Of a stretch of 51,550 nt of DNA, positions 1 to 51,550 are shown piece after piece. Below the pieces are notes generated by a model. The model had not been told where the DNA came from. It did not search any database and was given only the letters and a program-made list of their open reading frames with translations. Each line of letters starts with the position of its first letter. The first letter of the stretch is position 1. The stretch is from a virus, in the IMG/VR virus record IMGVR_UViG_3300025401_000005, positions 1 through 51,550 of that record. One strand, given 5' to 3'. A program made the position numbers and the translations under genes.

Positions 1-16
1 TACAACTTATTGATCT

Positions 17-1435
17 ATGTCTTGCGGAAACAACTACAACGGATGGGGTGGAGGATGCGGGTGTGCAAACACCGTTCAGTATGCTCCCCCGGCTTGCAAT
101 CCCAACTTCCCAACTTATTGCACCGCACTTAACGATGGGAATATTGTTCGTCTCGTTGGTGAGGATTCCGCTTTTTGCAAGTACACAGTTCCTACTTTTA
201 AAGCAACGGATTCAAACACCCAAGCTCAAAGCATTCTAACCTACAATAAAGTTGGAAATGTTTCTTGGGGGGATGGTTCTTCAAACAAGCCAATTTATAT
301 TGCTCCTCCAGACAACACGGCAACGGGTCAAGCACTTCAATCTCCTACTTTTAGTGATGTTCCCTATGCTGGTGTTAGTTTGCAAGCAACAACTGGTGCT
401 GGTCAATTGGTGGAATTTGCACCCGCATCAAGCCTTTCATCTAAATCCCAATTCCCGGTAGTTGCTCCAAATAAAAGCACGACTACTTGGGGAACCATTG
501 ACAACATTATCCCGAATGATGGTGTTGTTTATAGGTCTAGCGGAACGGTTGCAGAAGCATCACTTGGAACTAACGGTCAAGTTTTGACAATGGTTAGCGG
601 GGTTCCCGCATTTTCTACCCCATTGGCTCCAGCATTTATTGATGCTCAATCAATTAAATTGGTTTACAATACTGTTAATAGTATTCTTGTTTCTTTTGGT
701 GAATTGGTTCTGACTAATTTCTCCACGGGAGCGCAAATCTTCAAAGATGGAAGTGCTTCTACTTATACATTAACGATTAATACGGGCACGGGGCCGGGAT
801 CAATGGATATTGCAGGAACAACGGCAAGTAACTATTATTATGTTTATGCCATTTACAATTCCGCAACTTCTACATTCAGCGTTGTTGGATCAAGTCAAAG
901 CACTTCGCCAAATACAACAAATCTTGGCGGGTATGGAACAACAAACCAAACGGGTTATTACAGGATGATTGGTGTTTTCTATAGCGGATACAACAATCAA
1001 ATCTCTTCTTACTACATCCAAAACGGAAGGAATGTTTATTTTGGGTTGACTGATCAACCTCAAATTCTTCCTAGCACGGGAAGTACGCAGATTTATTTTG
1101 GTGGAGCAGTTACTGGATTGCCTGTTGCTTCTGTTGCCGACAAAGCAAATTTGCTTTTGTCTGCTACTGTTCAACCAGCAAGTCAATTTGTTTCTTGTGT
1201 TATATCTCAAGCATATTCAAATGGAACAACTCACTATTGGGTTCCATACAACTATGAAGTTTATGGATCATGTTCTATTGCTGGAATAGTTTCTCAAAGT
1301 TCTGTATATGCAAATTTTGATATGCCAATTGTTTCTGGTGCTGGATACAATATCAACCTTGCGGTTGCACAAACAGGAGCAACTAATCAAGGAATTTCAT
1401 TAACTGTTGCTGGTTGCACTTTAAGAGCATTCTAA
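17..1435 (+). CDS. Tail fibre-type virion protein with Cys/Gly-rich N-terminus
   Basis: A 472-residue protein, Ser/Thr/Asn/Gly-rich and low in charge, as is usual for phage fibre and appendage proteins. The first 16 residues are Cys/Gly-rich (MSCGNNYNGWGGGCGC). Near residues 84-94 it has a GDGS...PIYI segment that recurs as GDGS...PIYLP and ADGS...PISLP in the two genes just upstream across the junction (50570-51391 and 50293-50568), so the three look like paralogues. The rest reads as beta-rich. The start codon follows an A/T-rich stretch without Shine-Dalgarno, and the gene ends 3 bases before the next start. Its first 111 bases are repeated at 51440-51550 because the circular contig overlaps itself. 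Receptor binding or fibre attachment is an inference from context. Confidence 0.6.
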   Translation: MSCGNNYNGWGGGCGCANTVQYAPPACNPNFPTYCTALNDGNIVRLVGEDSAFCKYTVPTFKATDSNTQAQSILTYNKVGNVSWGDGSSNKPIYIAPPDNTATGQALQSPTFSDVPYAGVSLQATTGAGQLVEFAPASSLSSKSQFPVVAPNKSTTTWGTIDNIIPNDGVVYRSSGTVAEASLGTNGQVLTMVSGVPAFSTPLAPAFIDAQSIKLVYNTVNSILVSFGELVLTNFSTGAQIFKDGSASTYTLTINTGTGPGSMDIAGTTASNYYYVYAIYNSATSTFSVVGSSQSTSPNTTNLGGYGTTNQTGYYRMIGVFYSGYNNQISSYYIQNGRNVYFGLTDQPQILPSTGSTQIYFGGAVTGLPVASVADKANLLLSATVQPASQFVSCVISQAYSNGTTHYWVPYNYEVYGSCSIAGIVSQSSVYANFDMPIVSGAGYNINLAVAQTGATNQGISLTVAGCTLRAF

Positions 1436-1438
1436 TTC

Positions 1439-3640
1439 ATGGCACAGGATGGAAGAGTTTACGATGGCTCTACTGTAACGATTGGAATGGATGCGGAAAC
1501 GCATCCTTCAATCTTGCCAGCAGAATATGTCTCGTCTTGCGTAAACAGATCCTTTCGCCAAGGCATTAATTCTACTCGTCCTCCGTTTACGGAGATTCCA
1601 ATTACGCCAGCATATGGGCAAGACCCATCAATACTTTCTGATTTCCAAACTGGAAACTTCCAGGGAGCCTGGCCCTACAAAGCAATAAAGACAGGATCAG
1701 CGGATGGGTTTGTTGTATCGGTTGCTGGAACTATTTATTTCCTTTCCATTGTCAACAATATTGGAACGCTTTACAAATTGATTGGCGGCAATGATCCGAC
1801 CATGATGCACACTTGGTTTGTTCAAGCGGAAGATTGGATGTACATTCAAAATGGATACCAAGATCCTATTGCATGGTCTGGAGATATTTCTGGAACACCA
1901 ACCAACCTTCAAGCACAAGGGGATGGATTAACAACGATTGCATTGACTTGGACTGACAATGCACCGGGAGCAAAAACCAATCAAATACAATGCCAATACA
2001 ACGGTAGCGTATTTTTTGATGTGGCATCCGTACCATACAATCAAACCCGTTATAATTTCAGCGCATCTTCATCCACTCAATCATACGCATTCCAAGTCCG
2101 TAGCGTATATCCAGATGGATCGTTTACTCCTTGGTCAAACATTGCTAATACTTCAGCGGCAACCGAAACCATTACAGCGGAACAAAATAACACGGTATAC
2201 AGGCTCAATCCCGTGAAGCAACAGATGCCGATTGGTACAATCATGGCATATGCATATGGTCGAGTAGCTGTAAGTGATGCTAACAACAACATTTATGTTT
2301 CCGACATCATTTACGGAAACGGATTTACAACCACATCCAATACCCAAAACTTCACAGAACAAACCTATTGGGCCGAGGGAGGATCATTTACTCCTCCTGC
2401 CAACCTTGGATTGATTACCGGGATGAGGGTGATGCCTTCACTCAATATCAATGTGCGTGGACAGGGTGAACTTGTGGTCTTTTGTGAGAATGGATCATTC
2501 ACGCTTGATCTCTCCCAAGACAGGACAACTTGGCAAGCGAACAATATCCAAAAAGTATCCCTAATCGGAAGAGGTTGCCGGTCACCCTGGAGTATTTGTG
2601 GAGTAAACAACGATGTCTATTTCCGTTCTGATGATGGATGGGCTTTTTATAACAATGCTCAAGTAGATTTCTATGAGGCTTTGTCATTCCGTAAAATCTC
2701 CCGTGAGGTTCAGCCTTGGGTTAATTATGATACCCCTTGGATGAGGCAATTTGAGTCAGCAATGTTCTTTGACAATAGGCTGATTGCTACGGTTTCCCCA
2801 TTCACGGTTGCCAACGCTAATCCAAATTACGGGCTTCATCGTCCTAGCAGGGCAATGATTGTTCTGGATGTGGAGCAAGAAAGCAGGATCTCGCCAGATG
2901 CTTCCATGCCTACTCGCTGGAATGGTCTTTGGGAGGGGCCGCAACCCACACAGCTTGCTACTGCTCAAATCAATGGGGTACAGCGTGGATTTGCTTTCTC
3001 GTTTGATGCTGATGGCGTGAACAGGATTTACGAGCTTGCCAATAGCAGTTCACTCCTCACAGGAGTTGATGATTACTCTGTCCAATATGGTAGCGTTCCA
3101 ATTGGATCATATTTTATTACCAAGCGTTTTGACTTTGTTCCAAACCCCGGAGCATCAAAGTTTGTTCGCAAACAACTTGCTGGTGGAGAAGTCTGGATTT
3201 CAAACTTAAAGGAAGCGGTTACTGTCTCTTGCGAGTATAGGCCAGATTCTTATCCTTGCTTCACCACGCTTTCTAAACCAATCACGGTTGGATTGGATGA
3301 ATGTACACCCGTGACATATGGATGCGTTCCTGCTGTATCACAGCCCCGCTATCAGCAACTTAAATTCCCTTCTCCAGACATCAATGAGTGTGAAACTTTT
3401 GCACAGAACTCAAATCAAGAAGGAGCAGAGTTTCAATTGAAGATTGATATTCAAGGTTCGTGCATTGTCGATAGGGTAAGGCTTTCTGGCATATTCAATG
3501 ACTCTCTGGATCTTCCACAGGGAGATTGCCCGGATACTTTCTATAATGATCCAACTCCAATCCAATGTTCCTGCCAACCCGATCTTGATTACTATCGAAT
3601 TGTTCCGTTGCCTACAGCAATTTATTCTGTTGCTGGTTAA
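1439..3640 (+). CDS. Large tail protein with FN3 domain (gp10/tubular-B-like candidate)
   Basis: A 733-residue virion protein. Residues about 150-245 form a fibronectin type III-like domain (GTPTNLQAQGDG..ITLTW-type strand, FQVRSVYPDGSFTPWS, then a Thr-rich linker). Before and after it the sequence is rich in aromatic and Asn residues with repeated beta-strand patterns, as in the propeller-like P22 gp10 or T7 gp12 tail proteins. That assignment is inferred from size and position, not from a clear motif. The last 150 residues contain about ten cysteines. The gene sits between the fibre genes and the neck/internal protein genes and starts 3 bases after the previous stop. Confidence 0.5.
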   Translation: MAQDGRVYDGSTVTIGMDAETHPSILPAEYVSSCVNRSFRQGINSTRPPFTEIPITPAYGQDPSILSDFQTGNFQGAWPYKAIKTGSADGFVVSVAGTIYFLSIVNNIGTLYKLIGGNDPTMMHTWFVQAEDWMYIQNGYQDPIAWSGDISGTPTNLQAQGDGLTTIALTWTDNAPGAKTNQIQCQYNGSVFFDVASVPYNQTRYNFSASSSTQSYAFQVRSVYPDGSFTPWSNIANTSAATETITAEQNNTVYRLNPVKQQMPIGTIMAYAYGRVAVSDANNNIYVSDIIYGNGFTTTSNTQNFTEQTYWAEGGSFTPPANLGLITGMRVMPSLNINVRGQGELVVFCENGSFTLDLSQDRTTWQANNIQKVSLIGRGCRSPWSICGVNNDVYFRSDDGWAFYNNAQVDFYEALSFRKISREVQPWVNYDTPWMRQFESAMFFDNRLIATVSPFTVANANPNYGLHRPSRAMIVLDVEQESRISPDASMPTRWNGLWEGPQPTQLATAQINGVQRGFAFSFDADGVNRIYELANSSSLLTGVDDYSVQYGSVPIGSYFITKRFDFVPNPGASKFVRKQLAGGEVWISNLKEAVTVSCEYRPDSYPCFTTLSKPITVGLDECTPVTYGCVPAVSQPRYQQLKFPSPDINECETFAQNSNQEGAEFQLKIDIQGSCIVDRVRLSGIFNDSLDLPQGDCPDTFYNDPTPIQCSCQPDLDYYRIVPLPTAIYSVAG

Positions 3641-3684
3641 AAGTATTGCTTCAAATCAAAAACAACTCTATAACTTAACCAATT

Positions 3685-4158
3685 ATGCAGAATCAGAGTT
3701 CACCAGCCCAACTATTGTTTCCAGTAGTGCCAGCTAACTATTGTCCAGAGGGCAAGTGGAGTGACATTCTGAACAGCTTTATTCAGCTTTATCTGAACAA
3801 TGGTACTGTAAATATCCCGGGTCTTGGTCTGGTTACGCCTCAACAGATCCAGACGATCAACCAGAATATCCAGAATCTCCAGAACGAATACAATGCCTTG
3901 GCGGTAAATGTCCAGAGTGGAACAATTTTATCTCCCACGGCTGGCTTAAATATTGTGACTTTTGGAACGGCAATGCCAAATACAAATTACATTATTACAG
4001 CTTATTTTGTGAGCGCATCAGGAACTACAACGCCTCCCGCTAATTCATGGTCTATTATTGATGGTAGCCAAACAACTAATGGCTTCCAAATTGTTCTTCC
4101 GACCGTTACATATTACACAAAAGTAAACTGGTCTGTTCAATCTATAGTATCATCTTAA
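3685..4158 (+). CDS. Small virion protein, probable tail appendage
   Basis: A 157-residue protein that I do not recognise. The N-terminal half has an amphipathic stretch rich in Ile, Gln and Asn (about residues 50-75, QQIQTINQNIQNLQNEY) that could form a trimeric coiled coil. The C-terminal half is Thr/Ser/Asn-rich and beta-like (SPTAGLNIVTFGTAMPN). A short coiled coil followed by a beta cap is typical of phage needle and fibre-tip proteins. The gene lies within the tail operon after an A/C-rich leader (cttaaccaatt) with no Shine-Dalgarno. The role is inferred from composition and location only. Confidence 0.5.
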   Translation: MQNQSSPAQLLFPVVPANYCPEGKWSDILNSFIQLYLNNGTVNIPGLGLVTPQQIQTINQNIQNLQNEYNALAVNVQSGTILSPTAGLNIVTFGTAMPNTNYIITAYFVSASGTTTPPANSWSIIDGSQTTNGFQIVLPTVTYYTKVNWSVQSIVSS

Positions 4159-4189
4159 CCTCAACATAACCCCAAACTAAACAACCCAT

Positions 4190-4372
4190 ATGGCAAAGGA
4201 CATCAATAGGGCAACACAGCCCAAGCTCCAATCCGAAGGCTTTTCCACCCGTGGAACCGTCAAGGAAAACATGAGCAACAATCCTCGCGGTACGGAGTTC
4301 AGCGGCATTTTCTATGCTGGCAAGCTCCAACCCGAACCGACCAGCCCCGGTCGTGGATCTTCCAAGAAATAA
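4190..4372 (+). CDS. Small basic protein of unknown function, tail operon
   Basis: A 60-residue hydrophilic protein rich in Lys, Arg, Ser, Pro and Gly, with no Cys, no membrane segment and a C-terminal GRGSSKK. It opens a run of three very small genes (4190, 4374, 4629) read in one direction with 1-3 base gaps. The start is preceded by an A/C-rich leader (ccccaaactaaacaaccc). I do not recognise a family. Small basic virion or assembly proteins at this place are common in phages, but that is only context. Confidence 0.6.
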   Translation: MAKDINRATQPKLQSEGFSTRGTVKENMSNNPRGTEFSGIFYAGKLQPEPTSPGRGSSKK

Positions 4373-4373
4373 T

Positions 4374-4625
4374 ATGGCATCTCACGGCGTTCAATACACG
4401 GTTGATAAGACCGAGCGTGGGATTGTCTCTGATCATGCAATGCCTCAACCGATGCAAAGCGTTCAGATCAAGGGAGACATTCCTACGATTCGTGCTTACA
4501 AGGATGCCCGTACCGCCCGTATCAAAGCCATTGGTGAAGCCAACCAGAGAGTTTACTCTGTAGGTGGCCCCGCCAATGAGACTTCTATGGGCAAGGGATC
4601 TCCTTTCCATAGCGATTTCCTCTAG
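4374..4625 (+). CDS. Small protein of unknown function, tail operon
   Basis: An 83-residue hydrophilic protein starting MASHGVQYT. A longer in-frame ORF begins at 4314, but that start lies inside the preceding gene. I chose 4374 because it follows the preceding stop by one base, matching the spacing used throughout this operon. It contains a Lys/Arg/Ala-rich central part (YKDARTARIKAIGEANQRV) likely to be helical and a Gly-Ser-rich end. No known family is recognised. Confidence 0.6.
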   Translation: MASHGVQYTVDKTERGIVSDHAMPQPMQSVQIKGDIPTIRAYKDARTARIKAIGEANQRVYSVGGPANETSMGKGSPFHSDFL

Positions 4626-4628
4626 CAT

Positions 4629-4796
4629 ATGGCTCTCCCAAAGCTCCCAAAACTTGGGGCTATGAGGGCCAAAATGCTCAAGGCTAAAACATCCCCCTCT
4701 ATCAAGTTGGGGATGCTAAATGCACAGAACGGCCCCAAGCGTCCAATGACCCGCAATCTCAAGGGTCATCCGATTACCCGTGGCGAAATGATCTAA
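4629..4796 (+). CDS. Very small basic protein (55 aa), tail operon
   Basis: A 55-residue ORF starting MALPKLPKLG and ending ITRGEMI, strongly basic (Lys/Arg-rich, almost no acidic residues). It starts three bases after the stop of the previous gene and ends four bases before the homing endonuclease start, so it fills the gap exactly and reads in the same direction. Codon use matches its neighbours. The function is unknown; a nucleic-acid or capsid-contact role would fit its charge but is speculation. Confidence 0.6.
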   Translation: MALPKLPKLGAMRAKMLKAKTSPSIKLGMLNAQNGPKRPMTRNLKGHPITRGEMI

Positions 4797-4800
4797 TCTT

Positions 4801-5349
4801 ATGGCATCTGCATCTGGAATCTATTGCTGGAAACACATTGAAAGCGGAAAGCGATATATTGGACAGGCTAAAAATGTCATTAAGAGAATGTCATCTCACA
4901 GAACAAGATTGCGTGGAAATTATCACGACAATAAACATTTTCAAAATTCATGGAACAAATATGGAGAAAATGCTTTTGATTTTTGTATAATTGAGCATTG
5001 TCCAGAAGAAATGCTTGGATGGAAAGAAGCAGAATGGATTAAACAATACAAATCTTCTGATTTTAATTTTGGTTTTAATTTAACTACTGGAGGGGAAGAA
5101 CCTAAACATTCTGAAGAAACCAAAAAAGTAATTTCTATTTGTAGTACTGGTAGAAAACATTCAGAAGATGCTTGTAAAAAAATATCTAATGCTAGGAAAG
5201 GAATGATGTTTGAAAAAGAGCATATAAAAAATCTATCTGAATCAGCAAAGCAAAAATGGAAACGAATTGATTACCGAATCAAAAATTTGGTTACTCTTGC
5301 TGAAACAAGGAAGAAAAGGTATATACTAGAAAAATTTTACTGCGCCTAG
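4801..5349 (+). CDS. GIY-YIG homing endonuclease with NUMOD3-type tail
   Basis: A 182-residue free-standing homing endonuclease. GIY is at residues 6-8 and YIG at 19-21, with a conserved Arg near 29 and the Glu of the KEAEWI motif near 76, which together form the GIY-YIG nuclease core. Residues about 100-140 hold two repeats of the type KHSEETKK / KHSEDACKKISNARKG, which is the NUMOD3 DNA-binding module. The gene is visibly AT-richer than its neighbours and sits between unrelated structural genes, as expected of a selfish insert. No intron is apparent. Such enzymes cut an allele lacking the gene and spread by repair; its target is presumably the flanking tail-gene region of related phages. 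Confidence 0.92.
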   Translation: MASASGIYCWKHIESGKRYIGQAKNVIKRMSSHRTRLRGNYHDNKHFQNSWNKYGENAFDFCIIEHCPEEMLGWKEAEWIKQYKSSDFNFGFNLTTGGEEPKHSEETKKVISICSTGRKHSEDACKKISNARKGMMFEKEHIKNLSESAKQKWKRIDYRIKNLVTLAETRKKRYILEKFYCA

Positions 5350-5353
5350 TTTT

Positions 5354-6361
5354 ATGCTTTATTCTGTACAAGACATGCTTCAAATACTGCGACCGTATTG
5401 CGGTAACAGTGGTACTTGCAATCAAGTATTACAGCTTCAGTATCTTAATAAAGGAAGAAGTCTTCTTTGGAATAAAGTCGATATAGATAGCACTTGCGAG
5501 TATGTCTGCATCAAGTGCGTCAACAATGTTCTGACTCTTCCTAGCCTGTACAAGCAAGTAAGGTTGGCATGGATTGATGGAGTTCCTGTATCTCTTGGGA
5601 ACGAATGGTATCAGAGCATTCCCCAAGACTCATGGGGTGATGCCGCAAGCGGTGGATATGGAAATGGTTGGGGACAGGGATATGCTTGGAACGGAGGAAA
5701 CAAGAAGTTCATTGAGATTGGTGGAAAGCACATCACCTTCCAGAACTACGATTACGCACCCTATCAACTCGCCATAGAAGCCGAGTCTCCTACTGATGCG
5801 GGGGCGCAACTCACCTTTTTTGGCGAAGATGCATACGGAACGAGGATCAGCGAGACGATCACACTTGGCGTTGCTCCCGCATATACTTACTCGACCAACT
5901 TTTTCAAGACTGTTTTCCAAGTCACCAAGACCCAAACTACTGGCAGGGTAAGGTTGTATTCTTGGAATCCCGACAACAATGCTTTGATGTTGTTGTCCAT
6001 TTATCAACCACAGGATGTCAACCCATCCTTTAGGAAGTATGCCATCCAGGGCAGAGTAAGGGATTCGGTGATCCTGTACTGCAAGAAGAATTACCAAGAC
6101 TTGTTCAATCTGACTGACCAAGTGGAGTTTACGCCAGAGGCAATGATCTCTGCTGTGATGGCGGTTGTCTATCGTGAGAACAAAGGTAGTGACCAGCTTT
6201 ATGCTATCTCTCTCCAGAATGCAATATTTGAAGTCAACAGGGAAACCGCTGATAGGGAAGAACCTACTGGTAGTACGATTCGCCAGTTCTCAAACAACAT
6301 GATGCTCAATGCTCTGATCCCGACATATGTGTGGGATGATGGGGCTACATGGCCCTATTGA
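5354..6361 (+). CDS. Virion protein, probable head-tail connector or tail component
   Basis: A 335-residue protein with a Cys-containing N-terminal part (YCGNSGTC, CEYVCIKC within the first 55 residues), a Gly/Trp/Tyr-rich loop near residues 90-120 (GGYGNGWGQGYAWNGG) and a beta-rich remainder. It ends in a helix-like region. It lies between the large tail protein and the internal virion proteins, where podoviruses encode gatekeeper or adaptor proteins (for example T7 gp11 or P22 gp4). I see no diagnostic motif, so this function is positional. It begins 4 bases after the homing endonuclease. Confidence 0.5.
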   Translation: MLYSVQDMLQILRPYCGNSGTCNQVLQLQYLNKGRSLLWNKVDIDSTCEYVCIKCVNNVLTLPSLYKQVRLAWIDGVPVSLGNEWYQSIPQDSWGDAASGGYGNGWGQGYAWNGGNKKFIEIGGKHITFQNYDYAPYQLAIEAESPTDAGAQLTFFGEDAYGTRISETITLGVAPAYTYSTNFFKTVFQVTKTQTTGRVRLYSWNPDNNALMLLSIYQPQDVNPSFRKYAIQGRVRDSVILYCKKNYQDLFNLTDQVEFTPEAMISAVMAVVYRENKGSDQLYAISLQNAIFEVNRETADREEPTGSTIRQFSNNMMLNALIPTYVWDDGATWPY

Positions 6362-6362
6362 T

Positions 6363-6851
6363 ATGAAAGAGTTATCACAAGTTTCTTCAATGGACAAATT
6401 GGAGCTAGAAGTTGGCAATGCACCTCAAGTTGAATGTCCTTTGGAGCATTTTTTTACTCCAGAAATCTATACCAGAAAGATATTTATGCCAGCTGGCACA
6501 ATTGTGGTTTCGCTTAAACATAAAACAACTCATCCTTTTTTTATACTAAAAGGAAAAGTTGCCGTTTTAAAAATAACATCTGATGGGTCTTTTGAGCGTG
6601 AAGCACTATATGTTGCTGGAGATATGGGCATTACTAGACCGGGAACAAAACGCTTTCTTTACAACATTGAAGATACTGTTTGGGTTACTTGTCACTCTAA
6701 TCCAGAAAATATTGAAGATCCCGATAAAATTGTGATAAAACTTTCAGAACCTAATGAAAACCCGCTAATTGATACATCTAAACCAGAGTTCAGTATGTGG
6801 AAAAAAGAAGTAAGTCCAAGTTTAATCCATAAAGAACTTCAACTCGCATGA
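6363..6851 (+). CDS. Cupin-fold protein
   Basis: A 162-residue protein starting MKELSQVSS. I chose 6363 because it follows the preceding stop by one base; a longer frame from 6327 would overlap that gene. Residues about 45-110 carry a single cupin-like barrel: PAGTIVVSLKHKTTHPFF, then ILKGKVAVL, then a GDMGITRPGTKR turn and VTCHSNPE. The usual metal-binding His pair is only partly present, so a binding or structural rather than enzymatic role is as likely. Its stop overlaps the next start (ATGA). It is AT-richer than the flanking structural genes. Cupin proteins occur near tail genes of several environmental phages, with unknown function. Confidence 0.6.
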   Translation: MKELSQVSSMDKLELEVGNAPQVECPLEHFFTPEIYTRKIFMPAGTIVVSLKHKTTHPFFILKGKVAVLKITSDGSFEREALYVAGDMGITRPGTKRFLYNIEDTVWVTCHSNPENIEDPDKIVIKLSEPNENPLIDTSKPEFSMWKKEVSPSLIHKELQLA

Positions 6852-7918
6852 GATTTTTAATACCATCACAGACATTTGGAGAACATAAGCATCGTCTGAT
6901 GCCTGTGTATGAAACTTTTGGATTGAGTGCTACTTCTATAGCCGCAATCGGAGCAGTAACTGCCGCCGCTGGAACTGCTGGAAGTCTTGGTATGCAAGCC
7001 TATAACGCATCCAAGAAAGCTCCCGGCTCACCAAACTTTAATCAATTTGGTGAAGAAGCAAAAAAATATGTGCCCACTCCTACTGATTATCAAGCGGCAC
7101 AACTTTCACAAGAGCAAAACATTTTAGGTACTGGATTTCAGCCGACAAGCACGGCTGGATTTGCTCAACAATTTGCCAATCAAGGAACGGCACAACAGAT
7201 TGCGCTCCAAAACAAAGTAACGCCTGGATCGCAAGCGCAAAGGGAACTTGCTCAAAAGCAAATCAACTCCTACATCCAAGGAGAAGTTCCCGCTGATGTT
7301 CAACAGAATATCAATCGCCAAGTAGCACAGAATCTTGGTGGGGGATTCAACCTTTTCTCTGGTGGTGGACAAGCTCCACAGAACTTTGCCCGTAACATTG
7401 GTCAGACAAGTCTTGGTCTTTCCCAATACGGATTGAGTGCCGCCCCCACATGGCAACAACTCGCAAATAGCATGGTTGTATCACCAGTTACTGGAGCGCA
7501 ACTTGGAATGCAAGCCGCCGGGATTGGGAATCAGCAAGTTTATGAAAGGGGACAACTTGGAATGCAAGCATCTGGACTTGGAATGACGGGTGCTGAAAAT
7601 CAATATCAAGCACAAATGAATCAATATGGATCGCAACAAGCCCAAGGACAAGGAATAGCTCAAGGATTGGCTAGTCTTGGAAGTGCTGGAATCGGATTGA
7701 TGAATGCCGGCAATATGGCAAATTATTATTCCAATCTTTCTACCCCACAGCAAGGAACTGCGGCATATGGAAATCAATTTGGTTCTGATCAATTGAGTTC
7801 TGGCGGTTTTTATGAAACTCCTGCCGCCGTTCAATCGGCATTTGGAAAAGGAGCAATTCCTGCTTATTATTCTGGCGGTGGACAGTCTGGTTACTATAAT
7901 CAAGGATTTAACGGATAA
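6848..7918 (+). CDS. Internal virion protein, Gly/Gln/Ala-rich, with N-terminal membrane-like segment
   Basis: A 356-residue protein. A hydrophobic Ala/Gly stretch (about residues 28-48, SIAAIGAVTAAAGTAGSLG) is followed by a long region rich in Gln, Gly and Ala with repeated LGMQA(A/S)GxG units near residues 218-250 (three copies). Composition and position are typical of podoviral internal core or ejection proteins that enter the cell envelope with the DNA. The start overlaps the previous stop (ATGA). A second Met at residue 18 would give a start just before the hydrophobic stretch and cannot be excluded. It probably works with the next two genes. Confidence 0.6.
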   Translation: MRFLIPSQTFGEHKHRLMPVYETFGLSATSIAAIGAVTAAAGTAGSLGMQAYNASKKAPGSPNFNQFGEEAKKYVPTPTDYQAAQLSQEQNILGTGFQPTSTAGFAQQFANQGTAQQIALQNKVTPGSQAQRELAQKQINSYIQGEVPADVQQNINRQVAQNLGGGFNLFSGGGQAPQNFARNIGQTSLGLSQYGLSAAPTWQQLANSMVVSPVTGAQLGMQAAGIGNQQVYERGQLGMQASGLGMTGAENQYQAQMNQYGSQQAQGQGIAQGLASLGSAGIGLMNAGNMANYYSNLSTPQQGTAAYGNQFGSDQLSSGGFYETPAAVQSAFGKGAIPAYYSGGGQSGYYNQGFNG

Positions 7919-7923
7919 ATCAT

Positions 7924-8985
7924 ATGGCAATTGGATATTACAATTTTGGAAACATCCAACAAGGGAATCAAACGGTCGCAAACTCGTTGGCTTCTCTTGG
8001 TCAACAGATTTCTGGAGCAATTGAGAATCATGCCCAAACACAAGCGGCTCAAGCAATGCTTCCTTCTTTGCAAAACCAGGTTCAGCAAGGAATGAGCAAA
8101 ATCGCTAACGGAGATTCTACGGGCCTTGGAGATGTTTATGGAGCGGCAATGAATGCATCTCAAATTCCCATTCTTGCTCCAATGGCTAATCACGCCGTTA
8201 ACATGGCACAGTCTGCCAACATCAATGCACAGCATATGTTGAGGACGCAAGCAATGCTACAGGGAAGAATGGATTCTTTGGAAAGGACTCACCCAGGAAC
8301 ATATGACGAGAATGGCAATTTTATTCCCGCAACAAAGTCAATGACCCCTTTCCAGCAACAAAGCATTGATCTTAAAAACGCTGGAATCAAGGCCAAACAA
8401 GTTGGCTTGTATTCCAACCTTTGGAATGGTCAACCGGCACAAGGACAAACTCCCGCTACCCCCGGTGCTTCAGAAGCCGCCGATAATATTCAAACTGCAA
8501 TTGAAGAGGATAAGCCAATTTCTCAAGATGATATGAGAAAATTTGCCGGCGCGTATTCCCAATACAAGCAGACTCAAGCCGCTCTTGGAAATGCTGGCAT
8601 TCCAGATGCAAACTTTGAAAGTGCTTATCAAAGAATTGGAGATCAGTTGTTAAAGGAAAAAACCAAGCTGGGCAATCATATTGCCACATTACCCAAGGGA
8701 ACTGATTTATCCCACGTTGATGGTCATAATTGGCCCATTATTGGAATTTGGGGAGGAAAGGATGTGAAGACGCAACAGCAAAATCTTGATCAAGCTATAA
8801 GGAATTTTTCGGCATTGAAGAATATCGGTCAGCAACAATCTGCTGTTGGCGGCATTCCCGCCGCACAAGCTGGACAAGAAGCTCCCGTGGATGCAAGCCA
8901 GATCCAAACTCCTCCAGATGCCGCTACGCCAGCGGCAATGGCAACAGACACAAATCGCCCTCCGCTGACATCTTTCTACCGCTAA
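7924..8985 (+). CDS. Internal virion protein, Gln/Ala-rich, helical
   Basis: A 353-residue protein beginning MAIGYYNFGNIQQGNQT, rich in Gln, Ala and Asn, with long predicted helices and no membrane segment. It starts 5 bases after the Gly/Gln-rich internal protein gene and ends 3 bases before the giant protein gene. Podoviruses often carry three consecutive internal or ejection protein genes of rising size (T7 gp14, 15, 16; P22 gp7, 20, 16), and this trio matches that pattern. No motif proves it. Confidence 0.55.
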   Translation: MAIGYYNFGNIQQGNQTVANSLASLGQQISGAIENHAQTQAAQAMLPSLQNQVQQGMSKIANGDSTGLGDVYGAAMNASQIPILAPMANHAVNMAQSANINAQHMLRTQAMLQGRMDSLERTHPGTYDENGNFIPATKSMTPFQQQSIDLKNAGIKAKQVGLYSNLWNGQPAQGQTPATPGASEAADNIQTAIEEDKPISQDDMRKFAGAYSQYKQTQAALGNAGIPDANFESAYQRIGDQLLKEKTKLGNHIATLPKGTDLSHVDGHNWPIIGIWGGKDVKTQQQNLDQAIRNFSALKNIGQQQSAVGGIPAAQAGQEAPVDASQIQTPPDAATPAAMATDTNRPPLTSFYR

Positions 8986-8988
8986 AAT

Positions 8989-11900
8989 ATGCCATTTGAT
9001 ATCAACGGCGCAAGAAAAGCCGGTTATTCTGATGAGCAGATTTCTGAATTTCTCTCGTCGAACAACCCTAGCTTTGATGTGTCTGGAGCGCAAAAGGCTG
9101 GGTACACGCTGGATGATATAGCTGGAACTTTGGCACAACCAAAACAACAGCAAGATACGCAACTTCCCACGCCAGAGCAGACAGGTAAGGTTATTAATCT
9201 TCCTCCCATTCCAGAAATCACCCAAGCAAAGCCAATGGGTTTTATGGAACAAGCAGGAAGATTCATGTCTCCATTGCTTGGCCCTACGGAAGCGCAAAAA
9301 ATTGAAGAAGCTGTTCCTTTTGGTAAAACCGCAACAGGAGAAACCAAGTATGAATACAAGCCATTAGCAAGTCGATTAGAGCAGGAGCAGGGGATTTTTA
9401 CACCTTTTATTACCACTCCACAACTTCAGTCAACTCCAACAGATACAACCGCTGAAGCAATAGGAAAGGGAGCTTTCAATGTGGGAGCAGGGGTGTTGGG
9501 ATCTTTTATGAGTCCTGGTGGCGTGCTTCTTGGCGGGGTTCCAAAAGAATTAGAAAGTGCCGCTGAAGGAGTAAAGCAAATTGGCAGGGGGGCGGCTGGA
9601 TTGTTTGCTGGTCAAATGCTTGGAGCAATTCCTGGCCAAGTGCAGGAAGCAATTAATCCTAATTTGCCATTGCAGGAGAGAATTCAAGGAGGATTGGGTG
9701 CTGTTGTTGGATTGGGATTTGGAGGTCTTGCCGCCAAACACGCAATAATGGGAGAAAAACGTCCATCGCCCGAAAATATACCCGGCCCCGCTCCAGAGGT
9801 TGCTCCATCTACCGTCCCTGGCGTTGACTCAAAAGAAGCGGCAATTATTTCCAAAGCGGATGATTTGCATGAGGTTCCCTCGCCCCCCAGTGAGGTTACC
9901 GGCCCTACGATTAATATCCCTGCCGCAACTTCAGAGGAATTAAACCGCGCAAAGATTTCCGATCTTGTTGCCCAACAACTGGAGCATGAGGAAGGATCGC
10001 CAGAGCATACTGCCATTCAGCAACAGATTGATGCTTTACAGAAACCCGCTGAAAAAACTCAATTTCCTGATCTAAATGAATGGACTGAAAATCAGAAGCA
10101 ATATTTACAGCAATTAGAACAACAGAAACCCGCTGAAGAAATTTCTAATGCTCCTGAAAATGATCTAGATAAACAGCTTCAAGATCTTACTGATGAACAA
10201 AATAGGCTTGTCATAGATGAACTACCAAAATATCCGGAAGGAAGCATTGGAAGGAGACAAGTTCAAGACAGAATTGATGCAATACGCTTACAGCAAGTTG
10301 ATCTTAATAAACAAAGGGAACTTGTAATTTCAGAGGAAACCAAACCCGCTGAAGCCCCTGCTGAAGCAAAACCTAAAGAAGAAAATGCCGTTCAAGTCGA
10401 AAAAACAGGAGAAGTGGGCGTTCGCAACGCACCAACCGTGGGCGAAGGAGTGGGCGCAGAAAACAAACCAGAAGTCCCTGCCACAGAAGGTGAAGAAAAG
10501 CCCAAAGAAGAAGTAGCTCCAATAACAGAAAACAGCAGAACTACAAATCGTGATTATAGTGGCTACCCAAAAGGAACCCAAGTAGAAATTGTTTCAAGAA
10601 GCAAAGATCCTTTATCTACGGATGTAAAAATAAAGTATCCCGATGGCAAAATTGATTCTTTTCCAGAGGCGTGGCTTAAAAAACCAAAGACATCTGCAAC
10701 AAAGCCAAAAGAAACCCTTCCAAGTCTTGTTAAAACAAGGGGAAGAGATGCAGTAAATGATCTTCTTAATGAGTGGAACGAAGCTGAATTAAGTCCAGAT
10801 GGTAAATACATTTTAGGTGTTGTTGATCCAAGATCATCAATGAAGCCAGAGCGCATTCCTGTAAGGGAGTTCCTTGATTGGTTGCAAGATAAGGAATCAA
10901 CATCAAAAGTAGAAGTAGGGCCAGAAGCCGACGCTACTACCCCAACTATTGAGACTACTGGCGAAGGACAGTTATTCCGAGAGGATGCTCTTCCATTTAA
11001 TCTTGCTGGAGAAGAGTTGCCGCCAGAACCTGAAAAGCCAACTGTAGGCACAGAGGAAGAGCAACAGCTTCCTATGGGCGAAACTCCAAAGCCAACGGAG
11101 CCAGAGAAGCCATCAAACCCATACAAGGATCTTCTTAATAAAGTAGTAACCAGCATCAAGACTCATTCAGAATTTGCAAACGAAGCTGAAAAAGTAGCAA
11201 AGAAAACGCGCAATAAATTTCTCCAAGAATCGGTAGACAATTACCGGGACGCAATGGAAATCGGAGCGGACATGGAGTCAGAGTTCGAGAAGTTGCTTGC
11301 CGATGTTGAGCGTGAAGCCAATTACCATGATCAAGGAATAAAACCATCAGAGCGAGGATTGCCAAAAAGCAGATATAGAAAACCCCAATACTTTGGAGGC
11401 AAAAATGGAGATGAAGTAATTCGATATCTTCAAGAGAACAAAATCCTTCCAAAGAAAGCATGGGAAAAGAAAATTCGTGAAAGCGGTAGGCAAGTTACCG
11501 GCGGGGAATATGATGATATGCCAGAGATCCCCCAAAAGCATTCCAAGACTCTTTATGGAACTAATGGGGAAGGCCAGGTAATTGATGATGCATTGACAGG
11601 ATTACATAGTGCCGGCTTGGGATTGAATATAGAAACTGTTCCAGAACTTTGGCAGTACATCAAAGATGCTTCCGATAGTGCATTAAAAGAAGAAAAGGAA
11701 ACTACGGAACAATCCCGGATTGAAAAGAAAATTGAAACCGAAAGGGAGAAGATGCGGAAGTTGGCTCAAAAAGATCCAGAGAAATACGCTTCCGAAATGG
11801 ATCAAGACTTGAGGGACTACTTCAATGCTCGCCGTGGAGATACAGGAGGATTCCTTGAATTTCCAGATTCAGTAAAAGAAGCGGCAACCAATTTCGGCAA

Positions 11901-14900
11901 AGCTATTTATAAGGCTGGAATGACATTTCGTGATTGGTCACGCGAAATGATTTCTCGTCTTGGAAATGGAGTTCGTGATTTCCTGCGACAAATCTGGAAT
12001 GCGTGGAGTTCAACAGGGAGATCTGGAGGAATTGGTCGAATTCCTGGTGAAGATGAAGCGGCATTGCGCGCAAGAATTGAAAGGGAAAAGTACGGCCCCC
12101 CTTCTCCCCAAGAGGCATACGCAAATAAACTTTACGATGCTCTGACAAAAACTCATGGAAGTCCCGCTACGGAAGAGGAACTGTCTCGCGGACTGTCCAG
12201 CAAGTTCCCCGGCATTACATCCCGCGAGATTACGGATCTTTACAACAAAGCATCTGGAAAAGCGGAGGCAAGACCATCCGTTACTGCTCCAGAAACGGGC
12301 GGCGAGGGTCGCACGACCGGCCTTAAAAGGGCCACAGTTTCACAAGAAAGACTCGCCCGTGGGTTGGAGGAATTAAATCCAGAAGAAAGACCCGGAGCCG
12401 AGGAAGCCGTTGCTAATGCCGTTGAAAAAAACAAAGACACAACAGCTTCATCAAACCTTGTTGCAAATATTTTAGAAGGAGGCAAGCGAAACATCAGTCA
12501 TGATGATGCCGCTTTATTGCTGGCAGAAAGAAATAGGGTTCTTGGAGAACAGGAAAAGTGGCAAAAGATTTATCTTGATGAAAAAACAAATGATGTTGAA
12601 AGGGCAAATGCTGAAAACAAATTAAACGAAATAGAATCTCAACTTGATCGACTTGATAAGGCCCAAAAAATTGTTGGCACTCAATGGAGTGATATTGGTC
12701 GTTTATATCAACGATTGATTGCTGAAGATAATTCAATTCAAGCAATACAGACAAGGTGGAGAAAGGCCAAGGGGTCTTCTTTGTCTCCAGAAGAAAATAT
12801 TCAGATTTCCGATCTTTCCAAAAGACTTACAGATTTGCAGAAAAAGTATGAGGAACTCCAAAATAAGATAAACGAAACAAAATCTGATGGCGTAAAGGAG
12901 ACTTTGGAAAAGACCATAAAGGATTTGGAAGACAAGTTGGCTAAATCACAAAAGGAAAAGAAGCCAACATCTGAAAAACAACCAAAGGAAGGGCCAAAGT
13001 ATAGCGACAAAATCATCAACAAGATTAGCTCTTTGGCTGAACAGGCTAGGGAAAGAAAAGCCAAAAGAAGAGCAGAAGGACGGTTTATGTCGGGATATGA
13101 TCCCGCTGAATTTGCTGACGATGTAATAATTGCATCTGAATATATTGCTCATGGAGTAAAAAATGCCGCCGATTTTGCAATAAAGATAAAAAATGAACTT
13201 GGCGATGTAACTAAAGAATACATTGATAAGCTATATAAAGCGGCAAATGAAAAAATAAAACAGTTGGATAAGTCCGAATCATCCGATGATGTGAGGGCCA
13301 GGGTAAAAGCTGAAGCAGTTGCCGGCGATGAATTGTCCCAAAAAAGCATTTATGATTTAGTGGTAGCGCATCTTCAAGAAGGATTACATGAAGAGAACGA
13401 GGTCATGAATGCCGTTCTTGATGATGTAAAAGAAGCATATCCAGAAGCAACAATAAGGGATGTTCGCAGAGCATACACCAATTACGGTAAATATAAATTT
13501 CCAAGCAAAGACGAAATCCTTACACGCGCCAGGGAATTGCGAACTCTTTCTAGGCTACAGGAAAGCATTGACCGATTAAATGAAGGATTGAGGCCGCTTA
13601 AAACAGGATTACAGCGCGATAAGGCAATTCAAGAAATTAGGGAAAAGCAAAAGCAGTTAAATGATTTACTGGCAAAAGCAAACGAACCTACTCGCGAACA
13701 GTTTCTTGCTTCAAGGTCTGATGCTGCAAAAACTAGATTGCGAAATGCAATTGAAGATTTAGACAAGCAGTTGAGGACGGGAGAAAGACCCACTCCAAGG
13801 GAAAGAATTGAAGAAGACCCGGAGGTTGAGCAATTGCGTTCCGAAAAAGAGGCAATGCAGAGACTCCGAAATGAGATTGACAGGCAAGAGGCTCCAAAGG
13901 ATTCGCCAGAGGAAAAGGAAAATGAGCGTTTGCGTAAACTGTATGATAAGCAAATTGCCGATCTTGATGAAAAATTAAGAGGCATTGAAAAGCCAAAGCC
14001 AGAAAAGCCAACATTTGAGCAAAGCAGGGAAAATGAACAAAAGATGGCAGAGCGTGATGCAATGCGTGAAAAGCTCAAGGAGATTGAAAAAGAAGAAGCA
14101 GATCGAAAAAAACCATCCTCGGAACAAGCGGAAATTGATCGCATTCAAAAAGCAATTGATGATGTCAATGACCGCATTGCAAAAGGTGAAAAAATTGCAC
14201 CTACTCCCAAAAAAGAACCTTTGACTGAATATGCAAGGAGACTGCGTGAAGATTTGGAAAAAGCGAGAAAGCAATACAAAAGAGTCACAGGCAAAGAACC
14301 AAAGACTCCAGAGCAACGCTATAATGAAGCCAGACAAAAAGCCTGGAAGAAGAAAATTGATGAATTAAATGATAGAATAAAAAGAGGTGATTTCAAGGAA
14401 GCTCCAAAAAAACCAACCCCAAAATTAAATGAGGAGTCGAGAAAAGTATTCTCGGAACTTGAAAAAACAAAACAAGAGGCAAAAGAAGCTGAACAAAAGT
14501 TAGCTTTTGAAAACAGGACTCCTGTACAGAAATTGATAGATAGGGTTATTAAGGCTCCGTGGCATTTCCTAACCGCAATAAAGGTTTTGGGGCATGGAAC
14601 GGTAGGAATGCTTACTCATGCTGGAGGTGTGCTGTGGAGGCCGACAAGGGCTTTGATATATTGGAAAAATTTCCTGCGCCAATTCCCTTTGTGGTTAAGT
14701 CCAAAGTATCATGAGAAGATTATTTATGATTTGATTCACGACAAGGATTTCCAAAAATGGAAAGATGCCGGCGCAAGTATTGACCCAAGGGAAGAGTATA
14801 CAGATTATGGAATGTATGCCAAATGGATGGGTAAATTTGCGGCTGGAGGCAAGCGTGGATTCGATGCTCTAAACCTTGTGCGACTTGAATTAAACAAAAA

Positions 14901-15900
14901 AGATTGGGAGAATGTTTCGGATGATATAAAGGCCAATCCAGAACAAGCTGAAGAAACCAGAAAATATATTGCCGCATTAAACAATAAAGCAACTGGGGCA
15001 TTGCCAAAGGGATATTCGGCTGGAAGACAAATAGCTAGAAACCCATTGATGGATTGGCTTTTCTTTGCCCCAAAATTATACGCAACCAGATTTTCGCGTG
15101 TTTTGTTTGATCCTGTTAGAACTATCAAAACATTTGGTGATTGGTCAAATTCCACACCAGCAGAAAAATACATTGCTACCAAGAGATTGAAAAATGCCGG
15201 TGAGTTTGCGGCTACATACATTGGGGCATTAATGATAAACCAGGCTATTTTGAGTGCTACCGGAAGCAAGCAACAGGTTAACTTTACCGATCCTTCAAAA
15301 ACCGATTGGTTAAAAATGAAGATTGGGAATAAAGTTGTGATGGCAGATGGTGGATTGCTTGATCCAATTAGGCTTATTGGTCGTATCGTGTATGGAGATT
15401 TGATTAAACCGAGAACGGAAAGGGAGGTTTACTTGAAGGGGAATCGTTACCAGCAAGCCATGAAAGACTTAACGGAGTATGTCAGAGGAAAAATGAACCC
15501 AACATTGGGCATAATTACTGATGTATCTACTGGAACTGATTTTCAAGGAAGACCATTGCCTGGGCCGTTGGCAAGGGGAGAAAAGGCGAAATATGCCGAT
15601 CAGCCTCAATACACATGGAAAGAATGGTTGCTGGAGCAGGGGCCGATTCCTTTGTCTGGAGCGACAAAAGATGTATATGAATCCATGAGAGAAAAAGGAT
15701 TAAGTGATGTACAGGCTCAAGACATATTAAAGGGCGCGGCTTTGACTGCCGTTGGAATGACCGGGGCACACGCACAAGAAGATTACTCCCTATTGCCAAA
15801 AACACCTCCAAAATTAAGAAATAAAGGAGCATCATCAAATCCTTTTGGATCTACTGACAGTTCAACCAAGTCACAAAGGAACCCATTTGGAAGTTTTTAA
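8989..15900 (+). CDS. Giant virion protein (2,303 aa), polyvalent/ejection type
   Basis: The largest gene, 13% of the genome. The N-terminus has two tandem repeats of the form FD(I/V)xGAxKAGY(S/T)xxxI (residues 3-50), often seen at the start of large phage virion proteins. Residues about 155-250 are Gly/Ala-rich and hydrophobic. Residues about 300-800 are Pro/Glu/Lys-rich linkers with an LPFNLAGEELPPEP motif near 667. Two related modules follow, near 960-1005 (IYKAGMTFRDWSREMISRLG) and 1375-1425 (YIAHGVKNAADFAIKIK). Long charged coiled coils run to about 1,830. The C-terminal 450 residues form a distinct Trp/aromatic-rich domain with hydrophobic segments. I see no catalytic motif. Delivery into the host with the DNA is inferred from position and resemblance to polyvalent proteins. 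Confidence 0.65.
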   Translation: MPFDINGARKAGYSDEQISEFLSSNNPSFDVSGAQKAGYTLDDIAGTLAQPKQQQDTQLPTPEQTGKVINLPPIPEITQAKPMGFMEQAGRFMSPLLGPTEAQKIEEAVPFGKTATGETKYEYKPLASRLEQEQGIFTPFITTPQLQSTPTDTTAEAIGKGAFNVGAGVLGSFMSPGGVLLGGVPKELESAAEGVKQIGRGAAGLFAGQMLGAIPGQVQEAINPNLPLQERIQGGLGAVVGLGFGGLAAKHAIMGEKRPSPENIPGPAPEVAPSTVPGVDSKEAAIISKADDLHEVPSPPSEVTGPTINIPAATSEELNRAKISDLVAQQLEHEEGSPEHTAIQQQIDALQKPAEKTQFPDLNEWTENQKQYLQQLEQQKPAEEISNAPENDLDKQLQDLTDEQNRLVIDELPKYPEGSIGRRQVQDRIDAIRLQQVDLNKQRELVISEETKPAEAPAEAKPKEENAVQVEKTGEVGVRNAPTVGEGVGAENKPEVPATEGEEKPKEEVAPITENSRTTNRDYSGYPKGTQVEIVSRSKDPLSTDVKIKYPDGKIDSFPEAWLKKPKTSATKPKETLPSLVKTRGRDAVNDLLNEWNEAELSPDGKYILGVVDPRSSMKPERIPVREFLDWLQDKESTSKVEVGPEADATTPTIETTGEGQLFREDALPFNLAGEELPPEPEKPTVGTEEEQQLPMGETPKPTEPEKPSNPYKDLLNKVVTSIKTHSEFANEAEKVAKKTRNKFLQESVDNYRDAMEIGADMESEFEKLLADVEREANYHDQGIKPSERGLPKSRYRKPQYFGGKNGDEVIRYLQENKILPKKAWEKKIRESGRQVTGGEYDDMPEIPQKHSKTLYGTNGEGQVIDDALTGLHSAGLGLNIETVPELWQYIKDASDSALKEEKETTEQSRIEKKIETEREKMRKLAQKDPEKYASEMDQDLRDYFNARRGDTGGFLEFPDSVKEAATNFGKAIYKAGMTFRDWSREMISRLGNGVRDFLRQIWNAWSSTGRSGGIGRIPGEDEAALRARIEREKYGPPSPQEAYANKLYDALTKTHGSPATEEELSRGLSSKFPGITSREITDLYNKASGKAEARPSVTAPETGGEGRTTGLKRATVSQERLARGLEELNPEERPGAEEAVANAVEKNKDTTASSNLVANILEGGKRNISHDDAALLLAERNRVLGEQEKWQKIYLDEKTNDVERANAENKLNEIESQLDRLDKAQKIVGTQWSDIGRLYQRLIAEDNSIQAIQTRWRKAKGSSLSPEENIQISDLSKRLTDLQKKYEELQNKINETKSDGVKETLEKTIKDLEDKLAKSQKEKKPTSEKQPKEGPKYSDKIINKISSLAEQARERKAKRRAEGRFMSGYDPAEFADDVIIASEYIAHGVKNAADFAIKIKNELGDVTKEYIDKLYKAANEKIKQLDKSESSDDVRARVKAEAVAGDELSQKSIYDLVVAHLQEGLHEENEVMNAVLDDVKEAYPEATIRDVRRAYTNYGKYKFPSKDEILTRARELRTLSRLQESIDRLNEGLRPLKTGLQRDKAIQEIREKQKQLNDLLAKANEPTREQFLASRSDAAKTRLRNAIEDLDKQLRTGERPTPRERIEEDPEVEQLRSEKEAMQRLRNEIDRQEAPKDSPEEKENERLRKLYDKQIADLDEKLRGIEKPKPEKPTFEQSRENEQKMAERDAMREKLKEIEKEEADRKKPSSEQAEIDRIQKAIDDVNDRIAKGEKIAPTPKKEPLTEYARRLREDLEKARKQYKRVTGKEPKTPEQRYNEARQKAWKKKIDELNDRIKRGDFKEAPKKPTPKLNEESRKVFSELEKTKQEAKEAEQKLAFENRTPVQKLIDRVIKAPWHFLTAIKVLGHGTVGMLTHAGGVLWRPTRALIYWKNFLRQFPLWLSPKYHEKIIYDLIHDKDFQKWKDAGASIDPREEYTDYGMYAKWMGKFAAGGKRGFDALNLVRLELNKKDWENVSDDIKANPEQAEETRKYIAALNNKATGALPKGYSAGRQIARNPLMDWLFFAPKLYATRFSRVLFDPVRTIKTFGDWSNSTPAEKYIATKRLKNAGEFAATYIGALMINQAILSATGSKQQVNFTDPSKTDWLKMKIGNKVVMADGGLLDPIRLIGRIVYGDLIKPRTEREVYLKGNRYQQAMKDLTEYVRGKMNPTLGIITDVSTGTDFQGRPLPGPLARGEKAKYADQPQYTWKEWLLEQGPIPLSGATKDVYESMREKGLSDVQAQDILKGAALTAVGMTGAHAQEDYSLLPKTPPKLRNKGASSNPFGSTDSSTKSQRNPFGSF

Positions 15901-15953
15901 CTCTTGCCTTACTTGCCGGTTTCCGAAAGGATTGCCGCTTAACCAACCACGCC

Positions 15954-16262
15954 ATGAGCAAAAAATACATCCTGCCTCCTTCCCTTAAATATCCCTTTGA
16001 GCAGTCAGAGTTCCCCGGTGATCTGAATCTACGAGAGATTCGTGAACAGGGAGAGAAGAACAAGTTGCCAGAGGTTAGCTTTTATCAAGCTATCGTTATC
16101 TCCCTTCTGGAGCAGAGGAACTACTTTGTTGTCGAAACCCTCCGCTATGCCAAGCAGTATGGTCAACTTCCTCCGCAACAGGAGGAGACTCCAGAACCAG
16201 AAGAGAAGAAGGACTTCCCTACGCTGACGCTAATCCACCGTTTCCATAAGAAGTACGAGTAA
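15954..16262 (+). CDS. Small conserved-looking protein of unknown function
   Basis: A 102-residue protein starting MSKKYILPPSLKYPFEQSE, with a helical central part (SFYQAIVISLLEQRNYFVVETLRYAKQYG) and a Glu/Pro-rich linker near the end. It is preceded by a clear A/C-rich leader (taaccaaccacgcc) without Shine-Dalgarno and ends 3 bases before the glycosyltransferase GTG start, so the two are probably cotranslated. No family is recognised. Confidence 0.6.
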   Translation: MSKKYILPPSLKYPFEQSEFPGDLNLREIREQGEKNKLPEVSFYQAIVISLLEQRNYFVVETLRYAKQYGQLPPQQEETPEPEEKKDFPTLTLIHRFHKKYE

Positions 16263-16265
16263 GTC

Positions 16266-17783
16266 GTGGCTACATATCTCAACCTCGGAAGGTACGGAGA
16301 TGTATGCTCATTCCTTCCTGTTCTCCAAAATGAGTACAACGAGACAGGCACAAAGCCTAGTCTGATCATATCCAAGGACTACGCTGACATTCTGGATGGA
16401 GTCAGCTATGTGGAACCAATTGTCTACGATGGCCCTTTTGAAGACATTGCTGGAGCATTGGATTATGCCAAGACGCTAGGGCATACAGTAACCACAACCC
16501 AAGTTGTCGGGATTACGGATGTTGTGGTAAGCCAAGTCTATGGGAACCATCATGGCCCTGCCATTATCTGTGACTCTTTCCAACAAGATGCTTGGAGGTT
16601 GGCTAACAAGCTGGATCTATGGCCCCGCCAATTGCCTTTGGTATTCGATAGACGGGACAAGAAAAGGGAAAAGAGACTGTACAGGGGCATTCCAAAGACA
16701 AAGCCTTGGATCGTTGTTTCCTCCGGGGGAAACTCCTCACCATTTCCATACAATGATTTGCTATGGGAGATCCTAAAGAACTGCCTTCCAGAGTTCCACA
16801 TCATTGACCTAGCTGAAATCAAAGCTGAAAAGTTCTATGATATTTTAGGTATCATGGATCACCCCAACACGGCGCATCTCATCCTCACCGATAGCGGCCC
16901 TATACACCTCGCATACGCCACTACAAAGCCTGTTCATGCAATCGTGACAGATAGACCATCTCTGTGGCATGGGACGGCTTGGAGACCATTCTACGCTTCC
17001 TATACCCGGTACAGGAACTTCCCAAGGGATGTGACTCGGATCTTGGATCTGATCCGTAACCCTAGACCAAAGGCAACGCTACCGAATATCGTCCATGTTT
17101 ATCAGAGGATGCCTTGGGCTACAGGGGATGAGAAGCGGCGCAATGCCTTGGCTGAAGAGACTTGGAAGGGAATCGGATGGGTGGATCTTGGGTTGGATGA
17201 CAACTGTTTCGTAAGAAGTTCCGCTGAAGTTATACCAGATGAGAAGCGTAGGATACCCATGATCAAGGATATGCTCCGATTGGCTTGCCTTGGCAGGGAT
17301 GATACGGATGTCTTGGTGATGACCAATACCGATACTTGTGTAGCCTCTAACTTTATCCAGAGGCTAGAGGGAACCTTGCCAGCATATGCATATCGTCATG
17401 ACTTTAAGAGGCTGGATGAACCGCTTTCCTATGATCGCATTAGTGCAGGAGCAAAGTATGCAGGGTGTGATCTGTTCGCTATGAGGGTGGGATGGTGGAG
17501 AAGAAACCATCACCTTTTCCCCGATATGGTATTGGGTAGAGAAACATGGGATAAAATACTGCGTGAACTTATGAAGTTATCGGGAGGCAGAGAATTAGAA
17601 AATTGTATTTTCCACGAAATACATCCTTCATTTTGGGAAAATCCTCATAACCTAAACAGAGATCCTTCCAATTTGCGTAATAGATTGCTTGCAAGAAACT
17701 GGCTAATTGAAAGGAATATGCCTTTACAAGAATTAGAGTTTACAAATTATGAAGGCAAGTTCAAGAAACCATCTTTTAAATAG
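16266..17783 (+). CDS. Two-domain glycosyltransferase (GT9-like plus GT-A-like)
   Basis: A 505-residue protein with GTG start; MATYLNLGRYGD at the N-terminus is a typical nucleotide-sugar binding opening, supporting this start. Residues 1-265 resemble a GT-B heptosyltransferase (GT9): SSGGNSSPFPY near 152-162 and LTDSGPIHLAYATTKPVHAI near 207-226. Residues about 275-505 look like a separate GT-A-type domain with an acidic NTDT motif near 354-357 in place of DXD. It may modify host surface glycans or virion proteins. The last 250 bases are AT-richer than the rest. The gene closes the rightward late operon and overlaps the convergent - strand operon by 8 bases. Confidence 0.72.
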   Translation: MATYLNLGRYGDVCSFLPVLQNEYNETGTKPSLIISKDYADILDGVSYVEPIVYDGPFEDIAGALDYAKTLGHTVTTTQVVGITDVVVSQVYGNHHGPAIICDSFQQDAWRLANKLDLWPRQLPLVFDRRDKKREKRLYRGIPKTKPWIVVSSGGNSSPFPYNDLLWEILKNCLPEFHIIDLAEIKAEKFYDILGIMDHPNTAHLILTDSGPIHLAYATTKPVHAIVTDRPSLWHGTAWRPFYASYTRYRNFPRDVTRILDLIRNPRPKATLPNIVHVYQRMPWATGDEKRRNALAEETWKGIGWVDLGLDDNCFVRSSAEVIPDEKRRIPMIKDMLRLACLGRDDTDVLVMTNTDTCVASNFIQRLEGTLPAYAYRHDFKRLDEPLSYDRISAGAKYAGCDLFAMRVGWWRRNHHLFPDMVLGRETWDKILRELMKLSGGRELENCIFHEIHPSFWENPHNLNRDPSNLRNRLLARNWLIERNMPLQELEFTNYEGKFKKPSFK

Positions 17784-17985
17784 TTTGTGGCCCGTGATTA
17801 CAGCACCATAGACCATCTTTGCCATAACCATTCTTTCGGGAGCATTGCCAACTCGTTTTGGCTTTCTCGTCAACGACTACCCAACCGCATAGTGCCGGGT
17901 CATATGCTGATCCCTTGGGGTACTTCTCGGTGACTCCGTAGCGATATTTCTTTAATGCCGTTAATGTTTTAGGTTGCTTAATCAT
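17776..17985 (-). CDS. Small Cys-containing protein of unknown function
   Basis: A 69-residue protein, last gene of the long leftward operon. It has a basic N-terminus and a Trp/Cys-rich second half (CGWVVVD, SWQCSRKNGYGKDGLWCCNHG) that may bind a metal, although spacing does not match a classical zinc finger. It overlaps the preceding gene by 8 bases and the convergent glycosyltransferase gene by 8 bases, so no room is left for a terminator between the two converging operons. Confidence 0.6.
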   Translation of the reverse strand: MIKQPKTLTALKKYRYGVTEKYPKGSAYDPALCGWVVVDEKAKTSWQCSRKNGYGKDGLWCCNHGPQTI

Positions 17986-18190
17986 TTTCGTGTTCCTGTT
18001 CTTGGATTGGTTGCTCTAGTGGGATAACTTCTGGAGTTACGGGAACGATTTGGGGAATAGCGGTTACCTGGTAGTAGGCTCCGCAATCCCTGCCATCTGT
18101 TGCCGATAGGTTAGAGACGTAGATGGTCTGTGTCTGGATAGGAGTCGTGTATAACGCTCCTGCTGTGATGATTGAGTATAGTGGGTTCAT
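17978..18190 (-). CDS. Small protein, possible exported peptide
   Basis: A 70-residue protein with a weakly hydrophobic N-terminus (MNPLYSIITAGALYTTPIQ), a Gly-Cys stretch and a Pro/Glu/Gln-rich C-terminal half ending in acidic residues. The start overlaps the upstream stop by ATGA. The N-terminus is too short on charge to call a signal peptide confidently. Function is unknown. Confidence 0.55.
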   Translation of the reverse strand: MNPLYSIITAGALYTTPIQTQTIYVSNLSATDGRDCGAYYQVTAIPQIVPVTPEVIPLEQPIQEQEHEND

Positions 18191-18477
18191 TTCCGTTTGT
18201 TTGGGTTAAAGCTAGACATATGCCATCCTCCTTTACACTCGTCGCATTGGTATGCCCGGAGGAAACTGGTGTTGGAATTGCCGTTCTTGAGTAAGTGGTT
18301 GATAGCTTGGTTACACTTGGCTTGAGATGGATAGACACTCTTGCCGCAAATGCCTTTCTTGGGCTTCTCTCGGCCTTCTACAAGGCCCATTTCGATAGCT
18401 TCCCTCTTGTTTATCGGAGGAAGATCGGGAGTCTCTAACCCGATTTCTTTTAGTATGTCATCAATTGGTGATTTCAT
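18187..18477 (-). CDS. Small zinc-ribbon-like protein
   Basis: A 96-residue protein starting MKSPIDDILKEIG. A longer frame to 18510 exists, but the start at 18477 forms the ATGA overlap used throughout this operon. The C-terminal half has C-x(9)-C ... C-x(2)-C followed by HMSS (CGKSVYPSQAKC, YQCDECKGGWH), a plausible zinc ribbon. Phages often carry such proteins as regulators or adaptors; no specific role is visible. Confidence 0.6.
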   Translation of the reverse strand: MKSPIDDILKEIGLETPDLPPINKREAIEMGLVEGREKPKKGICGKSVYPSQAKCNQAINHLLKNGNSNTSFLRAYQCDECKGGWHMSSFNPNKRK

Positions 18478-18659
18478 TTTCTTTTGAATCCCTTTTTGCT
18501 GTAGTGCCAATCAGCCTGTTCAAAGTACTCGCACTTGTCTTGTCCCTGTTCTGGCTTAAAGTCTGCATATGATTGGTATTGTGATGTAGGGGCTAGATAC
18601 CTCCAGCACTGCATATGAGAGGGACAATCTGTGTTATCGCATTTACTGATATCGGTCAT
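18474..18659 (-). CDS. Small Cys-rich protein
   Basis: A 61-residue protein with four N-terminal cysteines spaced as in a metal-binding module (CDNTDCPSHMQCWRY) and a fourth/fifth ligand near residue 43 (DKCEYFEQADWH). It overlaps genes at both ends by ATGA. Similar short Cys-rich proteins with this CxxxxCxxxxxC pattern occur in many phages as uncharacterised proteins. Function is unknown. Confidence 0.6.
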   Translation of the reverse strand: MTDISKCDNTDCPSHMQCWRYLAPTSQYQSYADFKPEQGQDKCEYFEQADWHYSKKGFKRK

Positions 18660-18886
18660 TGGTTTATTTCCTTTTTGAGTTTAGATAGATCCTTCGATGT
18701 ATTCCTAGCGTCTTGTGGCGTTTCCCATGCCATCATAGCGTCACAGATTGCTACTGCTCTGGTGAGTTGCCCTTCGATCTTCCTGCACAGATCATGGGCA
18801 TCTCTTGTGTCTTCCCAATGCGGGTTTTCAATCCAGTTGTGGCGTAACGCTTCCCCGAATTTATCTGACTGTGGTGTGTCGCTCAT
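18656..18886 (-). CDS. Small helical protein, phage-type hypothetical
   Basis: A 76-residue protein starting MSDTPQSDKFGEALRHNW, chosen because this Met makes an ATGA overlap with the upstream gene; the open frame extends to 18967. It contains a long helix (DLCRKIEGQLTRAVAICDAMM) and ends in Lys-rich residues. The layout, a short Asp/Thr N-terminus followed by an 'ENPHWEDTRDAHDLCRKIE' type helix, recalls small phage proteins of unknown role. Confidence 0.55.
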   Translation of the reverse strand: MSDTPQSDKFGEALRHNWIENPHWEDTRDAHDLCRKIEGQLTRAVAICDAMMAWETPQDARNTSKDLSKLKKEINQ

Positions 18887-19416
18887 TTGAGTTGAACCTT
18901 TTTGTTTCTGGCAAACCATGCCGTCAACGGCGTTCGTCGGTCTTTTTTTTCTGATAAAGCCTCCCATAATTTATCAATCTCCTCACGGAGCCTTGCGACC
19001 TCGTTGTCTTGCTGTTTATCCTTTGCATGGACATTCCCCTCATGGGTGACTTTTGATGCAGGATCTAAACTGACAGGTTCGTTACAATCGCAATGGCTGA
19101 ATTTGTGCGTGGTGTTATGGCAAGTCGGATTAGTTGGTTCCTCTGGCGTTGGGGAGAGTCGGACTCCCTTTTTGAGAAAGTTGTAAAGTTCGCGCTGGGC
19201 CTGTGCGCGAACCGTTTCATCCCAGTGCTGGAGATCGACAGCCGCGCAATGGAGAATCTCGCGGAGCTTTGTGTTCTCCTCGCGCTCGCGGCAAAGTTCG
19301 GTGCGAGAGTGAGACCCATCTGGGTGACGGTTGGTTCCGCATAAAAATGTGGTTCCGTCTGTGAGTGTTGCAAATTCAGCACCGCAGTTGGGGCATTTGT
19401 TTGTGTCGGGGTTCAT
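18883..19416 (-). CDS. Cys/coiled-coil protein carrying an EVARLRE repeat
   Basis: A 177-residue protein starting MNPDTNKCPNCGAEF, chosen because the next two upstream genes also begin MNP and share the same leader context; the frame is open to 19545. The N-terminus holds a zinc-ribbon-like CPNCGAEF ... FLCGTNRHPDG unit. The middle is His/Cys-rich (CHNTTHKFSHCDC) and the C-terminal part has a NEVARLREEIDKLWEALSEK coiled coil. The DNA for that coiled coil (18982-19006) recurs three times in the upstream gene at 19541-19853, suggesting duplication or recombination between these genes. Function is unknown. Confidence 0.6.
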   Translation of the reverse strand: MNPDTNKCPNCGAEFATLTDGTTFLCGTNRHPDGSHSRTELCREREENTKLREILHCAAVDLQHWDETVRAQAQRELYNFLKKGVRLSPTPEEPTNPTCHNTTHKFSHCDCNEPVSLDPASKVTHEGNVHAKDKQQDNEVARLREEIDKLWEALSEKKDRRTPLTAWFARNKKVQLK

Positions 19417-19444
19417 TTTCTTATTGAATTCGGTGTTGATGTTT

Positions 19445-19936
19445 TTATTGATTGTGGGGCTTGTTGGCTTCCTCGCGGAAATAATTGGCGATGCCTTCAT
19501 CCCAGTTTTCGGAAACGGAATCGCATAGCCTTTCCAAAAGCTCACGGAGCCTTTCGACCTCGTTGGATTTTCTTTGTGCGGATTCTGACGCTTCTTGGGC
19601 TACAATATAAAGACGATCGGTCTCTGCTTGGAGCCTTGCGACCTCGTTGGTTTTCTCTGGTGATTGGGCTAAATCCCTCCATTGCTTGATAGTGATCCCA
19701 TCGCTGGCCTCTTGGACTCCATAATAATTGACATATAAAGACCCATCGTTTCTTTGATCAAAACGTAAAATGCATTGTTCGGGCCAGTTCTCTGGAATTC
19801 CGTTGGCGATTTTTAAAAATGGTTTTAATGCCTCACGGAGCCTTGCGACCTCTTTCTCGGCGAGTTGCTTTCTGTGCTCAACGCAAGCGTCGAGGAGTTG
19901 ATTGCTGAACTCGGTAATGCTGTTGTTGGGGTTCAT
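19445..19936 (-). CDS. Coiled-coil protein with three EVARL/EVERL repeats
   Basis: A 163-residue protein starting MNPNNSITEF. Three blocks of the form (N/K)EV(A/E)RL(R/Q)(E/A) lie near residues 28-36, 96-105 and 124-134. Their DNA is nearly identical at 19832-19853, 19631-19650 and 19541-19565, with a fourth copy in the downstream gene. The protein is mostly helical with an aromatic segment near 60-75 (YVNYYGVQEASDGITIKQWRDL) resembling small phage proteins of unknown role. The start overlaps the upstream RNA ligase stop by ATGA. Confidence 0.6.
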   Translation of the reverse strand: MNPNNSITEFSNQLLDACVEHRKQLAEKEVARLREALKPFLKIANGIPENWPEQCILRFDQRNDGSLYVNYYGVQEASDGITIKQWRDLAQSPEKTNEVARLQAETDRLYIVAQEASESAQRKSNEVERLRELLERLCDSVSENWDEGIANYFREEANKPHNQ

Positions 19937-20538
19937 TTTGTTTTTCCTTTCGGTTCCTCGTCTTTTTGAATCGTGACCTTGAATCCCACATTTCCAGCAA
20001 CGTGAAACGCAATCACTCCTTCTGGATTCATGTATCCTTTTACGGCTTGGCTCCCCTCGATCTTTAGCCGCTCAATCTGCTTGTTCGCCTCGTTGAAGTC
20101 TCCGACTCCAAGAATCGGAACAAGGCCACAGCAAGCAGGAAGAACGTCTTGGTATTTCTCAATGCGAGGGTCAGCGGTAGGCATCCTTTGCGGGGCACTT
20201 CCCTCCAAGCACCAACGCTGTACGTTAAATAGGGAGAAGAATTTCTCTCCCTGCGTGTATCCATAGCCACGCTGAATGCCACTTCCCCACCACTCTCCGA
20301 AGTGGGAGCCTACGCCTAGCTCCATCAGGGAGTCTTTATGGGCGTATGCCCACTTAGCGAATCCGTGGTTGTCGTCCTCTGGCGTGATCCAACGTGTGCG
20401 AGATCCGACGAGGAATTGACCATCCTCGGTGATCTTGATTTGTGCGTTGGTGCCGTCGATTTTCTCTGTGACGATCACCTGACGGTTGAGTCGAGCGATC
20501 TTGGGGAATCCCGTGAAGGGTGTGGTGTCGGGGTTCAT
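19933..20538 (-). CDS. Minimal RNA ligase (Rnl2-like nucleotidyltransferase domain)
   Basis: A 201-residue protein starting MNPDTTPFTG; the Met at 20538 overlaps the upstream stop (ATGA). Motif I, EKIDGTNAQI, supplies the presumed adenylated Lys26. GEWWGSGI near 81-88 fits motif III/IIIa, EGVIAFH near 173-179 fits motif IV and FKVTI near 186-190 fits motif V with Lys187. These are the nucleotidyltransferase motifs of the RNA ligase family; T4 Rnl2 is about 330 residues, so this version lacks the C-terminal domain. Likely substrates are nicked RNAs such as cleaved tRNAs, which would fit the phage tRNA gene, but this is inference. Confidence 0.8.
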   Translation of the reverse strand: MNPDTTPFTGFPKIARLNRQVIVTEKIDGTNAQIKITEDGQFLVGSRTRWITPEDDNHGFAKWAYAHKDSLMELGVGSHFGEWWGSGIQRGYGYTQGEKFFSLFNVQRWCLEGSAPQRMPTADPRIEKYQDVLPACCGLVPILGVGDFNEANKQIERLKIEGSQAVKGYMNPEGVIAFHVAGNVGFKVTIQKDEEPKGKTK

Positions 20539-20699
20539 TTCATTTCCTCCATGTTTTCCAATGCCGTTGCACAAATCTCATGGATCTTCAGAGATTTCCC
20601 AAGGCTATTGAACTCCATAACTTTTTTGATCACTTCCTCAAGATAGATGATCTTGAGTTGTAGTTCTGATTCTAATTCTGTTTGCGTATCTTCACTCAT
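20535..20699 (-). CDS. Small acidic helical protein (54 aa)
   Basis: A 54-residue ORF starting MSEDTQTELESELQ and ending MEEMK. It overlaps both neighbours by ATGA (start at 20699 with the upstream stop, stop at 20535 with the RNA ligase start), which is strong support for a real gene. The sequence is a single amphipathic acidic helix. Function is unknown. Confidence 0.65.
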   Translation of the reverse strand: MSEDTQTELESELQLKIIYLEEVIKKVMEFNSLGKSLKIHEICATALENMEEMK

Positions 20700-21184
20700 T
20701 TGTTTCGGTTGTTGTATTGTTGCTGAACATGGCTAGGACAATCCTTAAAGGGTGTATCCAGAAATTGGGCTGGATAACCCTGCTCAATCATCCATTCTCT
20801 GAATGCCTGTGCATCCGTATTCGATATAGGTGTATTGAATACTGGTCTTTGTGGTCTTTGACTCAATGCCGCATAGTCCATTCCCTCGTCCTCGTACCGG
20901 GCTTGATTGATCCATGTGGAAGGATGAGGAATAAACTTGCCCTGTTCTCTTTGCCAATCTGGAGAGGCAATAGCCTTCCGTAGTGCCGCCAGGATGTCCT
21001 CAAGTTGAGGTAGGTTGTTCTTGGCCCATGCCGCCCTTGCCGCCCCCTTCCCTGTCTTGCGTGGATAAGCCTTCCAGAACACATCAAAAGCCTCTCCAAT
21101 GGCTTTCAGATTGCGTCTAGGCTTTTTTCCTGCTGGTTCGTATGCCCTGCCACAGCAGGGGCAAGTGTCATCAGAATTGCTCAT
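20696..21184 (-). CDS. DnaT/helicase-loader-like replication protein
   Basis: A 162-residue protein. The N-terminus has a C-x-C-C zinc-knuckle-like start (TCPCCGRAYEP). The core (about residues 32-95) matches a pattern common in phage replication initiators and loaders: FDVFWKAYPRKTGKGAARAAW, then a helix with ALRKAI, then GKFIPHPSTWINQARYEDE. Proteins with this C-terminal module are thought to recruit the host replicative helicase. This is the best candidate for linking phage origin melting to host DnaB, because no phage helicase or primase is visible. It overlaps the upstream nuclease gene by 14 bases. Confidence 0.72.
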   Translation of the reverse strand: MSNSDDTCPCCGRAYEPAGKKPRRNLKAIGEAFDVFWKAYPRKTGKGAARAAWAKNNLPQLEDILAALRKAIASPDWQREQGKFIPHPSTWINQARYEDEGMDYAALSQRPQRPVFNTPISNTDAQAFREWMIEQGYPAQFLDTPFKDCPSHVQQQYNNRNK

Positions 21185-21512
21185 AGACCCACTCCTTTTT
21201 CTTATACTGAACAGCAGTAAATATAAACCAAGGATGCATTTCAGCGGCTACTTTAATTTTTATTCTACCTGCTTGATGCCAAAACCCCTTAATTTCTATA
21301 AACTCAATAGATCCATCTTTATGAATTAATAGAAAATCAGGAGTATAGGTTGTTAATTTTGCCAGCTTCAATGCCATAGCCTCAAACTGGTAGTGATGGA
21401 TCTCTCCTGCTTTCTTTCGTTCCTCTAGCAAAGCGGCGTAGGCTTGCTCTGTCTTGTTCATCTTACCCGCCACTCGCCGGGTAGTGTTTCCTTTGGCCCT
21501 AAAGTGTCTCAT
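21171..21512 (-). CDS. DUF1064-like PD-(D/E)XK nuclease
   Basis: A 113-residue protein (start at 21512 chosen; MNKTEQAYAALLEE at 21461 is an alternative and the open frame reaches 21548). After the NKTE motif it shows a typical PD-(D/E)XK core: YTPDFLLIHKDG with the Asp, then IEFIEIKGFW with the E-x-K pair, then GRIKIKVAAEMHP. This matches the small phage DUF1064-type nucleases, proposed to resolve branched DNA or make specific nicks. It overlaps genes on both sides. It lies in the recombination operon with RecT and the exonuclease. Confidence 0.72.
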   Translation of the reverse strand: MRHFRAKGNTTRRVAGKMNKTEQAYAALLEERKKAGEIHHYQFEAMALKLAKLTTYTPDFLLIHKDGSIEFIEIKGFWHQAGRIKIKVAAEMHPWFIFTAVQYKKKEWVYEQF

Positions 21513-21840
21513 CGTATGCAGATTTCTTGCACTTGAAGATGCCTTCAAGGTCTGGTTCCTGTCTCATGATCAAACGACTATATGCCGCACGAAAATCATT
21601 GGAGAGTCGGTATTCCTCCTCGGATTCCGTGGTCATGTAGTAGTTCCAGCGGAGAACTTCGTAAAGCATTCCGATACCAACTACGGCATCTGGTCTACGC
21701 TCCCGAAACTTCCTAGCTAGGTTGACTAGGTTTTTGTAAACATGGGGATTGTTGGCATGAAAGCGGTCAAACCGGGATGCCATATCGTCCAAGGGATTCT
21801 CCTCAATAGGGGAGAAGTCAAAGTCGAATTGATCACTCAT
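21499..21840 (-). CDS. Conserved-type phage protein of unknown function
   Basis: A 113-residue protein with an acidic N-terminus and a core pattern (FDRFHANNPHVYKNLVNLARKF, then GIGMLYEVLRWNYY, then SNDFRAAYSRLIMRQEPDLEGIF) that I recognise as widespread among phage hypothetical proteins next to replication and recombination genes. No catalytic residues are obvious. The start overlaps the upstream stop by ATGA and the stop overlaps the DUF1064-like gene by 14 bases. Confidence 0.7.
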   Translation of the reverse strand: MSDQFDFDFSPIEENPLDDMASRFDRFHANNPHVYKNLVNLARKFRERRPDAVVGIGMLYEVLRWNYYMTTESEEEYRLSNDFRAAYSRLIMRQEPDLEGIFKCKKSAYDETL

Positions 21841-22034
21841 TGTTTCGGGAAGTTAATTTGACTTTTGTTGTTTGAGTAGCAGTCGAGGTTGGAAAAAGTC
21901 CTCTGAACCGATCTCCTTCCTGCATCGAATGCCGCCATGATCCGCTCCTCTAGTGAAGGAATACGATTATTCTCCCCAAGGAATCGGATGTGTTCACCAT
22001 TGATGTATTCATGTGCTTCTTTAGAGTAGTTCAT
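21837..22034 (-). CDS. Small protein of unknown function
   Basis: A 65-residue hydrophilic protein (MNYSKEAHEYINGEHIRF) with a helical middle (LEERIMAAFDAGRRSVQRTF) and an Asn/Lys-rich end. It overlaps both neighbours by ATGA within the recombination operon. No family is recognised. Confidence 0.6.
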   Translation of the reverse strand: MNYSKEAHEYINGEHIRFLGENNRIPSLEERIMAAFDAGRRSVQRTFSNLDCYSNNKSQINFPKQ

Positions 22035-22258
22035 ACGAGTCCATTTTCAATTGCCGCCCGATCCATGAAGGTTGAGAAAAGGTAAGTGAACCTATTCTGA
22101 TCCAGCTTTCCTGCTTCTGTTTTAGACATAGCTTTCGCTTCTGCCTCGGCATCTGGAATGAGTTTGTTGCGTTCAGCAATGTACTCACAGTTGTGCCAGA
22201 CAGGAACCTCCTGCTGGAATGCGACTTCCAGACAGGAGCAATACCTTGGAACCATCAT
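22031..22258 (-). CDS. Small Cys-containing protein of unknown function
   Basis: A 75-residue protein beginning MMVPRYCSCLEVAF. The two adjacent Met codons offer starts at 22258 or 22255; the first gives the ATGA overlap with the upstream gene. It has CSC near the N-terminus, a third Cys at about residue 24 and a C-terminal helix (YLFSTFMDRAAIENG). Function is unknown. Confidence 0.55.
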   Translation of the reverse strand: MMVPRYCSCLEVAFQQEVPVWHNCEYIAERNKLIPDAEAEAKAMSKTEAGKLDQNRFTYLFSTFMDRAAIENGLV

Positions 22259-22512
22259 TTGTGAAGAGAAATAATGGTGATGAGAGTGATGACTCCCAGG
22301 ATGATTCCAATGAATACAATCCGGGCAATCGTCAGCAGATCCTCAATCCTTTCTTTAAGCTCAAGAATCTCTGTGTGGTGATGGCGAACAGTCTCAAGGA
22401 GGTGGGTTGACTCCCTGTTTTGGAAGTCAAGTCCAGCCTCCAATTGAAGTACTTTTTCCTCAATAGGAGTAGGTGCTACTTTTTTTGTGCGCGGTTTTCT
22501 GGTTGTGGTCAT
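22255..22512 (-). CDS. Coiled-coil protein with C-terminal membrane anchor
   Basis: An 85-residue protein: a basic N-terminus (TTTRKPRTKK), a coiled coil over residues about 18-58 (HHHTEILELKERIEDL), then one transmembrane helix at about 60-82 (ARIVFIGIILGVITLITII) ending in SLHK. Topology is a cytoplasmic coiled coil with a tail anchor. It sits after an A/C-rich leader (aaccagcaaccacgcacc). It might tether the recombination or replication complex to the membrane or act in exclusion; both are guesses. Confidence 0.6.
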   Translation of the reverse strand: MTTTRKPRTKKVAPTPIEEKVLQLEAGLDFQNRESTHLLETVRHHHTEILELKERIEDLLTIARIVFIGIILGVITLITIISLHK

Positions 22513-22541
22513 GTGGTGCGTGGTTGCTGGTTGGGTTGTGG

Positions 22542-22865
22542 TTAGAATGGGATCTCGTCCTCATCATCTTCCTGTACAACAGGCTTCGGACGATTCTTGA
22601 ATGCGGGTGCGGGTTTGATATTGTCGGCAAAGCTCCTTGTGGTCTTCACCTTGTAGTTTCCCAATATCGGAGCCTTCTTGCCGGCATCTCTGGATGCCTT
22701 GGAAAGACTCTGCTTAATAACTCCATCATTCCCGTACTGATCGGGAACCTCTGTTCCTGTTTCATCGGTGTTTGGAAACATGACAATGTCCAAATACTTT
22801 GCGGTTTTTCCCTGGTACAGTTCCTCTTTGAGGATCTTCGTTACATCTATTTTTCCTGTTATCAT
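22542..22865 (-). CDS. SSB-like single-stranded DNA-binding protein (candidate)
   Basis: A 107-residue protein ending EDDEDEIPF, the acidic tail with terminal Ile-Pro-Phe typical of bacterial and phage SSBs, which recruits SSB-interacting partners. The N-terminal half (ITGKIDVTKILKEELYQGKTAKYLDIVMFPN) has beta-strand patterning compatible with an OB fold, followed by a Lys-rich linker. It is shorter than classical SSB (about 170 residues). Position between RecT/exonuclease and the replication genes supports the call. It begins after an A-rich leader (caacaaaaaagt) with no Shine-Dalgarno. Confidence 0.65.
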   Translation of the reverse strand: MITGKIDVTKILKEELYQGKTAKYLDIVMFPNTDETGTEVPDQYGNDGVIKQSLSKASRDAGKKAPILGNYKVKTTRSFADNIKPAPAFKNRPKPVVQEDDEDEIPF

Positions 22866-22880
22866 ACTTTTTTGTTGCTT

Positions 22881-23081
22881 TTATGTTGTTGTTACTGGTT
22901 CCCCTCCCTCACCTATGAAACCTTCAACGGTGAGGTAGCGGAACAGATTCTGTACTTCTTGTGGCTTGACGCGCCGATTGTCGGCTGGTGTTGCCATGAA
23001 GCTACCTTCTCTCCAAATGACGACCCATTCGCGCCGTTTGAATTGAATGTAAAGTGCCCGGTCATAATTGTCATTTGTCAC
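22881..23081 (-). CDS. Small protein, GTG start, overlapping the exonuclease gene
   Basis: A 66-residue protein reading (V/M)TNDNYDRALYIQFKRRE. The open frame extends upstream to 23390 inside the exonuclease gene in another frame. The most economical start is GTG at 23081, which overlaps the exonuclease stop by 11 bases; no ATG lies between it and the conserved-looking region. Two beta-rich stretches (EWVVIWREGSFM) and a helix (QEVQNLFRYLT) suggest a small folded protein. Function is unknown. Confidence 0.5.
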   Translation of the reverse strand: MTNDNYDRALYIQFKRREWVVIWREGSFMATPADNRRVKPQEVQNLFRYLTVEGFIGEGGEPVTTT

Positions 23082-24162
23082 GCTTGATGCCTGGTTCGCC
23101 TTCGGATGTTTCGATGAGCCAGCCAAGTGCCTCGTCGAGTTTAGCCTTTGCATCCCGGCCCTTTGTGCCTGTTGCCTTTGCAACTGCTTTTTCCAATGCC
23201 GTGACGCTGATCTTTGCACAAGATAAGATAGCATCTGATGACAGAGTACCAGAAAGTGCAGATATAGCGGCGTTCGTATCGGAAACACTTCTGGATGTTC
23301 GCCCTTTTGACAGGGACAGTCCAGCAATTTGCGCCCCTGCAATAAGCCTTGTCTTGAGTTCCTTTCGGATCTCGGCAATGAAGTCCTCAACTACCTCGGC
23401 CTTGGCATCCAAGGAGGCTAATTCCTCATTTGAAAGCGTCGATACGGAAACGCTGGAGGCTATCTGAAGCGTTGTTGTAGCGGCTTGTTGGTTGCCATAA
23501 GCCTCTGGACAAATGCTTTTAGCACGACACCATTTGCAAGCATCTGGACTAGGAGTTCTTGGAGCGTCAGGAAATGATGAAGTATGAACGATGCCAAGGA
23601 TTTCCTTTTCAGCCTGTGCTAACTCATCCTCATTGTACTCGGCAATCGTCTTGGCTCCTGCCATTGGCTGAATGATCGCAACATAGATGGTCTTGAGTTG
23701 GGGAAATGCCTTCTTGACCAAGACCGCATATGCTCGGAGTTGGTAATTTTCAGCGGCATTGCTCTGTGCGTTTCGACCTGTCTTGTAATCGGTGATGAGT
23801 GCTGTCTCCTCACCAAAGAAGTCGATCCTGTCAATCGCTCCAGAGAATAGATTTTCTTTGAAGAGTTCGTCGTAATACCAATACCTTTCCTCGACGATCT
23901 CCTTGGTGCGTTCACCAAGATCCAGTTGAGCAATTAACTCATTGAATTGAGATAAACATCTTGTGGCGATTTCTTGCCCCTCTTCGGTGAGAGAATCGTA
24001 CTTCTTGGTTCCCGCTAGGACGGCATGAATATCCGTTCCCAACTGCATATACTTATTCTCCTCCTGTGGAGGTAGCGTGGACTCTAGGTTCCAGCTACCG
24101 GGGCATAGGGCAAGTCGAGAGATGCCGCTACAGGAGGGCTTTCCGTTGCGTTCGTCAGTCAT
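23071..24162 (-). CDS. DUF2800-like Cas4/RecB-type exonuclease
   Basis: A 363-residue protein starting MTDERNGKPS (ATGA overlap at 24162; the frame is open to 24186). The PD-(D/E)XK core is GAIDRIDFF near 109-115, then ITDYKTG near 123-129 with the Asp and Lys, then a QLRAYA motif. Four cysteines at about 20, 209, 212 and 218 (LALCPGSW; DACKWCRAKSICP) match the Fe-S cluster of Cas4/AddB-like nucleases. With RecT immediately upstream it forms a phage exonuclease/annealase pair: end resection followed by strand annealing, probably to make concatemers. The C-terminal 140 residues are variable and helical. Confidence 0.85.
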   Translation of the reverse strand: MTDERNGKPSCSGISRLALCPGSWNLESTLPPQEENKYMQLGTDIHAVLAGTKKYDSLTEEGQEIATRCLSQFNELIAQLDLGERTKEIVEERYWYYDELFKENLFSGAIDRIDFFGEETALITDYKTGRNAQSNAAENYQLRAYAVLVKKAFPQLKTIYVAIIQPMAGAKTIAEYNEDELAQAEKEILGIVHTSSFPDAPRTPSPDACKWCRAKSICPEAYGNQQAATTTLQIASSVSVSTLSNEELASLDAKAEVVEDFIAEIRKELKTRLIAGAQIAGLSLSKGRTSRSVSDTNAAISALSGTLSSDAILSCAKISVTALEKAVAKATGTKGRDAKAKLDEALGWLIETSEGEPGIKRDK

Positions 24163-24452
24163 TTTTTTTGAGCAGTTTTTGTGCAAGATTCAAGAAATCT
24201 TTGAATAAAGTTCTTTCCTTCAATCATCTTGCAGTAATTATTCCTTTTTCTTTCTTCTTCAGTTTTTTTAATTAGATCAAATGAGTGTTTGTAAAATTCT
24301 AATTCCTTTTTTGCTTTAATTGTTTTCTCCTCATAATCATTCAGTTTATTGATTGTTACTCTCATCCAATGCTGAAAAAACCTTGAAGGAAGTTCGTTAT
24401 GGATTTGCATGAGAATTGATACCAACTCTCTATGAGTTATGTTTTTAATCAT
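24159..24452 (-). CDS. Small basic helical protein, AT-rich gene
   Basis: A 97-residue Lys/Glu-rich helical protein (MIKNITHRELVSILMQ). The gene is clearly AT-richer than both neighbours and interrupts the RecT-exonuclease pair, suggesting a late insertion. It overlaps the exonuclease start by ATGA and begins one base after the RecT stop. Function is unknown; a DNA-binding accessory role would fit charge and place but is not shown by any motif. Confidence 0.6.
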   Translation of the reverse strand: MIKNITHRELVSILMQIHNELPSRFFQHWMRVTINKLNDYEEKTIKAKKELEFYKHSFDLIKKTEEERKRNNYCKMIEGKNFIQRFLESCTKTAQKK

Positions 24453-24453
24453 A

Positions 24454-25260
24454 TTAGAGTGCTGGTTTGAATGATTTGACTTGCTCCCAATTCTTGATGA
24501 GTCGAGTGATTACCTTTTCGGGTATGTCGAAAATATAGATGTTCCGATCCGTAATGATCTTTTTCGCATACAGGAAATGAAGAACATGATCGTCGGAGAT
24601 GTTGTCCGTAGTCATCATGCTAACCAGTAAATCAACAGGAGTCTGTGGAAGCTCTTTGGTAGCCTCTGGAGCCTCCTGTGGCTCGGTTTCTTCCACCAAC
24701 TCGGCAACGATAGGGGTTGCTTCTTCAGCCTTGATTACAGGCTTTTCTATACGAACTGGCTTGGTATCAAAATCCTGTACTTCCTCGGCAAGATACACTC
24801 CATTTAGGCAAGCGGGGTACAGGGCGCGAACCAGTTCAGCAACGCAACGGGCTGAAAGCATAGCACAAGGATATGTCTTCCAGTTCTGTTTGCCGGTGAG
24901 GCCGGCGGCGTTTGCCCTGTCCATAGTCCAGGTCACTTGGAGAGTTCCTCCCGCTGGATGCTTTCCTTCCAGAATGCATTCCTTGTCCGTTCGTTTGATC
25001 CATTGGATGGTTCCTCCTGCTTGCTGGAACCGGGCGAGACAGGCTTGTGACTTCAAGGCCGGTCGGCCTTGGATCACATCGTATTCAGCACAAATTGATG
25101 CGAATGGTTTGTTCTCGGAGACTGCAAGGAGTCCCAGGGCGAGTGCCTGTTCTGGACTCTTCATACCGAAAAGTCCTGATTTTGCGATGGCAAGTGCCAT
25201 GCGCTCCATTTCCCCCATAGAGGGTTGACTAACAGCTAGGGTATTAGTATTGGTGTTCAT
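24454..25260 (-). CDS. recT: RecT-family single-strand annealing recombinase
   Basis: A 268-residue protein. Residues about 10-175 show the RecT pattern: MERMALAIAKSGLFGMKSPEQAL, then a segment of the type LGLLAVSENKPFASICAEY, GRPALKSQACLARFQQAGG, and KQNWKTYPCAMLSARCVAELVR, which is strongly characteristic. The C-terminal third is a Glu/Pro-rich linker with a small helical end. It anneals resected strands together with the DUF2800-like nuclease encoded downstream. It is the first gene of its operon, with the A/C-rich leader gcaaccacgcaaccacaatac and a strong hairpin (25291-25322) just upstream. Confidence 0.85.
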   Translation of the reverse strand: MNTNTNTLAVSQPSMGEMERMALAIAKSGLFGMKSPEQALALGLLAVSENKPFASICAEYDVIQGRPALKSQACLARFQQAGGTIQWIKRTDKECILEGKHPAGGTLQVTWTMDRANAAGLTGKQNWKTYPCAMLSARCVAELVRALYPACLNGVYLAEEVQDFDTKPVRIEKPVIKAEEATPIVAELVEETEPQEAPEATKELPQTPVDLLVSMMTTDNISDDHVLHFLYAKKIITDRNIYIFDIPEKVITRLIKNWEQVKSFKPAL

Positions 25261-25290
25261 GTATTGTGGTTGCGTGGTTGCTCTGCAATG

Positions 25291-25322
25291 TCGGGCGGGA
25301 GTTGTTCATGGCTCCCGCCCGA
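25291..25322. terminator. Perfect 11-bp hairpin between two leftward operons
   Basis: TCGGGCGGGAG at 25291-25301 pairs perfectly with CTCCCGCCCGA at 25312-25322 around a 10-base loop. On the + strand it is followed by TCCTTTTT, so the intrinsic-terminator geometry faces rightward, against the genes. On the - strand it separates the small-gene operon (ending 25337) from recT (starting 25260) without a U-tract. It may be a processing or stabilising hairpin for the leftward mRNA, or a terminator for antisense transcription. Confidence 0.6.
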
Positions 25323-25336
25323 TCCTTTTTAACTCC

Positions 25337-25456
25337 TTATTTCTTCTTTGCGCCCTTGTTCATCATTGAACTAGCGGACTTCATCTTGGTTGCTTTTGCG
25401 GCGGGTTTTGCCTTCTCCATCTTGGGCATTTTGCCCTTGGTCATCATCTTCTTCAT
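25337..25456 (-). CDS. Tiny Lys/Met-rich basic protein (39 aa)
   Basis: A 39-residue protein, MKKMMTKGKMPKMEK..., containing about 8 Met and 14 Lys and no acidic residue except one. Start overlaps the upstream stop by ATGA. Its composition resembles small phage histone-like or nucleic-acid-binding peptides. Tiny Lys-rich proteins next to the DUF6321-type gene are frequent in aquatic phages, but no function is established that I know of. Confidence 0.5.
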   Translation of the reverse strand: MKKMMTKGKMPKMEKAKPAAKATKMKSASSMMNKGAKKK

Positions 25457-25599
25457 TTTCTTTTGGTTTTGGTTTTGGGTTTGCGGCCCTTGGTTTCTGG
25501 TTTTTCCTTCTTCTGTTTTTTGACAGGAGAAATTTCTTCTTCTACTGGTGCGGTCTGGTTCAGCTTCTTGCGAATCAGTTCTTTTAGAGCGTCGAGCAT
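25453..25599 (-). CDS. Small basic protein (48 aa), Lys-rich tail
   Basis: A 48-residue protein: a short amphipathic helix (MLDALKELIRKKLNQ), an acidic turn (VEEEIS) and a Lys-rich tail (KPKTKTKRK). Start shares one base with the upstream stop (TAATG) and stop overlaps the next start (ATGA), so it fills the space between two genes with no gap. Function is unknown. Confidence 0.5.
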   Translation of the reverse strand: MLDALKELIRKKLNQTAPVEEEISPVKKQKKEKPETKGRKPKTKTKRK

Positions 25600-25748
25600 T
25601 ACTCGGAAGCGTGAGGAGTCGGTGCTACTGGTTTTGGAGCCTCGTCCTTGTGGATGAGGGCATGAACCTCAAGAAGAAGTTCTTGTGAGATGTGACCAAG
25701 TTTGTTGGCAATCTCTTGAGCAATGTTGTTGAGTTCGGCTAGTGTCAT
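25599..25748 (-). CDS. Small helical protein (49 aa)
   Basis: A 49-residue protein starting MTLAELNNIAQEIANKLG, chosen because this Met follows the A/C-rich leader (accacaaccaaacaccaac) used by neighbouring genes; the open frame extends to 25784. One long amphipathic helix is followed by a Pro-rich tail (APKPVAPTPHASE). Function is unknown. Confidence 0.55.
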   Translation of the reverse strand: MTLAELNNIAQEIANKLGHISQELLLEVHALIHKDEAPKPVAPTPHASE

Positions 25749-25768
25749 TGTTGGTGTTTGGTTGTGGT

Positions 25769-26032
25769 TTACTTGCACTTCCAAGCCCGGAGGGACTTAT
25801 TAATGCGAGAGTTTGGGTCTCTAGCGGTTTTTGCGCTAGTGAGTTTAGAACGCATCCCTTTCATCCTGGCGCAAAAAGAAGATTTGCGACCGGCCTCGGC
25901 CTTGGTCTTGGGATTAGGTGCGGGAGGCTTCAAGTGTCCCCCATGAGCTTTATTGTAGGAAGCCCTGCCAGCGGCATTTAAGCCTCCCTTTGGGTTCTGT
26001 CCTGCCTTTGTCTGCCATTTTTCGGATGCCAT
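25769..26032 (-). CDS. DUF6321-like small basic protein
   Basis: An 87-residue basic protein with a very characteristic pattern: MASEKWQTKAGQNPKGGLNA, then GRASYNKAHGGHLKPP, then KSSFCARMKGMRSKLTS and DPNSRINKSLRAWKC. I recognise this as the DUF6321-type family found in many aquatic phages, usually beside a second tiny basic protein like the one encoded at 26034-26183. It is likely a nucleic-acid-associated or virion protein, with role undetermined. Confidence 0.75.
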   Translation of the reverse strand: MASEKWQTKAGQNPKGGLNAAGRASYNKAHGGHLKPPAPNPKTKAEAGRKSSFCARMKGMRSKLTSAKTARDPNSRINKSLRAWKCK

Positions 26033-26033
26033 A

Positions 26034-26183
26034 TTATTTCTTTTTAGCGGTTTTCTTTGATTCTCTAAAAGCCTTTGCTGTTGGTGCGCCCTTTGAGCCA
26101 GGCTTCCTCATGCGCTCCCCGCTACCGGCGGCAATGCGCTTTTGTTTTGCATGAATGTTGGAATAAAGACCGGGGTTAGTCAT
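26034..26183 (-). CDS. Tiny conserved-type basic protein (49 aa)
   Basis: A 49-residue protein, MTNPGLYSNIHAKQKRIAAG..., with a GSGERMRKPGSKGAPTAKAF centre and a Lys-rich end. The pattern NxxLYxNIHAKxxRIAAGSGExMRKPG is one I recognise from many aquatic phages, typically adjacent to a DUF6321-type gene as here. The start overlaps a 23-codon ORF stop (TTATGA) and the stop is one base from the next start. Function is unknown. Confidence 0.7.
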   Translation of the reverse strand: MTNPGLYSNIHAKQKRIAAGSGERMRKPGSKGAPTAKAFRESKKTAKKK

Positions 26184-26251
26184 AAGGTACAAATTGCGAG
26201 GGTGATTAGAGTGAGTGCTAGTATAAAAGCCGCAACAAATCTCGGACTCAT
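26180..26251 (-). CDS. Candidate 23-residue single-span membrane peptide
   Basis: An ORF reading MSPRFVAAFILALTLITLAICTL: Arg near the N-terminus, then one uninterrupted hydrophobic helix. Both ends overlap neighbouring genes by four bases (start ATGA with the RHH gene stop, stop TGA with the next start), the junction style of confirmed genes in this operon. It is too short to be certain, but coupling at both ends is hard to explain otherwise. Confidence 0.45.
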   Translation of the reverse strand: MSPRFVAAFILALTLITLAICTL

Positions 26252-26430
26252 TGCGGGAGGGATTCTAGGTGACTCTTAAACAGGCGAACAGCATATTTTG
26301 AGAGAGACACATCTGCTTGTTTCGCGGCGGCGGTGAGGCGAACTTTCAATTCGGTTGGGATGTAAAGGCCCAGGTAGCCGTTGGACTTGGATTGGAGTGA
26401 TTCGGTTGTGGTTGTGGTTGATTCAGTCAT
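26248..26430 (-). CDS. Ribbon-helix-helix (Arc/MetJ-type) regulator
   Basis: A 60-residue protein: a Thr/Ser-rich N-terminus, then a beta strand (GYLGLYIPTELKVRL), helix A (TAAAKQADVS) and helix B (LSKYAVRLFKSHLESL), the order and length of a ribbon-helix-helix DNA-binding fold. Dimers of such proteins usually bind inverted-repeat operators and control phage operons. The target could be one of the inverted repeats near 30.8-31.1 kb or 43.3 kb, which is speculation. Confidence 0.7.
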   Translation of the reverse strand: MTESTTTTTESLQSKSNGYLGLYIPTELKVRLTAAAKQADVSLSKYAVRLFKSHLESLPQ

Positions 26431-26449
26431 AGGTTTGAGCGGGTAGTTT

Positions 26450-26623
26450 TTAGGAGTTTGTGGATTCTGTCAAATTCTTTTTGACAGGGTAAACAGTTTT
26501 TTTGAAGCGAGGATAAGGGAAAAGCCGGTTTCGGTGCTTCAGTTGATTGAGGAACGCGAACCAAAACAGGCATGGCTTGTGACCAGGCGCGTTTGCGGCG
26601 GTGTATGCGGCGAGTGATTTCAT
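26450..26623 (-). CDS. Small basic protein of unknown function
   Basis: A 57-residue protein starting MKSLAAYTAANAPGHKPCLF; this Met overlaps the upstream stop by ATGA, while the open frame extends to 26677. The middle is aromatic and basic (FWFAFLNQLKHRNRLFPYPRFKK). No family is recognised. Confidence 0.5.
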   Translation of the reverse strand: MKSLAAYTAANAPGHKPCLFWFAFLNQLKHRNRLFPYPRFKKTVYPVKKNLTESTNS

Positions 26624-26820
26624 AAGAACCAGTCCTCCACTTGGTCTACATCCACTTCTCTCCCGCACTTTGGACATTCCTCTGGCTCGGTGTATGCCCC
26701 GTGGCCCTGTATGGCATCCTCAAAGGCTCCATGCATCCCCCTGTGAGGTTGAGCCGGGTAGTAACGGATCTCAAACTCATGTTCGCATTCGCAATCTCGG
26801 CAAGTGTAGTATAATATCAT
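26620..26820 (-). CDS. Small zinc-ribbon protein
   Basis: A 66-residue protein with two Cys pairs: YTCRDCECEHEFEI near the N-terminus and EECPKCGREVDVDQVEDW near the C-terminus. This is the layout of a rubredoxin/zinc-ribbon knuckle pair (FmdB-like), with an acidic C-terminal tail ending WFL. The leader is A/C-rich (aataaccaaccaaaaca). It may be a regulator or adaptor; the partner is unknown. Confidence 0.7.
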   Translation of the reverse strand: MILYYTCRDCECEHEFEIRYYPAQPHRGMHGAFEDAIQGHGAYTEPEECPKCGREVDVDQVEDWFL

Positions 26821-26836
26821 TGTTTTGGTTGGTTAT

Positions 26837-27559
26837 TTATTCTGAAAGAAGTTTAAAAGCGGTTGCCGCCACAAGAGGTACTTGGGAGTTTCCAACGGAC
26901 TTGGTGCGCTCCACTCGGCGGGGAATCCCATTCGGACTTCCGAATGCGTCGGGTGAGGGTATGTCATGCCGAATTTGATTTTGACATAATCGCGCCATTG
27001 ATCGAATCGTAGCTTCCCGTTGTCCTTGCGGCGGGAGGTAGTCCCCCCTTTGTAATCGGTCGCTATTGGAGTGGGCAACAATCCAAATTCTGGATCGCTT
27101 GTGATCGTACCCGCAATGTCTAGCTTCCAACACTCCCCATCTCGCATCATACCCCATTTCGGCCAGGTCACCGAGAACTCTTACGAGTCCCCTAGAAGTG
27201 AGCATTGGGCTATTTTCCACGAACGCGTATTCGGGTCGTACTTCGTCAATGATCCGGGCCATCTCTCCCCACAATCCGCTTCGTTCTCCTGCAAGGCCGG
27301 CCCCGCCGCCGGCTCCGCTAATGTCTTGGCAAGGGAAGCCTCCTGCGACAATGTCAACTTTTCCACGCCAAGGCTTTCCATCGAATGTGGTGACATTGTC
27401 CCAAATTGGGAACTTTGGCAAGATGCCGTCCCGTTGCCGTTGGAGTAGGACTTGTCTGCAATAGGGTTCAAGTTCAACAGCACATACCGTGGTATGTCCG
27501 AGTAGTTGACCGCCGAGGATTCCTCCCCCGATTCCAGCAAAAAGGTGTAGCTCATTCAT
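26837..27559 (-). CDS. C5 cytosine-specific DNA methyltransferase
   Basis: A 240-residue protein with the C5-methyltransferase motifs in order: motif I FAGIGGG (7-13), motif IV GGFPCQDIS with catalytic Cys77, motif VI ENS at 115-117 (usually ENV), motif VIII KRSRIWIVA near 155, and motifs IX/X ending GNSQVPLVAATAF from 223. It methylates cytosine C5 in DNA using S-adenosylmethionine. The region between VIII and IX is short, so the target recognition domain is small. No restriction partner is nearby, so it probably protects phage DNA against host restriction. GCCGG-type sites are frequent in the neighbouring 27-32 kb region, which may or may not be related. Confidence 0.93.
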   Translation of the reverse strand: MNELHLFAGIGGGILGGQLLGHTTVCAVELEPYCRQVLLQRQRDGILPKFPIWDNVTTFDGKPWRGKVDIVAGGFPCQDISGAGGGAGLAGERSGLWGEMARIIDEVRPEYAFVENSPMLTSRGLVRVLGDLAEMGYDARWGVLEARHCGYDHKRSRIWIVAHSNSDRLQRGDYLPPQGQREATIRSMARLCQNQIRHDIPSPDAFGSPNGIPRRVERTKSVGNSQVPLVAATAFKLLSE

Positions 27560-27635
27560 TTCCTTTCAGTTTTTCCAACTTGCAGACCCAGGCAATAGCG
27601 TTGAATGGCCCAACAGGGTACCGTTGTGCTTCAGT
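27560..27635 (-). pseudogene. Possible gene remnant without start codon
   Basis: Reading on directly after the stop at 27636 in the same frame gives about 26 codons that look coding (RYPVGPFNAIAWVCKLEKL, then KGNE) and end in a TGA overlapping the methyltransferase ATG. There is no ATG, GTG or TTG start at its head. It could be the C-terminal remnant of a gene displaced by the NTAA-repeat genes, or reached by readthrough of the TAA. A 25-codon ATG ORF in another frame at the same place looks less coding-like. Confidence 0.3.
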
Positions 27636-27776
27636 TTATTCATGGGTTGCGGCGGTGTTTATGGTTTGGTTCAGTTGCTGGAGATCCAGAGTTGCGTTCA
27701 AAATTTTGACTTCTAGATCAAGGATTCTGATTGCGTCCTCAAGGTCGTTGAATTTCTGGCGTGTTTCATCGTCCAT
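27636..27776 (-). CDS. Small coiled-coil protein with NTAA motif (46 aa)
   Basis: A 46-residue protein starting MDDETRQKFNDLEDAIRILD and ending NTAATHE. One amphipathic coiled coil makes up most of it (LEVKILNATLDLQQLNQ). A longer open frame to 27833 exists but would overlap the newly noted gene at 27766-27897 heavily. The C-terminal NTAA comes from one copy of the 12-bp repeat (27649-27660). Function is unknown. Confidence 0.5.
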   Translation of the reverse strand: MDDETRQKFNDLEDAIRILDLEVKILNATLDLQQLNQTINTAATHE

Positions 27777-27897
27777 TTGCGGCGGTGTTTGGGGTTGTGG
27801 TTGTGCCGGTGTTTGCTGTTCGGAAAGCGGCAAGCAGTTTGACGGCGGGTGTTGATGTTGCGGTCTTGAAGACCAGTCTTTTCGGTTTCAGTTTCAT
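27766..27897 (-). CDS. Small Thr-rich protein with NTAA motif (43 aa)
   Basis: A 43-residue ORF starting MKLKPKRLVFKTATSTPAV and ending PNTAANGR: basic N-terminus, Thr-rich second half. Its frame, not that of the longer overlapping ORF, reads the 12-bp repeat at 27779-27790 as NTAA, as in every other copy; this is the main support. It begins 5 bases after the upstream stop and overlaps the next gene by 11 bases. Function is unknown. Confidence 0.45.
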   Translation of the reverse strand: MKLKPKRLVFKTATSTPAVKLLAAFRTANTGTTTTPNTAANGR

Positions 27898-27901
27898 GGA
27901 T

Positions 27902-28168
27902 TCAGTTGATTTGAAAGATTCGGTCAAGATGCCGGTCAACGGTTAGGCTACCGGCGGCGGTGTTTCTGTCAATTTCTTTCAGTTTCTTTTTCAACACAAG
28001 TAAATTGTTGTGGATCTCCCGCGCCCGTGGAGTCGAGATGTTGACTTCCTCCAGGGAGTGCGCGGCGGCGGTTTTGAGCAGAACATGGAACAGGGGTTCC
28101 AGTTCGTTGACGAGTTGCCGCGCCCCAGTTAAGGGGCCGGCGGCGGTGTTTTCGTTGGTCATGGTCAC
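27902..28168 (-). CDS. Small helical protein with two NTAAG repeats
   Basis: An 88-residue protein. The first start is GTG at 28168, overlapping the upstream stop as GTGA; an ATG two codons later (28162) is an alternative. It begins and ends with related segments: ENTAAGPLTGARQLV near the N-terminus and RNTAAGSLTVDRHLD near the C-terminus, so about 13 residues are duplicated around a central helical domain (NISTPRAREIHNNLLVLKKK). Function is unknown. Confidence 0.55.
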   Translation of the reverse strand: MTMTNENTAAGPLTGARQLVNELEPLFHVLLKTAAAHSLEEVNISTPRAREIHNNLLVLKKKLKEIDRNTAAGSLTVDRHLDRIFQIN

Positions 28169-28416
28169 TCGTTGGAATAGTTGGAGCAGAGATCGTCGGC
28201 GGTGACCCAGGTATCTCCTCGCGGGTCATCTTGCCAGCATTCTTCGCAACAGAATGCCCTGTAACCGCGCCGGTCTCCGTGCCATGAAGGATCGGGGCTT
28301 CCACATTGGCAAATCATGGGAGGTGGTTCCGGGGGCGGCGGCGGCATTGTTTCCCCCGCAAGGTTGAAGGGCATATCTTTTTCGGGTATTAGTTGGAACT
28401 GTTCGGGTGTTTTCAT
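28165..28416 (-). CDS. Small Cys-rich protein with FNLAGE motif
   Basis: An 83-residue protein starting MKTPEQFQLIPEKDMPFN; the start at 28416 follows an A/C-rich leader (cagaaacaccaaccc), whereas the open frame to 28593 is otherwise a shadow of the next gene. It carries DMPFNLAGETMPPPPPEPP, then a Cys-rich zinc-binding unit (MICQCGSPDPSW ... FCCEECWQDD). The FNLAGE...PP segment also occurs in the giant virion protein near residue 667, a shared short motif of unknown meaning. Confidence 0.55.
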   Translation of the reverse strand: MKTPEQFQLIPEKDMPFNLAGETMPPPPPEPPPMICQCGSPDPSWHGDRRGYRAFCCEECWQDDPRGDTWVTADDLCSNYSNE

Positions 28417-28448
28417 GGGTTGGTGTTTCTGTTGGTGTTTCAGTTGGT

Positions 28449-28706
28449 TTACAGCATTGATTTGATGATTTCGATTTGCCGAGCCTGTTCGTCGAGTGCG
28501 GCGGTTAAACGGGCAAGAATGCCCTCTATGGACATATCCTTTGCTGGCGGCATGACCTCCCAGGGCGCGGCGGCGGTGTTTTCCATCGCGCAAAGAATGT
28601 CTCCGTGCTCGTCAAATTGATTGCAGAAACAATGGTTTTCGTCGCATCCGTTCGGATTGTCGGTCACGGCGGCGGTGTTTTCTGATTCAGTTTCGGTGTT
28701 GCTCAT
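28449..28706 (-). CDS. Small acidic protein with two ENTAA motifs
   Basis: An 85-residue acidic protein. Residues about 9-13 and 41-45 read ENTAA, each encoded by a copy of the 12-bp repeat (28669-28680 and 28570-28581). Between them is a Cys/His cluster (CDENHCFCNQFDEHGDILC) that may bind metal, and the C-terminus is a helix (LARLTAALDEQARQIEIIKSM). The leader is A/C-rich (cgaaaccaactgaaacacc). Function is unknown. Confidence 0.55.
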   Translation of the reverse strand: MSNTETESENTAAVTDNPNGCDENHCFCNQFDEHGDILCAMENTAAAPWEVMPPAKDMSIEGILARLTAALDEQARQIEIIKSML

Positions 28707-28727
28707 GGTGTTTCAGTTGGTTTCGGG

Positions 28728-28889
28728 TTAGTGTTTGGGCCATCGGTTCACGATATCCATGAACCGTGATTGTGTTCTGTCTGTCCATTCCGTTTCGTCC
28801 TCGTCATTCTCGAAACCTCCTGCCGGTTTCGGGTCATTCTGGTTCACGGTGTTTCGGATTTCGTCGTTCAATTCGTCGGGTGTTTTCAT
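28728..28889 (-). CDS. Small acidic protein (53 aa)
   Basis: A 53-residue ORF starting MKTPDELNDEIRNTVNQN, rich in Asp, Glu and Asn, ending DIVNRWPKH. It shares the first four residues MKTP with the protein encoded at 28165-28416 and has a very clear A/C-rich leader (cgaaaccaacccaaccc). Spacing to the neighbouring genes is 21-25 bases. Function is unknown. Confidence 0.55.
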   Translation of the reverse strand: MKTPDELNDEIRNTVNQNDPKPAGGFENDEDETEWTDRTQSRFMDIVNRWPKH

Positions 28890-28913
28890 GGGTTGGGTTG
28901 GGTTGGTTTCGGG

Positions 28914-29114
28914 TTAAAGGGTTACAAGGTCGCGTGAAATCCATCGGGAATCCCCTGCGGTAGGGTCCAGGGACAGGGACGCAAGGATCTTTTCTCCTTC
29001 GTCCAGCAGGATAAAGACCTCCTCTCCTGCGTTAATCGTGAGGCTATATGGGGCGATTCTGTCGGGCCATAAGGTGACGGGATCGCGCAATGTGGCGGTT
29101 TTTATGGTCATCAT
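28914..29114 (-). CDS. Small beta-rich protein of unknown function
   Basis: A 66-residue protein with alternating strand pattern (YSLTINAGEEVFILLDEGEK) and no Cys. Two consecutive Met codons offer starts at 29114 and 29111; the former overlaps the upstream stop. The tail (DSRWISRDLVTL) and overall size suggest a small SH3-like barrel. Function is unknown. Confidence 0.55.
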   Translation of the reverse strand: MMTIKTATLRDPVTLWPDRIAPYSLTINAGEEVFILLDEGEKILASLSLDPTAGDSRWISRDLVTL

Positions 29115-29314
29115 ATCGTGCCCGTGTAAATGATTTCGTGCGAGCCGGTGACCGTGATCAGACCGGCGGCCTTTAAATGGGCCAGTATCGCGTTATATTT
29201 GACGAGACCCATTGTGCCCATCAATGAGGCGTAGAGATGACCCGATGGGATTCTGCCGGCCTCGCGGATGGCAAAAGCGATCTCTGTCATTATCAGTTTA
29301 TCTTTTTCGTTCAT
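29111..29314 (-). CDS. Small winged-helix-like protein
   Basis: A 67-residue protein. Three helices followed by a strand pair (LIMTEIAFAIREAG, HLYASLMGTMG, YNAILAHLKAAGLITV then EIIYTG) fit a winged helix-turn-helix core in which the segment Leu-Ile-Thr-Val leads into the wing. DNA binding is therefore plausible. It has an A/C-rich leader (ccccaaccccaacacacc) and a 4-base overlap with the next gene. Confidence 0.55.
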   Translation of the reverse strand: MNEKDKLIMTEIAFAIREAGRIPSGHLYASLMGTMGLVKYNAILAHLKAAGLITVTGSHEIIYTGTI

Positions 29315-29340
29315 GGTTTGGTGTGTTGGGGTTGGGGTGA

Positions 29341-30012
29341 TTAGTTTCTGGCAATTGCGTCCGCTTTTTCGGACTGCGAACCGTGCGCGGGGAATCCGAT
29401 GATGTACTCACGATTACCCCGCTGACAGAGTCCGCAAGAGTTACAGGTGATAAAATCCGAGCGGGTCGCGGGGCAAACGATCACGCGCCGGCCCTGTGGC
29501 GTTTTGAGGTTCGGAACATTCACGGCCTCGGATGGAAGGACGGTGACGACCGGGAGCCGGTGACGGGATAACCTATCAGCGTGGGAGAGGTTGTTTGCCG
29601 AAAGATTGATCGTGAAACCGTGCGCGGTAGCCTCACGGATCGCGGCAAGGTTCGCGGAGGTCGGCGGTTTGTGGGTATAAGTAAAGCCTTTCCTGCCACG
29701 ATTAGCACGGGCAAGGGCTACCAGTTCCCGTTTGTTGATGCGGTCGCCGCGCCCGGGGAGGTCGCCGGCTTGGTTATGTCTCCAAAGAGTTCCTTGTGGG
29801 ATCGCTCGGATTTTGCCGAGGAAATCGCGGAAGGTTTCACCCCGCGCTCCCTTGGTCACTTTGCTCCAATGCATCCCTAGGAAACTGGTTTTAGCGTAGC
29901 ACCCGCCAGCCTTTAGAGGGCATGAATCCGGGCATGACTGTGCGCCCGTGGTAGTGACCGGCATCGGCCCCGTTTTCTGGTTGTCGCTGATGGCGGTAAA
30001 GTGGAAATTCAT
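29341..30012 (-). CDS. Cys-rich phage protein (DUF7227/gp88-like)
   Basis: A 223-residue protein with a distinctive opening, MNFHFTAISDNQKTGPMPVT, then CPDSCPLKAGGCYAKT and a C-terminal CNSCGLCQRG cluster: about six conserved Cys likely to bind metal. I recognise this layout from a phage protein family of unknown function, I believe listed as DUF7227 and related to gp88-type proteins; I could not confirm the name. The central part has a GTLWRHNQAGDLPG segment and a FTYTHKPPT motif. The gene is GC-rich relative to the genome. Confidence 0.7.
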   Translation of the reverse strand: MNFHFTAISDNQKTGPMPVTTTGAQSCPDSCPLKAGGCYAKTSFLGMHWSKVTKGARGETFRDFLGKIRAIPQGTLWRHNQAGDLPGRGDRINKRELVALARANRGRKGFTYTHKPPTSANLAAIREATAHGFTINLSANNLSHADRLSRHRLPVVTVLPSEAVNVPNLKTPQGRRVIVCPATRSDFITCNSCGLCQRGNREYIIGFPAHGSQSEKADAIARN

Positions 30013-30030
30013 GGTTTGCTCCTTTATGGG

Positions 30031-30168
30031 TTAGTTGTTGATGATATAGGCAAGACGGGCCGCGAGGATCGCGATCAGCGCGCCCAGGATGGCAAGATGG
30101 ACTATAAGAGCATGGATTTGCTTGCGGCGATTCCATGCGATGATGACGGGACTTTTCTGGTAGTTCAT
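30031..30168 (-). CDS. Small single-span membrane protein (45 aa)
   Basis: A 45-residue ORF, MNYQKSPVIIAWNRRKQIHA then a 24-residue hydrophobic helix (LIVHLAILGALIAILAARLA) and IINN. The basic segment before the helix predicts a cytoplasmic N-terminus. It lies between two well-supported genes with short gaps. The membrane protein could act in lysis inhibition or superinfection exclusion, but nothing shows this. Confidence 0.55.
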   Translation of the reverse strand: MNYQKSPVIIAWNRRKQIHALIVHLAILGALIAILAARLAYIINN

Positions 30169-30172
30169 GGGG

Positions 30173-30460
30173 TTACAGCTTAAAGGCTGATTTAAGGGCA
30201 TCTACGCACTCAAAGGGGATTCCCAAAATCCAATAGTCGCCCATGTCTAGGCAAGCGGTCACTCTGATGCCGGTAATGCCTTCACTTGTCAGCCAATTTT
30301 CTGCCTGTTCGCGGGAGGAGGTGAATTCATACCCATATGACAGGGTAACTTTTTTGTTATTGAAGCGGGGCAAGGAAAGGATCGTTCGCGACCCCCTGCA
30401 ATCTGTCGGGCCTTTATAGCGGACTACAACGGAAATGAGGTGTTCGGATTCGGTGTTCAT
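30173..30460 (-). CDS. Small alpha/beta protein of unknown function
   Basis: A 95-residue protein starting MNTESEHLISVVVRYKG. The start at 30460 has the A/C-rich leader (accaacaaaccaacaccgaa); the open frame continues to 30628 over the next gene. Alternating strands and helices (TILSLPRFNNKKVTLSYGYE, EQAENWLTSEGITGIRVTAC) suggest a compact ferredoxin-like fold. No family is recognised. Confidence 0.55.
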   Translation of the reverse strand: MNTESEHLISVVVRYKGPTDCRGSRTILSLPRFNNKKVTLSYGYEFTSSREQAENWLTSEGITGIRVTACLDMGDYWILGIPFECVDALKSAFKL

Positions 30461-30488
30461 GGTTCGGTGTTGGTTTGTTGGTTGGTGA

Positions 30489-30674
30489 TTATTTAAGAGG
30501 GGAGGAAATTTCCAGACCGTCAAAACAAGAGAGGAATTCATCCCTGGTAAGGTTTCTAAAATAGTTACACCAGACAATAAATGGAGAGACTCCCTTGCTA
30601 GTGCGCTCAAAGTATATTTCGCGAACAAGGGAAATCTCGCGGTCGCTGATCTTCCTATTTTTTGATTTCTTCAT
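30489..30674 (-). CDS. First gene of the leftward operon, small helical protein
   Basis: A 61-residue protein starting MKKSKNRKISDREISLVREI, with the leader gcaaccaaaccaacacc in front; the frame is open to 30749. A basic N-terminus and two helices (REISLVREIYFER and TRDEFLSCFDGLE) could be DNA-binding. The candidate leftward promoter at 30756-30783 is 80 bases upstream, making it the first gene transcribed. Confidence 0.55.
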   Translation of the reverse strand: MKKSKNRKISDREISLVREIYFERTSKGVSPFIVWCNYFRNLTRDEFLSCFDGLEISSPLK

Positions 30675-30755
30675 GGTGTTGGTTTGGTTGCGATCACTCG
30701 CGGAAGCCCATTCTGTGGGCCTCTGAAGGTGTTGGGCGCGATTGATCATGGGTCA

Positions 30756-30783
30756 AAGATACCACATTCACCGTACTATGCAA
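30756..30783 (-). promoter_or_regulatory. Candidate leftward sigma70-type promoter
   Basis: On the - strand, TTGCAT (30778-30783) and TATCTT (30756-30761) are separated by 16 bases, upstream of the gene at 30489-30674 and the whole 25.3-30.7 kb operon. Boxes are near consensus but were found by eye. It faces away from the rightward candidate at 30830-30859. Confidence 0.45.
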
Positions 30784-30829
30784 GAGAAAATGAAAGAAAC
30801 TTTTAGAGGGGTAGAATAGAGAATAAGTC

Positions 30830-30859
30830 TTGACAGTTTCCGGGGCCGGTAAGTATCAT
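30830..30859 (+). promoter_or_regulatory. Candidate rightward sigma70-type promoter
   Basis: TTGACA (30830-30835) is a perfect -35 box and TATCAT (30854-30859) a fair -10 box, with an 18-base spacer. It would drive the micro-ORFs at 30890-30961 and the TerS-like gene at 31093. Together with the leftward candidate it makes a divergent control region. Confidence 0.45.
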
Positions 30860-30889
30860 CCGAGCATCGCGAGGCAACACAATCAAGAG

Positions 30890-30961
30890 ATGACAAACAG
30901 CGAAAAAGCGAACACATTAAATTATTAGATGCCCGAACATTTAACCGCCCCGAATAATTAA
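30890..30961 (+). other. Two tandem micro-ORFs upstream of the TerS-like gene
   Basis: Downstream of the rightward promoter, an ATG at 30890 opens 12 codons (MTNSEKANTLNY) ending in TAG at 30926-30928. The next triplet, 30929-30931, is ATG and opens 10 codons (MPEHLTAPNN) ending in TAA at 30959-30961. The exact abutment of stop and start is suggestive of coupled leader peptides, but such short ORFs arise by chance. Confidence 0.25.
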
Positions 30962-30967
30962 CACCCA

Positions 30968-31089
30968 TTAATTACTACCAGCGAAGGCGGGAGCCGAGCG
31001 GGTGAGCGAAGCGAAGCCGAGGGCCAGGGAGGCCCGAGCGAAACAGCGGGATTGACAGAATGCGAGACCGTAGGTAGTGATTAATCCCG
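30968..31089. promoter_or_regulatory. GC-rich palindromic control region bounded by inverted repeats
   Basis: TTAATTACTACC (30968-30979) is matched in 11 of 12 positions by the reverse complement of GGTAGTGATTAA (31073-31084). Inside lie purine-rich GAGCGAAGCGAAG repeats and the hairpin GGGCC-AGGGA-GGCCC. A second pair, CGGGATT (31047-31053) and AATCCCG (31083-31089), flanks a TTGACA box at 31052-31057 just before the gene at 31093. This could be an operator, a replication origin or a packaging start (pac); the sequence alone does not decide. Confidence 0.45.
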
Positions 31090-31092
31090 AAA

Positions 31093-31647
31093 ATGACCAC
31101 ATTATCCACTCAAGAAATCCCTACATTAACAAAGAAAGAACTCGCATACTGTACCTTGAGAGCAAAGGGAGAGAATAAAAGCCGATCATATCTGTTGGCT
31201 GGTTATAAAGCCAAGGACGGTCACCAGGCGGGATCTATGGCTTGCAAACTTGAAGCGAAACCAAGAATTGAACAATACCTTTCAACCTTAAAGACAAGCG
31301 TAGCAGTCCACAACGTGCTTACCGTTGAAGCTAAAAGGCGTTTTCTTCACGACCTAGTCCATGCTGACCCGTCTGACCCATCCCTTCCCGGTCACCTGGT
31401 ACAAGAGGTAAGAGAAGAGGTAGATCAGGAGGGCCGGCGAAAGAAAGTGATAAAATTGCCGAGCAAATTAGAAGCAATTAATATAGATAATAAGATGGCC
31501 GGCGATAACTACGCGGACAGGCATGATACAGGCCCCGTCAATCAGTTTCAGTTTCTGATAGCATTAGGGAGGGCCGGCAACATCAGCGAACTGGCAGGGG
31601 CAGGACAGGGCGCGGTAATTGATGCGGTCACGGAGCCGGCAAGGTAG
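31093..31647 (+). CDS. terS: Small terminase subunit (probable)
   Basis: A 184-residue protein. The N-terminal half fits the Terminase_2-like DNA-binding module: LTKKELAYCTLRAKGENKSR then SYLLAGYKAKDGHQAGSMAC then LEAKPRIEQYLSTL. The middle (LTVEAKRRFLHDLVHADP) and the segment PSKLEAINIDNKMAGDNY are also typical of small terminase proteins. TerS recognises phage DNA and regulates TerL. It is encoded 5 kb from, and on the opposite strand to, TerL (36712-38637). The gene and its 3' flank are GC-rich with many GCCGG motifs. The preceding palindromic region might hold its binding site. Confidence 0.7.
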   Translation: MTTLSTQEIPTLTKKELAYCTLRAKGENKSRSYLLAGYKAKDGHQAGSMACKLEAKPRIEQYLSTLKTSVAVHNVLTVEAKRRFLHDLVHADPSDPSLPGHLVQEVREEVDQEGRRKKVIKLPSKLEAINIDNKMAGDNYADRHDTGPVNQFQFLIALGRAGNISELAGAGQGAVIDAVTEPAR

Positions 31648-31886
31648 CCGGTGAGCCAGGAGCGCGCCGGTAGCCTGTAGCCGGTGAGGGGGCCGGCATG
31701 GTAGGCTCTCCTACAAGAATTACTAACGGGTGGTGGGGAGGGGTACAACCCCCGCCCAGGGCCGGGGTCGATCACGATATACCCCAACCAAAAAAAATCA
31801 GTATCTGGAAACTTCTCCCTATTTTAGAAGTTTGTAGAAGCGTGGTAGATTGACAATAGATTGCGGATTATGCAATATAGTGTGTA
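31648..31886. repeat. Intergenic region with direct repeats and hairpins
   Basis: GTAGCCGGTGAG occurs at 31644-31655 and again at 31677-31688. GTAGG-CTCT-CCTAC (31701-31714) is a perfect small hairpin. A G-rich/C-rich stem covers about 31731-31757 (GGGGAGGGGT ... ACCCCCGCCC), probably terminating the TerS-like transcript, although a U-tract is lacking. TTGACA at 31850-31855 with CAATAT 17 bases downstream (31873-31878) may be the promoter for the next gene, leaving a leader of under 10 bases. Confidence 0.4.
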
Positions 31887-32099
31887 ATGAGCTTGAGATA
31901 CCCTCCAGAAGAGTTTACGAAGCCTAGCATCATGTTGTTGAGGAGTCTTGCTACGGAGCTTGGTGAAACGGCTAGTAAAGAGCCGGGAGGCTATGGTGGG
32001 GCAAAGATGGAGAGGAAGAGGTTGAGTAAGATTTTGAAGGAGCATATAAATGATCCTAGACTTTCTGATTGGGATAGGGATATGATTAGGGGACTATGA
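31887..32099 (+). CDS. Small basic protein of unknown function
   Basis: A 70-residue protein (MSLRYPPEEFTKPSIMLLRS), helical and basic, ending DWDRDMIRGL. A candidate promoter (TTGACA 31850) is so close that its mRNA would have almost no 5' leader. It overlaps the next gene by ATGA, so they form a pair. No family is recognised. Confidence 0.55.
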   Translation: MSLRYPPEEFTKPSIMLLRSLATELGETASKEPGGYGGAKMERKRLSKILKEHINDPRLSDWDRDMIRGL

Positions 32100-32458
32100 A
32101 CGAGGGAGAATTTCTTATTACGCTATTGAATTCGGCAACTGTTGCCCATGTGTTGCATTTGCAGAGTCGGAGTTATGCGGAGCATAAGGCGTTGCAGAGG
32201 TTTTATCAAGAGATGCCAGACCTGGTTGATTCTGTGATTGAGGCGTGGCAGGGAAGGCATGGGCAGTTGGTTGAGTACCCGGATCAATTGGTTGAGGTAA
32301 GTGATCACAAGGATTCGTTGGAGTATCTGATGTTTTTGAAGATACTTGTTGATGAGGATCGGTATGTGTTGGGCGAGGCTAGTGAGATCCAGAATCTTGT
32401 GGATGATGTTGCACAGTTGATTGATTCTACTATTTACAAGCTGACCTTCTTGAAGTAG
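32096..32458 (+). CDS. DUF5856-like protein
   Basis: A 120-residue helical protein matching a pattern found in many T4-like and other aquatic phages: FLITLLNSATVAHVLHLQSR then SYAEHKALQRFYQEMPDLVD, EAWQGRHG and a DSTIYKLTFL C-terminus. I recognise this as the DUF5856 type; its His/Glu spacing (HVLHLQ, E near 29, D/E near 42) resembles a four-helix, ferritin- or Dps-like bundle. The biochemical role is unknown. It overlaps the previous gene by four bases and precedes the structured non-coding region. Confidence 0.75.
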   Translation: MNEGEFLITLLNSATVAHVLHLQSRSYAEHKALQRFYQEMPDLVDSVIEAWQGRHGQLVEYPDQLVEVSDHKDSLEYLMFLKILVDEDRYVLGEASEIQNLVDDVAQLIDSTIYKLTFLK

Positions 32459-32499
32459 TTTTGGTTTGGAATCATTGCTGGTTGCATTGGAAATATCCG

Positions 32500-32760
32500 A
32501 TGGTGGGTCGCTCCCATAGGGTAGGAAACTACCGCCAGAGATGAGTCCTTACAGAATCGGAAGCGAACGATTCCAGCCCTTTACGGATCGGGGAATAGCC
32601 GTATAGCCAAAGGATAGGCGATAGGTCGCACAATAGCGGGCCGTCCTCAACAGTCCCGTATCGGGGAAACTCGATTCCACATGGTTCGCCCAGCGGGACT
32701 TCAATTTCATAATTATACCCCTCACGCCTCTGCCTGTGAGCAAGCGCACCAGAGGGGTTC
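32500..32760 (+). ncRNA. Candidate large structured RNA next to tRNA-Gln
   Basis: A 500-base gap without a credible gene holds several helices that make sense on the + strand. GGTAG-GAAA-CTACC (32520-32533) and ATCGGG-GAAA-CTCGAT (32660-32675) are GNRA-tetraloop hairpins, the second enclosed by AGTCCCG/CGGGACT (32652-32658 with 32694-32700). GAATCG/CGATTC (32554-32559 with 32568-32573) and CCTTTACGG/CCGT...AAAGG (32578-32586 with 32599-32613) add two more. ACCCCTC/GAGGGGT (32717-32723 with 32752-32758) closes the region before TTCTTATTT. Ornate RNAs such as GOLLD and ROOL also lie beside phage tRNAs, but I see no proof of membership. Confidence 0.5.
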
Positions 32761-32772
32761 TTATTTATAAAG

Positions 32773-32801
32773 AACTACTAAAATGTTTACAATTAGTAGT
32801 T
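32773..32801. repeat. Perfect 9-bp inverted repeat
   Basis: AACTACTAA (32773-32781) and TTAGTAGTT (32793-32801) form a perfect stem around an 11-base AT-rich loop, just after the structured RNA. It has no U-tract, so it may be an operator, a domain of the RNA or a tRNA-processing signal. Confidence 0.45.
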
Positions 32802-32849
32802 GGATTCCCTTCATGGGGGATTATCCCAGCATCCGTTAATCAAACCATG

Positions 32850-32888
32850 CTACACTTCCAGACTGCACGATAAACAAGACAAGTGTAG
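32850..32888. repeat. Perfect 8-bp inverted repeat
   Basis: CTACACTT (32850-32857) and AAGTGTAG (32881-32888) are perfect inverted repeats 23 bases apart, between the structured RNA and the tRNA. They could close a further helix of a longer RNA or be a protein-binding site. Confidence 0.4.
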
Positions 32889-32977
32889 TAGAACGAAAAT
32901 ATGTCTGTGAACTGCTACATCTGTCCTTTTAAGAAGGATAGGTTATTAAAAAAGCGTCCTTTTATAAAGCCTTTGAT

Positions 32978-33051
32978 TGGCTACCGATCATGGATTTGAA
33001 CCATGACTAGGGGAGTCAAAGTCCCCTGTGCTACCGTTACACCAATCGGTA
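32978..33051 (-). tRNA. tRNA-Gln(TTG)
   Basis: Read on the - strand: acceptor stem TACCGAT/ATCGGTA, D arm GTG-TAACGGTAG-CAC, anticodon stem GGGGA/TCCCC with loop CTTTGAC (anticodon TTG), T arm CATGG-TTCAAAT-CCATG, discriminator G and an encoded CCA at 32978-32980. All stems pair perfectly. It reads CAA and CAG glutamine codons; CAA is very common in the Gln-rich virion protein genes of this phage. Confidence 0.95.
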
Positions 33052-33088
33052 TAGTCTAAAATTTAACCAATAAAATTAGAGTATGAAC

Positions 33089-33316
33089 TTATTTGCGTGG
33101 TCTTCCCCGGCCTTTGGGGATTGTTTTGGATTGTCTCCGTTTGAGTGCCAGCATTCCGTAAATGGTTTTGGTGGCAATCTCTGGGTCTAGCGTGGTTAAG
33201 AAGTGATCAAACTGGTCGGAGTTTATTACCAACATCCGATTGATCAAGTGTGAATATTCCTTGCCTTCCCTAGCAAGTTGTTTTGCTTCCTCAAATGCAT
33301 CGTCTTGTCTGTTCAT
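33089..33316 (-). CDS. Small helical protein of unknown function
   Basis: A 75-residue protein starting MNRQDDAFEEAKQLAREGKE with a conserved-looking centre (NRMLVINSDQFDHFLTTLDP) and a basic tail (PKGRGRPRK, an AT-hook-like GRGRP sequence). Minor-groove DNA binding by the tail is possible. It lies just upstream of, and in line with, the tRNA. Confidence 0.55.
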   Translation of the reverse strand: MNRQDDAFEEAKQLAREGKEYSHLINRMLVINSDQFDHFLTTLDPEIATKTIYGMLALKRRQSKTIPKGRGRPRK

Positions 33317-33373
33317 TTAGAAAATAAAAAAGGTATTGCAAGAAAATAAAAAATCTGCTAGTTGGAGATTTGT

Positions 33374-33574
33374 ATGAATGCACTATTCAATACATCAAAT
33401 GTACTTGAGAAAAGTTGCGATGAGTGCGGAGGCACGGGTCGTAACTGGTACGATGAGGGAAGTGGAGAACCATGCTGGAAGTGCCAAGGTAGCGGTCATA
33501 TCGTTACTGCGGAAGGGAAAGCAATACTCCAACTCCTTGCTCATCATCAAGGGCAATTGGTGCAATACACATAA
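33374..33574 (+). CDS. DnaJ-type zinc-knuckle protein
   Basis: A 66-residue protein starting MNALFNTSNV (an upstream TTG at 33362 is less likely). It has two CxxCxGxG knuckles, CDECGGTGRNW and CWKCQGSGHI, as in the DnaJ zinc-finger domain, here alone without a J domain. Such mini-proteins are common in phages, with unknown role. It is a lone + strand gene among - strand genes. Confidence 0.7.
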   Translation: MNALFNTSNVLEKSCDECGGTGRNWYDEGSGEPCWKCQGSGHIVTAEGKAILQLLAHHQGQLVQYT

Positions 33575-33592
33575 TCATTTCTCCAGCCTTCT

Positions 33593-33826
33593 CTATCTGT
33601 CTCGCCAAAGCAGATCGGAAAGTCGGTTGGCATAGGCTCTTACTTTCAATTCTGGAAGGTTAGGGTCAAGGATGTGTATCCCTTCATGCAGAACGATATT
33701 TAATCTTTTCTTGGTTAATAGGCGTGGATCTATTTCTATCTTTTTGTCGGCAAATGTAGCTTGCCCATCATTGCGTTCCCTGCCCAATTTTCTATCTTCT
33801 ATCTTAATACGGGCGGGTAATTTCAT
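33593..33826 (-). CDS. Small HEXXH metallopeptidase-like protein
   Basis: A 77-residue protein with the zinc-binding motif HEGIH in LNIVLHEGIHILDPNLPE (about residues 47-51), preceded by a strand-rich N-terminal part (MKLPARIKIEDRKLG, then KKIEIDPRLL) and followed by a helix with conserved Leu residues. The architecture is that of very small phage gluzincin-like proteases. Substrate and third zinc ligand are not identifiable. It overlaps the upstream gene by 23 bases. Confidence 0.7.
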   Translation of the reverse strand: MKLPARIKIEDRKLGRERNDGQATFADKKIEIDPRLLTKKRLNIVLHEGIHILDPNLPELKVRAYANRLSDLLWRDR

Positions 33827-34097
33827 TTGTTATGCGATAGAAGTTCATGACGCATACTTTTCCTTTGGAGAAACAGGATTCTTTCTTCATCTCCATCTCG
33901 CCAGCCGCAACCCTACGATCCAATCGTTTGGCAATGACATCACGGTTTAATTTTAACTCTTTGACCAATTGGTTTACTGATACCCACTCACCTACTCCAA
34001 CTTCTTCTTCCGTTTGAGTTTTTATGATTGCCTTGATTGATTCAATGGCACTCTGGCGTAGTTCAGCTTCTGATGGGTCTAGTTTCTTTCGGTTCAT
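33804..34097 (-). CDS. Small helix-turn-helix-like protein
   Basis: A 97-residue protein. A winged-helix-like unit spans about residues 38-72 (WVSVNQLVKELKLNRDVIAK RLDRRVAAGEMEM in two parts), with a Cys pair in the following strand region (ESCFSKGKVCVMNFYRIT). It overlaps the metallopeptidase gene by 23 bases and the phosphoesterase gene by 35. The leader is A/C-rich (agcaaccaaactaatccaac). A regulatory role is likely but the target is unknown. Confidence 0.55.
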   Translation of the reverse strand: MNRKKLDPSEAELRQSAIESIKAIIKTQTEEEVGVGEWVSVNQLVKELKLNRDVIAKRLDRRVAAGEMEMKKESCFSKGKVCVMNFYRITNEITRPY

Positions 34098-34866
34098 GTT
34101 GGATTAGTTTGGTTGCTGGTAATTCTCCCTGGTCACATCCACGCCAATCTAGGATACCAATACCGGGACGGCACATGGAATCTCCCACAACTTTGTGGGC
34201 ATAGCGGGTCAATAGTTGCCATGCTGGTGTGACCATGAAGATTCCAGATCCATCGTTAAAGATTCCCCCCGTGTGACGATGGCCTCGTAAATAAACTTTG
34301 GGAACCCTATGCCCAACACGGGAGTAATTCTGACGGGCGTTGCCCATTGTTATAGACATTGCTCCTGCCTCTAGGTATGCCCTAGAACTCGTTGGCATAT
34401 GGTGGGCCATATCAATGAGAGTCCCGTGGATTTCGATGAGTGCTTTGTCACCACACCACTTTCCATGAATTTGTTTGGCAATATACTGTTCCCAATCTTT
34501 GACATGGCATTCCGTACCAGCGGTAAGGTAAATGACAGATGCGGATTTAACCAGAGGTTGGAGACATTGGATTGCCGCATTGGAATGATCCAGGCAATCA
34601 GCGGCAACAATTTGATCAGTTCCATGATGCCGGCCCTCAAGAAGATCGCCGTTAAGGAATAGGGCAAAAGGATCTTTGCCAAAATGCTTGAGTGCTTTTT
34701 CCGTCGAGTCCTGCCAACATTGCCATAACCATTGTTGGTGAAGGTTGTTTCCAAGACCAACCTTGTTGCCGCTTTTTGTTTCAAATCCATCGGGCCATAG
34801 ACCAACGGTAGATCCGCAATGGAGATCGGATGCAACAATTGCCCCGACAATGGGTTTTTTAGTCAT
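34063..34866 (-). CDS. Calcineurin-like metallophosphoesterase
   Basis: A 267-residue protein starting MTKKPIVGAIVASDLHCGS (start at 34866 puts the SDLH motif at residues 13-16 as is usual; the frame is open to 34908). Further motifs: LNGDLLEG with Asp74, LTAGTECH near 114-121 in the place of the usual GNH(E/D), DMAHH near 152-156 and RGHRHTGG near 194-201. It is therefore a two-metal phosphoesterase, probably acting on nucleic acid or nucleotide. Unlike SbcD/Mre11 it has no obvious capping domain. Possible roles are DNA repair or RNA processing. Confidence 0.8.
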   Translation of the reverse strand: MTKKPIVGAIVASDLHCGSTVGLWPDGFETKSGNKVGLGNNLHQQWLWQCWQDSTEKALKHFGKDPFALFLNGDLLEGRHHGTDQIVAADCLDHSNAAIQCLQPLVKSASVIYLTAGTECHVKDWEQYIAKQIHGKWCGDKALIEIHGTLIDMAHHMPTSSRAYLEAGAMSITMGNARQNYSRVGHRVPKVYLRGHRHTGGIFNDGSGIFMVTPAWQLLTRYAHKVVGDSMCRPGIGILDWRGCDQGELPATKLIQHEPKETRPIRS

Positions 34867-35176
34867 TGGATTGATGGGGAATGTCTTTGGGTGGTCTATC
34901 GGAAACAAGTTCCTTTAGGATTGTTGCCGCATCTCTCAACGACACATTGTCTTCCTCCATCATTTGGGCAAGGAACTGGATGGATTCAATCCTGTTGGTA
35001 AGATGGTGAAGGTAACTGACAAGATCTAATTGCTCGTCCTTGAGGTTCTTGGCATACCATCCTGCACCGGCAGTCCAGAATTGGGTTTTGTGTTCCCTGC
35101 TTCCAGCAAAGTATTTCTCTAAACCAGCTTCTGATGCTTTGTTCCAAATCTCATGGGCATCTTGTTCTGGTGTCAT
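34859..35176 (-). CDS. Small helical protein of unknown function
   Basis: A 105-residue acidic/helical protein, MTPEQDAHEIWNKASEAGLE, with a Gly-Trp segment (FWTAGAGWYAKNL) and a long coiled-coil-like helix (LVSYLHHLTNRIESIQFLAQ). It overlaps the phosphoesterase gene start by 8 bases. No family is recognised. Confidence 0.55.
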   Translation of the reverse strand: MTPEQDAHEIWNKASEAGLEKYFAGSREHKTQFWTAGAGWYAKNLKDEQLDLVSYLHHLTNRIESIQFLAQMMEEDNVSLRDAATILKELVSDRPPKDIPHQSND

Positions 35177-35182
35177 GGGTTT

Positions 35183-35353
35183 TTATTTTGATTGTATAAA
35201 TCTACGCCAGATGTCTTTGGGCGGGAAAATTCCACCGACACGGCATACATGGCAAGGATCACCATGACAAGTCTTCATTTCTTTCCAACATTCGGGACAG
35301 TTCCCGTTAAGATAAGCAATTCCTCCAATTAACCATTTGAGGAAATTGTTCAT
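35183..35353 (-). CDS. Small zinc-knuckle protein (56 aa)
   Basis: A 56-residue protein starting MNNFLKWLIGGIAYLNGNCP. A short hydrophobic N-terminal helix is followed by a CPECWKEMKTCHGDPCHVCR cluster that likely binds zinc. It starts 4 bases after the amidinotransferase stop. The start at 35353 avoids overlap with that gene; the frame is open to 35446. Function is unknown. Confidence 0.55.
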   Translation of the reverse strand: MNNFLKWLIGGIAYLNGNCPECWKEMKTCHGDPCHVCRVGGIFPPKDIWRRFIQSK

Positions 35354-35357
35354 GGAT

Positions 35358-36326
35358 CTAAAAATCCAAATGCATAACCATACAGGATATGTCGGCCCCG
35401 GATTTGTCGGCTTCATCAATGTCACAGAAAATGATGGAATAGCCAAACTTGTCCATAGTTGTCAACATCCACTCCATTCCTTTTCGGTAATTTGGAAACT
35501 CTGGCTGGAACATACCAGACAACATGATCTTCTTGTTGCCTGGGATTTTGACCAGGTTGGTTGCTCCTGTAGCCATGACATCCTCTGGAACCACAATGAT
35601 GTTGGCAACCTTCTCAAGACGCTTGAATGACTCACGATCCATACCTCCCTTGCACACCATGAAGTTTTCTTTATCAATCACGAAGAGTGAGCAATCAAGA
35701 TGGTAAAGGGAATCGGATGTTTCACGGATTGGGATAATCTCAACACCCGTTTTTTTCATGATCCATTCATGAGCTTTCCAATCGCTGAATTTTCCATGAC
35801 CGCCGAAATACACCCCATCTTGCCATTTCTTGAGGTCGGCTTCTCCCTCAAATGGGTGTGGGGGCTGGATCACCGTATAGCCTCGTCCTTCAAAAAACTT
35901 TTTTGCTGGAGCTTCTTCCTGTGTCCTACCATCAGCGGAAAACTTGGCGAGAACAATGAATGGGTTTAGGGCTATGCCAATGTTGGCGGTGTAGTGTTGA
36001 TCCTGGCAATCTTTCTGCGGGGGGATTTCCAACACTTGAACATCAAGTGCGGTGATTTTTCTTTTGATCCGGGTATACTGGCGCATTGCCCTTTCCGTAT
36101 CCACCTTCTCGTTTTTCATGAACACATTGTTCGGAATGCGAGTGGAAAGATACTTTGGAGGACACATCACGAATTGCGGTTTCCTTTTGTAGAGTTCTCC
36201 TGCGGTATGGTTAGGTGCAATACCAGAAGAAGAGCCTTTGATAAGGGAGGCAACAGATGAGTCACCCACAAGTACAGATGGGATAGATGATCCATTCTTG
36301 TAATCTTGCGGGGTGAATTTCGCCAT
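35358..36326 (-). CDS. Amidinotransferase/DDAH-like pentein enzyme
   Basis: A 322-residue protein of the arginine deiminase/DDAH (pentein) fold. Diagnostic parts: MCPPKYLSTRIPN near 54-66, TANIGIAL near 113-120, HPFEGEADLKKW near 157-168, YHLDCSLFVI with His209, and ADISCMVMHLDF with the candidate catalytic Cys315 close to the C-terminus. The His, Asp/Glu and C-terminal Cys arrangement is that of a catalytic triad acting on guanidino groups. In a phage this may alter arginine or methylarginine metabolism or a modified guanidino compound; the true substrate is not known. It has its own promoter (36337-36365). Confidence 0.82.
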   Translation of the reverse strand: MAKFTPQDYKNGSSIPSVLVGDSSVASLIKGSSSGIAPNHTAGELYKRKPQFVMCPPKYLSTRIPNNVFMKNEKVDTERAMRQYTRIKRKITALDVQVLEIPPQKDCQDQHYTANIGIALNPFIVLAKFSADGRTQEEAPAKKFFEGRGYTVIQPPHPFEGEADLKKWQDGVYFGGHGKFSDWKAHEWIMKKTGVEIIPIRETSDSLYHLDCSLFVIDKENFMVCKGGMDRESFKRLEKVANIIVVPEDVMATGATNLVKIPGNKKIMLSGMFQPEFPNYRKGMEWMLTTMDKFGYSIIFCDIDEADKSGADISCMVMHLDF

Positions 36327-36336
36327 AAGTGTTAAA

Positions 36337-36365
36337 ATTATGCCTGTGTTTTATTAACTGGTCAA
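36337..36365 (-). promoter_or_regulatory. Promoter of the amidinotransferase gene, nearly leaderless
   Basis: On the - strand TTGACC (36360-36365) and CATAAT (36337-36342) are separated by exactly 17 bases, both close to consensus. Transcription starting about 7 bases downstream would leave only a few bases before the ATG at 36326. This is the best promoter match I see in the window. Confidence 0.6.
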
Positions 36366-36590
36366 TCTCAACGCTAAAGAAAACCGAAGGAGAAAGGAAA
36401 CACCCCCCATTACCCCCCACTCCATAGTGGTAAAGGAAAGAGTAAGGAAAAGAAACCACAACACCCCGCTATGCTGGATGCTGTTCGCTTCTTCTCATTC
36501 TCGTCGGGTAAGGAGTTTTGGTTCTCCAGAGCCGAATTATTGGATCATGTGGTACGCATTCACATCCATCCTCACTTGCTATAACGGACA

Positions 36591-36625
36591 AGCCCCGCCG
36601 AGTGGTGACGCACTACAGCGGGGCT
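36591..36625 (+). terminator. Rightward-facing intrinsic terminator between leftward genes
   Basis: AGCCCCGC (36591-36598) pairs with GCGGGGCT (36618-36625) and is extended inward by AGTG/CACT, followed on the + strand by TTCTTTTGTTGT. The 366-633 region upstream (36366-36711) contains no credible gene on either strand. The element's orientation opposes the flanking - strand genes. Confidence 0.6.
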
Positions 36626-36711
36626 TTCTTTTGTTGTGAGGAAAGTCTTGTCAGAATGCGTCACCATTCAGATGCGTGGACTATCCCATGTGATCCAAAA
36701 TGTGTCAAGCG

Positions 36712-38637
36712 TCAAAAACCATCCTCATCAAAAGATTTTCCACCATATCCCCATTCATCATCCTCAAGTTTTTCTTGGGTGTTGTTTTTGGAATGGATCA
36801 ATCGGTTCTCCCAATCGCTAATTTCTTGGATGTCCAAGGATTCTGACTCTTCCTCAAACGAAAACTCTAGTCCTGTCCGGCGAAGCATCTGGACGGCATA
36901 GGTCAAAGAGTCAGCCAAATCGGGAGACTTCTTGAGTCTATGCTTCATATCTAGCTTCTTTTCTACGGCAACTTTCCTGCCTTTGTGGTAATATAGACGG
37001 CTACACAACTCGTTTACTACTTGAGAGTGCTTCTCTACATCAATACCAACCAAAGAGCGTGTAGAAAGTGCCGTATGGACGGCAAACCAATACTCTGTAA
37101 CCAACCGATCATACGCTTCTTTACAAGTTCGCTTATCCAGATTGCTGATTTTCCTTTCCGTAGGCATTCCCATTGAGGAAATAGGGAATACAAACATGGC
37201 TTCTGGATGGAACTTACTCCATTCGATGATAATTGCCCTCATCATCTTGCCGCCATCACCCGAAATATCCAATCCAAAGTCCCTTGGATGGACTCCATAT
37301 TCCAAACAATCTTTAACTAACTGCATTGCAATGCTTTCCTCAAAAACATCACCCACAGATGAGGTATATTCACGGGTTCCTAGATAAAATCCAAGGTTTC
37401 TCCCGGTATCATTTGGCCCAAATCGGCAAAATGTAGCCGCACATCTGTCTCCTCCTGCCGTAAATGCAGGATCAAAACCGCAAACTACCCGTGTTCTGTT
37501 GCTCCATACTGGTTCCCAATTAATATCACAGGCTTGGATGAACTGTTTTGAGAAGATTGTGAGTTCTACAGAAGAATCGGGCCACCATCCATAGACATTT
37601 CGCCAATATTCTAGGGCATTCTTATTGCCATAGCATCGTTTTAGGGTAGCGGCCTCTCCCTGGACGGTTAAGAAACGATCAAATGGGGGTATTTCAGCAT
37701 CTGGAACCTTGAAATTTGGACTGTCTTCTCCAGAAAGATGCAATGCAACGCCGGTACGAGTCCTCCATTTCTTTGTGTAACGGGTTACGGCATCCCATTC
37801 CATAGGATCATCGGGCTGACATAGCTCTGTATGGGGATTGTTTGCGGTAGCCGCCGGGTTTGCCATACCTCCAAAGATAAAATCGGGGTTAGCACCAAGG
37901 TTGACACGGGTATCCAATGCGTAGAGATCCATTTCAGCCAATTCGTCCAAAAACAACCGCATTCTGGCATTTTTTCTACCCCGTGTATTTTCTACAGACC
38001 GTTTTCCTTCACCGCCCTTGGGGAAAGCTAATGCTTTGATGGCATTTGTATAGTCTCGTTCCGTATCTTTGGTGTCAATTGTCTCAAAAACAATCATTCT
38101 ACGGTATTCCACAAGGTTTCCAATGGTCGATTCCGCACCGTATTTAGCCTGGATATTCCTCATTGCTGTACGGTAAAGCGTACATACTTTACCCCAAAGA
38201 CGGTCTTCCGATGCATCCAGGGAAGTTGATGCGACATATGTGGATGTACAATCCGGGGCGCAAAGCCAATCAATCACGATGCAAGCGGCAACTGAAAAGG
38301 TTTTTCCGCTACTTGCACAGCCGGCAATACCCCAATCGTTCTCATTGCAGAACAAATCAATGATGTCGATGGCGTAATTGTTGGCAATTCCTTGGGATTG
38401 GAGCAAAACATCATTGCCGTAGATCAACTGAAAGGCATTGATCATATGTTGAGCGGGGTTTTTAAGATCAGTATCCTCCAATTTGATGCCAAACTTGATT
38501 CTTTCTCTCCTGCCAAACTCTCCTCGCGTCCAACGATAAGCCGTTAACTCACGCATGAACGGAGAAACCCGGTCAAGTAAGGGAATTCCATAATTAGTAT
38601 CTTTTGGTTGCTCTAAAGAAAATCCGTTATATTCCAT
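36712..38637 (-). CDS. terL: Large terminase subunit
   Basis: A 641-residue protein. The ATP-motor domain has a Walker A-like GCASSGKTF near 106-114 and a Walker B FLDE near 229-232. The RNase H-like nuclease domain starts with VCGFDPAFTAGGD (Asp about 389), continues with GLDISGDGG (Asp about 457) and ends with SPDLADSLTYA. Start at 38637 is an ATG; an in-frame TTG at 38655 is possible. It packages DNA through the portal and cuts the concatemer. Unusually, it is read opposite to the portal gene, back to back with it. Confidence 0.92.
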   Translation of the reverse strand: MEYNGFSLEQPKDTNYGIPLLDRVSPFMRELTAYRWTRGEFGRRERIKFGIKLEDTDLKNPAQHMINAFQLIYGNDVLLQSQGIANNYAIDIIDLFCNENDWGIAGCASSGKTFSVAACIVIDWLCAPDCTSTYVASTSLDASEDRLWGKVCTLYRTAMRNIQAKYGAESTIGNLVEYRRMIVFETIDTKDTERDYTNAIKALAFPKGGEGKRSVENTRGRKNARMRLFLDELAEMDLYALDTRVNLGANPDFIFGGMANPAATANNPHTELCQPDDPMEWDAVTRYTKKWRTRTGVALHLSGEDSPNFKVPDAEIPPFDRFLTVQGEAATLKRCYGNKNALEYWRNVYGWWPDSSVELTIFSKQFIQACDINWEPVWSNRTRVVCGFDPAFTAGGDRCAATFCRFGPNDTGRNLGFYLGTREYTSSVGDVFEESIAMQLVKDCLEYGVHPRDFGLDISGDGGKMMRAIIIEWSKFHPEAMFVFPISSMGMPTERKISNLDKRTCKEAYDRLVTEYWFAVHTALSTRSLVGIDVEKHSQVVNELCSRLYYHKGRKVAVEKKLDMKHRLKKSPDLADSLTYAVQMLRRTGLEFSFEEESESLDIQEISDWENRLIHSKNNTQEKLEDDEWGYGGKSFDEDGF

Positions 38638-38689
38638 GTCCAAAAGTATTGACAACTTTTAGAAACAAAGACAAGTATTTGCATCAACT

Positions 38690-39079
38690 ATGCGATTAAA
38701 AGACCGTAACGGGCCAATCCCACAAGGACTCTGGTACGAATACTCCGACGATAAAGGCAACCGCTATCGTGTAAATGGAATGGAGATGACTTATGGAAGA
38801 TCGTTCTCCCAAAAAGTTGCAAGCGACATGACAATTAACAATGTTGCTGTGCCAGATAATTTAGATTACTTGATCGAACAACAAATTTGCGGTAGGATTC
38901 CTAGCCAATACTGTTGGCAAGAAGCAGGAGACAAAGTTGCGAATGTGATACACACCTTTGCCAACCTTGGTGATCGTGTTGCGGCAAGCCTTGGGGTTCA
39001 TACAAACCTTGAGCAAGTCGCAAAAGGTTGCACCGCTTGCCAAAAGCGTAGACAAGCAATGAACCAAGTACTTGGATAA
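38690..39079 (+). CDS. Small protein upstream of the portal gene
   Basis: A 129-residue protein, MRLKDRNGPIPQGLWYEYSD, with a Gly/Asn-rich first half and a helical second half (YLIEQQICGRIPSQYCWQEA, then CTACQKRRQAMNQ). The N-terminal RxGPIPxGxxYxY style pattern is typical of small phage proteins next to the terminase or portal. Its stop overlaps the portal start (TAATG). Function is unknown, possibly head assembly. Confidence 0.6.
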   Translation: MRLKDRNGPIPQGLWYEYSDDKGNRYRVNGMEMTYGRSFSQKVASDMTINNVAVPDNLDYLIEQQICGRIPSQYCWQEAGDKVANVIHTFANLGDRVAASLGVHTNLEQVAKGCTACQKRRQAMNQVLG

Positions 39080-41694
39080 TGGCAAAAACAAAACGCATCG
39101 TTAATCGGGAGGGAGTTTCGAGTTGGGGTTTCAATACCATCAACTCAAATGGCGTTGCTCCTACTAGCCGAGTCCAAACTGCCAATGATGCGTTTACAAT
39201 TTGTTGGAACTTGCGTCTTGATAATGCCGGTCGTGAGCGCAAGTGGGGACGCATCTACAAATGTTACAAAGGTTTCCCCCCTACCGATTATAGCCAGGTA
39301 GCGGCAAGGCAGATGCAGGGACAAAGCAATGTCCCGTTCCGTCAAATGAAGTTCATTGTGGACAATCAAAAGTCCAGCTTTGTTGACATGGTGATGGAGC
39401 GCAATACCGCCGCTACCATTACAACCAAGATTGGAAATCCTACCGAAAAGAAAATTTGGAGTGACTTGATTGGCGTTGGATTTGATCGAATGCTCCGATC
39501 TTGGTCATCTTACAACTACAATGTTGAATTGGATGTTGAGGAAATGAGCCTGTACGGAAAAGGTTTTGAGATTGCTGAAGACCGGGACGGGTGGCCTACA
39601 AAGAGTTTCCATAACTCCAATGTTCTTATTCCAGACAAGACATTTGCCGATCTTACCAACCTTGGCGAAATGTGCATCAAGCGTAGCTATACGCCGCTTG
39701 AGTTTTGGTTGAAGATTACGGGTGGAGAAGAAGATCCAGAGAAAGCACAGAAACACGCAACCGATATGGGTTGGAACTTTTGGGCTTGCGTGGATGCGCT
39801 CCGAATGTTCACCACAAACTACCGCAACACATATACCAACACCGAATGGTTAAGGGATGTGGCAAGCGGTAACATGAACCTTTCCCGATTATATACGCTC
39901 CGCATTGAGTTGTATGAGCTTTACATTATGGAGTTCAACGGAAGCATTTCCAAGATGATGCTCCTCCAGAATTACGGTGGGCTTGTCCTTGGTTACAAAG
40001 AAAATGGACGCAAGGATCTTACGGAAGAAGAGTATCGTGACCAAACTGGATTCCTTTATTACAAAAAAGATTGGGTAGAAAAGGATGAAGATGGTTGGGA
40101 AGACATTATTGCTCCCATGACTGATTCAACTGGATCTGGAATCTGGCATGAGATTCAAGGTCTTGCTGAAGCTATTTTTATCCAATGCCGAGCATACGAC
40201 ATCCATATGAACCGTTTCATGGATGCCGTTGATTGGAATACCCGTTTGATGTTCAAGGGGGGTTCTGCTGAAGCAACCAAAAAGCTCAAGCAAATGGAAT
40301 GGTCGCCAATGCTTATCTTGCCACAAGATGTTGATCCTGTTCAAGTTAATGTAAACATCCCATTCAATGAGGTTCTTTCTGGTATTCAATTCTACCAATC
40401 CGATCTCTATCGTGGAATTGGTGCTTACAACATTGGAATGGCAAATAAGGGTGGAAAGCAAAGGACAAAAGGAGAAGCACAACTTGATGCGGCTGAAAGT
40501 GCCAAACTTCAAGGCACACAGATTCGCCGCTTCAATGATAATCAAACCCGTTGGCTTAAACTCCTGTACAAACGCATGAGCCGTACCACAAAAGGTGGAT
40601 ATGGTTATAAACTCAAACAGCGTTTTGTGGAGTTCATGGATGAAAATGGAGTTCCAAAAGAAGCATGGAAGTGGGAAAACATTGAGAATCTTGAGTCCAA
40701 TATGCTTGCTGGTTCTGGTAGCCCGTCCTACAAGCTGATGGCGGCACAGCAGACTGTTTCTCTCACGGGCATGACCCCAATTAATGATGGTCAAGCCAAT
40801 GCCATTGAAGATGCTATTGCCGCACTTAATGGTCGCCAGAATGTTACCCGTTATTTCCAGCACACCAAGGTTGATATTCCAGACGAGCAAGGAATCATCT
40901 CAATGGAAAACATTGGCATGACTGATCCTAAAGGAAACGCCGCAAACTTTAGGGTGTATCCAGATCAGAACCATGTGGAACACTTTAAGGGTCACATCCA
41001 AGATGCCGCCGTATCAATGCAGGAGGCTCAAGCGGCCCTTCAAAGTGCCGGCGTTAATCCTCAAGCACCAACCAGGGGACAAGCCGCACAGGGAGTATCC
41101 GAGGAAGCTGTGGAGCTTATCAAGGACATCTACGCTTGCCTCATGCGCTTCAAGGGGCCACATCTTGTTGCTCACCTTGGATTCATCCAAAAAGATCCTA
41201 CCAAGAAGCAAATTGCTCAACAGTTTGGTCAGCAGATGCAACAGCTTCAGCGTGGAGTTGATGAGCTTGGTAGCCAGCTTGCACAGATTGAGAAAGCCAA
41301 TCAGCAACAGCAGGGCCAGGGTGGAGATCAAGATCCTCACACGATCAAGTTGCAAGCACTCGTCGCCAAAGAAGCAATCATTACCGATACATTGCAGAAA
41401 AAGGAAAACATCAAGCTGGCGGCAATGGCACAAAAAGCCCAACTCCATAATGTCAATGCAATGGAGAAGGCATCAACTGACCTCGCAACCAAGAGGGCAA
41501 AGGCCGCAAACGATATTCAGATTCACAGGGCAAAGGCTTCACACAATATGCAAGCCATGCAGGATCAACATGAACAGGAACTTGATCAGCAACAGCAGAT
41601 GAACACTCAAGACATGGCGGCACAGCAAGCCGCCATTGCACAACAAGAACAAGTAACCACGCAAAATCCCGGCATCGGGCAAGAAAATGGCTGA
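39079..41694 (+). CDS. Portal protein
   Basis: An 871-residue protein. Position (terminase adjacent, before scaffold and capsid) and length comparable with the large portals of P22-like phages support the call, together with a helical, Gln-rich C-terminal 200 residues that could form the barrel (QMQQLQRGVDELGSQLAQIE). The N-terminal half has conserved-looking features of the portal family, such as the aromatic/charged segment VEMSLYGKGFEIAEDRDGWP. Start shares a base with the preceding stop. It forms the dodecameric ring through which DNA enters and leaves the capsid. Confidence 0.75.
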   Translation: MAKTKRIVNREGVSSWGFNTINSNGVAPTSRVQTANDAFTICWNLRLDNAGRERKWGRIYKCYKGFPPTDYSQVAARQMQGQSNVPFRQMKFIVDNQKSSFVDMVMERNTAATITTKIGNPTEKKIWSDLIGVGFDRMLRSWSSYNYNVELDVEEMSLYGKGFEIAEDRDGWPTKSFHNSNVLIPDKTFADLTNLGEMCIKRSYTPLEFWLKITGGEEDPEKAQKHATDMGWNFWACVDALRMFTTNYRNTYTNTEWLRDVASGNMNLSRLYTLRIELYELYIMEFNGSISKMMLLQNYGGLVLGYKENGRKDLTEEEYRDQTGFLYYKKDWVEKDEDGWEDIIAPMTDSTGSGIWHEIQGLAEAIFIQCRAYDIHMNRFMDAVDWNTRLMFKGGSAEATKKLKQMEWSPMLILPQDVDPVQVNVNIPFNEVLSGIQFYQSDLYRGIGAYNIGMANKGGKQRTKGEAQLDAAESAKLQGTQIRRFNDNQTRWLKLLYKRMSRTTKGGYGYKLKQRFVEFMDENGVPKEAWKWENIENLESNMLAGSGSPSYKLMAAQQTVSLTGMTPINDGQANAIEDAIAALNGRQNVTRYFQHTKVDIPDEQGIISMENIGMTDPKGNAANFRVYPDQNHVEHFKGHIQDAAVSMQEAQAALQSAGVNPQAPTRGQAAQGVSEEAVELIKDIYACLMRFKGPHLVAHLGFIQKDPTKKQIAQQFGQQMQQLQRGVDELGSQLAQIEKANQQQQGQGGDQDPHTIKLQALVAKEAIITDTLQKKENIKLAAMAQKAQLHNVNAMEKASTDLATKRAKAANDIQIHRAKASHNMQAMQDQHEQELDQQQQMNTQDMAAQQAAIAQQEQVTTQNPGIGQENG

Positions 41695-41971
41695 CATTAA
41701 TGCAACAAACCTATCGGCATCTATTGTAAACGATAAAAGGTATTCGGATCTAAAGACGGCAATCTATGAGGAGTTGGTCAACAAAGACCACGCAACCGTA
41801 GTGGCTGTATTCAAGACACTCCAAGAGTGGGCAACGGAAGCAGAGGACAATAAATTTGAGAAGATTGAGAAACCTAAATCCGTTGTCTCAAGAGTAAGTA
41901 CGCATGATTTGGATCTTGATCCCGATCTTGATGACTCACTTACTGAAGAAGAACTTTCTAGTCGCAAATAA
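41687..41971 (+). CDS. Small acidic protein between portal and scaffold
   Basis: A 94-residue protein, helical N-terminal half (SDLKTAIYEELVNKDHATVV) and a very acidic C-terminal half (DLDLDPDLDDSLTEEELSS). It overlaps the portal gene by 8 bases. It is probably a head-assembly factor by context; no family is recognised. Confidence 0.6.
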   Translation: MADINATNLSASIVNDKRYSDLKTAIYEELVNKDHATVVAVFKTLQEWATEAEDNKFEKIEKPKSVVSRVSTHDLDLDPDLDDSLTEEELSSRK

Positions 41972-41995
41972 CAACCACAAACAACCACAAAAAAT

Positions 41996-43318
41996 ATGTC
42001 TGAAGCTGTAGCTGAACCCGCATTGAATCCTAATCTTACCGCCGCATCTGCCGCTGATAAAGCCGCAAGAGATGCCGCCGTAAAGCAAGCGGATAACTTT
42101 TTTAAAGGAAAGATGAGTGAAGCCCCCAAGGGTAATCCTTCCGATCTTTTCAAAAAGATGGCAGAGAAGTTGAATCAAGATTCGTCTGCATTCCAAGAAA
42201 AAGTTGATGAGGAAAAGCAATCCAGACTTGAAGCGGAAGAAAACCGCCCGGAACCAGAAATCAAATCCTCACTTGTTGATGATGAGAAAAAGCCGGGATA
42301 TATCAAGTCCCTTAAACAGACCAATGAACAGCTTGCCAAGGAAGCCGCTGAACTCAAATCAAAGGTTGCAGAATATGAGAAATCGAAAGCTGAAATCGAG
42401 GAGCTTCGGGCAAAGATTGATGACTCCGAAACCAAGAAACAAATGGAGAAACTCCAAAAAGAATTGGAGTTGGCAGTCAAGGAAAAGCAGGAGCGTGAAG
42501 AAGCCCTCACAAACGATCTTGAGCAACTTCGCAAGGCAAATGCATTCCTTAATCTCCCTGCTGATCCTGTCTTTAAGGAAAGCTATGATGCGCCAATCCT
42601 AAACGGCTACAACCAGGTCAAGATGATCATTGGTGATGATCAGACCAGTATTACCGAATTTGAGAAAGCCGTTGCCGCATACGAAACATCACTCCGCACT
42701 CAAGATCCAAATGAACGAGTCAGACAGCGTGAGATTTCCAAACAGACTCTTAACTCCATCTACGAGAATCTGTCTCCTATGGAACAGGCTAAATTCAATA
42801 GCACAGCTTACGATGTACTTGGCAAAGTCGAGGCTCGTATCAATGCTCTCCAAAATTGGGAAGTAACCAAGGCACAGGCTGATGAGGAGAAGGCTCGTCG
42901 TGCATCCATGAGCAAGAATCAGATCCAGAAGCGTTGGCAGGATGCATTCATCCAAGCCAAACAATCGCTTGAAGATTCCGTAAAATACCCGGAAGAGATC
43001 GCCAAGATCATTGCATCACAAAGCATTGATGATGACACAACGGAAGATGAGATGATTGCTGAAGCCGCATTGCGTGAGAATAGCAATTATGCGCCAGAAC
43101 AAATTACCAGGGTGCTTCAACAGGGTGCTAAATTTAAGAAAGCCAAGGCATATAGTTTTGCTCTTGAAAAAGAAAATGCAGAACTAAAGGAAACGATTAA
43201 GAAAATGCGTGGCTCGTCTACTTCGGAGGGAAGCGTTGGGTCATCAGCTTCTGGCAAATCAAGCCAATCAGAGGATCTAACTCCTGCTGGTCTTTTTGCT
43301 AAATTTAGAAATAGATAA
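41996..43318 (+). CDS. Scaffolding protein (probable)
   Basis: A 440-residue, highly charged protein with a long coiled coil over about residues 100-190 (LAKEAAELKSKVAEYEKSKA, KQMEKLQKELELAVKEKQ) and a short basic C-terminus (LTPAGLFAKFRNR), a form typical of scaffold proteins that bind the coat through a basic helix-loop-helix tail. It lies directly between the portal and the major capsid gene. The leader acaaccacaaacaaccac is among the clearest A/C-rich examples. Confidence 0.75.
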   Translation: MSEAVAEPALNPNLTAASAADKAARDAAVKQADNFFKGKMSEAPKGNPSDLFKKMAEKLNQDSSAFQEKVDEEKQSRLEAEENRPEPEIKSSLVDDEKKPGYIKSLKQTNEQLAKEAAELKSKVAEYEKSKAEIEELRAKIDDSETKKQMEKLQKELELAVKEKQEREEALTNDLEQLRKANAFLNLPADPVFKESYDAPILNGYNQVKMIIGDDQTSITEFEKAVAAYETSLRTQDPNERVRQREISKQTLNSIYENLSPMEQAKFNSTAYDVLGKVEARINALQNWEVTKAQADEEKARRASMSKNQIQKRWQDAFIQAKQSLEDSVKYPEEIAKIIASQSIDDDTTEDEMIAEAALRENSNYAPEQITRVLQQGAKFKKAKAYSFALEKENAELKETIKKMRGSSTSEGSVGSSASGKSSQSEDLTPAGLFAKFRNR

Positions 43319-43327
43319 AAAAAGATA

Positions 43328-43359
43328 TTGACGAACGATTAGAAAACTAATAATCGTTC
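43328..43359 (+). promoter_or_regulatory. Promoter overlapped by a 9-bp inverted-repeat operator
   Basis: TTGACG (43328-43333) with TAATCG 17 bases downstream (43351-43356) is embedded in GAACGATTA (43333-43341) and TAATCGTTC (43351-43359), a perfect inverted repeat with 9-base centre. The symmetry placed across -35 and -10 suggests repressor control of the capsid gene. Confidence 0.45.
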
Positions 43360-43378
43360 AAATGACATTTTAACTGGA

Positions 43379-43592
43379 ATGGTCGGTTTTAATTACCCGC
43401 CTGTTCTTGGTGGAAGCAACGAGTCTGATAGCGTCAGACATAAATAAACAGCGGGTTGCCAAGCTAAAGAATAGTAGGGTGGTTAAAAAAGACCCGCGAT
43501 GGTTGCCAGATCGCAAACCCACAAACACTAATCATGTTTCAAGGGGGAGCGATCCTTTTTGGAACACAAACTAACCAAAACAACCTAAAATT
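43379..43592 (+). promoter_or_regulatory. Structured leader of the capsid gene with a 22-codon ORF
   Basis: The 214 bases before the MCP start hold an ORF of 22 codons (43379-43447, MVGFNYPPVLGGSNESDSVR...), then stems GCGGGT (43451-43456) with ACCCGC (43492-43497) and GCGAT/ATCGC around GGTTGCCAG (43495-43513), and finally the A/C-rich leader ctaaccaaaacaacctaaaa. A leader peptide plus hairpins could adjust capsid expression; this is unproven. Confidence 0.35.
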
Positions 43593-45005
43593 ATGGCGGC
43601 TCAAAACGGCGTTACTTTTAGTTCGTGCCAAGATGTGGACACTCTGTTCCGCGAGGCTCGTACTTACTACAATCCCTTCTTCATCAAGAAGATGGCGATT
43701 AACTCAATTTACTATGGTCGTCTCGAAACCGAGACTTGGCCTCTGAATACTCTCCCGACACAGAAAGCATTCCGCTTCGGTCGTGGATGGTACAATCCCG
43801 ATCAACCATGGGAGCAAGTTCAAAGCGGTCGTTGCATCCAGAATGCAGACGATGTTCAGTTTGAGACGATTGCTCACCCCGGAACTGAATCATATAGCTT
43901 CAGCCTCTTCACCAAGGCAATGCGCACCGATTGGTATCAGCTTACTGATTTCATGTATCGTCTCTTCCCTCAAGAGGAAATGGATCACATCATGGCTACC
44001 AATGTCAACATCACCAAAAATGTCCATGAGGAGTTCGCCCGTTCCAACTGGATCGGTGGTGCTGGTCACAAGTGGGTTCCTATCTCCAACGGTCAGAGCC
44101 TTGTCTCTTGCGTTGCTGAAGATGATCAGATGTTCATCGTTCAACCTTTCGAGGGAACGAACGAGGGTTCCTTCAACATGGGCTATGTCTATGTGAAGCT
44201 CCCTGCCAGCCAGCTTGGTAACATTGGCCTTCTCTCGCTTGATACGCTTGATGACATCCTCATCAACCTTCAGCGTGAGGATGATGCTTATCGTCTGGAT
44301 GTTTCTGAAGCCGCCGGTCGCCCTCTTCTTGAGGTGATCGTTCCAGATGCCCGTGTCCTTCGTCAGCTTTGGCAGTATGCCAAGCAGAGTGGTGGATGGT
44401 GGGAGAGTGTTAGCGATTTCGATGACAAGCAACTTCAGTACTCCCTGGGTATTGATCGCGTGATCGGAAACTACGCTTTCTGCAACGACATCAACGGTGT
44501 TCGCCTTGCGGTGGATTGGGTGTACAATGCATCCCTTCCTACCTTCAATGTGAATGATCCGACCACATGGCCCCGTCTGGTGCGTGTGCTTCCATACTAC
44601 CCGGTTACGACCGAGCTTGGTTGCAAATATGTCCAAAACCCCGCTTACAACAATGCGGACTTCGGAATCACCAACCCTTGGGTTAACAAGGCAATGATCA
44701 AGTGGATCAGCCCGTCCCAGAGCGGAATCGGTGAAGCCCAGGGCATGACCCAAAACTATGCCGGTGATTGGGAGTGGAAGAACCCGGATTGGGAGTGCAA
44801 CATCAAGCGTGACCAAGGTTTCTTCTGGAACCAGTTCCGTATGGGTATGCAGTTCCAAGATCCTACACTGATGCATTCAATCCTTCACAGGTTGAACACC
44901 AGCAGGCTCATCATCCCTGCTCCTTGCACCCTGTCTCCGAGCTACGCCCCGCAATACACCCCGGATTGCTACGCTTGCTCCAGCACGGTTAGCCAGCCCA
45001 TCTAA
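43593..45005 (+). CDS. Major capsid protein
   Basis: A 470-residue protein directly after the scaffold gene, with its own promoter/operator and a long A/C-rich leader. Codon choice is visibly GC3-richer than in neighbouring genes (many GCC, CGT, CTC), which is usual for the most expressed virion protein. The protein is Trp-rich, with a Cys-rich C-terminal tail (PDCYACSSTVSQPI). I see no HK97 motif with certainty; the call rests on gene order and expression signals. Confidence 0.72.
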   Translation: MAAQNGVTFSSCQDVDTLFREARTYYNPFFIKKMAINSIYYGRLETETWPLNTLPTQKAFRFGRGWYNPDQPWEQVQSGRCIQNADDVQFETIAHPGTESYSFSLFTKAMRTDWYQLTDFMYRLFPQEEMDHIMATNVNITKNVHEEFARSNWIGGAGHKWVPISNGQSLVSCVAEDDQMFIVQPFEGTNEGSFNMGYVYVKLPASQLGNIGLLSLDTLDDILINLQREDDAYRLDVSEAAGRPLLEVIVPDARVLRQLWQYAKQSGGWWESVSDFDDKQLQYSLGIDRVIGNYAFCNDINGVRLAVDWVYNASLPTFNVNDPTTWPRLVRVLPYYPVTTELGCKYVQNPAYNNADFGITNPWVNKAMIKWISPSQSGIGEAQGMTQNYAGDWEWKNPDWECNIKRDQGFFWNQFRMGMQFQDPTLMHSILHRLNTSRLIIPAPCTLSPSYAPQYTPDCYACSSTVSQPI

Positions 45006-45024
45006 TCAAATACGGTAACATCCT

Positions 45025-45357
45025 ATGTCACTCAATAACGCTAATTACGCTCCGTCGAGTGTCCTCAACGCCCCGGCCCTGCTTTACGCAGGGTACGGGC
45101 AACCGTTGACTCCGTACTTTGTTTCAGTCACAACTGGCAATAGTTTCACCATTCCTACAAGTGCGCTTTCATGGTCGGTTACGGCTAATGGAACGGGATC
45201 TTGCACGGTCAATGGAGTTTCTCTTGTTGGTTCTGCTAGTCTGTCTGGAAATGGCCCTCTCGCAAACCCGATTGTTGTATCGGATGTGGGATCGGACAAT
45301 GTCTATGTCAGCTATACTCTGAACAATGTCATTTACAACACTCCTAGCTACTACTAA
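45025..45357 (+). CDS. Small beta-rich virion protein
   Basis: A 110-residue Ser/Thr/Gly/Val-rich protein (YAGYGQPLTPYFVSVTTGNS), with no charged clusters, typical of an immunoglobulin-like or head decoration fold. It follows the capsid gene after 19 bases. Decoration or vertex function is a positional inference. Confidence 0.55.
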   Translation: MSLNNANYAPSSVLNAPALLYAGYGQPLTPYFVSVTTGNSFTIPTSALSWSVTANGTGSCTVNGVSLVGSASLSGNGPLANPIVVSDVGSDNVYVSYTLNNVIYNTPSYY

Positions 45358-45377
45358 AACTTAACAAACTAAAAAAT

Positions 45378-46070
45378 ATGTCCGTCCCTAAACCCACTCC
45401 TAATAATCTCACCTTTGTTCGTTTCGGCCCTCTTTCGGTCGACTTCACAAAGACCGGGACTTATGACCTTGGAAACATTAACTACGATGAGAATACTTTT
45501 ATTCCCACCGCTTCGTTCATTGTTTACACCAATGCCCTTGGAACCAATGGCACTCAAGCCGCTGTTGCCATTGACAATGGAACCACCAACGAAAACATTG
45601 CTACGGGAACGCTGATTGCCGCACCTGTTGCTACTAGCCCAAATGCTAGTGGAAACTTGTCGCAACAGCTTCTTACTGCACAAGCCGCAAGTGGAAACGG
45701 TTATGTCCTTGGACAAGTTCCTGTTTCCACGACGATTCCTAGTAATGGAGCCGCCGCCACACAGTATCTGCGAGTCAATGTTACCACCGCCGCTATTCCT
45801 GCGCTGGCTACCACGAATCGTGTTACTGCCAACAACATCAGCACCCTCACGGTGTCTAGTGTTCCTGCTTGGCTGGTTCCGGGTGTTCAAGTCAAGGTTC
45901 TTACGGTTGGCAATGCCGCTTATAACGGTCTTGTTACTGTTATTTCCACGACTGCTACAACCTTCTCGTACTACAATCCATCCCTCACGACCGAGGCTTC
46001 CACGGCTGATACCGCTGGACGCATTGGTGCGCTGACGGGTGATGTGTATGTTGTCGGTCTTCTTCAGTAA
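45378..46070 (+). CDS. Beta-rich virion protein, probable head decoration
   Basis: A 230-residue protein, Thr/Ala/Val-rich with very few charged residues. The C-terminal part (YYNPSLTTEASTADTAGRIG ending YVVGLLQ) and the whole composition resemble head fibre or decoration proteins encoded after capsid genes. Leader aacttaacaaactaaaaaat. The perfect hairpin at 46084-46109 follows the stop. Confidence 0.55.
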   Translation: MSVPKPTPNNLTFVRFGPLSVDFTKTGTYDLGNINYDENTFIPTASFIVYTNALGTNGTQAAVAIDNGTTNENIATGTLIAAPVATSPNASGNLSQQLLTAQAASGNGYVLGQVPVSTTIPSNGAAATQYLRVNVTTAAIPALATTNRVTANNISTLTVSSVPAWLVPGVQVKVLTVGNAAYNGLVTVISTTATTFSYYNPSLTTEASTADTAGRIGALTGDVYVVGLLQ

Positions 46071-46083
46071 AAACTGATTGATA

Positions 46084-46109
46084 TAGCGGGGGTGTAAAAG
46101 CCCCCGCTA
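46084..46109 (+). terminator. Perfect 9-bp hairpin after the capsid block
   Basis: TAGCGGGGG (46084-46092) and CCCCCGCTA (46101-46109) pair perfectly around TGTAAAAG. No U-tract follows, so it could be a weak or Rho-dependent terminator or a 3' mRNA stabiliser separating highly expressed capsid genes from the following tail genes. Confidence 0.6.
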
Positions 46110-46128
46110 CATCCAACTATAATCTGTC

Positions 46129-46368
46129 ATGTCTTATACTCCTCTTGCATTCGCCCCATTTGTTGATACCACAAGTAGTGAACAAAATTGGCAGATTTTT
46201 AATGCTATCTCTGGAACCAATCCAGCCTGGACAAGCATTACCCTTTCTAATTATTCGGGAACCAATCCCGGCACGGTTCAGTATTTTGATGCCAGCGGTA
46301 GTGTCGTGTTGACATTGACCCTTACTTACGATGGTAGCGGCAATCTGACTTCGGTTGTCCGTAGCTAG
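46129..46368 (+). CDS. Small beta-rich virion protein
   Basis: A 79-residue Ser/Thr/Asn-rich protein (WTSITLSNYSGTNPGTVQYF, LTYDGSGNLTSVVRS). The final TLTYDGSGNLTS motif is common at the end of phage beta-sandwich proteins. It precedes the adhesin gene by 8 bases. Function is inferred from context. Confidence 0.55.
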   Translation: MSYTPLAFAPFVDTTSSEQNWQIFNAISGTNPAWTSITLSNYSGTNPGTVQYFDASGSVVLTLTLTYDGSGNLTSVVRS

Positions 46369-46376
46369 GACAACTT

Positions 46377-48188
46377 ATGGCAACGCTTTATTTTAACGCT
46401 ACAGCAAGCGGGGATCCTAGCTATAGCAATGTAGCTAACTGGTGGACAAATGTAGGAGCTACGATTCCTGCTGGAACAATTCCAAGCAATTACGACGATA
46501 TTATTGTCCAGACACCAATGATTTCAGATTCCAATTCAGCTTATATTGGAGTAAATACCGCAATATTCAATAACAACACATATCTAGATAGTGTTTCTTA
46601 TTACTTTTACCCATTGTCTGCAAATGTAGCAACATTTAATGGAAATTCATATATAACTCTAAATAGTGGGATTACTAATTACAATAATCAATTAGGAAAT
46701 GCTGTATTTAACAATACTGCAACTAATCGTGGAGGATATGTTTTTGGAACCGCAACATTTAATTATCTTACAGCAACTTTTAATGGTTCTGGATACGCAG
46801 TAACTGATATTACTGGATATGGTGTTGGTAATGCTGTACTAGGAGCTTTTGATAAAAACAACATTTTAATTAACATAGTTAATTTTGTTAATACTGATTT
46901 TCAATCTGATGGATTTATGCAGAATGAATATGCAAATCCAGTAGCTATTAATTTTTATGATAATACCGTTAATTATGGGAGCATTTTTGGAACCGCTACT
47001 TTTTATGATTATTCCCAAAACTTTGGATCATTGGATGGATTGCCAGTTATAGTTTATCCTAATCCTAATGTGGTAGTTGGTGGACAATATTTTGCAGGAC
47101 AAAATACTGGAGCAATTTATGTAGGTTATGGTATTTATTTTAATAATATTATCATTACTGGTGGTGGAGATTCAGATTTTGGAAATGTAAATAATTGGTT
47201 CCAAGATGGAACTACTCCACTTGGTTTTATTCCATCTAGTTCATTACCACTTACTGTTTCAGTATTTGATTGTTCTATTCTTACTAATACATACGGATCT
47301 GCTAGTTTAGATACTATTGAAATTTATGGTAATACTCAACTTGCAATTGATGTAAGTGCTACTGGTCTTTTTTATAATAACTCTTTTAATACAGGAACTT
47401 TAACTGGAACTTTAATTGGAGGGTATGTTGAATTTTATAATTCAAGTCATAATGCAGGAACAATAAACATTGATACTACTGGTAATAATTTTTATGATAA
47501 TAGTTATAATAGTGGCACTATTAATAATTCTCAATCAATTACATTTAATGGAAATAGCTACAATTCTAATATTGTAACAGGAACAAGTGCTTTCTATGGT
47601 AATTCCTACAACTCTGGACAAGTAGGAACTGCTGGAGGCACTACGGCATCTTTCCACGATGCTTCCCAAAACCAAGGAGTAATTGGATCTACAAGTCCAT
47701 CAGCAATCTCCAATGGAGACTTTAACAACACCTCAATCAATATCGGAAGCATCACAGGAAACGCAAGATTCCGTTATGTGACTGCAACTAGCGGTGTTGC
47801 CGTTGACATCACGGGATATGCTAATGGCCCTGTAAACGGAACAACCTACGATTCCGCAAACAATGTCATCACAACTTGGAAATTCCAAGGGACTGATTTC
47901 ATGCAATCTGGAGCAACCGTGACAGGCAATGCTATCTTTGTCCAAAATACGGGAGCAAGCGGCATTTCTGTTTGTTTGATTACTGGCAATGCAATAGTAA
48001 CAAGCCCTGCCCAAAGACCACTCCAAGCAACCGTACTTGGTTCAATAACCTATGTTGGATATGGTGGGCCACCAGTAAACATTTTTGTGATGCTGAACTT
48101 TCCGTTCCCGCTTAACTATATCCTTGGCAAAACCAATCCTTTTGGAGTTTCGTCATTGTTGAAACTGCCGTTTTATATTAACAAATAA
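46377..48188 (+). CDS. Beta-solenoid adhesin-like virion protein
   Basis: A 603-residue protein. Much of it consists of degenerate repeats of about 17-20 residues of the type (F/Y)NNSxNxGTIxG: examples are FYNNSFNTGTLTG, FYNSSHNAGTI, FYDNSYNSGTI and FNGNSYNSNIV. This suggests a right-handed beta-solenoid as in phage fibres and adhesins. It is almost devoid of charged residues. The region about 46500-47620 is strongly AT-rich and then returns abruptly to the genome average, which points to recombination of the receptor-binding part. It probably contacts host polysaccharide. Confidence 0.65.
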   Translation: MATLYFNATASGDPSYSNVANWWTNVGATIPAGTIPSNYDDIIVQTPMISDSNSAYIGVNTAIFNNNTYLDSVSYYFYPLSANVATFNGNSYITLNSGITNYNNQLGNAVFNNTATNRGGYVFGTATFNYLTATFNGSGYAVTDITGYGVGNAVLGAFDKNNILINIVNFVNTDFQSDGFMQNEYANPVAINFYDNTVNYGSIFGTATFYDYSQNFGSLDGLPVIVYPNPNVVVGGQYFAGQNTGAIYVGYGIYFNNIIITGGGDSDFGNVNNWFQDGTTPLGFIPSSSLPLTVSVFDCSILTNTYGSASLDTIEIYGNTQLAIDVSATGLFYNNSFNTGTLTGTLIGGYVEFYNSSHNAGTINIDTTGNNFYDNSYNSGTINNSQSITFNGNSYNSNIVTGTSAFYGNSYNSGQVGTAGGTTASFHDASQNQGVIGSTSPSAISNGDFNNTSINIGSITGNARFRYVTATSGVAVDITGYANGPVNGTTYDSANNVITTWKFQGTDFMQSGATVTGNAIFVQNTGASGISVCLITGNAIVTSPAQRPLQATVLGSITYVGYGGPPVNIFVMLNFPFPLNYILGKTNPFGVSSLLKLPFYINK

Positions 48189-48191
48189 CTT

Positions 48192-48563
48192 ATGAGCCTT
48201 CTTCCTATAGCCCCAACACCAAAAACCATAGTTGTTACGCCTCCTCCCCTTACCCAAAAGGATGGAACGGTAAAAACTTTTGAACCAATCACAATTACCG
48301 GGGATCTTGATTATCAAGTCACCTACGACAACTCCAAAAAGATTGCGTTTGCCATCATTAAAAAGGTCAATCTTGTGGTCAATCTTTGGTCTGGAGCCGC
48401 ATACGATGCCGCTGGAGAGTTCACCGATACTGACGTCAACAACCGATTGACTGAACTACTTGGCTCTACACCAGAAGAGATTTCCGCATCGTTGCAAAAG
48501 CTATATAAGACTCCTCCAGCAGTTAAGACTCCTTCTGCTAAACCCTCAACTCCAGCCTCCTAA
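48192..48563 (+). CDS. Small protein with Pro-rich tail, tail or lysis border
   Basis: A 123-residue protein: a Pro/Thr-rich start (MSLLPIAPTPKTIVVTPPPL), a central folded part (YDNSKKIAFAIIKKVNLVVN LWSG) and a Pro/Ala/Lys tail. It is located between the adhesin and the lysis cassette. I do not recognise a family. Confidence 0.5.
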   Translation: MSLLPIAPTPKTIVVTPPPLTQKDGTVKTFEPITITGDLDYQVTYDNSKKIAFAIIKKVNLVVNLWSGAAYDAAGEFTDTDVNNRLTELLGSTPEEISASLQKLYKTPPAVKTPSAKPSTPAS

Positions 48564-48566
48564 TTT

Positions 48567-48842
48567 ATGGCAAACGAGATTCCCCAAAATAATGAGGTAA
48601 CTGCCATACTCAATCTCATCCTTGGGTATCTCAAGGCATATGGGCTTGCCACATTGTGTATTTTCTTTGCCGGCGTTTGGTTTGTCCTGGTAGATCACTT
48701 CAGTCTTGTCCGGGTTACTGAAGAAACAGATTGGATGAAGCCCAGGGTTCAATCACTCTGGTACAAGAGTCATCCAGATATGTCGGAAAGTGTGGACGCA
48801 ACTCAAAGCCATATCAAAGGCGAGTCTCCTTCTGGTCGATGA
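48567..48842 (+). CDS. Single-span membrane protein, lysis cassette
   Basis: A 91-residue protein with one transmembrane helix at about residues 28-48 (LATLCIFFAGVWFVLVDHF) and hydrophilic flanks. Its stop overlaps the lipoprotein start (ATGA). First gene of a five-gene cassette that ends with the endolysin. It could be a pinholin, antiholin or spanin component; which one is undetermined. Confidence 0.6.
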   Translation: MANEIPQNNEVTAILNLILGYLKAYGLATLCIFFAGVWFVLVDHFSLVRVTEETDWMKPRVQSLWYKSHPDMSESVDATQSHIKGESPSGR

Positions 48843-49003
48843 AATACCTTCCATTTATTGTTATGTTTTTTGTTGGATGCACTCATGCGCCCGTGAGTAC
48901 ATTCCCCACACAAGACCCGCATTTGAATGCCGCAATTTCTGATGTTGACAGGATAGACGGAAAAGCAGTCGTTGTGGAAAAATGGCTCATGTCTACAAAA
49001 TGA
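48839..49003 (+). CDS. Small lipoprotein, candidate outer spanin
   Basis: A 54-residue protein starting MKYLPFIVMFFVGCTHAPVS: a lipoprotein signal with lipobox FVGC, so the mature protein of about 41 residues would be anchored by Cys14. Start and stop overlap neighbours by ATGA. Small lipoproteins in phage lysis cassettes are usually Rz1-like outer spanins, which would pair with the membrane protein encoded next. This supports a host with an outer membrane. Confidence 0.65.
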   Translation: MKYLPFIVMFFVGCTHAPVSTFPTQDPHLNAAISDVDRIDGKAVVVEKWLMSTK

Positions 49004-49437
49004 GAAAACTTGTACATATCATTGCCGTGATGTCGATGCTTTCGACATTTCTTTACACATCAAAGGCCGAAATAAGCCGAGCAGATATTTTGGCAACTGT
49101 TCGCCATATGCAAACGTTGGCACAGGACGAGAAGATCCAACTCCAAAAAGCGCAAGCGGATTACCAAGAACAAGCAATCAAACTTCAAGAACAAACACTC
49201 CTTGCCAACAAGTGGCAACTGGAGGCTCACGCTAACGCAAAACAACGAGATGTTCTTATTTATTTGTTCAGCGTGATATGCGGGTTCTGGTTTCTTTCTG
49301 GATACCAAAACTTCCAGATTCCTGTGCTTCCTCCTTGGAAGTGGGCAATTGAAGCAGGATTCTTTGCACTAGGATTTGCCGCCGCATATGCCGCTGGAAG
49401 ATATTTTCTTGTTTGGGCTTCTCACTTTATTCCATGA
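49000..49437 (+). CDS. Membrane protein with coiled coil, lysis cassette
   Basis: A 145-residue protein starting MRKLVHIIAVMSMLSTFLYT, chosen because this Met overlaps the lipoprotein stop (ATGA); the N-terminus is a signal peptide or anchor. A coiled coil follows (about 45-85, DEKIQLQKAQADYQEQAIKL). Two further transmembrane helices occur at about 92-108 and 122-142. A periplasmic coiled coil suits an inner spanin, but two extra C-terminal helices are unusual, so holin activity is also possible. Confidence 0.55.
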   Translation: MRKLVHIIAVMSMLSTFLYTSKAEISRADILATVRHMQTLAQDEKIQLQKAQADYQEQAIKLQEQTLLANKWQLEAHANAKQRDVLIYLFSVICGFWFLSGYQNFQIPVLPPWKWAIEAGFFALGFAAAYAAGRYFLVWASHFIP

Positions 49438-49739
49438 ACTTCATTAAGGGCATTATAAGCGAAAGCAATGGGACTCCATCAAGTCTCCGAATCTCCTTTC
49501 TTACTTGGGAGATTATTCTTGTTTGTGCCTTTACTGTTCTTATTGGATACACCGTGATTTCTCATCACTTCCATCCAGAGAATCAATTTAATCCTTCATC
49601 AGCATTGACTTGGGTGGCATCCATCTTTGCCGCAAATCGTGGATCAAAACTGATCCAGAAACCATTTGAGTCTGACTCCATTGATAATCAAGACGAATCA
49701 ATAGAACCGACTCACCCAATTCAGACCAAGGATCTATGA
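49434..49739 (+). CDS. Holin-like membrane protein
   Basis: A 101-residue protein starting MNFIKGIISESNGTPSSLRI (ATGA overlap with the previous stop). The pattern FIKxIxSExNGTPSSLRxSF followed by one transmembrane helix (about 28-48, TWEIILVCAFTVLIGYTVI) and a second weak hydrophobic stretch before an LIQKPFE tail occurs in a family of phage holin-type proteins. It precedes the endolysin with an ATGA overlap. Confidence 0.65.
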   Translation: MNFIKGIISESNGTPSSLRISFLTWEIILVCAFTVLIGYTVISHHFHPENQFNPSSALTWVASIFAANRGSKLIQKPFESDSIDNQDESIEPTHPIQTKDL

Positions 49740-50293
49740 CAATCAGCGACATCATTAGTGCGGCTAAAACCAAATTCCCCGAAAGGTTTTGTTTTTGGTT
49801 GAACTTCATTTGCGAGGCTGAAGCCACAATTGGACAGGATGGAAATATCTTGAGGGAAGATGATCACGATGGGGCCGGGATCACATTCTGTGGATTGACC
49901 CAAAGGGATGATCAGCTTCCAGACAATCCGACTCCACAATGGGTTGCAGATAAGTATCATGATGGCTATTGGGCCGAATCTAGGGCCGATCTTCTTCCCA
50001 AAGGAGTAGGAGAAGAGGTTGCCAACATTGCCGTGAATGAGGGGCTAGGAACCGCTTTTAAGATCCTCCAACAATCAATCAATGCTTTGGGAGTTCACAT
50101 CAATGTAGATGGCAAGATTGGTTCTCAAACTGAAGATGCGGCATTTAAGGAAGATGCTCACCAACTGGCACTCAAGATTGCTGAATACAATGATCAGCAT
50201 TATAAAGATATTGCTGACAGAAGGCCCGACTTGCGTAATAATCTGCGAGGCTGGTTGAATCGTGACCAGTTAATGGTCAAAACCTTTGCATAA
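49736..50293 (+). CDS. GH108-like endolysin (N-acetylmuramidase)
   Basis: A 185-residue protein. The N-terminal part fits glycoside hydrolase 108: an acidic pair CEAEATIGQDG near residues 26-36 (candidate catalytic Glu27 or Glu29), then the DDHDGAGITFCGLTQ motif near 42-56. The C-terminal half (VNEGLGTAFKILQQSINALG, VDGKIGSQT) is the PG_binding_3 module usually fused to GH108. It degrades peptidoglycan glycan strands at lysis. Its stop shares a base with the next start (TAATG). Confidence 0.85.
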   Translation: MTISDIISAAKTKFPERFCFWLNFICEAEATIGQDGNILREDDHDGAGITFCGLTQRDDQLPDNPTPQWVADKYHDGYWAESRADLLPKGVGEEVANIAVNEGLGTAFKILQQSINALGVHINVDGKIGSQTEDAAFKEDAHQLALKIAEYNDQHYKDIADRRPDLRNNLRGWLNRDQLMVKTFA

Positions 50294-50568
50294 TGAATTA
50301 CCAGAACGGACAATCTTGTTGCAGTAACAACCCACTTGGCGGGAGCAGTAACTATTGTGGTTGTGGTCAACCGTATCCCATTGTGCCGGGATCTAACCCA
50401 TCTCTCCAGACATGGAATGGTCAAGCGTTTGTTGTGGCAGATGGATCGGTTCAGCTTCCTATTTCGCTTCCGTATCTCCAGCAGACTACTCGCTCCAATA
50501 TTCAATTTGTGGTTGGAGTAACCGCTACCGGCACTCTTTCTCTTGTGCCTGTATCCTCATTTAATTGA
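50293..50568 (+). CDS. Small fibre-type protein with Cys-rich N-terminus
   Basis: A 91-residue protein. The Cys/Asn/Gly-rich N-terminus (CCSNNPLGGSSNYCGCGQPY) resembles that of the fibre gene at 17-1435. The remainder (NPSLQTWNGQAFVVADGSVQ, PISLPYLQQ) aligns with the N-terminal 90 residues of the next protein. It looks like an independently encoded base or adaptor module of the fibre family. Confidence 0.55.
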   Translation: MNYQNGQSCCSNNPLGGSSNYCGCGQPYPIVPGSNPSLQTWNGQAFVVADGSVQLPISLPYLQQTTRSNIQFVVGVTATGTLSLVPVSSFN

Positions 50569-50569
50569 T

Positions 50570-51391
50570 ATGCCCTGCTTCAATACAGTACCAATTAGCA
50601 TCATCCCTCCTACCGCCCAGGGACAGGGGCCGCTTGTATGGCAGAATGGTAGCCAGATCAACAGGCTTAATTCTCCGCTGAATCCATCATTGGTATTGTT
50701 TGATGGTAGCGTTACCCGATTTGGTGATGGGTCAGCGCAATCTCCTATTTACTTGCCAAACATTCAACAAGTATCTGGTTCTCCAACATTTATTTTAGGT
50801 GCAAATTCTTCTGGAAAATGGGGTTTTTATAATCAAACTGTTTCTGGATTGGGAACGCCAAATCAAATCCTTACTACTAATTCTAGTGGAACTGCAACTT
50901 TATGGCAAACAGGAGTAACAGGAGTTACAAATGGATCTACAAGCAATGGCACAAATACAGCAGTTGGTGGAACTGGATTGTATGGAGAGTTTATTACATC
51001 ATCTGTTGCTCAAGCATCAGCAGTAACTTTAAGTGGAAATGCTCCAAAAACTGTAACTTCAATTACTCTTACTTCTGGAGATTGGGATGTTCGAGGACAA
51101 GTAGATTATGTTAATCCATCTACAACAGCAACTGCTCTGGTAACACTTATCCAACAAGGAATTAATGTTGGAACACCAAATGCTTTTGGAGGCCAAGATA
51201 CTTACAGTATTTTGCAAATGTCTCAAATTACTTTAGGAGTACTTGGAGTTAGCACTCTTGGTATGCCAATTAGGATTCAAAGGGTAAATATTCCAGCATC
51301 TACTACAACTGTAGTTTATCTTATTGCCTCTTCTAATTTTTCTGGATCTTTATCTGCTTTTGGAACAATTGAAGCTCGTCGAGTTAGATAA
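50570..51391 (+). CDS. Fibre-type virion protein
   Basis: A 273-residue protein starting MPCFNTVPISIIPPTAQGQG; the start is one base after the previous stop. The N-terminal 90 residues (NPSLVLFDGSVTRFGDGSAQ SPIYLPNIQQ) match the preceding small protein. The C-terminal 140 residues (SVAQASAVTLSGNAPKTVTS, then GDWDVRGQVDY) form a beta-sandwich commonly found at the end of phage fibres. The coding region from about 50,780 is AT-richer than the first part. Receptor recognition is likely. Confidence 0.6.
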   Translation: MPCFNTVPISIIPPTAQGQGPLVWQNGSQINRLNSPLNPSLVLFDGSVTRFGDGSAQSPIYLPNIQQVSGSPTFILGANSSGKWGFYNQTVSGLGTPNQILTTNSSGTATLWQTGVTGVTNGSTSNGTNTAVGGTGLYGEFITSSVAQASAVTLSGNAPKTVTSITLTSGDWDVRGQVDYVNPSTTATALVTLIQQGINVGTPNAFGGQDTYSILQMSQITLGVLGVSTLGMPIRIQRVNIPASTTTVVYLIASSNFSGSLSAFGTIEARRVR

Positions 51392-51423
51392 CAATCTATA
51401 TTGCAAATTTCTCATAAACCAAA

Positions 51424-51550
51424 TACAACTTATTGATCTATGTCTTGCGGAAACAACTACAACGGATGGGGTGGAGGATGCGGGTGTGCAAACACCGTTC
51501 AGTATGCTCCCCCGGCTTGCAATCCCAACTTCCCAACTTATTGCACCGCA
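51424..51550 (+). repeat. 127-bp terminal overlap identical to positions 1-127
   Basis: The last 127 bases repeat the first 127 exactly, including the first 111 bases of the fibre gene (51440 onward equals 17 onward). The repeat cuts through a gene and has the length of a common assembly k-mer, so it marks a circular or circularly permuted genome and not a natural terminal repeat. The unique genome is 51,423 bp. Confidence 0.9.

What the first reader, a model, noticed from the sequence alone, without database searches (positions are those of the whole stretch)
32460..32980. Unassigned structured RNA with two GAAA-tetraloop hairpins beside a phage tRNA
A 520-base gap has no credible gene but contains at least six helices, two of them closed by GAAA tetraloops on the + strand (32520-32533 and 32660-32675). 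One hairpin is nested in a perfect 7-bp outer helix (32652-32658 with 32694-32700), and further inverted repeats lie at 32773-32801 and 32850-32888. GAAA loops appear only on the + strand, so the RNA would be antisense to the tRNA and continue from the DUF5856-like gene. Large ornate phage RNAs of the GOLLD and ROOL classes are known beside tRNAs; this may be a member or a new class.
Basis: partly seen in the sequence, partly recalled or inferred. Interest (0 to 1): 0.8.

Follow-up and report, generated by a model that had tools for sequence, protein, structure and literature searches.

The report
Mosaic phage RNA of swappable modules
A lake phage carries a previously undescribed structured RNA built like a string of interchangeable beads. 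Its relatives swap the beads freely, and some carry a copy of the RNA that switches off a bacterial suicide toxin, which suggests these RNAs are decoys that disarm host defences.

Summary
The structure is real, but the RNA is about 235-300 nt rather than 520, and it is not GOLLD, ROOL or an intron. Module A (32468-32549) folds into four helices, supported by compensatory changes in 13 distinct relatives. The second GAAA hairpin belongs to module C (32652-32703), which also covaries. About 110 IMG/VR loci from one freshwater phage clade carry such RNAs. They are mosaics: a promoter placed 6-7 nt before the first module, then swappable modules (A, a2, B, C, D, E, H, J, K, M ...), often ending in module F. 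All 40 distinct F copies keep one variable base pair Watson-Crick, with all four pair types seen.

Functional clue: ten relatives' loci contain an abiF RNA module, the antitoxin RNA of the AbiF HEPN toxin; it passes Rfam's cut-off in 4 of 40 records searched, and none of the 40 encodes Abi_2. Module J is tRNA-Trp-like. I conclude this is a new class of modular phage RNA, most likely a multi-target decoy against RNA-dependent or tRNA-cutting defences. Structure and modularity are shown; decoy function is inferred. The window's own modules have no proven partner: its abiF-like hairpin (32717-32758) is below threshold. Host unknown; transcription untested.

The parts
32096..32458 (+). DUF5856 gene directly upstream; its last codons overlap the putative promoter
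   Evidence: Pfam PF19174 E=4.2e-22; used to fetch 18 relatives
32433..32461 (+). putative promoter TTTACA-17-TAGTTT, 6 nt before the first RNA base
   Evidence: same spacing as the promoters in front of modules A, J and M in 38 distinct contexts; 8 of 12 matches only, in a coding end, so weak on its own and not reported by the stricter scan
32468..32549 (+). module A: P1 (32468-32482/32534-32548), P2 (32485-32491/32496-32502), P3 (32503-32507/32513-32517), P4 with GAAA loop (32520-32524/32529-32533)
   Evidence: 13 distinct homologs, 95.4% of cells paired, 6 pairs with double changes, 0/500 shuffles reach the score; covariance model 102 bits
32550..32577 (+). module a2: hairpin GAATCG-gaagcgaa-CGATTC; absent in L028/L030, L031, L034
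32578..32651 (+). module B (TTACGGATCGGGG...GGGCCGTCCTCAAC); GGTCGC/GCGGGCC stem changes to CAC/GTG in L061 and L101
   Evidence: by energy alone not exceptional
32652..32703 (+). module C: outer helix 32652-32658/32694-32700, inner GAAA hairpin 32660-32665/32670-32675, conserved ATGGTTCGCCCAG
   Evidence: 8 homologs, 96% paired, 6 pairs double-changed, 0/500 shuffles
32717..32758 (+). hairpin G', possible degenerate abiF motif and/or 3' end hairpin followed by TTCTTATTT
   Evidence: Rfam abiF 25.4 bits, below cut-off 37; phage abiF model 17.4 bits, little above noise of 14.3; kept at about 93% in L004, which carries a true abiF module upstream

Best explanation
Window 32468 to about 32705 (possibly to 32765) is a free-standing non-coding RNA of a family not described before: mosaic phage RNAs assembled from independently folding, exchangeable modules. 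Here the order is A-a2-B-C, perhaps followed by a degenerate abiF-like hairpin. It is transcribed on the + strand from a sigma-70-like promoter in the end of the DUF5856 gene. Most likely mechanism: the RNA is a multi-part decoy made during infection. Each variable module presents an RNA shape that a host defence protein binds, such as an antitoxin RNA, a tRNA or its anticodon arm, or another guide or effector RNA. The toxin or nuclease is thereby held inactive. The framing modules (A at the 5' end; C, K or F toward the 3' end) give stability, folding and termination. Module exchange between phages tracks which defences the hosts carry. Shown: fold, covariation, modularity, fixed 5' end relative to promoter-like sequences, abiF modules without the toxin gene in relatives. 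Inferred: transcription, protein binding, anti-defence effect, and what the window's own modules bind.
For: Structure: covariation for A, C, abiF modules, J; F keeps its variable pair in 40 of 40 distinct copies as A:U 19, U:A 16, G:C 4, C:G 1, and K does the same in 6 of 6. Modularity: 31 different seed strings, some partial. Clean swap at the window's own site: L004 keeps the DUF5856 gene and everything from 32712 on, but has abiF-H in place of A-a2-B-C. The L096 abiF module is nested in the slot where other phages have other hairpins in K. Own transcript: -10-like hexamer 6-7 nt before the first module base in 38 distinct contexts with varied upstream sequence. Defence link: abiF RNA over the Rfam cut-off in 4 of 40 phage records, Abi_2 in 0 of 40; the phage abiF model finds 10 modules at 43-58 bits, all in these RNA loci, next hit 14.3 bits in 623 kb. 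abiF RNA neutralises AbiF in trans by direct binding (PMC12373285). A phage RNA that mimics an antitoxin RNA has precedent (PMC3475682), and so do phage tRNAs against tRNA-cutting defences (PMC11555353). J is tRNA-Trp-like.
Against: No module in the window itself has a proven partner; its abiF-like hairpin is below the cut-off. Modules A, B, C, D, E, F, K match nothing in Rfam, so the decoy reading rests on two modules found in relatives. Host unknown, so presence of AbiF in the host is untested. Only contigs reachable by exact patterns were seen, and many are fragments, so an Abi_2 gene elsewhere in a genome cannot be excluded. No expression data.
Confidence: 0.5

Rival explanations
1. A structural or scaffold RNA like GOLLD and ROOL: an RNA-only assembly of unknown use, made late in infection beside tRNA genes, with a conserved part and a variable part.
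For: Phage ncRNA in a tRNA-bearing region; conserved end plus variable remainder resembles GOLLD, whose linker sometimes holds tRNAs (PMC12286853).
Against: No Rfam match. Length 80-350 nt against more than 570. Modules come and go singly, down to A plus C only (L020), which would break a fixed quaternary assembly.
Confidence: 0.17
2. A regulatory small RNA or sponge that pairs with host or phage RNAs, the modules being stabilising hairpins and seed carriers.
For: Own promoters, some inside palindromes; terminator-like 3' modules. Phage sRNAs are common.
Against: Conservation lies in helices with compensatory change and in loops inside them, not in one unpaired seed. Swappable whole domains and a bona fide abiF module are not expected.
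Confidence: 0.15
3. A tRNA-operon accessory: modules are remnants or processing aids for phage tRNAs such as J or Met, helping their expression.
For: J is called tRNA-Trp by ARAGORN and sits at the start of many of these RNAs; 39 of 68 places have a tRNA call within 1 kb against 20% for random positions, though 16 of the 39 are J itself.
Against: Most combinations, including the window's, hold no tRNA; the window's tRNA-Gln is on the other strand.
Confidence: 0.1
4. Chance hairpins, terminators or a MITE-like insertion with no RNA function.
For: Many short repeats in this gap.
Against: Compensatory changes against every control, a fixed promoter distance, and no terminal repeats at module edges (by inspection).
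Confidence: 0.03

Closest known systems
abiF RNA (RF03085) and the AbiF / Abi_2 type III-like toxin-antitoxin system (RCd22, PMC12373285)
   Same: Ten relatives' loci carry the motif with outer stem, AAGCC..., GCUCAAAC and compensatory changes; four records searched pass Rfam's cut-off
   Different: No Abi_2 gene found in the records searched; the motif is one bead among unrelated beads, usually single; the window has at most a degenerate copy
Pseudo-ToxI of phage PhiTE (PMC3475682)
   Same: Phage non-coding RNA that resembles a host antitoxin RNA and can evolve by recombination
   Different: Pseudo-ToxI is repeats of one motif; here many unrelated structured modules are strung and swapped, and no ToxI family was matched
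GOLLD and ROOL ornate phage RNAs (PMC12286853)
   Same: Structured phage RNAs of unknown function near tRNA genes; GOLLD has a conserved 3' and a variable 5' part
   Different: Different sequence and fold (no Rfam match), much shorter, combinatorial module content
Phage tRNAs that evade tRNA-cutting defences (PMC11555353)
   Same: Some members start with a tRNA-Trp-like module under its own promoter-like sequence
   Different: The J anticodon stem is longer (7 bp), the Infernal tRNA score is 16 bits or absent, and it is fused to non-tRNA modules; not present in the window RNA

Membership tests
abiF RNA (RF03085) | covariance score at or above 37 bits, for the window | tested here: not met
   25.4 bits at 32718-32758
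abiF RNA (RF03085) | covariance score at or above 37 bits, in relatives' modules | tested here: met
   L049 41.9, L004/L005 43.2, L082 40.9
AbiF-type toxin-antitoxin locus | Abi_2 toxin gene beside the RNA | tested here: not met
   PF07751 in 0 of 40 records; many are fragments
ROOL (RF03087) | match to the covariance model | tested here: not met
   none in cmscan of the region to E=5 nor in 16 records (positive control silent)
GOLLD | match to the Rfam covariance model | tested here: not met
   not among matches of all 4227 families in the region up to E=5; my separate search used a wrong accession and does not count
GOLLD / ROOL | homo-oligomeric RNA cage | not testable with these tools
   needs structure determination
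Group I intron | match to Rfam group I models and an interrupted gene | tested here: not met
   no match; RNA lies between complete genes
tRNA (module J of relatives) | cloverleaf recognised by tRNA models | tested here: inconclusive
   ARAGORN calls tRNA-Trp; Infernal tRNA 16.3 bits in L066, below 29; 7-bp anticodon stem
RNA anti-defence decoy (functional class) | binds and neutralises a defence protein | not testable with these tools
   needs expression and binding tests

The most novel reading that the evidence does not exclude
Phages of this freshwater clade carry a combinatorial RNA arsenal: one transcript strings together mimics of several defence RNAs (antitoxin RNAs, tRNA arms, perhaps guide RNAs). 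Each exchangeable module of unknown partner then marks an undiscovered RNA-binding bacterial defence system, so reading the modules would reveal those systems.
Probability: 0.38. Interest if true: 0.92.

Novelty: new variant of a known kind. Interest (0 to 1): 0.76.

Why it matters
Known phage RNA counter-defences are single-purpose (antitoxin repeats, tRNAs). A family in which unrelated folded domains are shuffled along one RNA, with a genuine antitoxin motif among them, would be the RNA counterpart of anti-defence gene islands. The unknown modules could be used as bait to find new RNA-dependent defence proteins. It also makes testable the open question of what ornate phage RNAs beside tRNA genes are for.

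Tried and rejected
GOLLD, ROOL, group I intron and every other Rfam family for modules other than tRNA, tRNA-like and abiF. One search used a wrong accession (a group II intron model) and is ignored.

Viral pattern scan was mis-spelled and found nothing by construction. Two scans of 84,980 species genomes with patterns for A and C found nothing, so no cellular source of the modules was located. Plasmids: no match. Phages in GenBank: only a tRNA-Trp-like stretch in Acinetobacter Saclayvirus.

Energy z-scores of whole relatives are only modest (mean -1.46 sense, -0.97 antisense), so energy is not used as proof; covariation is. The idea that the whole 520-nt gap is one RNA was rejected. The idea that the window hairpin 32717-32758 is a full abiF motif was tested and left open.

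Full report
What was checked. There is no credible gene in 32459-32977, and Rfam finds only the tRNA-Gln at 32981-33051 on the minus strand. On the plus strand 32459-32975 folds with z = -4.15 (0 of 100 shuffles as good), on the minus strand with z = -1.42. Split up, the energy signal is mainly in 32468-32549 (z = -5.1). Energy alone would therefore not prove the rest, and I relied on homologs.

Homologs. The neighbouring DUF5856 gene fetched 18 IMG/VR loci. Patterns from the RNA itself fetched more: 11 with an exact piece of module A, 16 with a piece of module C, 11 with B, 31 with a relaxed A and 77 with the 3' module F. Many overlap; about 110 loci in all. They come from one clade of related phages (all but one of 101 loci link by shared flanking proteins) in 15 clusters by nucleotide similarity of flanks. 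No such RNA was found by exact pattern in 84,980 prokaryote species genomes or among plasmids.

Fold of the window's modules. Module A (32468-32549) is a long P1 closing a four-way junction with three hairpins, the last with the GAAA loop. Over 13 distinct sequences 95.4% of cells pair, six pairs change on both sides, 24 cells show double changes against 6.7 in shuffles (0 of 500), and slid controls pair 24-56%. Module C (32652-32703), with the second GAAA loop inside the 7-bp helix, shows 96% paired and six pairs with double changes. Module B has a small covarying stem but is not remarkable by energy.

Mosaic architecture. The same modules occur in other phages in other company: A-C alone (L020), A-B-C (L028), A-a2-B-C (window, L021), A-a2-E-C-F (L012), A-E-C-F (L031), A-D-C-F (L034), A-K-F (L041), A-abiF (L049), J-K-F, J-B-E-Q-K-F, M-D-F, M-H-F, P-H-F and others. 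That makes 31 seed strings, some partial because contigs end or seeds are strict. The seeds were picked by eye, so the count is approximate. At the window's own site, L004 has the same gene before and 93% identical DNA after, but abiF-H in place of A-a2-B-C, with sharp borders. Module F keeps one variable pair in all 40 distinct copies, with all four Watson-Crick types, and carries several different inner domains. Module K does the same with three types, and in L096 an abiF hairpin fills the slot that holds other hairpins elsewhere.

Transcript. In 38 distinct upstream contexts in front of A, J or M, a TTGaca-like hexamer and a -10-like hexamer stand at 16-17 nt spacing, with the -10 ending 6-7 nt before the first module base. 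The window's candidate (TTTACA-17-TAGTTT) overlaps the end of the DUF5856 gene and is weak by sequence. Several promoters lie in inverted repeats, so they may be regulated; this is inference. The RNA ends 200 nt or more before the tRNA and is not antisense to it.

Function. Two modules of relatives have known kin. First, abiF RNA: over the Rfam cut-off in L004, L005, L049 and L082, with covariation of its own. A model built from phage copies finds ten, all within these RNA loci, at 43-58 bits against 14.3 for the next hit in 623 kb. No Abi_2 protein is encoded in any of 40 records, although fragments limit this. In Clostridioides difficile the abiF RNA neutralises the AbiF toxin in trans by direct binding (PMC12373285). 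An orphan copy in a phage is what a counter-defence mimic would look like, as for pseudo-ToxI of phage PhiTE (PMC3475682). Second, module J: a 76-nt tRNA-Trp-like RNA with an invariant CUCCAAA anticodon loop on a covarying 7-bp stem, a canonical T-arm and an encoded CCA. ARAGORN calls it tRNA-Trp; the Infernal tRNA model scores it 16 bits or not at all. Phage tRNAs are a known answer to tRNA-cutting defences (PMC11555353). By analogy the other modules may present other defence RNAs or tRNA parts. That step is inference, and for the window's own A, a2, B and C no partner is known. The window hairpin 32717-32758 scores 25.4 bits with Rfam abiF and 17.4 with the phage model, little above noise, so it is only a possible degenerate copy.

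Comparison. No Rfam family covers A, B, C, D, E, F or K. GOLLD and ROOL are similar in setting, not in sequence, size or constancy (PMC12286853). Literature searches limited to open papers found no description of mosaic phage RNAs of this kind.

Verdict. A real, new class of modular phage RNA (confidence about 0.95 for structure and modularity). The multi-target decoy mechanism is the best-supported explanation at about 0.5.

Noticed in passing
window 32773-32801: Palindrome AACTACTAAAAYGTTTACAATTAGTAGTT recurs once per locus in 22 loci of this clade, in different places; looks like an operator or terminator element, separate from the RNA.
   Followed up: partly
window 33371-33571: Small ORF with a DnaJ-like CxxCxGxG zinc motif that matches Anti-TRAP (PF15777, E=3.5e-10); similar ORFs are visible downstream of the DUF5856 gene in several relatives.
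   Followed up: no
window 35358-36326: Protein of the dimethylarginine dimethylaminohydrolase family (PF19420, E=9e-12), odd for a phage.
   Followed up: no
L020 2275-2320; L041 7660-7703: Promoters of the mosaic RNAs lie inside inverted repeats (TTACAAA-N26-TTTGTAA; CAAGGAATCCTTG), suggesting repressor control.
   Followed up: partly
L117 2984-3052: Acinetobacter phage Aci05 has an unannotated tRNA-Trp-like stretch with a 7-bp anticodon stem inside a tRNA array with several other structured-looking gaps.
   Followed up: partly
L037 about 10600-10680; L022 about 5790-5880: tRNA-like 3' modules (CCGATTCGTCTA...TTCGATTCC...ATCGG) fused to module B that neither ARAGORN nor the Infernal tRNA model recognises.
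   Followed up: no
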